20,504 nucleotides of DNA from a virus: positions 1 to 20,504 of IMG/VR virus record IMGVR_UViG_3300032144_000046, one strand, 5' to 3'. Below the pieces are notes generated by a model. It was not told where the DNA came from and made no database searches. It saw only the letters and a list, made by a program, of their open reading frames with translations. Shown here piece after piece: positions 1 through 20,504 of this stretch (positions within the stretch are counted from its first letter, which is position 1; each line of letters begins with the position of its first letter). The position numbers and the translations under genes are program-made.

Positions 1-1
1 G

Positions 2-88
2 GAAGAACGCTTCTCCATCTACGCCCAGAATGAGGCGGAAGTCCGGATGGGCTTCCGCGCCGAAGAGGACCTGTATCACGGAGTTTGA
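2..88 (+). CDS. 3' end of a gene of unknown function (partial)
   Basis: An open frame enters from the left edge and ends at TGA 86-88. The visible 28 residues end in EEDLYHGV and are acidic. No stop occurs in this frame, and the strand matches the small-gene cluster that follows. Nothing in the fragment identifies a family, and the body of the gene lies outside the window. Confidence 0.55.
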   Translation, partial: EERFSIYAQNEAEVRMGFRAEEDLYHGV

Positions 89-227
89 GATTGGCCGCTA
101 GGGGCCATCCCGGGGACGCTTCCCAGGCGTCGGAAAAACCATCCCGGGTTAAGGGGACCCATGGGCGGACCGGCGAGACGCGCCCTAGGCACCGTGAGCC
201 GGCCGGAGGCCCCCGCCTAGCATCCTT

Positions 228-256
228 GCCCCGCCCGGCCCCCACCGGAGCGGGGC
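228..256 (+). terminator. Strong GC hairpin in the gap after the first partial gene
   Basis: Arms GCCCCGC (228-234) and GCGGGGC (250-256) pair perfectly, and an inner CCGG/CCGG pairing (235-238 with 245-248) extends the stem with one bulged A. There is no U-tract. It lies in the 217-bp gap (89-305), where I see no gene, and could terminate or attenuate the upstream transcript. Confidence 0.4.
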
Positions 257-269
257 TGAGGCGTCAGAA

Positions 270-289
270 GGGTCGGAATGGTCCGGCCC
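270..289 (+). promoter_or_regulatory. Leader hairpin before the 306 start
   Basis: GGGTCGGA (270-277) pairs with TCCGGCCC (282-289), with one T-G wobble and loop ATGG. It ends about 6 nt before the GGAGGG ribosome-binding site of the GTG start at 306. The layout (hairpin with an ATGG-containing loop, then RBS, then start) resembles the P1 and P2 leaders downstream, but I see no convincing matching promoter here. Confidence 0.35.
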
Positions 290-305
290 CCGATGGAGGG
301 ATATC

Positions 306-545
306 GTGGAAGGACTTACGCCCGGCGAGGTCGCAGCGATCCGGCAGGGGTTCCAGGATTACTATGAGTCCCTGGACATCCAGGCTCGCAAGCGGTTCCG
401 GGCAGAAGCCGCCCGGCGCTGGCCGGATGATCGCTGGAAGCGGGAGATGGCCCGCCGAATCGCGATGCGCCTCCAGCGCCGGGTGAGCATCCAGAACATC
501 CGCGATGTTCTCTTTTACATCATCATGGCAGGTTTGAGACGATGA
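306..545 (+). CDS. Small basic protein of unknown function
   Basis: A 79-residue protein starting at GTG 306, supported by the ribosome-binding site GGAGGG (295-300) 5 nt upstream. It is rich in Arg and predicted mostly helical, with WPDDRWKREMARRIAMRLQRR in the middle and a hydrophobic FYIIM near the C terminus. I do not recognise a family. Its TGA (543-545) overlaps the next ATG (542-544), so translation of the two is probably coupled. The larger overlapping frame that starts at 85 is judged a shadow because it lacks an RBS and reads as low-complexity Arg/Gly/Pro. It is the first gene of a four-gene block running to 1397. Confidence 0.7.
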   Translation: MEGLTPGEVAAIRQGFQDYYESLDIQARKRFRAEAARRWPDDRWKREMARRIAMRLQRRVSIQNIRDVLFYIIMAGLRR

Positions 546-823
546 CCCTGAAATCCGGCGATCGCGAGGGCATCCGGGCCCTACTGGAACAACTCCCCAC
601 GGAACGGGTTCAGAAGCATCTGGAACTCGCCCGCGGGGTCGTCAACGGCGGCCCGGAGCGGGACCGACTGAACGCCTTCCGGCAGCGGATGAACACGATG
701 CATGGCGTCATGTCCGCGCTGGTCGGGGAGGACTTCAAGGAGGTCACCCAGGAGTCCATCGAACGCCACGCGGCTGTCGTCGCCGAGGTCGCCGAGGAAA
801 TCATGAAGGGGAGGCGGAACTGA
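542..823 (+). CDS. Small helical protein of unknown function
   Basis: A 93-residue, charged, probably all-helical protein, soluble with no membrane segment. Heptad-like stretches such as AAVVAEVAEEIMKGRR at the C terminus suggest a possible coiled coil. The start ATG 542 overlaps the previous stop (ATGA), and its own stop overlaps the next start as TGATG (821-825). It therefore sits in a translationally coupled block of four. No family recognised, and nothing indicates an enzymatic role. Confidence 0.7.
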   Translation: MTLKSGDREGIRALLEQLPTERVQKHLELARGVVNGGPERDRLNAFRQRMNTMHGVMSALVGEDFKEVTQESIERHAAVVAEVAEEIMKGRRN

Positions 824-1197
824 TGCGCATCCTCGCCCTCGCCTCTGCGCTCGCCCTCGGCGCCTGCGGCAGCCTCGACTACCACCGCCAGGCCTGTATC
901 AACCTCCTGGGCCCAGGGATGACTTATGTCTACATGCCCGACCGGCCGCCCGGGAAGGAGGATGAGCCCGGCCCGCCCCGGCTCAATCCCGTGATCGAAG
1001 CCTGCGCCCAACGGAACTACGCCCAGGAGCGGAACGACCTCGCGGTGGGGGCCCTCGCCCTCGCGGGCGCCGCGATCGCCGGAGGCGCCGCCTACGGGCT
1101 CGCCCGGTCCGGGCCGTCCTACCGAAGCAGCTACCGTGCGGTGTCGGGGTCCCGCTACATCGGGGCGTCGCCCCGCGGCGGGTGGAGGCGTCGATGA
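823..1197 (+). CDS. Predicted lipoprotein with a second hydrophobic segment
   Basis: A 124-residue protein. Its N terminus (MRILALASALALGACGS) is a signal peptide of lipoprotein type with lipobox LGAC, so Cys15 would be acylated and the protein exported. A Pro-rich linker (residues 40-54) follows, then two Cys (25, 61) and an Ala/Gly-rich hydrophobic stretch at residues 73-94 that could be a glycine-zipper-like segment. The C terminus is basic (SPRGGWRRR). The length and small lipobox recall outer-membrane lipoproteins, including phage outer-membrane spanins. However, it is far from the holin/endolysin pair at the other end of the window and is not nested in another gene, so a spanin role is only a guess. 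Its start overlaps the upstream stop as TGATG. Confidence 0.7.
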   Translation: MRILALASALALGACGSLDYHRQACINLLGPGMTYVYMPDRPPGKEDEPGPPRLNPVIEACAQRNYAQERNDLAVGALALAGAAIAGGAAYGLARSGPSYRSSYRAVSGSRYIGASPRGGWRRR

Positions 1198-1397
1198 ACA
1201 CGGTCAAGGTCTTCCGGGTCCTCCCTTCCGGGACCCGCGGGCTGATCGGGACCGCCTACCTGGGCCAGGAGGGCTGGCGCTTCGTCCCGGCGATCTTCGG
1301 CCGGGAGCGGTCCCGCCGGGCCTGGCCCAACTGGGAAGCCTCGGTGCCCCGATGGGTCGGGTATCCCAGCGACAAGTTGGTGATCGAGAAAAGTTGA
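1194..1397 (+). CDS. Small protein of unknown function
   Basis: A 67-residue protein from ATG 1194, which overlaps the upstream TGA (ATGA). An in-frame GTG at 1182 would add four residues, but the ATGA coupling used throughout this cluster favours 1194. The sequence is Trp/Arg-rich in the middle (GWRFVPAIFGRERSRRAWPNWEASVPRW). No family recognised. Its TGA stop (1395-1397) lies inside the -35 box of promoter P1, so the promoter of the next gene is embedded in the end of this one. Confidence 0.65.
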   Translation: MNTVKVFRVLPSGTRGLIGTAYLGQEGWRFVPAIFGRERSRRAWPNWEASVPRWVGYPSDKLVIEKS

Positions 1398-1422
1398 CAC
1401 CTCAGTCGCTTTTGGGTAGACG
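1394..1422 (+). promoter_or_regulatory. Promoter P1 (TTGACA-N17-TAGACG)
   Basis: A perfect -35 hexamer TTGACA (1394-1399) is separated by 17 nt from TAGACG (1417-1422). The 13 bases TTTTGGGTAGACG (1410-1422) recur exactly in P2 (3680-3692), also at 17-nt spacing from a -35-like box. The -10 box is not consensus at its last two positions. TTGGG just before the -10 and CCCAA at 1434-1438 form an inverted repeat that could be an operator or a transcript hairpin. It would drive the gene at 1487. Confidence 0.65.
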
Positions 1423-1451
1423 AATGGGAAAGTCCCAACTAGAAGAGAAGG

Positions 1452-1473
1452 ACCGGAGCGATGGTGCTCCGGT
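1452..1473 (+). promoter_or_regulatory. P1 leader hairpin with ATG in the loop
   Basis: ACCGGAGC (1452-1459) and GCTCCGGT (1466-1473) form a perfect 8-bp stem with loop GATGGT. The 3' arm contains the first bases of the GGTGGAG ribosome-binding site of the next gene, so folding could limit initiation. The loop ATG (1461) is preceded at 8 nt by AAGGA and opens a 6-codon frame (MVLRWR) whose TGA overlaps ATG 1478. This looks like a possible leader peptide. Confidence 0.5.
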
Positions 1474-1486
1474 GGAGATGACCCCG

Positions 1487-2011
1487 ATGACTGAAACTGG
1501 CCTCTGCCCCTACTGCCTTGGTTCCTTCAAGATCGTCCGGGGCGTCCTCCCGCGCCACGGCTTCCGCGCCCACAACGTCCGCCACGGGACCTCGGGCGGC
1601 TTCCACACCGGGGCTTGCAACGGCGCCGGCCACCAGAAGATCGGGACCGAGGCCGGGAATACCAAGGCCCTCGACAACGCGACCTTCTACCAGGCGCGCG
1701 GCGAAGAACTCGCCGCCCTCCCCGCCTTCACCCGCGAGGAAGGGAAGGCCGCGACGATCCGCGCCGCCCAGGATACCCACCTGACCCGCCGCGCCAACGC
1801 CTGGGCGACCCCGGTCCCCCCGACCGCCGAGCAGCGCGCCGCCTACGCGACCCCGGAAGCCTTCGCCAACACTTCCGTCCGCGGCTGGTTCAGCGATGCG
1901 TCCTATGACCACCGGGCGAAGTCGATGACCCGCGAGCGCACTCAGCGCGCTGAGGCGATGATCACACACGCCGCCGCCCTCCGTGAGGCGGTCGCCCAAA
2001 ACCCGGCCTAG
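1487..2011 (+). CDS. Putative zinc-binding phage protein of unknown function
   Basis: A 174-residue protein from ATG 1487, with GGTGGAG 9 nt upstream. An alternative in-frame ATG at 1478 overlaps the stop of a 6-codon leader frame as ATGA. ATG 1424 is in frame too but lies 2 nt after the -10 box. The N-terminal 50 residues carry C7-x2-C10, His24/29/33/40, C44 and H49, in the arrangement CPYC...HG...TGAC...GH. This looks like a zinc ribbon or treble-clef-like knuckle, similar to uncharacterised proteins I recall from phages and plasmids of high-GC bacteria. Residues 60-174 are helical and Ala/Arg-rich with no catalytic motif visible. It is the only gene between promoter P1 and a strong hairpin (2019-2043), so it is probably a monocistron with its own regulation. 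Zinc binding is inferred from spacing only. Confidence 0.75.
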   Translation: MTETGLCPYCLGSFKIVRGVLPRHGFRAHNVRHGTSGGFHTGACNGAGHQKIGTEAGNTKALDNATFYQARGEELAALPAFTREEGKAATIRAAQDTHLTRRANAWATPVPPTAEQRAAYATPEAFANTSVRGWFSDASYDHRAKSMTRERTQRAEAMITHAAALREAVAQNPA

Positions 2012-2018
2012 CGCAATC

Positions 2019-2043
2019 GGGGGCGGGCCTCGGGCCCGCCTCC
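2019..2043 (+). terminator. Strong hairpin just after the zinc-binding gene
   Basis: GGGGGCGGGCC (2019-2029) pairs with GGCCCGCCTCC (2033-2043) around a TCG loop, 11 bp with one G-T wobble. It starts 7 nt after the stop at 2011 and has no T-tract. It could terminate the P1 transcript or partly attenuate read-through into 2062. Confidence 0.55.
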
Positions 2044-2061
2044 CTCCCGGAGGACCCGGCT

Positions 2062-2316
2062 ATGATCGTCACCACCAGCGGACCTTTCGGCGCCCTCTGC
2101 GGCCTCGCCGGGATTGACGCGGAACTCCACGGGGTCCGCGCCCGGCGCGTCCCGACCGGCCGCGAGGCGAGCAACTACATGGGCCACGGGGACCCCGGCC
2201 AGGTCATCTATTATCTGGACGGGAAGCGGTCCAGCCGGGCGAAGGCCCTCCTGCGCCTGGAAGCGCACATCGCCGAAGGCGAGCAAGTCGTCATCACCGG
2301 AGCCCCCGTGCTATGA
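2062..2316 (+). CDS. Small protein of unknown function
   Basis: An 84-residue protein from ATG 2062, with GGAGGAC 7 nt upstream. It is a mixed alpha/beta-looking sequence, with GHGDPGQVIYYLDGKRSSRAKALLRLEAHI in its middle and an ending in EQVVITGAPVL. No family recognised. It opens a second coupled block: its TGA overlaps the next ATG (ATGA at 2313-2316). The strong hairpin at 2019-2043 lies just upstream, so expression may depend on read-through. Confidence 0.65.
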   Translation: MIVTTSGPFGALCGLAGIDAELHGVRARRVPTGREASNYMGHGDPGQVIYYLDGKRSSRAKALLRLEAHIAEGEQVVITGAPVL

Positions 2317-2549
2317 AGACCAATTCCCGCGGCGCCGTCTACCAGGCGGTTGAAGACCTCTCCGCCGCCGTCAAGCCCGGCGGCTTCTTCTCCCACTGGC
2401 ACTCCGCCGGGGCGATCGCGAAGAAGGCTGGGGTGTCGGTATCGACGGCGCGGAAGCACCTGAAGAATATCAACCACTTCCGCGGCTACGCCATCCACCG
2501 CTTCCCCGGCGGAGCCCTCGGTTACAAGTATTACGGAGACGCCCGATGA
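2313..2549 (+). CDS. Winged-helix DNA-binding protein, possible regulator
   Basis: A 78-residue protein starting at ATG 2313 in an ATGA overlap. Residues 31-52 (SAGAIAKKAGVSVSTARKHL) are a clear helix-turn-helix: a short helix, the turn GVS, and a recognition helix STARKHLKNI. A basic, aromatic wing-like segment (residues 55-76, with GYKYYGD) follows. The size fits a single winged-helix domain as found in small phage regulators and replication accessory proteins. The neighbours are small phage genes of unknown role, so its target is not evident. The paired P1/P2 sites are the obvious candidate operators in this window, but nothing in the sequence links them to this protein. Confidence 0.65.
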   Translation: MKTNSRGAVYQAVEDLSAAVKPGGFFSHWHSAGAIAKKAGVSVSTARKHLKNINHFRGYAIHRFPGGALGYKYYGDAR

Positions 2550-2734
2550 GCCTCCCCGCCGAGTGGGACAACCCGACCTGGAAGGAGGGCTATGATGCCC
2601 GCCGGGTCGGCTGGGGCCTCCACAAGGGGGCCTCCCCCGCCTATGCTCGCGGCTGGACCTACCGCGAGCGACTTGAGAACCCGCCGCCGGGTCCGCGGCC
2701 CACCGTCTACGTCTTCAAGGAAGAACCGAAATGA
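2546..2734 (+). CDS. Small RMF-like protein
   Basis: A 62-residue protein in ATGA overlap with the previous gene. The pattern W-x2-GYDARRVG...SPAYARGWTYRER resembles the ribosome-modulation-factor-like fold common in phages and proteobacteria (W-x-EGY-x-A-x2-G...W-x-GW). That family is short, basic and often of unknown role in phages. The match is by eye and incomplete: the second Trp region is GWTYRER rather than the usual W-x2-GW. The C terminus is Pro-rich, then charged. Confidence 0.6.
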   Translation: MSLPAEWDNPTWKEGYDARRVGWGLHKGASPAYARGWTYRERLENPPPGPRPTVYVFKEEPK

Positions 2735-2922
2735 TCCACGTGCTCACCCTGATCGTCATGACCGCCTTCGGGCCCACCGTCACGCACGTCCACTTCCCGA
2801 CGCGGGAGGCCTGCGACAACGCGCTGATGCGCGTCAACGGGTCCCTCGCCCAAATCCCCGCGGACCGCCGGCCGGCCGGCTCCGCGACCTGCAGTGCCCA
2901 GCCCGAGGGGAGCCGGCCATGA
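2731..2922 (+). CDS. Small protein with hydrophobic N terminus
   Basis: A 63-residue protein from ATG 2731, which overlaps the previous stop (ATGA). The N terminus MIHVLTLIVMTAFGPTVTHVHFP reads as a short beta-strand or weak signal-like stretch. FPTREACDNAL follows, and there is a second Cys near the C terminus, so the two Cys could form a disulfide if exported. I recall similar short phage proteins (hydrophobic start, then F-x-[ST]-x-EAC) with no assigned function. It is the fourth in a row of genes joined by ATGA overlaps. Confidence 0.6.
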   Translation: MIHVLTLIVMTAFGPTVTHVHFPTREACDNALMRVNGSLAQIPADRRPAGSATCSAQPEGSRP

Positions 2923-3281
2923 CCTCCCGCCTCTACACCGTCAGCGGCAAGTGGCCGTTCCCCCTCGACATGCTCCGGCATGACCTCGCCGGGCCGGCGA
3001 CGGACACCGACCGGGACCTCATCACCCGGATGACCGGCGAAGCCTCTGACCCGGAACTCGGGATGAACACCGTCACGATTGCCCTACGCATGGAAGGGGG
3101 CGAGCCGGTTGGCTCCCGGCCGGGCGGCCGCTATGTGCCCAATGAAGCCCGCTGGAAGTCCTTCGGCTGGATCGTGTCCGGAGGCGGAGCGGAAGCGCGC
3201 CCGGGCGGCCGGGCAGGACCCGCTCCACGTCGCGCAGCTGACCGAGGCGGAAGCCCTCCGCCTCTGGACGGAACGCAATAG
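2919..3281 (+). CDS. Phage protein of unknown function; 3' end in doubt
   Basis: A 120-residue frame from ATG 2919 (ATGA overlap). Residues 1-86 look like a real protein: YTVSGKWPFPLDMLRHD, then a Ser/Glu-poor middle, ending YVPNEARWKSFGWIVS. This matches a pattern I recall in small phage proteins that normally end soon after the SFGW motif. Beyond codon 86 (about 3179) the frame turns into Gly/Arg/Pro-rich low complexity, while the +1 frame becomes the convincing coding frame (next entry). Either the genes overlap by more than 100 nt, or the true frame changes near 3177-3183 through a real +1 shift, a mutation or a sequence error. The N-terminal part is secure, the C-terminal part is not. 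Confidence 0.6.
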   Translation: MTSRLYTVSGKWPFPLDMLRHDLAGPATDTDRDLITRMTGEASDPELGMNTVTIALRMEGGEPVGSRPGGRYVPNEARWKSFGWIVSGGGAEARPGGRAGPAPRRAADRGGSPPPLDGTQ

Positions 3282-3468
3282 CCTGCTCGCCCGGGTCGCC
3301 CATCGTCTCCGGGCGCATGCCGCCCGGGTGGAACAGGACGAAGGCCAGGCGAAGCCGCCGAGCACCCTGGCGATGATCCAGCGGGACCTCGCCGAGGCGG
3401 AGAAGATGATTGAGCTGGTCCTGGAGCGGAAACTGGACCTCGGCTACATCCGCGATCGGGAGGCCTGA
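3133..3468 (+). CDS. Helical protein of unknown function; start uncertain
   Basis: The frame is convincing from about 3178 (PEAERKRARAAGQDPLHV...) to TGA 3466-3468. It is an Ala/Glu/Arg-rich, coiled-coil-like helical protein (ALRLWTERNSLLARVAHRL; MIQRDLAEAEKMIELVLERK). The possible starts ATG 3133 and ATG 3142 have poor ribosome-binding sites, and the stretch from there to 3178 does not look coding. No start codon exists right at 3178. It may therefore be the C-terminal part of the upstream protein after a +1 frame change. The end is followed 3 nt later by the ATG of the excisionase-like gene. The 5' boundary given is only the longest plausible ATG start. Confidence 0.5.
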   Translation: MCPMKPAGSPSAGSCPEAERKRARAAGQDPLHVAQLTEAEALRLWTERNSLLARVAHRLRAHAARVEQDEGQAKPPSTLAMIQRDLAEAEKMIELVLERKLDLGYIRDREA

Positions 3469-3471
3469 CCG

Positions 3472-3663
3472 ATGGCTTTGAAACGTCTCGCCTACTCCAT
3501 CAAGGAAACGACGCAGATGCTTGGAATCAGCCGGTCCGCGCTATACCGGCACATCAGCGCCGGGAAGGTCTCAATCCGACACGTTGGGGGGAGGACCCTC
3601 ATCACCGCCGCGGAGGTTGAACGCATACTGGCAACGCCCGCGGAGCCGGGGTGGCGAAAATAA
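3472..3663 (+). CDS. Excisionase-like helix-turn-helix protein
   Basis: A 63-residue protein from ATG 3472, with GGGAGG about 8 nt upstream. The sequence fits the HTH_17 / MerR-type excisionase domain: YSIKETTQMLGISRSALYRH as the helix-turn-helix (residues 8-27), SAGKVSIRHVGGRTLI as the wing, then the helix AAEVERIL. Such proteins act as excisionases with an integrase or as small transcription factors. No integrase is visible in the window, so the role is undetermined. The TAA stop (3661-3663) directly abuts the -35 box of promoter P2, so it could regulate that promoter, but this is conjecture. Confidence 0.8.
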   Translation: MALKRLAYSIKETTQMLGISRSALYRHISAGKVSIRHVGGRTLITAAEVERILATPAEPGWRK

Positions 3664-3692
3664 TTGGCTGGCGCATCGTTTTTGGGTAGACG
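3664..3692 (+). promoter_or_regulatory. Promoter P2 (TTGGCT-N17-TAGACG)
   Basis: TTGGCT (3664-3669) is followed after 17 nt by TAGACG (3687-3692). The 17 bases ending in TAGACG match P1 with one difference (TCG[C/T]TTTTGGGTAGACG). TTTGG (3681-3685) and CCAAA (3698-3702) form an inverted repeat around the -10 box. Downstream CCAACTAcAAG (3705-3715) matches CCAACTAgAAG in P1. The -35 begins at the base after the upstream stop codon. The conserved non-coding match makes a promoter or operator likely. Confidence 0.65.
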
Positions 3693-3723
3693 CGGCGCCA
3701 AATACCAACTACAAGTCTTCTTA

Positions 3724-3745
3724 CCGGCGGGGATGGACCCGCCGG
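3724..3745 (+). promoter_or_regulatory. P2 leader hairpin with ATG in the loop
   Basis: CCGGCGGG (3724-3731) and CCCGCCGG (3738-3745) form a perfect 8-bp stem with loop GATGGA, nearly the loop of the P1 hairpin (GATGGT). It starts 37 nt after the -10 box, against 35 nt in P1. The loop ATG (3733) opens an 18-codon frame including its stop (3733-3786) that overlaps the real start at 3764. AAGGA (3750-3754) is the ribosome-binding site of the gene. Confidence 0.5.
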
Positions 3746-3763
3746 GACGAAGGAACCGCCCCG

Positions 3764-3979
3764 ATGGCCCTGAAGATCGAATTTGACGAAGCCCCGTTCA
3801 TCCGGTCGCACATGACGACCCCCCGCGGCCGCGGGTCCTACGCCTTCAGCATCGAAGGCCAGGCGCCGATCTTCTCCCCCTCGGGGACCTACGCCGAGGC
3901 GAAGAAGTGGGCCAAGGCCCAGGTCCTCGCGATTGCCCCCGCCGACGCGATCAGCGCGACCGTTGAGGTGCTGCCGTGA
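3764..3979 (+). CDS. Small phage protein of unknown function
   Basis: A 71-residue protein from ATG 3764, with AAGGA 9 nt upstream. The motifs FIRSHMTTPRGRGSYAFS and SGTYAEAKKWAKAQ recall a family of small uncharacterised phage proteins with an SH-x4-PRGRGSWAF core followed by a helix T-Y-x-EAKK. It is compact, with beta strands then a helix, and no membrane segment. It is the first gene behind promoter P2 and its hairpin leader, and is likely cotranscribed with the next gene, whose GTG overlaps its stop (GTGA). An upstream in-frame extension exists but would cross the promoter. Confidence 0.75.
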   Translation: MALKIEFDEAPFIRSHMTTPRGRGSYAFSIEGQAPIFSPSGTYAEAKKWAKAQVLAIAPADAISATVEVLP

Positions 3980-4149
3980 GCCGGAACGCCCCCAAGGAAG
4001 CCCTCCTGATCCTCTCCAGCGACCAGGAGGCGTCCATCGCCACCGAGTTCGGCGACGGGACGCAGTTCAAGGCCGGCGACACCGTCCTCCACGACCACAA
4101 CCGCGGGACCTTCCGCCGGGTCCCGGGGACCGACCTCCCGAAGGCCTGA
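3976..4149 (+). CDS. Very small protein of unknown function
   Basis: A 57-residue protein starting at GTG 3976, which overlaps the upstream TGA (GTGA). The ribosome-binding site GAGGTG lies 5 nt upstream, and the stop is TGA 4147-4149. The sequence reads MSRNAPKEALLILSSDQEAS, then IATEFGDGTQFKAGDTVLHD and a basic end NRGTFRRVPGTDLPKA. The middle looks like a small beta-barrel (hydrophobic/Gly alternation, GDTVLHD). No family recognised. It is the last plus-strand gene before the convergent terminator region. Confidence 0.6.
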   Translation: MSRNAPKEALLILSSDQEASIATEFGDGTQFKAGDTVLHDHNRGTFRRVPGTDLPKA

Positions 4150-4167
4150 AGCCCTCCAGAAGCGCAC

Positions 4168-4202
4168 AGGCCCGGCACAGCCCGGGCGATCGGGCCGGGC
4201 CT
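4168..4202 (+). terminator. Hairpin terminator after the plus-strand genes
   Basis: AGGCCCGGC (4168-4176) pairs perfectly with GCCGGGCCT (4194-4202). It begins 19 nt after the last plus-strand stop. There is no T-tract, so it may need Rho or act only as a 3' stabilising fold. It is symmetrical and can form in transcripts of either strand. Confidence 0.5.
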
Positions 4203-4365
4203 CGGGAACGGGGACCCGGCCTAACTGTGTAGACGGGCAGCAGAGTCTCGAAAATTAGACGCCCGGCGATCGCCGCGGCCGCGCCGGGGGAGCCGGCGCC
4301 CGGGTTCCGGATATCCGCGGAGCCGGGCGAGGCCGGGCCTGTGCCCTGCCTGTGCGTTAATGGAC

Positions 4366-4394
4366 GGAGGGGCGGACCTCGCGCCCGCCCCTCC
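4366..4394 (-). terminator. Hairpin terminator after the minus-strand lysis genes
   Basis: GGAGGGGCGG (4366-4375) and CCGCCCCTCC (4385-4394) form a perfect 10-bp stem with a 9-nt loop. It lies 76 nt past the stop of the minus-strand muramidase gene. There is no clear T-tract. It is a likely 3' end for the long tail/lysis transcript. Confidence 0.5.
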
Positions 4395-4469
4395 CCCGGG
4401 GATCGCCGCCCAGGGGTCCTCCGGCCAGAGGTCCCGCGGACTTGACCAGGGACGGCTCCCCGAGTCCGC

Positions 4470-5258
4470 CTAGCCGATCCCGAGGGCCTTCAGCGTCGCC
4501 GGTCCAAGCACACCGTCCGGGGCCAGCCCGTTGTCCTGCTGGAACTTGATGACCGCCGCCCGGGTCCGGGGGCCGGCAATCCCGTCCGCGACAAGCCCGA
4601 GTTTCGCCTGGGCCTGCGCAATCGGGGAGGGGCCGGCCTCGGCGGCGCCGCCGCTCCAGCGATCGAAGGCGGCCGCCATCTTCGCATCATACTGGTTCTG
4701 GGCGAAGCCCGGGCCATTGTAGCCCCTCGCAAAGGCGGTCCAGTCCCGGCTCCGGAGCGCACGATCCAGTCCCTTGGACTTGACGAAGTTCCCGAAGGCG
4801 GTCAGGTGGCCGGCGATCCCGTCCACGTGGGCCTGAACGAAGTCCCGGACGGAGGCGAAGCCGCAGGCGACGAAGTTCATGCCCATGATCTGGAAGGCGC
4901 CCCACGAGCACGCGGAGAGGGCGGCATCCACGTCCAGCGCCATCGCGGCGTTGAGGCGCTGATACTGGTGATCGCCGGTCGGGCCGTATAGCGTGCGGTT
5001 CCAGTTGGGCACCGAGATGGGCGTGCCCCGGTGATCCAGGGCAGTCGCGTAGCGACCATTCGTCATGCGGTGAAAGATATGCGCCTCATAGAGGATCGTG
5101 GGCCGGCCGTCCGGGAGGAAGGCGGCGCCAGACGATTCGACCTTGGCGACGGCGCGCACCGCGGCTTCCTCGACACTGAGCGCCCGGGCAACGCTCTGGA
5201 AGTCCTCCGTGGTGAGGACCCGGACGGCCTCTGGGTTTGAGAAGGTGATGACGTTCAT
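4470..5258 (-). CDS. Endolysin: N-acetylmuramidase with C-terminal peptidoglycan-binding domain
   Basis: A 262-residue protein from ATG 5258, with AAGGAG 7 nt upstream. A longer frame reaching 5555 overlaps the holin gene and lacks support. Residues about 20-200 match the N-acetylmuramidase family once called DUF3380: VAKVESSGAAFLPDG with the likely catalytic Glu41, then ILYEAHIFHRMT, CSWGAFQIMGMN and ARGYNGPGF. Residues about 212-262 are a peptidoglycan-binding repeat (AQAKLGLVADGIAGPRT; FQQDNGLAPDGVLGPAT). It would hydrolyse the glycan strand at the end of infection. No signal peptide is present, consistent with release through the holin encoded just upstream. Family and lysis role are well supported; the catalytic residue is by analogy. 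Confidence 0.9.
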   Translation of the reverse strand: MNVITFSNPEAVRVLTTEDFQSVARALSVEEAAVRAVAKVESSGAAFLPDGRPTILYEAHIFHRMTNGRYATALDHRGTPISVPNWNRTLYGPTGDHQYQRLNAAMALDVDAALSACSWGAFQIMGMNFVACGFASVRDFVQAHVDGIAGHLTAFGNFVKSKGLDRALRSRDWTAFARGYNGPGFAQNQYDAKMAAAFDRWSGGAAEAGPSPIAQAQAKLGLVADGIAGPRTRAAVIKFQQDNGLAPDGVLGPATLKALGIG

Positions 5259-5269
5259 GTGGCGTCTCC

Positions 5270-5536
5270 TTAGCGATCCATGCCCGAAGCCGCCGGGGCG
5301 GAACGGGCGAGGGCGGGGATACAGGAGTTCATCAGCGCCATGAACTCGGCGCTGCGGCGGTCCCCGACCTCCCGGAAGGCCCAGAAGGCGAGGGCGTTGA
5401 ACACGATCGCCAGGGCCATGAGGGCCAGCATATTCGGCTCCAGTTTCCCGATCATGACCCCAAGATGCTGGGAGAAGGTCCCGAGCATCGAATGGCTGAC
5501 CGGGGGCGGCGCCGGGCCTGGGACGGTGCCGCTCAT
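5270..5536 (-). CDS. Putative single-span holin
   Basis: An 88-residue protein from ATG 5536, overlapping the stop of the fiber gene (ATGA). One strong transmembrane helix lies at residues 36-54 (MLALMALAIVFNALAFWAF), with a Pro-rich N-terminal region and a C-terminal tail (FREVGDRRSAEFMALMNSC) containing a second weak helix. Position directly upstream of a muramidase gene, size and topology all suit a holin that permeabilises the inner membrane, although the family cannot be named. An alternative is a different lysis-associated membrane protein. Its stop lies 11 nt before the endolysin start, so the two form a lysis pair at the end of the tail operon. Confidence 0.65.
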   Translation of the reverse strand: MSGTVPGPAPPPVSHSMLGTFSQHLGVMIGKLEPNMLALMALAIVFNALAFWAFREVGDRRSAEFMALMNSCIPALARSAPAASGMDR

Positions 5537-6654
5537 GACCGCCGCCGGAAATCAAATGCCAGCTGCTCCTGTGCCCGGCGGACCGCGGCCCCTACCAGGG
5601 CCCCGCTCCCCTCGGCCATCCGGTGCTTCGTCTCCGCGAGGTCCCGGGTCAGCGTGAGGACCTGGCTGGAAAGGGTCTGGACGGCGCCGACCAGTCGGGC
5701 GCAGAGCGCGACCATGTCGATGCTCTCATAGGTCCCCGACTGGCTGACCATCTCCGGCGCGATCGCCTTGAGGTTGTCTGTGGTGAACCCGACTTCCCGG
5801 TGGTGCCCCCCGGCGATCGGAAGCCAATCAAAGGAGACCAGGCTAATCTGCCCGATCTGCTCCAGGCAAGAATGGAAGTCGGGGAGCGGGGTGATGTTCG
5901 TCTTCAGCCGCGGATCGGACACCGTGACCGCGGACACCCAGGCGTCGCCCGCCGCGTCGGTGAAGATGACCTCCAAGTTGGTCGGGTGCTTCTCCCCGTT
6001 CACCAGTGTCGCGCTCCGGACCGCGTAGCCGGAGAGGACCCCGGACACGGAGGCGCGCAGCGCCGGGTTCCCGCCCACCGTCGCCTCATCCAGGAGGACT
6101 TCCGGGGGATCGGTCCAGACCGGGTTGCCGTCTGCGTCCGCGGTGAGCTGCTGGCCTTCGGTCGCGAGGGGGGTGGCCAGGTAGGTTTCCGTCACCACGT
6201 CCCAATACTGGAGGGAGCCCTGGACCAGGGTGAGCGCCGTGGAGACGTAGCCGCCAACCCCGACCCCACCAGCATCGGGGTCCCAGATCAGATAGTCGCC
6301 GAGCCCGGTGCCGGTCGGGAGCGTGTCCTGCTTCCCGTTGACGACTAGGGTCAGGGCATCGACCTGGGCCTGAAGCGCCGGGAGGTCCCCGCCGGCCGTC
6401 TCCAGAGCAGTGACCCGGGTGTCCAGCGTCAACACGCTCCCCTCCAGCGCCGTGACCCCGGCACGGGCGGTCGGGTCATTCTCCCCGATGAAGGGGAGCG
6501 CGGAGAAGGCGCTCACCCCGTCGCCGGCTTTCATCCTCCAGCCGCCTGGATCGACAAGGAAGCCAATCTCAGCGGTCAGGAGGATGATGTCGTTGGAGGC
6601 CCAGAGCGATGCGTCTCCGCGCAGCTGCATCATCCGCCGATATTCGGTAGCCAT
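5533..6654 (-). CDS. Tail fiber with C-terminal S74 intramolecular chaperone
   Basis: A 373-residue protein from ATG 6654, with AAGGAGA about 9 nt upstream. Residues 6-58 (MMQLRGDASLWASNDIIL ... KAGDGVSAFSALPF) match the short N-terminal fold shared by many fibers and by Mtd, usually read as LRRGT-x-WAxxNPVL-x-EGE. A coiled-coil-like section follows (VTALEGSVLTLDTRVTALE, residues ~66-105), then a beta-rich shaft. From residue 246, SDPRLKTNI is the S74 signature with Ser246 and Lys251 as expected catalytic residues. The family releases this 128-residue domain after trimer folding. The end (ALCARLVGAVQTLSSQVLTL) is the usual helical chaperone tail. It lies between the J-like hub and the holin, as host-recognition fibers often do. 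Confidence 0.88.
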   Translation of the reverse strand: MATEYRRMMQLRGDASLWASNDIILLTAEIGFLVDPGGWRMKAGDGVSAFSALPFIGENDPTARAGVTALEGSVLTLDTRVTALETAGGDLPALQAQVDALTLVVNGKQDTLPTGTGLGDYLIWDPDAGGVGVGGYVSTALTLVQGSLQYWDVVTETYLATPLATEGQQLTADADGNPVWTDPPEVLLDEATVGGNPALRASVSGVLSGYAVRSATLVNGEKHPTNLEVIFTDAAGDAWVSAVTVSDPRLKTNITPLPDFHSCLEQIGQISLVSFDWLPIAGGHHREVGFTTDNLKAIAPEMVSQSGTYESIDMVALCARLVGAVQTLSSQVLTLTRDLAETKHRMAEGSGALVGAAVRRAQEQLAFDFRRRS

Positions 6655-6667
6655 GGCCCTCTCTCCT

Positions 6668-9600
6668 TCACTCGGGTTCAGGTTCGCAGATGCTGATTTC
6701 AAACGACCGGCGATAGATCGGTGTCTCCCCGCCGTTCGGTTTCGCGGTGTTGCTGGTATACCTCTGGAAGGCGACCTCAAAGGTATAGGTGCCCGTCCGG
6801 ATGATCTTCGCATCCAGGACCCGCTCCTGGTCGGGCGGACTGAAGGGGGACGGGTCCAGGTTAGTCCGGCTCATGAGGGTCCATGTTCCATCGTCGCCGC
6901 GCTTCCAGAAGGAGAGTTTCAGGACGCAGTAGAAGAACTCATCCCCGTTTGGCGTGTTGTGCGCCTCGGCCACGACAAGGTAGAGGGAGCCCGTCCCGAC
7001 AAACTCGAAATCCAGCGGCCAGATTTTCGGGACCGACCACCAGTTAGTCTCGTTCATGGCCTCCAACTGGAAGACCGGCACCGAGACTTCATCAATAGCC
7101 GTCCCGTCCGACCGGAACCGCTTTGTGCGCACCCACATGTCCGGGTTGTAGTAGCCGGAGCCGGTGTTAGGCTCATCGGTATACATGACGACCGACTCGC
7201 CAAACCCCCACTCCTTCGTCGCGATAAGGCGGTTATACATCCACGGGCTTCCCGCATCGCCCACGTTGATCACCGTCCCGATCTGCGTGAGCGTGAGGTC
7301 ATAGAAGTAGATGGACAGCGGATAGGACGACTCGCCCGGGCCCGGGCTGGACACGTGACGGTCCAGCGTCACGATAAGGACGTTGCCCGACCGGACCAGC
7401 CGGTTATCCACTCCGCTGTTCACCATCTCTCCGGAGGTCTGGACGGTGACCGGGCCCATCGTCATCGGGATGAACGGCCCGGTATCCTCAGCCATGTTTG
7501 GGTTGTAGTGGCGGAGTTCGGCAACCCCGCTAGGCGGGTTCATCAGCGTGAAGAAGCCGTAGGTGGTCGCGCCCCGGCAGGCCCCCATCGGGGTGTTGAA
7601 GTTGTTCGGCGAAAGCCCGTAGAGCGGACCCTTCAGGTAGCCACCCGCCGAGTCAAACCGCCAGTAGCCGCCCGTGTCCAGGGATGACACGCTTTCAAAG
7701 TCGCTGTTGCGCCAGATTTCCGAGCCGTCAAAGACGGAGCCGGAGCCCTCGCCGGTATCCCAGAGAGGGACCCCCTGGAACTTCACAGACGGGAAGGCTT
7801 CCCAGTCCCAATACCAGTGCGCGCCGCCCAGCAGCCCCTCGGGCGTCAGGATCAGACCGCCGCCGGGCTCCCACCGGCCGTCCGAAGAGACAGTGCGCGG
7901 AGTGCCGAAGGTCGGGGACACCTTGTCATCGGGGAACCCCGGGTCAGGGACCAGAAGGGGAATGAACTCGGACATTGCGGAGGTCGGGATGAGCGTGTCC
8001 ACGCAGGCGTCTTCGTTGCACGGGTCCAGAAGGTCATCGGACAGCTGGAAGACCTCATCACTGTCCTCAATCAGCGTCATGGTCACGCCCCGGTCGTCAA
8101 TCTCCGCGCCGCTGACCAACCAGAAGGTCGCCTGGTCAAAGGCGTCCTCCCGCGATAGGTTGTAGAGCGTCCCCAACTGCCGATCCGAACCGGGCACGAC
8201 AATCGGGAAGGTCGGGAGGCCGGACACGAGTTCCACCCAGTCGGGGCCTCGCGCGGAATTGGCCGCCAGTAGCAGCTGCGTCTCGCGACCGTCGCTGCGC
8301 CGGAGCCGGATCGCCGCGGTGCCCGGGAGGATCGGCACCGGCCGGTCCAGCCGGAGTTCCGCGCCGTCCTCTTCCAGCACTTCCCCATCGATGATGCCCT
8401 CATCCCACGGGGCGACGATCCCGACCCGATCATAGGGCAGGAGCAGCTGCGCTTCCTCGCTCACCCGGAGAGGCTGTGTCCGGCGCCGGTAGCGGAGGAC
8501 CGCCCACTCATAGCGGGCCCGCCGGCAGACCTCATGCGCCTTCGTCGCGCCGGCAAGGTCCACGACCAGAGGATTGACCAGGCTGACCCCCTCCGGGTAA
8601 CTGTATGTGCTCTGGCGGTAGTCATTGGCTTCGTCAAACCAGTTGATCTGGATACCGTCATTGTCGTCAGCGGTCGGGAAGCGGAGCCCGATCCCGAGGC
8701 TGCCGCGCTCCGCGAGGCGGTTCCGCCGGTTGAAGATCGCCGAGACGGCGGCGCCCCGACGCTGATCCCGCGCGAAGGTGATCCGGCCGTTGCTCATGAA
8801 AGCGATCGCGCGAGCCTTGGAGGCGACGGCCTGAAGCTGCGCGTCTGCGCTCATCTGCCGATCGAAGAGGCCATTGAATTCCCCTTCCTTGAAACCCTCC
8901 GGGTAATCCCAGAGCGCGGCCTGAACCTCGCGGATCGACTCCCAGTCAATCTGGCTGTTCGTGTATCCGCAGATGGTAGGATCGGTGAGGGTATTGATCG
9001 CCGCCGCGTTCCAGTCGCGGATCGAAGAGGCGGGAAGGAGGGCGGCCGCCGAGCCGGCGGCCCAGTCGATGGACGGGAGGACCCGCGTGACGATGGCGTT
9101 GAACGCCTCCAAGTTCTGCGTCGCGGCGCCGCCCCGATTGCGCGCGCCTACCACCAGCACCGTCTCCGTCTCAAACGTCCGATCGTCTTCCGTCAGGTTA
9201 CTGAAGCCGATGATCCCTTCCAGGTAGCCACGCCGGTTCCACGTCTCCGTGTTGCCGTTCGGGAAGGGGGGCGGGATCGGCTCAATATTCGCGACGCGGA
9301 CCCGCCAGTGGCCGGGGGTGATCAGGCCGGTCTTGAAGGTCTGCCGAAGTTCATTCGTGGTCTGCGCCTGAAGGTAGCTGTTCCAGGCCCCCGTCTCGAC
9401 CACGGCGCCGGTTTCGTCCAGCCGCTCCCCTTCGATGGAGATGAGGACGGTAGCCGGCATGGTGTTGCTCGGCGCCTGGACCTTCTTCCCGGCGACGTTG
9501 CCCATCAGGCCTCCCGGGAACCCGACCTGCGCCCAGATTTCGGACACGTCATCAGACGGGAGTTCAAACCAGGGGGACCACTGATTGCTCTGCCCGACCT

Positions 9601-10393
9601 CGCCGAGTTCTAACCGGGAGAGGTTCTGGACCGCCCAGGCCATCCGGATATCGCCCGGAAGCGTCTGCCCCGGGGAGTAGGCGATGACCGTCCCCTGCTG
9701 GGTCCCGATGGCGCTGTCAGCGAAGCGGAACGCCTCAAAGGAGTAGGTCCCGCGCCCGATGCAGTAGACCGCGGTGACACTCTGCTCCGCGGTCGTGTGC
9801 TTCTGCTCCTTCCAGAGGCTCGTGTCAACGGAGTTATCGACCACCCGCCATTCCGACCAGCCGGGCATGATGAGGTCCGGCCAGTGGCGCATCCGGCCGT
9901 AGATGTCCGGGATGCGTGACAGCGGGCGCATTGTATTCTTGGGCGTGGTGAGAGAGTTGAGGGCGGTCGGCTGGTCGCTAGGCGCCACCGCGTTAGACTG
10001 CTGCTTAGGGCGCATCAGCATCGAAATGCCGAAGGCGATGGCCATGTTGATCGCGGTGATCGCTGCATAGACGATGATAGAGGCCACCAGGGTAGAAGTC
10101 CCGAGGGTCGCCGCGACGGAGGCGACGATGACGGTCATCGTGGTCGGCTCCGCCGGGTAGACCGCGACGTGCCAGACTTCGCCCTCCGCGACCTCGATGC
10201 TGGCCGCATCTTCGATCGGGACCGCGCCCCGAGGCGCCACTGCACCGCGGTAGAGTTCAAAGGTAAGACCGCCCCACCGATCCGGCGAAATAGACATCAG
10301 AGCCGTCGCGAGGTTGGTCCCGGTAGGGAACTCAAACCGCTCCGGCTCCTTGTCCTCCTGGAGGGGGAAGGTAACGATGATCGCTGCGGTCAT
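6668..10393 (-). CDS. J-like central tail hub / tip attachment protein
   Basis: A 1241-residue protein from ATG 10393, which overlaps the NlpC gene stop (ATGA). The longer frame reaching 10648 overlaps that gene and is rejected. Length, position after NlpC/P60 and before the fiber, and a hydrophobic block at residues 86-127 (TVIVASVAATLGTSTLVASI...) followed by MRPKQQSNAVAPSDQPTALNSLTTPKNTMRPLSR match the J / host-specificity protein family of long-tailed phages. The central part has hub-like motifs (AQLQAVASKARAIAFMSNGRITF, residues ~580-610). The C-terminal ~380 residues are rich in Gly, Trp and Tyr and may be a receptor-facing beta domain. It would form the trimeric tail tip that seals the tube and contacts the receptor. 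Family by eye; the C-terminal domain is unrecognised. Confidence 0.85.
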   Translation of the reverse strand: MTAAIIVTFPLQEDKEPERFEFPTGTNLATALMSISPDRWGGLTFELYRGAVAPRGAVPIEDAASIEVAEGEVWHVAVYPAEPTTMTVIVASVAATLGTSTLVASIIVYAAITAINMAIAFGISMLMRPKQQSNAVAPSDQPTALNSLTTPKNTMRPLSRIPDIYGRMRHWPDLIMPGWSEWRVVDNSVDTSLWKEQKHTTAEQSVTAVYCIGRGTYSFEAFRFADSAIGTQQGTVIAYSPGQTLPGDIRMAWAVQNLSRLELGEVGQSNQWSPWFELPSDDVSEIWAQVGFPGGLMGNVAGKKVQAPSNTMPATVLISIEGERLDETGAVVETGAWNSYLQAQTTNELRQTFKTGLITPGHWRVRVANIEPIPPPFPNGNTETWNRRGYLEGIIGFSNLTEDDRTFETETVLVVGARNRGGAATQNLEAFNAIVTRVLPSIDWAAGSAAALLPASSIRDWNAAAINTLTDPTICGYTNSQIDWESIREVQAALWDYPEGFKEGEFNGLFDRQMSADAQLQAVASKARAIAFMSNGRITFARDQRRGAAVSAIFNRRNRLAERGSLGIGLRFPTADDNDGIQINWFDEANDYRQSTYSYPEGVSLVNPLVVDLAGATKAHEVCRRARYEWAVLRYRRRTQPLRVSEEAQLLLPYDRVGIVAPWDEGIIDGEVLEEDGAELRLDRPVPILPGTAAIRLRRSDGRETQLLLAANSARGPDWVELVSGLPTFPIVVPGSDRQLGTLYNLSREDAFDQATFWLVSGAEIDDRGVTMTLIEDSDEVFQLSDDLLDPCNEDACVDTLIPTSAMSEFIPLLVPDPGFPDDKVSPTFGTPRTVSSDGRWEPGGGLILTPEGLLGGAHWYWDWEAFPSVKFQGVPLWDTGEGSGSVFDGSEIWRNSDFESVSSLDTGGYWRFDSAGGYLKGPLYGLSPNNFNTPMGACRGATTYGFFTLMNPPSGVAELRHYNPNMAEDTGPFIPMTMGPVTVQTSGEMVNSGVDNRLVRSGNVLIVTLDRHVSSPGPGESSYPLSIYFYDLTLTQIGTVINVGDAGSPWMYNRLIATKEWGFGESVVMYTDEPNTGSGYYNPDMWVRTKRFRSDGTAIDEVSVPVFQLEAMNETNWWSVPKIWPLDFEFVGTGSLYLVVAEAHNTPNGDEFFYCVLKLSFWKRGDDGTWTLMSRTNLDPSPFSPPDQERVLDAKIIRTGTYTFEVAFQRYTSNTAKPNGGETPIYRRSFEISICEPEPE

Positions 10394-10761
10394 ACGGTCC
10401 ACCATTCGGCTTTCGGCCAGACCCGCCGGATGACCGGCAGAGAGGTCCAGACCACGGAAGAGTTCCGGGAGAGAGCATGGAGAACCCCGTTGGCGAGGAA
10501 GACCCCGACATGCGCGGGCTCCAACACCGCCATGTCCCCTTCGATCGGATAGGGACGGGTGTGCCACATCGGGCGGGCCGCGGAGGTCGCCCGCGCGAGG
10601 TTGCCGGGCACACACCATTCCTCGGTATCGCCGAAGGGGAGCGGACAAGGGAGTCCCATCGACCCCCGGACGTGCTTGACCAGGGTCCAGCAGTCAAACG
10701 TCTCCGGCGGGTGCGAGGGGAACCCGTAGGGCCGGCCCACCAGGCGGAGGAAGCGATCCAT
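10390..10761 (-). CDS. NlpC/P60-type tail tip peptidase (K-like)
   Basis: A 123-residue protein from ATG 10761, whose start overlaps the previous stop as TGATG. The motif TFDCWTLVKHVR places the nucleophile at Cys24. GDMAVLEPAHVGVFLANGVLHA supplies the His (His84) in the usual H-V-G position, typical of the NlpC/P60 fold. It matches the C-terminal half of lambda K and similar tail-tip proteins, but is shorter and lacks the N-terminal Mov34-like domain. The likely role is to trim peptidoglycan or aid tip assembly at infection. Order (tip proteins, NlpC, J-like hub) supports the call. Confidence 0.85.
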   Translation of the reverse strand: MDRFLRLVGRPYGFPSHPPETFDCWTLVKHVRGSMGLPCPLPFGDTEEWCVPGNLARATSAARPMWHTRPYPIEGDMAVLEPAHVGVFLANGVLHALSRNSSVVWTSLPVIRRVWPKAEWWTV

Positions 10762-11279
10762 CAGAACGGCCTCAGCCCCTCGAAACGCTCCAGGGTGTAG
10801 TAGAGGCCCGCGCGCTTCGTTGGAAGCCGGCCCCCGACCAGATCCAGTTCGGCGACATCCACGGCCACCTTCGCGTTCTCAATCCGGAAGACCAGCGGCG
10901 AAAGCCACACCGGCCGGTCCAGCATCCCGGGGTCCACGAAGACGCGGAGCGTAGCGAAGGCCGGCTGGTTCAGCATCGGCGAGCGCAGCTTGTAGAGTTC
11001 CTGGAGAAGGTCCCCGTTCAGCGCGTCGATGCGACACTGCGACTCGTATTCGCTGGAGTTCCGGATGGCCGGCTTGGAGAAGGTGAAGGACAGCGGGAAG
11101 AAGACCCGCGGCCATCCGTTCTCATCGGTCGCCTCTAGCGGGCGATCCTGCCGGTTGCAGATAAGGATTGGGTTGAAGATCGCCGGGCCGTTGATCTCCA
11201 GCGTCTCCACGAGCACCCCCGTTGTCGGCGGGGTCGCCAGCCATTCGGCATATTCGTCGCGGACGTTACGGGTTGGCAT
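10761..11279 (-). CDS. Minor tail tip protein (DUF1833-like)
   Basis: A 172-residue protein from ATG 11279, overlapping the previous stop as TAATG. It is a beta-rich sequence with a first segment VLVETLEINGPAIFNPILICNRQ and a polar NGWPRVFFPLSFTFSKPAI. The position just before the NlpC/P60 gene corresponds to the lambda L slot, and DUF1833-type proteins often fill it. I cannot see a metal-binding Cys cluster like that of lambda L. The call is from position and general resemblance. Confidence 0.65.
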   Translation of the reverse strand: MPTRNVRDEYAEWLATPPTTGVLVETLEINGPAIFNPILICNRQDRPLEATDENGWPRVFFPLSFTFSKPAIRNSSEYESQCRIDALNGDLLQELYKLRSPMLNQPAFATLRVFVDPGMLDRPVWLSPLVFRIENAKVAVDVAELDLVGGRLPTKRAGLYYTLERFEGLRPF

Positions 11280-11806
11280 TACACATGTGCTCCAGGGACA
11301 AGAGCGTTGACTGCATCGGGGGGAAGATCGTCCGGGGTCCGGGCGTCATAGACATCCGGCGAGGGCAGCGCCGGGTCCGCGGCATCCACCGGATCATCCG
11401 GCGCGAAGGGAGGCGGGGGCACCCAGGGCGTCGCATATGTCTCCAGATCGAAATTGACCGTGAAGAGGCTCATGCTGTTGGGGTGAGGCGCAACCGACCG
11501 CTCCCCGCTGAAGTGGCAGATGTAGGGGATCATCCCGACCCCCGTCAGCATCGGCATGTTGAACCAGAGGGTTCCAAACTTCAGCGTGGTCCCGTAGAAA
11601 ATCTCAAAGTCCATCAGCTGGGCGGCGGTAAAGATGAAGGACACTGTAACGTCCCGGCGCTCATCGCTGGAGTTGAGGCGGAGCCGGGCCGGACCGTCCT
11701 GGACGGCCATGACCATGAACCGCGGGCGGGGATTGCTCCGGTAGGTGGTCCGGAGCGGGCAGCCTAGGATCGCCTCCGGCCAGTCGATGTCTGTGGGGTT
11801 CGGCAT
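11279..11806 (-). CDS. Minor tail protein, copy B of a tandem paralog pair
   Basis: A 175-residue protein from ATG 11806, 7 nt after the stop of its paralog. It contains DWPEAILGCPLR, DERRDVTVSFIFTAAQL, FEIFYGTTLKFG and PNSMSLFTVNF, matching the neighbouring 133-residue protein (WPEATLGCPLR, DERRDYRAEFLWTLAQL, FETFYQTTINYG, HTGLYRVAF). The pattern is typical of a small tail-tip family with W-P-x-x-L near the start and LT-x-x-Q-x-x-x-FE-x-F in the middle. Copy B carries an extra ~45-residue Pro/Asp-rich C-terminal tail (PPPPFAPDDPVDAADPALPS). The role is probably a distal tail or tip adaptor ring, as for lambda M. The function of the tail is unknown. Confidence 0.7.
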   Translation of the reverse strand: MPNPTDIDWPEAILGCPLRTTYRSNPRPRFMVMAVQDGPARLRLNSSDERRDVTVSFIFTAAQLMDFEIFYGTTLKFGTLWFNMPMLTGVGMIPYICHFSGERSVAPHPNSMSLFTVNFDLETYATPWVPPPPFAPDDPVDAADPALPSPDVYDARTPDDLPPDAVNALVPGAHV

Positions 11807-11813
11807 ATCCCGA

Positions 11814-12215
11814 TCACTCCCAGTTCACTGCTTCGGCGACGCGCCAGAAAGCCGTCGCCTGGAAGGCGACGCGATAGAGCCCGGTATGGTCCGGCTGCGG
11901 CGTCACCGAATAGGCGCTGACCATCTGGGTGTAGAGGGGTTCCATGATCCCGGTCGTCAGGGCCTTCATCATGAACGCCCGGAGCCCGTAGTTGATCGTG
12001 GTCTGGTAGAAGGTCTCAAACTCCGCCAACTGCGCGAGCGTCCAAAGGAACTCCGCCCGGTAGTCCCGGCGCTCATCGAACCGGAGCAGCTTGAACCCGG
12101 GCGGTAGTTCCTCAATGGTCGTGCGCTCAAACATCGGGGGGATGTTCGCGCCGTAGCCGTTCCGGAGCGGGCACCCCAGCGTCGCCTCGGGCCAGAGGAT
12201 CGTGGTTGTGCGCAT
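11814..12215 (-). CDS. Minor tail protein, copy A of a tandem paralog pair
   Basis: A 133-residue protein from ATG 12215, overlapping the tape-measure stop as TGATG. It shares with the next gene the blocks WPEA-x-LGCPLR at residue 8, DERRD near 47, the [AE]FL/FI-x-T-x-AQL helix, and FE-x-FY-x-TT. This indicates a duplication and divergence. It sits immediately downstream of the tape measure, the position of lambda M-type proteins that link tube and tip. No enzymatic motif is visible. Confidence 0.72.
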   Translation of the reverse strand: MRTTTILWPEATLGCPLRNGYGANIPPMFERTTIEELPPGFKLLRFDERRDYRAEFLWTLAQLAEFETFYQTTINYGLRAFMMKALTTGIMEPLYTQMVSAYSVTPQPDHTGLYRVAFQATAFWRVAEAVNWE

Positions 12216-14458
12216 CAGAACCTCCGCGGGACGTTGTAGGCCCGGGTCATCGTCTCGCTGTAGGGACCGAACCCGGTGCGCATCGACCGGGTGTAGTCCC
12301 GCGAGATTTCCGACCGGGCGAGGTTGACCGCGGCGACCACGGTCCGCCCGTCAATCTCTTCCTGGGACACGATCACCCCCGGGGCGTTGTTATTGATGAC
12401 CAGGTTCGCGCCTCCCCCCATCGGGGTGATCGCCCCCGCCGCCGAGGGCGTGAACCACTCGGGCCCGCGCTCGCCCACGATGTAGGACATGCCCGCGGAG
12501 ACGGGTCCGCCGCCCGCCCGGAAGCCGCCGAAGGCGTTGCCCCCTGGAGTGATGCCGCCTCCGGTCGGGGCGGGGGAAGGGAAGAAGTAGTTGAAGGCGG
12601 CGCGGATCGCGCGCAGCGCGGCCTCCTTCGCAATCATCATCGCGATCGCCTTGGCGAAATCGAGTCCCAGCTTGAGGAAGGCTTCACCGGCCTTCGCGGT
12701 GCCGGCAGCAACGTCATTGAGCGTCTTCAGGAGGTCATCGAAGAACTTCATCCCCTCCTGGGCGATCCCCTGCCCGAGGGCGAATTCAAAGGTGTCCTCT
12801 GGCTGGCCCGGCTTGATCCCTGCGCCGGCCCGGATGCCCTCCCCGAAGGTCTGGTTGGGCCGGACCACCCTGTTGGCGGCATCGACGCCCCGCTGGACAA
12901 AGGCGTCCAGCTGTTCGCCGGAGAGGCCCAGCTGCTCACCGGCCCGGCGGACCGACTCGGTGACCGCCTGGACGATCTGATCCGCAGTGTAGCCGAGACG
13001 AAGGAGGGCGGCTGCCGCAGTCTTAGAGGCTTCCTCAGCGTTCCGGGCAAAGGTCTCAAAGGTGACCGCTTCCAGAGCCCGGCGCTGCTCCGGGTCCAGA
13101 CGGGCGAGGTTGTCCCGATACAGCTTGATCGCATCGGACACGCGCCGGAAGGAAGTGTTCATCGCCTCCAGTGGCGTCTCCGCCTGGTCAACGATCCGTT
13201 CCAGTATCCGCTGCGCCTCGCGCAGCCTCTTCTCCATCTCCCGTGCGGCGGTATCCGTCCCCCCGCTCCCCGCCGTGACGACCGGCGGAGCGGCCTGCCC
13301 GGTCGGAACGGCGCCCGGCCCGGGCAGCGTCGCGTCGCGGCGGGCCTGATCCCGGGCGGCCTGGGCCGCATCGCGGGCTCGCATCGCCGCGGCGACCTCG
13401 GCATCCAGTCGCTGAAGCGTCGCGTCGCGCTCTGGCTGGAACTCCGGCATCAGCCGGCCCTGCGCCTCAAGCTGCCGCCATTCCTCAAGGATATTTCCGC
13501 GCTGCTGAAGCAGCTGGCCGAACCGGCGCTGCGAAGCGTCAAAGGCCGACTCGGCGGCCATGACGGGCGTCGGGGCGAGGATACCGAGGCGCCGCAGTCC
13601 CGTCTCCGCCGCCCCAACTACCGTCTCAATCCACCCGATGAGGGTCGTGATCAGTTCCCGGATGAAGTTGAGGACGGGGATAATGATAGGGGCGAGCAGG
13701 GCCGCGAGCCGCGCCCAGGCATTTGTCATCGCGAGGACAAGCACATCCCAGGCGTCGCCGATTTCCCGGACCCGGTGGACCGTCTCCTGCGACAGGACAA
13801 GACCCATCGCCTCATATTCCGCCCGCGTCTCCGCGATGGACGCGCCCATCTGGTTCGCGGCGTTGACCGCCGCCCGGGCGCCGCGCTGGCCGAAGAAGGC
13901 GGTAGCGATGTTCAGCGCCTCGGTGGCGCTAGAGGCGTCCCTGATCTTCTCATAGATGTCGTCCAGCGCCTGCTCCGCGGTCCGGGCGGAGCCATCCAGG
14001 TTCCGGAAGGAGATGCCGAACCGCTCAAAGGTCTTCTGCGCCTGCTCGCCTTCGTTGTTCGCCTCGCCGATCATCGCCGCGAGGCGCCCGACCGTCTGCT
14101 CAACCTGCCCCGCGTTCCCGCCGCTCTGGGCGAAGGCGGCCTGGACGGTCTGCAGCGCCTCGGTGGACATACCGAGGGCGTCCGCCGCATCGGCGAGTTC
14201 CGACATCTTCTCAATCGCGGTCGTGATCCCCTGGACCAGGAGGGCGATCACCGCGGCGTTGCGGACCATGTTGAAGGCGGCGCTGATCTTCCCGGAGGCG
14301 GCCGCAAAGGCGTTCTCCATATTCTTGACCGCGTCAGTAGTCTTCTTGGAATCAGCCTGGACCTTCTCCAGGGACTTGGACACGCGCTCTAGCGCACGCT
14401 CCATGTTCCCGATACGGGCGTCAAAGGCGATGACCAGCTTGGTGTCGGCGCCGCTCAT
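12215..14458 (-). CDS. Tail tape measure protein
   Basis: A 747-residue protein from ATG 14458, one base after the previous stop. The N terminus is helical and coiled-coil-like (residues 18-50, LERVSKSLEKVQADSKKT), followed by tape-measure style repeats (LADAADALGMSTEALQTVQ; residues 88-110). A long hydrophobic block at residues 250-284 (LAALLAPIIIPVLNF...) probably helps DNA pass the host membrane. The C terminus has Gly-rich GGGPVSAGMSYIVGERGPEWF at ~641-670, characteristic of the family. At roughly 0.15 nm per residue the tail would be near 110 nm, an estimate from the family rule only. The antisense frame of 728 residues over the same region is a shadow. Confidence 0.92.
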   Translation of the reverse strand: MSGADTKLVIAFDARIGNMERALERVSKSLEKVQADSKKTTDAVKNMENAFAAASGKISAAFNMVRNAAVIALLVQGITTAIEKMSELADAADALGMSTEALQTVQAAFAQSGGNAGQVEQTVGRLAAMIGEANNEGEQAQKTFERFGISFRNLDGSARTAEQALDDIYEKIRDASSATEALNIATAFFGQRGARAAVNAANQMGASIAETRAEYEAMGLVLSQETVHRVREIGDAWDVLVLAMTNAWARLAALLAPIIIPVLNFIRELITTLIGWIETVVGAAETGLRRLGILAPTPVMAAESAFDASQRRFGQLLQQRGNILEEWRQLEAQGRLMPEFQPERDATLQRLDAEVAAAMRARDAAQAARDQARRDATLPGPGAVPTGQAAPPVVTAGSGGTDTAAREMEKRLREAQRILERIVDQAETPLEAMNTSFRRVSDAIKLYRDNLARLDPEQRRALEAVTFETFARNAEEASKTAAAALLRLGYTADQIVQAVTESVRRAGEQLGLSGEQLDAFVQRGVDAANRVVRPNQTFGEGIRAGAGIKPGQPEDTFEFALGQGIAQEGMKFFDDLLKTLNDVAAGTAKAGEAFLKLGLDFAKAIAMMIAKEAALRAIRAAFNYFFPSPAPTGGGITPGGNAFGGFRAGGGPVSAGMSYIVGERGPEWFTPSAAGAITPMGGGANLVINNNAPGVIVSQEEIDGRTVVAAVNLARSEISRDYTRSMRTGFGPYSETMTRAYNVPRRF

Positions 14459-14459
14459 G

Positions 14460-14963
14460 TCAGCCTCCCTGGCGCTTCAAGAGACGCGCGAGCCTCTTCT
14501 GGATTGTCTGGCGAAGGTCTGCCTCAGCCTGCCACATCAGCGGCCTCGCCGCCTCGGCCACAAACGGGTTCCGCGGCATCACCCCGCGGAAGGCCCGCTT
14601 GCCGCCCGTCCTCTCCTGCGCACGGAGTCCGGTCTTCCGGTCCTTCCGTCCCCGCCGCTCCCCGGTCCAGCGCGGCTTCGTCCCGAGGTTCACCAGGTGG
14701 AAGTGAAAAGCCGGCTTCTTCCCGATAACCACAGAGCGCGCGAGGGAGTGCAGCTTGCGGAGGGTCGCGCTTTTGGTATCGCGCCGGGCGATGCCGGCGA
14801 TGAGGTTGCGCGTCTTCCCTACCGGGGCCTTCTGGATGGCCGCCGCCCAGGCGATCGCTGACCACTTCTTCGTCCACGCGCGAAGGAGGGACTTCTGCAT
14901 CCGCTCAGGCAGATGCCGAAGCCCCTCCTTCAGCTCAGACAGGCCTTCCATCTCACCCGACAA
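14460..14963 (-). CDS. HK97 gp10-like tail protein
   Basis: A 167-residue basic protein. TTG 14963 is preferred because GGGAGG lies 5 nt upstream; ATG 14951 (163 aa) is the alternative. The motifs KAPVGKTRNLIAGI, HLVNLGTKPRW and RGVMPRNPFVAEAARPL fit the HK97 gp10 / lambda Z-like family (an APVxTGxLRxSI stretch, an x-E/N-x-GT stretch, and a PARPFL-x-PA end). The family usually lies between head-tail connectors and the tail terminator. Here it sits between the GT frameshift product and the tape measure, so either it moved or this is a divergent relative with another role. It overlaps the end of the GT frame by 11 nt. Confidence 0.65.
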   Translation of the reverse strand: MSGEMEGLSELKEGLRHLPERMQKSLLRAWTKKWSAIAWAAAIQKAPVGKTRNLIAGIARRDTKSATLRKLHSLARSVVIGKKPAFHFHLVNLGTKPRWTGERRGRKDRKTGLRAQERTGGKRAFRGVMPRNPFVAEAARPLMWQAEADLRQTIQKRLARLLKRQGG

Positions 14964-15321
14964 CGTAGCCTCCCAACATCAGGACCGCGTGCTGTAGACG
15001 GGCGTCATATTCGTCCGCCGGCTCCGGCATCTCCAGTTCCTGCCGCTTCGCGACCTCGGCGAGCCGCATAAGGTTCTGGTAGACCGGCATGAACTCGGTC
15101 ACCTCAAACGGGCGGACGTTCTTACCACGATTCACATTCGCAACGATCGAAGCAATCATGCCCGCCCCGAGGTCTATCCGGAAGGACGGGAATGGCTCCA
15201 GCTTCTCAAACTCGCTCCACCGGGCGAGTTCCGCGACGCTCATCCGGTCTTCCAGTTCGCCTACCGTCATGCCGCCTAGCGCAATTGCTAGCCGGTGCCG
15301 GAAGGCGACTTCTGGAGCAAA
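14953..15321 (-). CDS. Tail assembly chaperone T part, expressed by -1 frameshift (GT)
   Basis: This is the T-frame extension of the gene starting at 15596, entered by -1 frameshifting at GGGCCCTTTG (minus strand, 15327 to 15318). The fusion would be about 214 residues. The extension reads FAPEVAFRHRLAIALGG, MTVGELEDRMSVAELARW and SEFEKLEPF, then GMIASIVANVNRGK. This matches the conserved RLALALG...ELLERMS...W-x-x-FYRLEP pattern of GT-type tail assembly proteins. The coding similarity runs upstream of ATG 15270 to the slip site, which argues against independent initiation as the only product. GT chaperones hold the tape measure and recruit tail tube subunits. The small TGA-to-start spacing of the next gene supports cotranscription. 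Confidence 0.75.
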   Translation of the reverse strand, partial: FAPEVAFRHRLAIALGGMTVGELEDRMSVAELARWSEFEKLEPFPSFRIDLGAGMIASIVANVNRGKNVRPFEVTEFMPVYQNLMRLAEVAKRQELEMPEPADEYDARLQHAVLMLGGYVVG

Positions 15322-15596
15322 GGGCCCGCTTCTTCCTCCCCCATAAGTTTGGGAAGGTATTCGGCGAGCCCCGAGATGGCCAACATCGGGGCGTCAAGGA
15401 TCGCCTCCTGCCCGACCGGCTTCCCGTCTTCATCCAGGACCATGGCCCCGAGCAGCATCACGGTCTTGTCGTAGTTGTTCGCCGCGGTAGAGGCGTTGAT
15501 GTAGTCGCGCACCCTCGGCTCGCGCAGCGTCGTCTCCCCGTCCGCCCACGCCGGGACGACCACGGTGATGGTCCGTAGACCCTTCCTCTTGCTCAC
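15288..15596 (-). CDS. Tail assembly chaperone G part
   Basis: A 102-residue protein. The likely start is GTG 15596 with a G-run (CCAGGGGG) about 9-10 nt upstream; an in-frame ATG at 15644 would include part of the hairpin leader. It has SKRKGLRTITVVVPAWADGET, VRDYINASTAANNYDKT and EAILDAPMLAISGLAEYL, then an acidic end GEEEAGPLLQ. Position between the major tail protein and the tape measure, and the slippery site near its end, identify it as the G-type chaperone. Most ribosomes would terminate at TAG 15290-15288; some would shift to make GT. Confidence 0.78.
   Translation of the reverse strand: MSKRKGLRTITVVVPAWADGETTLREPRVRDYINASTAANNYDKTVMLLGAMVLDEDGKPVGQEAILDAPMLAISGLAEYLPKLMGEEEAGPLLQKSPSGTG
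15318..15327 (-). promoter_or_regulatory. Programmed -1 frameshift site (double slippery heptamer)
   Basis: On the minus strand the bases GGGCCCTTTG are read in the G frame as GCG GGC CCT TTG. Both G GGC CCT and C CCT TTG match the X XXY YYZ rule, so two overlapping heptamers are possible. A -1 shift at either leads into the open T frame. About 23 nt downstream, CCG-G-CTAGC and GCTAG-G-CGG (15295-15287 and 15280-15272) can form a stem around the G stop codon, farther away than typical stimulators. Confidence 0.7.
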
Positions 15597-15637
15597 AATA
15601 ATATACCCCCTGGAGTTCCACCTATAGTCACGAAGGA

Positions 15638-15665
15638 CCCACACCCCGGGTTACGGGGTCGTGGG
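15638..15665 (-). terminator. Hairpin around the major tail protein stop codon
   Basis: CCCACACCCCG (plus 15638-15648) pairs with CGGGGT and GTGGG (15654-15659, 15661-15665), 11 bp with one bulged base. The TAA stop of the tail tube gene lies in the loop (15651-15653). It could reduce read-through or stabilise the tube message, giving more tube protein than chaperone. No T-tract. Confidence 0.5.
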
Positions 15666-16349
15666 CCGCTTCATGTAGTAGGGGGACTCATCCAGGGTGA
15701 AGGTCCCGGTGAAGGTCACCGCGGCTTCCACGGTCAGCGAGCCGATGGAAAAGGAGGACACGACCCCGTGGAAGACCGCGGACTGGCCCTGCCGGGTGTA
15801 GCCGACCAGGTAGCGCGCCACCGCGTCCTTCTGGGCCGCGATGAGGGCGTTCATGCCCGCATCGTCCAGATCGAACATGCCGGTGAAGGAAGCCGTGCCC
15901 GGGGTCGGGAGGCCGGGGAGGTTCTTCCGCTCCGTGTCGCACATCGTGGTCGCGTCGATTTCGCCGGGCGTGCCCGGGTTCGGCGTGAACTCGGAAAGGC
16001 AGACATGGGTCCACGTGAAGGTCGTGACCGTGATATCGGTCAGGTCCCCGGGAAGGGGCGCCGTCTCGGCGCTGGTATCGGTCGCGACCGTGACGGTGGG
16101 CGTCGCGCCCGGGGTGAAAGCCGTGATCATGTGGGCCTTCCCGTCCAGCGAGGGCCAGCCGGTCCCATCGATGAAGAGGACTTCGCCCACGACATACCAG
16201 GGCGGAACCGCGACCACCCCCGGGTCCGCGGCATCGAGCGTGATCAGCGTCGTCGTGCCGGCCGTCACGCCGGGCGTATCCAGCACCGCCGGATCGTGCG
16301 CGACGTTCTGCAGTTCAAACTCAAACTTGATCGTGCTTTCGCGAGCCAT
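15651..16349 (-). CDS. Major tail (tube) protein
   Basis: A 232-residue protein from ATG 16349 with a very strong ribosome-binding site, AAGGAGGG, 7 nt upstream; the longer frame to 16514 runs over the upstream gene. It is beta-rich and Thr-rich (VTAGTTTLITLDAADPGV; TPTVTVATDTSAE; GTASFTGMFDLDDAG; EAAVTFTGTFTLDESPYY). The pattern of a late TFTG-x-FTLDESP strand and repeated beta hairpins is typical of the tail tube family. Position after the terminator and before the G/GT chaperones agrees with lambda V. The central DLDDAGMNALI...RYLVGYT region probably forms a tube-exposed loop. Strong translation signal and a stop-codon hairpin agree with a high-copy structural protein. Confidence 0.88.
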   Translation of the reverse strand: MARESTIKFEFELQNVAHDPAVLDTPGVTAGTTTLITLDAADPGVVAVPPWYVVGEVLFIDGTGWPSLDGKAHMITAFTPGATPTVTVATDTSAETAPLPGDLTDITVTTFTWTHVCLSEFTPNPGTPGEIDATTMCDTERKNLPGLPTPGTASFTGMFDLDDAGMNALIAAQKDAVARYLVGYTRQGQSAVFHGVVSSFSIGSLTVEAAVTFTGTFTLDESPYYMKRPTTP

Positions 16350-16366
16350 GATGTAGCCCTCCTTGG

Positions 16367-16798
16367 CTAGGGTAGCAGTGAACGTCCCTGCGCCACGTAT
16401 GTGCAGGTCAAGACGACAAGGAACCAGTCCCCGTTCGCCTCTGGATCCACCTGTCGCGGCGCTCCGACAGATGTGAACCAAATCTGCTTCGTCGCATCCT
16501 CCCAGCCTTCCCATGCGGCGATCGCCGCGGTGGCCGTCTGGATCGCGAGGCTATCCCCGTGCCCCGACTTCGCGATGAAGAAGATGGACACCACGCCCCT
16601 CTCTTCGATCCACGGATTTGCGCCCATGGTCTGATGGAGGCGGGAAAGGCTATCGAAGCCAAGGGTGCCCCAGATGTCCGGCAGCGGGAGCGGCGGATTG
16701 TAGGGGAGGCTCCGGTTGATCGTGTCGATGTAGCGGACCCCCGGCAGGAGGACCGGCCAGGAGGCGCGGACGGCGGCGCGGACGGCTTCGCTGGACAT
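16367..16798 (-). CDS. Tail terminator-like protein
   Basis: A 143-residue protein from ATG 16798, overlapping the previous stop as TAATG. It has an N-terminal helix (EAVRAAVRASWPVLLP), the strand NRSLPYNPP, the helix/strand WIEERGVVSIFFIAKSGHG, a central helix (DSLAIQTATAAIAAWEGW) and a C-terminal strand WFLVVLTCTYVAQGR. This is the fold layout of tail terminator and U-like completion proteins, usually 130-150 residues and placed just before the tail tube gene. Family by position and layout, not by a motif. It would cap the tail tube before head joining. Confidence 0.65.
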   Translation of the reverse strand: MSSEAVRAAVRASWPVLLPGVRYIDTINRSLPYNPPLPLPDIWGTLGFDSLSRLHQTMGANPWIEERGVVSIFFIAKSGHGDSLAIQTATAAIAAWEGWEDATKQIWFTSVGAPRQVDPEANGDWFLVVLTCTYVAQGRSLLP

Positions 16799-17121
16799 TA
16801 CCCGAGCACCCTTATCTGCCAGGCGATGATGGTGTCGCTCGCGCGGACCGCGTGGGCTTCCTCGACAGTCCGCTGCCGCCCCCGGATGAGGAAGCGGTCA
16901 AACTGCTCCGGGACCGTAGGGAGGTCCTGTATGGAGACGAAGACGTTGAACGCCTCCTGCGCTGCGTCCTGGACCAGCGCGATGTCGGTGGGCGTCTGGA
17001 CGCTCGCCTTCATAGTCGCCTCGGGAGCCCCGCTGACCGGGATATAGGTCACCGTCTCACCAAAGCCACGGATGACTCCCCCGATGTCGCCAACGAAGGA
17101 GGAAGGGAGGGCCCCGCTCAT
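16798..17121 (-). CDS. Head-tail joining / head closure protein (FII-like)
   Basis: A 107-residue protein from ATG 17121, overlapping the connector stop (ATGA). It is beta-rich (GETVTYIPVSG; FNVFVSIQDLP; FDRFLIRGRQRTVEEA; IIAWQIRVLG), which fits the SH3-like or FII-like head closure fold. The place between the gp6-like connector and the terminator is the usual position. It has no enzymatic residues and I would not claim a narrower family. Confidence 0.6.
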   Translation of the reverse strand: MSGALPSSFVGDIGGVIRGFGETVTYIPVSGAPEATMKASVQTPTDIALVQDAAQEAFNVFVSIQDLPTVPEQFDRFLIRGRQRTVEEAHAVRASDTIIAWQIRVLG

Positions 17122-17813
17122 GCCGCAGTCGCCGCGAGCCGGCGGCTGTGCAGGTAGCCGTCCAGCACGTCCGCATACTCTTCCAGCGCCTCGCTTGTCA
17201 CGGCCCCGCCGCCGGACGATGAATTGTCCGCCTGGGCCACGTTGTAATCAACCTTGAGCGCCCCGACCGTCACCGACTTGATCGGCGCGACGGAGGGGAC
17301 CGGAGCCCCGGCCGTAGAGAGGTCCACACCCATCCCGGTCAGCTGCTTGCGGACCAGGGCGAGGAAGACCCCCTGAAGATCGAAGGGAATGGGATCGAAG
17401 CCGCCGAGGTAGGTGATCTCAAGTTCCGCCGGGATCGGTATTCCATTGGGCCACATCACCCCGATCGCCCGATGAGCCCGGTAAGTGAGCGCCGTCTGGA
17501 CTACCCCGTTCACCTTGACCTCGCCGATGGACTGGACGGGATACTCGGTCAGGGAGAGGAAGGCGCGACCGCCCTCCGCCTCGCCGCGAGGTCCGGCCCA
17601 CGTCTGCGGCGGGTGGAACTGGTCGGTGTAGTTCCCCTTCGTGAGGCTTCGCCCGGTGTAGCCCCGGATCAGGGCAGACACGACATTCATCGCAAAGGTG
17701 ATCTGCGAGTCCAGGGTGACGTTGTCCAGCGGAACGCCGAGAAGCCCCTTGACAGTATCCAGGGGCATGAGGGGCGGCAGTGGAGTGGACGGCGGAACCG
17801 GATCGGGGAACAT
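17118..17813 (-). CDS. Head-tail connector (HK97 gp6-like)
   Basis: A 231-residue protein from ATG 17813, with AGGAGGG about 8 nt upstream. Residues 17-60 (LDTVKGLLGVPLDNVTLDS ... VVSALIRGYTGRSL) match the first helical half of gp6-type connectors (V-K-x-x-L-G-V, x-D-x-x-I, I-x-x-Y-T-G-R). A middle beta segment (LTEYPVQSIGEVKVNGVV) and PAELEITYLGGF...LALVRKQLTG follow. The C terminus VGALKVDYN...LDGYLHSRR fits the later half of the family. It is the first gene behind promoter P3 and would form the ring between portal and tail. Confidence 0.8.
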   Translation of the reverse strand: MFPDPVPPSTPLPPLMPLDTVKGLLGVPLDNVTLDSQITFAMNVVSALIRGYTGRSLTKGNYTDQFHPPQTWAGPRGEAEGGRAFLSLTEYPVQSIGEVKVNGVVQTALTYRAHRAIGVMWPNGIPIPAELEITYLGGFDPIPFDLQGVFLALVRKQLTGMGVDLSTAGAPVPSVAPIKSVTVGALKVDYNVAQADNSSSGGGAVTSEALEEYADVLDGYLHSRRLAATAA

Positions 17814-17830
17814 CCTCGGAACCCTCCTGG

Positions 17831-17846
17831 CCGGGACTATACCCGG
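17831..17846 (-). promoter_or_regulatory. P3 leader hairpin
   Basis: On the minus strand CCGGG-loop-CCCGG (plus 17831-17835 with 17842-17846, 6-nt loop) lies just before the AGGAGGG of the connector gene and about 30 nt after the P3 -10 box. It is shorter (5 bp) than the P1 and P2 hairpins, but sits in the same place in the leader. Confidence 0.4.
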
Positions 17847-17871
17847 GAAGACGTTTGGAACACTAGCGGCT

Positions 17872-17900
17872 CATCTAGGAACAGTTTCTACACAGGTCAG
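17872..17900 (-). promoter_or_regulatory. Promoter P3 of the tail operon (CTGACC-N17-TAGATG)
   Basis: On the minus strand CTGACC (17900-17895) is followed after exactly 17 nt by TAGATG (17877-17872). The -10 box differs by one base from TAGACG of P1 and P2. The following TTCCAAACGTCTTC resembles CCAACTACAAGTCTTC after P2. It starts right after a hairpin terminator (17903-17924) and precedes the connector gene, as expected for the promoter of a late tail operon. Confidence 0.5.
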
Positions 17901-17902
17901 CC

Positions 17903-17924
17903 GGGCCTCCGGTAGGGGAGGCCC
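17903..17924 (-). terminator. Hairpin terminator between the fiber/small gene and P3
   Basis: GGGCCTCC (17903-17910) and GGAGGCCC (17917-17924) pair perfectly, loop GGTAGG (CCTACC on the transcript strand). A wider alternative arm (GCCGGGCC/GGCCCGGC) is also possible. It lies 16 nt after the stop of the small Pro-rich gene and just before the P3 -35 box, so it separates two transcripts. No T-tract. Confidence 0.55.
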
Positions 17925-17939
17925 CGCCCGAGGGCCCGG

Positions 17940-18188
17940 CTAGGCCCCGTTCATGCGCGCCGGCCGCCCCTGCTTGCCCGCGGGAGGCGGAGGGGCGGCC
18001 GGCGGGTCCTCCCTCGGGTCCGCGGCATCGGGGGCCGGCCCGGAGGCGCCCGCGATCTGCGGCGCGGCCTGCTGCTGGATCTTCCCGATGATCGGGGCGG
18101 ACACCTTGAACGGGGCGTCGCCGAGAGCGCCCAGGACGATGTTCCATTCCTCGGGGGCGAGGGTAATGGTGATGGTCGGTTCGGTCAT
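17940..18188 (-). CDS. Small phage protein with Pro-rich C terminus
   Basis: An 82-residue protein from ATG 18188, with GGAGA about 9 nt upstream; the longer frame to 18266 overlaps the fiber gene. Residues 1-45 (MTEPTITITLAPEEWNIVLG ... IGKIQQQA) form a strand then a helix resembling a small protein I recall from phage fiber neighbourhoods (TITL-x-x-EE-x-N-x-VL...I-x-KIQQQ). Residues 50-82 are Ala/Pro/Asp-rich and disordered (PDAADPREDPPAAPPPP). It follows the fiber gene by 25 nt and may be a partner, but no function is known. Confidence 0.65.
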   Translation of the reverse strand: MTEPTITITLAPEEWNIVLGALGDAPFKVSAPIIGKIQQQAAPQIAGASGPAPDAADPREDPPAAPPPPAGKQGRPARMNGA

Positions 18189-18213
18189 AGCCGCTATCTC
18201 CGTTGCGAAAGGT

Positions 18214-20504
18214 TTACCAGGTTGACAGAGCCGCGCGCTTCCAGGTATTGGTCGCGACACAGACATAGACGAAATTGGAATCCCAACATATCTGCCCCTG
18301 CACGCCAGTCGCCGCCGCGGTCGCCGGGGTTCGCGCGGTAGCGATACCGACCGTGTCGGTGTTGAACATAGCGCGCCGATCCACGCCGGTCAGGGTCAGA
18401 GTGTCAGTCATCGCTCCGCTGATGGCGGTAGCGATGATGAAGTCACCGTTGTTGCCGCTGCGCTGGCCACGGATCGTCGCTCGTGGTGCGACAACACCCA
18501 ACGCCGCACCAAACTGGATGCCCGACGAATTGCCGCCGATGTTCGAGTTGTTGGACAGCAGCAGGTTGATGCCGTTGACCACGTTCTCGGCCGCCTGGAA
18601 GGCAATGTGCATGCGGATGCCGGCAGCGATACCGGCATTGAAGGCGACATTGCCGGTGGCCCGATCGACCTCAAAGACCGACTGCGCGCCGGTGGCCGCG
18701 TCCGGCGCGTTGCCATCGTCCTGGAAACGCATCAACTGGAAGCCAGAGCCGGCGTTGGCGCCGCCCTCGGCGACGTTGTTGAGCCGGAACTGGAAGCGAT
18801 TGACGCCTGCGGTCTGGAAGTTCATGTTGCGCAGGGTGCCAGCCGCGCCTGTGAGGCTGAGAAGGCTGTTGACGCTGTTGATCGTCACCGGGCCGGAGAA
18901 AGTCGAAAGGTTCGCGCTGCTGATCGTCAGCGCGACGCTTTCCACGCCGAGATTGGCAGTGCGGAAGACCAGGCTACCCGCGTTCGCAGCGCCCTCGCGC
19001 TGGCCGGTGATGCTCCCCAGGATGACGTTGTTGGTGCGCGTGAACAGCAGGCTGACGGCGCTATCGTTGACGTTGTTCTGGTTGTGAAGATGGAGAGCAA
19101 TTTCAGAGGTTGCTACGCTAGGCGTGACGACGCGGACCTGTGACCCCGCCTGCGCGTTGCCGCCCAAGCCGATCTCACCGGTCAGGCGGGTGACGTTCAT
19201 AACCGTCCCGTTGTTCGCTCCGGCATCGTCATAACGCCACCAGAAGTAATTGAGATTGACGCCGGACGTGAAGTGATTGAAAAGCTGCAAGCCGTCCCTG
19301 AGCCACCGGACCGCGCCCGAGGTCGTGCCCGTCGCGTCCAGGCTGAGCGTCGGGCTGGGCCGCCCGATCGTCAGGTTCCCGGTCATCGTATCACCGGCCT
19401 TCAGGACGCGATTATTGGCATTCTCGTCCGCCGCGGCCGCGCTCGCCCGGGCCGTCGCGTCAACCGCTGTTCCGCCGGAGATCAGACCGTCAACGTAGTC
19501 CTTCCGGGTCGCGTGGGCCGCGAGCGTCGGGGCGCCCGCTACAAGAGACAACGCCCCCGTCAGCGTCCCGCCGGACAGCTGCAGATAGCGAAGATCGGCC
19601 GCCGCCTGGGTCAGTCGGGTCGCCACCTGAGTGTCAACATAGTCCTTCCGGGTAAGATGACCCGCTAGGGTCGGGGCGGCAGTCGTGACCGAGGCCTGCC
19701 CGCTGACCAGAAGGGACCCGACCAGATCGAGTTCAACGGTAGGCGCAGTCAGACCGATGCCAACCTTTCCATCCGCCTTGATGACGAAAGGAGTCGCGTC
19801 AGGATTAGCGGAATCCTCGACCAGGAGGCTGTCGCCGGTGCCGGTGTTCGTAATCCGGAGTGCAGTGCCAACACCGCTCTGAGAAATGACGTTTCCGGCG
19901 GCTAGGGAGTGAGTAACTGACAGACTGGAAGTAAACGAGACAGGGACATTGGCAGATAGCCCCGCAGTAGTCAGGGTCATCCGCGAAATACCGTTGGCAA
20001 TAAAGTCCATCTGATACAGACTGGTCCAGTTAATGCCCGCCTGCGATCCGTTTCCAAAGCCAAGCGTCGGTATGGAACTGGTCCCAGATAGCGGGAGGCG
20101 GACCTGCCCGGTGGAGCGCGTAAGAATGAAGGGGGTTGGGAGAGCAGCGCCGGCATCGTCAAAGCGCCGGAGGCTAAAGTCACTGCCAACATCAGCACCG
20201 CTTTCGGCAGCGCCGGACATCGTGGCAAACCAGCGGGTCAGGCCGCCTTTCCGGAAGATCAGGGCGGACTGGTTTGTCCCAGCCTGAACGTCAAGAACGA
20301 AATCGGCAGAACCGGCGACTGGATTGCTGACAGTGACCGCAGTAGAACTTACCACCAGCGGACCGGTCATCGTGTCGCCGGCCTTCAGGACCCGATTGTT
20401 TGCGTTCGCGTCCGCTGCCGCCGCGGCCGCGCGAGCCGTCGCGTCAACCGCCGTCCCGCCCGAGATCAGACCGTCAACATAGTCCTTCCGGGTCGCGTGG
20501 GCGG
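18214..20504 (-). CDS. Large fiber-type structural protein, N terminus outside the window
   Basis: The frame is open to the right edge: the in-frame Met at 20370 is internal, because the frame continues upstream with ATRKDYVDGLISGGTAV...NNRVLKAGDTMTGPL. At least 762 residues are visible. It has classic fiber repeats (T-x-TGxLxL, then PTLAAHATRKDYVD; LSGGTLTGALSL; AGDTMTGNLTI) and a C-terminal end GQICWDSNFVYVCVATNTWKRAALS, a common last domain of phage fibers. It is a trimeric beta-solenoid-type protein of tail or head decoration. Base composition is visibly lower in GC than the tail genes, especially 19860-20360. It lies upstream of the connector genes, unlike the usual distal fiber position. 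I cannot tell whether it is a head or tail fiber. Confidence 0.8.
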   Translation of the reverse strand, partial: AHATRKDYVDGLISGGTAVDATARAAAAAADANANNRVLKAGDTMTGPLVVSSTAVTVSNPVAGSADFVLDVQAGTNQSALIFRKGGLTRWFATMSGAAESGADVGSDFSLRRFDDAGAALPTPFILTRSTGQVRLPLSGTSSIPTLGFGNGSQAGINWTSLYQMDFIANGISRMTLTTAGLSANVPVSFTSSLSVTHSLAAGNVISQSGVGTALRITNTGTGDSLLVEDSANPDATPFVIKADGKVGIGLTAPTVELDLVGSLLVSGQASVTTAAPTLAGHLTRKDYVDTQVATRLTQAAADLRYLQLSGGTLTGALSLVAGAPTLAAHATRKDYVDGLISGGTAVDATARASAAAADENANNRVLKAGDTMTGNLTIGRPSPTLSLDATGTTSGAVRWLRDGLQLFNHFTSGVNLNYFWWRYDDAGANNGTVMNVTRLTGEIGLGGNAQAGSQVRVVTPSVATSEIALHLHNQNNVNDSAVSLLFTRTNNVILGSITGQREGAANAGSLVFRTANLGVESVALTISSANLSTFSGPVTINSVNSLLSLTGAAGTLRNMNFQTAGVNRFQFRLNNVAEGGANAGSGFQLMRFQDDGNAPDAATGAQSVFEVDRATGNVAFNAGIAAGIRMHIAFQAAENVVNGINLLLSNNSNIGGNSSGIQFGAALGVVAPRATIRGQRSGNNGDFIIATAISGAMTDTLTLTGVDRRAMFNTDTVGIATARTPATAAATGVQGQICWDSNFVYVCVATNTWKRAALSTW
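19379..19517 (-). repeat. Direct repeat copy 1 in the fiber gene (139 bp)
   Basis: A 139-bp block encoding ATRKDYVDGLISGGTAVDATARASAAA...RVLKAGDTMTG recurs at 20363-20501 in the same frame and orientation. By hand I count about 17 base differences (near 88 % identity). It is an in-frame duplication, not a mobile element. Confidence 0.85.
20363..20501 (-). repeat. Direct repeat copy 2 in the fiber gene (139 bp)
   Basis: Partner of the block at 19379-19517, reaching almost to the window edge, so it may extend further to the right. The encoded residues keep the HATRKDYVDGLISGGTAVDA core and differ mainly in an Ala-rich stretch. Confidence 0.85.

Follow-up and report, generated by a model that had tools for sequence, protein, structure and literature searches.

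A multi-copy cassette of predicted promoter and 5'-hairpin leader in an IMG/VR phage fragment

Two modules upstream of small rightward genes

The stretch of DNA analysed here (the window) is a 20.5 kb phage fragment from IMG/VR, IMGVR_UViG_3300032144_000046. Its left 4.2 kb carries small rightward genes and the remainder mostly leftward structural-type genes; for positions 1200-4260, no DNA match was found in any annotated phage. Two modules in the rightward part, P1 and P2, each begin where the preceding gene ends, at its stop codon, and lead into the genes listed in the table. Next to the modules lie genes for two small HTH proteins (2313-2549 and 3472-3663).

The initial annotation described P1 and P2 as near-identical, and all of the elements that it quoted are present in the sequence. 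The 13 identical bases, TTTTGGGTAGACG, are exact at 1410-1422 in P1 and 3680-3692 in P2, and CCAACTAGAAG/CCAACTACAAG are present in P1/P2 at equal distance. Hairpins with the loops GATGGT (1452-1473) and GATGGA (3724-3745) were found in the sequence, and both modules contain an SD-like purine run. The inverted repeats TTGGG/CCCAA and TTTGG/CCAAA also exist, but their spacings differ between P1 and P2 and they are absent from other copies; TTGGG/CCCAA was rejected as a conserved operator because its spacing varies between copies. Likewise, CCCCGATG does occur at the start codons 1487 and 3764, but it also opens module-less genes at J8589 and J37498 (coordinates defined below) and was therefore rejected as a module part.

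The matched arrangement had been considered unlikely by chance. This does not hold for the P1/P2 pair alone, which shows 27/37 identities in its best 37-nt ungapped register, while shuffled windows reach 26-28. The significance of the arrangement derives from the extra copies.

Cassette copies and their distribution

Further copies were found on an overlapping IMG/VR contig of 48.1 kb, IMGVR_UViG_3300032144_000018 (G001). Window positions 1-193 align to the reverse complement of G001 193-1 with 93% aligned identity, and the final 127 nt are exact, as expected from a shared assembly k-mer if one goes by assembler practice. The end alignment thus indicates that the window and G001 probably represent neighbouring or near-identical phage populations. 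They may be read as one genome on the basis of the exact 127-nt end overlap, which is flanked by diverged sequence. In the joint coordinates (J), G001 is reversed and followed by the window, with window position = J - 47907 and G001 position = 48101 - J. In J, the copies are all found on the gene strand, and P1 and P2 are best explained as two of about eight or nine copies of one expression cassette located in the non-structural half of a tailed phage.

An exact scan of viral contigs for TTTGGGTAGACG-N10-15-CAACTA matched seven stretches. Only two, located in G001, are real copies; the other five are without a hairpin leader and were read as chance matches. The total comes to eight to nine promoter-plus-hairpin cassettes, a single promoter lacking the hairpin and a few less convincing candidates. 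P1 and J19607 share 87% identity over 87 bp, and several copies are recent duplicates.

Table. Module features in the window (plus strand) and cassette copies in joint coordinates; copies give promoter boxes with spacer length, then the hairpin.
Feature	Position	Strand	Sequence	Remark
Hairpin-only relative	270..289	+	GGGUCGGA-AUGG-UCCGGCCC	precedes GTG 306 gene; no clear promoter of P1/P2 type
P1 upstream AT-rich stretch	1380..1416	+	A tract GAGAAAAGTTGAC, T tract CTTTTGGG	UP-element-like
-35 of the initial annotation	1394-1399	+	TTGACA	inside P1 upstream AT-rich stretch
P1 -35 box	1417..1422	+	TAGACG	'-10' of the initial annotation; slot conserved among copies
P1 -10 box	1440..1445	+	TAGAAG	spacer 17 nt; TAGAC-N17-CTAGAAG geometry
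P1 hairpin	1452..1473	+	ACCGGAGC-GAUGGU-GCUCCGGU	DNA form ACCGGAGC-GATGGT-GCTCCGGT
P1 ribosome-binding site	1474..1486	+	GGAG + spacer	
Gene served by P1	1487..2011	+		174 aa; CxxC near N terminus; no confident family
P2 upstream stretch	3650..3686	+	GCGAAAATAATTGG ... CGTTTTTGGG	A and T tracts
P2 -35 box	3687..3692	+	TAGACG	slot conserved among copies
P2 -10 box	3710..3715	+	TACAAG	spacer 17 nt
P2 hairpin	3724..3745	+	CCGGCGGG-GAUGGA-CCCGCCGG	stem unlike P1, loop core as P1
P2 ribosome-binding site	3749..3763	+	GAAGGA + CCCCG	
Gene served by P2	3764..3979	+		71 aa; no family
Copy	J19607	gene strand	TAGACG-17-TAGAAG; CCGGGGC-GATGGG-GCCCCGG	
Copy	J47577	gene strand	TAGACG-18-TATAAG; CCGGGGC-GTTGGG-GCCTCGG	
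Copy	J35584	gene strand	TTGACG-17-TAGAAG; CCGGGGC-GATGGG-GCCCCGG	
Copy	J10294	gene strand	TAGACG-18-TAGAAG; GGCGGGGC-GATGGG-GCCCCGCC	
Copy	J7678	gene strand	TAGACC-18-TAGAAA; GGCG(CA)CCGGA-ATGG-TCCGG(AC)CGCC	
Copy	J44323	gene strand	TTGACG-18-TAGGCT; CGGGG-AATGGC-CCCCG	
Copy	J6701	gene strand	TAGGCG-17-TACCTT; CCCGGCG/CGCCGGG	different loop
Promoter only	J9397	gene strand		good promoter copy, no hairpin
Hairpin only	J43931	gene strand		AUGG hairpin before gene, no clear promoter (as window 270)
Weaker candidates	J3233, J23314	gene strand		

The combination of promoter and adjacent hairpin is strand-biased: in a scan of the 68.4 kb, the gene strand has 11 sites, 6 of them with zero mismatch, and the opposite strand has none. 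Stems of at least 6.5 that start 4-9 nt past the -10 box follow 7/10 promoters, compared with 1.9% of random positions. Covariance models, whose E-values are rough due to a short calibration, gave a similar picture. Model R2, built from four G001 copies only, detected P1 (E 3.1e-17) and P2 (E 2.1e-6) in the window, with the next match at 0.15. Model R1 found four sites outside its training set (J44323, J43931, J9397 and J7678; E 0.0018-0.071), each of them on the gene strand; the opposite strand gave no match below E 2.6.

IMG/VR scans by pattern and by protein yielded G001 plus chance matches and no further copies; bacterial genome contigs gave two chance matches and no copies, and phage records no copies. 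No cassette match below E 0.1 was seen in 79 relatives identified by their DNA polymerase (at most 40% identity), and the sigma70-like sites of relatives showed no hairpin excess at +1 (5/122, controls 2-6). Within the viral, phage and bacterial collections searched, the cassette looks specific to this phage lineage.

Predicted promoter register and hairpin structure

The initial observation is real and larger than first noted, and a promoter box had to be reassigned. The proposed shared -35, TTGACA, is found in P1 only; P2 has TTGGCT, and other copies have nothing comparable. TAGACG, taken as the -10, fits better as the -35, which leaves the earlier promoter anatomy one box off. The pattern T[A/T]GAC[G/C], 17-18 nt, TANAA[G/A] is kept in 8/10 copies. 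TAGAC or TTGAC occupies the -35 position in nine of the ten; the leading CT of the consensus is not kept. The spacer measures 17 nt in six copies and 18 nt in four, and the -10 hexamer matches TATAAT at 4-5 of six positions in eight copies and at three in two. Both TAGACG and TANAAG are imperfect when compared with the E. coli consensus. The 40 nt upstream of the promoters contain 40-55% AT in 9/10 copies (53% for P1) and 30% in J44323, versus 33% genome-wide, and are thus UP-element-like.

CTTAGAC-N17-CTATAT was proposed for S. meliloti sigma70 promoters (PMC2245857), and this geometry has been called a signature of alpha-proteobacterial RpoD (PMC10746234). The cassette's TAGAC-N17-CTANAAG resembles these promoters (CTTAGAC/CTTGAC-N17-CTATAT) and, in the copies with a 17-nt spacer, has equal spacing (PMC2245857, PMC2873474, PMC10746234), but its -10 ends in AAG instead of TAT, and its conservation extends further, to TTTTTGGG upstream of the -35 and CAAC upstream of the -10. 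An alpha-proteobacterial-type RpoD promoter is the best, if indirect, reading of the sequence. No RNA polymerase or sigma family was detected among 59 G001 ORFs (Pfam) or among 25 of 48 PHROG families listed, for a genome that may be incomplete, so transcription is probably carried out by the host polymerase.

Once TAGACG is taken as the -35 and TANAAG as the -10, the hairpin would form the extreme 5' end of the RNA and would not lie inside a longer leader. Transcription is expected to start about 7 nt after TANAAG, at the A that precedes CCGG in P1, P2, J19607, J35584 and J47577; the predicted starts are A1452, the first base of the hairpin, for P1 and A3723 for P2. In most copies, the stem begins 5-8 nt past the -10 box (6 nt in P1), near this predicted start.

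The stems are G+C-rich and comprise 7-9 bp in most copies. Seven distinct hairpins, chosen by promoter match, were compared, and 7/9 stem pairs are changed on both sides. Double-changed cells amount to 14, versus 5.4 +/- 1.6 after shuffling, and to 0-7 in slid controls. This covariation score was reached by 0/500 shuffles, indicating that base pairing is maintained. Of five covariation measures, four lie above every one of the 500 shuffles and one was reached by 6/500; because the copies belong to one phage population, these counts are not independent events. Conservation of the hairpins is thus borne out by covarying stems, between copies within that population. The loop, [A/U]UGG, retains U-G-G in all seven distinct hairpins (GAUGGA in P2; GAUGGU, GAUGGG, GUUGGG and AAUGGC in others).

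The P1 hairpin folds with -16.2 kcal/mol (z -3.3) and the P2 leader with -24.3 kcal/mol (z -2.0); several leaders are thermodynamically unremarkable (z -0.2 to -1.6). Rfam returned no family match at gathering or E <= 1. An upstream ORF starting from the loop AUG was rejected on reading frames: such ORFs terminate at an ATGA overlap in two cases and 7 nt before the start in one, the others do neither, and J47577 has UUG instead. A switch pairing GGGG of the hairpin with CCCC of the start region, suggested by the J10294 fold, is not general, as P1 has no GGGG.

Proposed protection of the 5' end and alternative readings

We consider it somewhat better than an even chance that the cassette joins a multi-copy promoter to a 5'-terminal hairpin leader and that this leader shields non-structural mRNAs from decay dependent on the 5' end. 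It would consist, in order, of an A/T-tract stretch, an RpoD-type promoter, a start at the foot of the stem, the hairpin, a ribosome-binding site and the start codon. Messages made by host RNA polymerase would begin with the hairpin, and a 5' end inside the stem would deny RppH and RNase E their preferred single-stranded end. Such messages would be expected to last longer and to share one insulated leader. A hairpin at +1 is an established route to 5'-end mRNA stabilisation. Because RppH and RNase E depend on single-stranded 5' ends, 5' structures stabilise messages (PMC3997798), and a 5' CUUCGG hairpin has this effect on T4 gene 32 mRNA (PMC8948821). The cassette resembles the stabilising stem-loops of E. 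coli ompA and papA and of T4 gene 32 in its predicted 5'-end stem and its short leader before the ribosome-binding site (PMC3997798, PMC8948821); in contrast to these, its hairpin is coupled to a promoter and recurs many times within one genome. The UUCG tetraloop of the T4-type hairpin is absent, the loops being [A/U]UGG, and a stabilising effect is predicted only.

Repeated phage promoters and 5'-terminal stem-loops are already known, and their predicted combination in one repeated cassette leaves known principles standing. If the reading is correct, promoter and 5'-terminal RNA hairpin have become one portable unit in a phage lineage, copied in front of many unrelated genes. The unit would also offer naturally occurring stem variants around a near-constant loop for testing 5'-end structure against mRNA life in infection, a ready candidate regulon for a loop-binding factor, and a compact expression element to try in alpha-proteobacteria. 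The proposed shared control device for unrelated genes is retained insofar as same-strand G001 copies precede different genes and carry covarying hairpins; its promoter register is not. A lack of further copies, which would have told against the device, was checked for, and the G001 copies contradict it. Against 5'-end protection stand the promoter without a hairpin at J9397 and the hairpins without a clear promoter at window 270 and J43931.

Plain stabilisation alone leaves the conserved loop unexplained, and this loop suggests, as a lesser possibility, an additional trans-acting factor that reads it. A putative phage or host RNA-binding factor could read [A/U]UGG in at least eight messages, at their 5' ends, and jointly control the stability or translation of these messages, a tentative proposal in which each message would be tagged because the hairpin is built into a portable promoter cassette. 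In the most serious alternative, which we nevertheless regard as rather unlikely, the hairpin is a translational or RNA operator, whose loop is read by a phage or host protein, or by a small RNA, that represses or activates all messages together. The invariance of U-G-G beside stems that change on both sides is in line with this, and since the hairpin ends just before the ribosome-binding site, a bound protein would block the 30S subunit. However, no RNA-binding regulator was recognised among the annotated families, the loop conservation partly reflects ancestry because some copies are recent duplicates, and the CsrA/RsmA motif GGA is present in the P2 loop only.

The earlier register, with TTGACA/TTGGCT as -35, TAGACG as -10 and an internal hairpin 35-37 nt past the -10, has become improbable. 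It accounts for the perfect TTGACA located 17 nt from TAGACG in P1, but the upstream box of other copies matches TTGACA at only 1-4/6 positions, J35584 and J44323 carry TTGACG, a -35 and not a -10, in the TAGACG slot, and the conserved CAACTANAAG and the near-fixed hairpin distance are left unexplained.

Slightly less probable still is an antitermination site, in which the 5' hairpin would be loaded on RNA polymerase and allow read-through of terminators in the long rightward region. The put antitermination sites contain two hairpins, and nut consists of boxA plus boxB. As in lambda nut and HK022 put, where early phage transcripts carry a hairpin in their 5' leader, the cassette has a hairpin with a conserved loop at the start of several transcripts of one region, and G+C hairpins lie between genes downstream. 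Different from these systems, it occurs in many copies before single genes and not once per operon, its leaders have a single hairpin, and a boxA-like element was not recognised by eye.

A DNA-level device, with the inverted repeats as operators of a dimeric repressor or activator and the RNA hairpin as incidental, is very unlikely. The HTH genes beside the modules and the inverted repeats in some promoter spacers would fit such a device, but the stems differ between copies in a compensatory manner that a DNA operator would not allow, the loop is conserved and not the arms, and the spacer repeats vary in position. Least credible is a role as intrinsic terminator or processing hairpin for the gene in front: the hairpins follow stop codons and that of P1 was listed as terminator-like on the minus strand, but the gene-strand scan gave no site at P1 or P2, no U tract follows the stem, hairpins of the P1/P2 type precede a ribosome-binding site and a start codon, and the minus-strand pyrimidine tail is absent from P2 and J47577.

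Irrespective of mechanism, the distribution of the cassette recalls the SAS/ESAS elements of cluster K mycobacteriophages, which are multi-copy, mostly same-strand and located at the starts of unrelated non-structural genes, with unknown function (PMC3203893); the cassette shares these properties within one phage group. SAS is a fixed 13-mer beside the start codon (GGGATAGGAGCCC), which is absent from the leaders of all copies, while the cassette has a promoter attached and its pairing is supported. Half of the SAS are accompanied by inverted repeats, and RNA pairing finds no support in the ESAS repeats (PMC3203893). Compared with these 17-bp non-pairing repeats, the cassette has short arms with RNA covariation.

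Probably adjacent contigs and a cassette copy in the second contig

The ends of the window and of the 48.1 kb contig G001, which carries further cassette copies, share an exact 127-mer with diverged sequence alongside (window 1-193 versus G001 193-1), and on this sequence match the two are probably adjacent contigs from the same or a sister phage. In the G001 copy J44323 (G001 3778, minus strand), the hairpin-loop AUG shares its frame with the downstream gene, of which it may be the start codon; the other copies differ.

Predicted thymidine hypermodification

Three family-annotated genes in G001 (table) likely constitute a thymidine hypermodification set, and therefore the thymines of promoters may be modified in virion DNA.

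Features in the window and in G001 (J, joint coordinates of reversed G001 followed by the window)
Feature	Position	Strand	Remark
5-hmdU DNA kinase	G001 L017:6532-7698	-	family annotation
Thymidylate synthase homologue	G001 L017:5426-6532	-	family annotation
PLP enzyme (PALP)	G001 L017:12858-13691	-	family annotation
Second repeated element	window 258-271; J8382 and J10730 in G001		
HTH_17 protein, excisionase-like, small	window 3472-3663		immediately upstream of module P2
HTH_11 protein, small	window 2313-2549		within module region

Further repeats and boxes

Besides the cassette, another element is repeated, GAGGCGTCAGAAGG, with the variant GAGGCGTCAGAGGC in one copy; it is immediately preceded by a G+C-rich hairpin and followed by a gene start. 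A lone TAGACG...TTAGACG pair (window 4229-4260) lies past the last rightward gene, in a convergent intergenic region, and scores a rough E-value of 0.33 with R1, a covariance model of the cassette.
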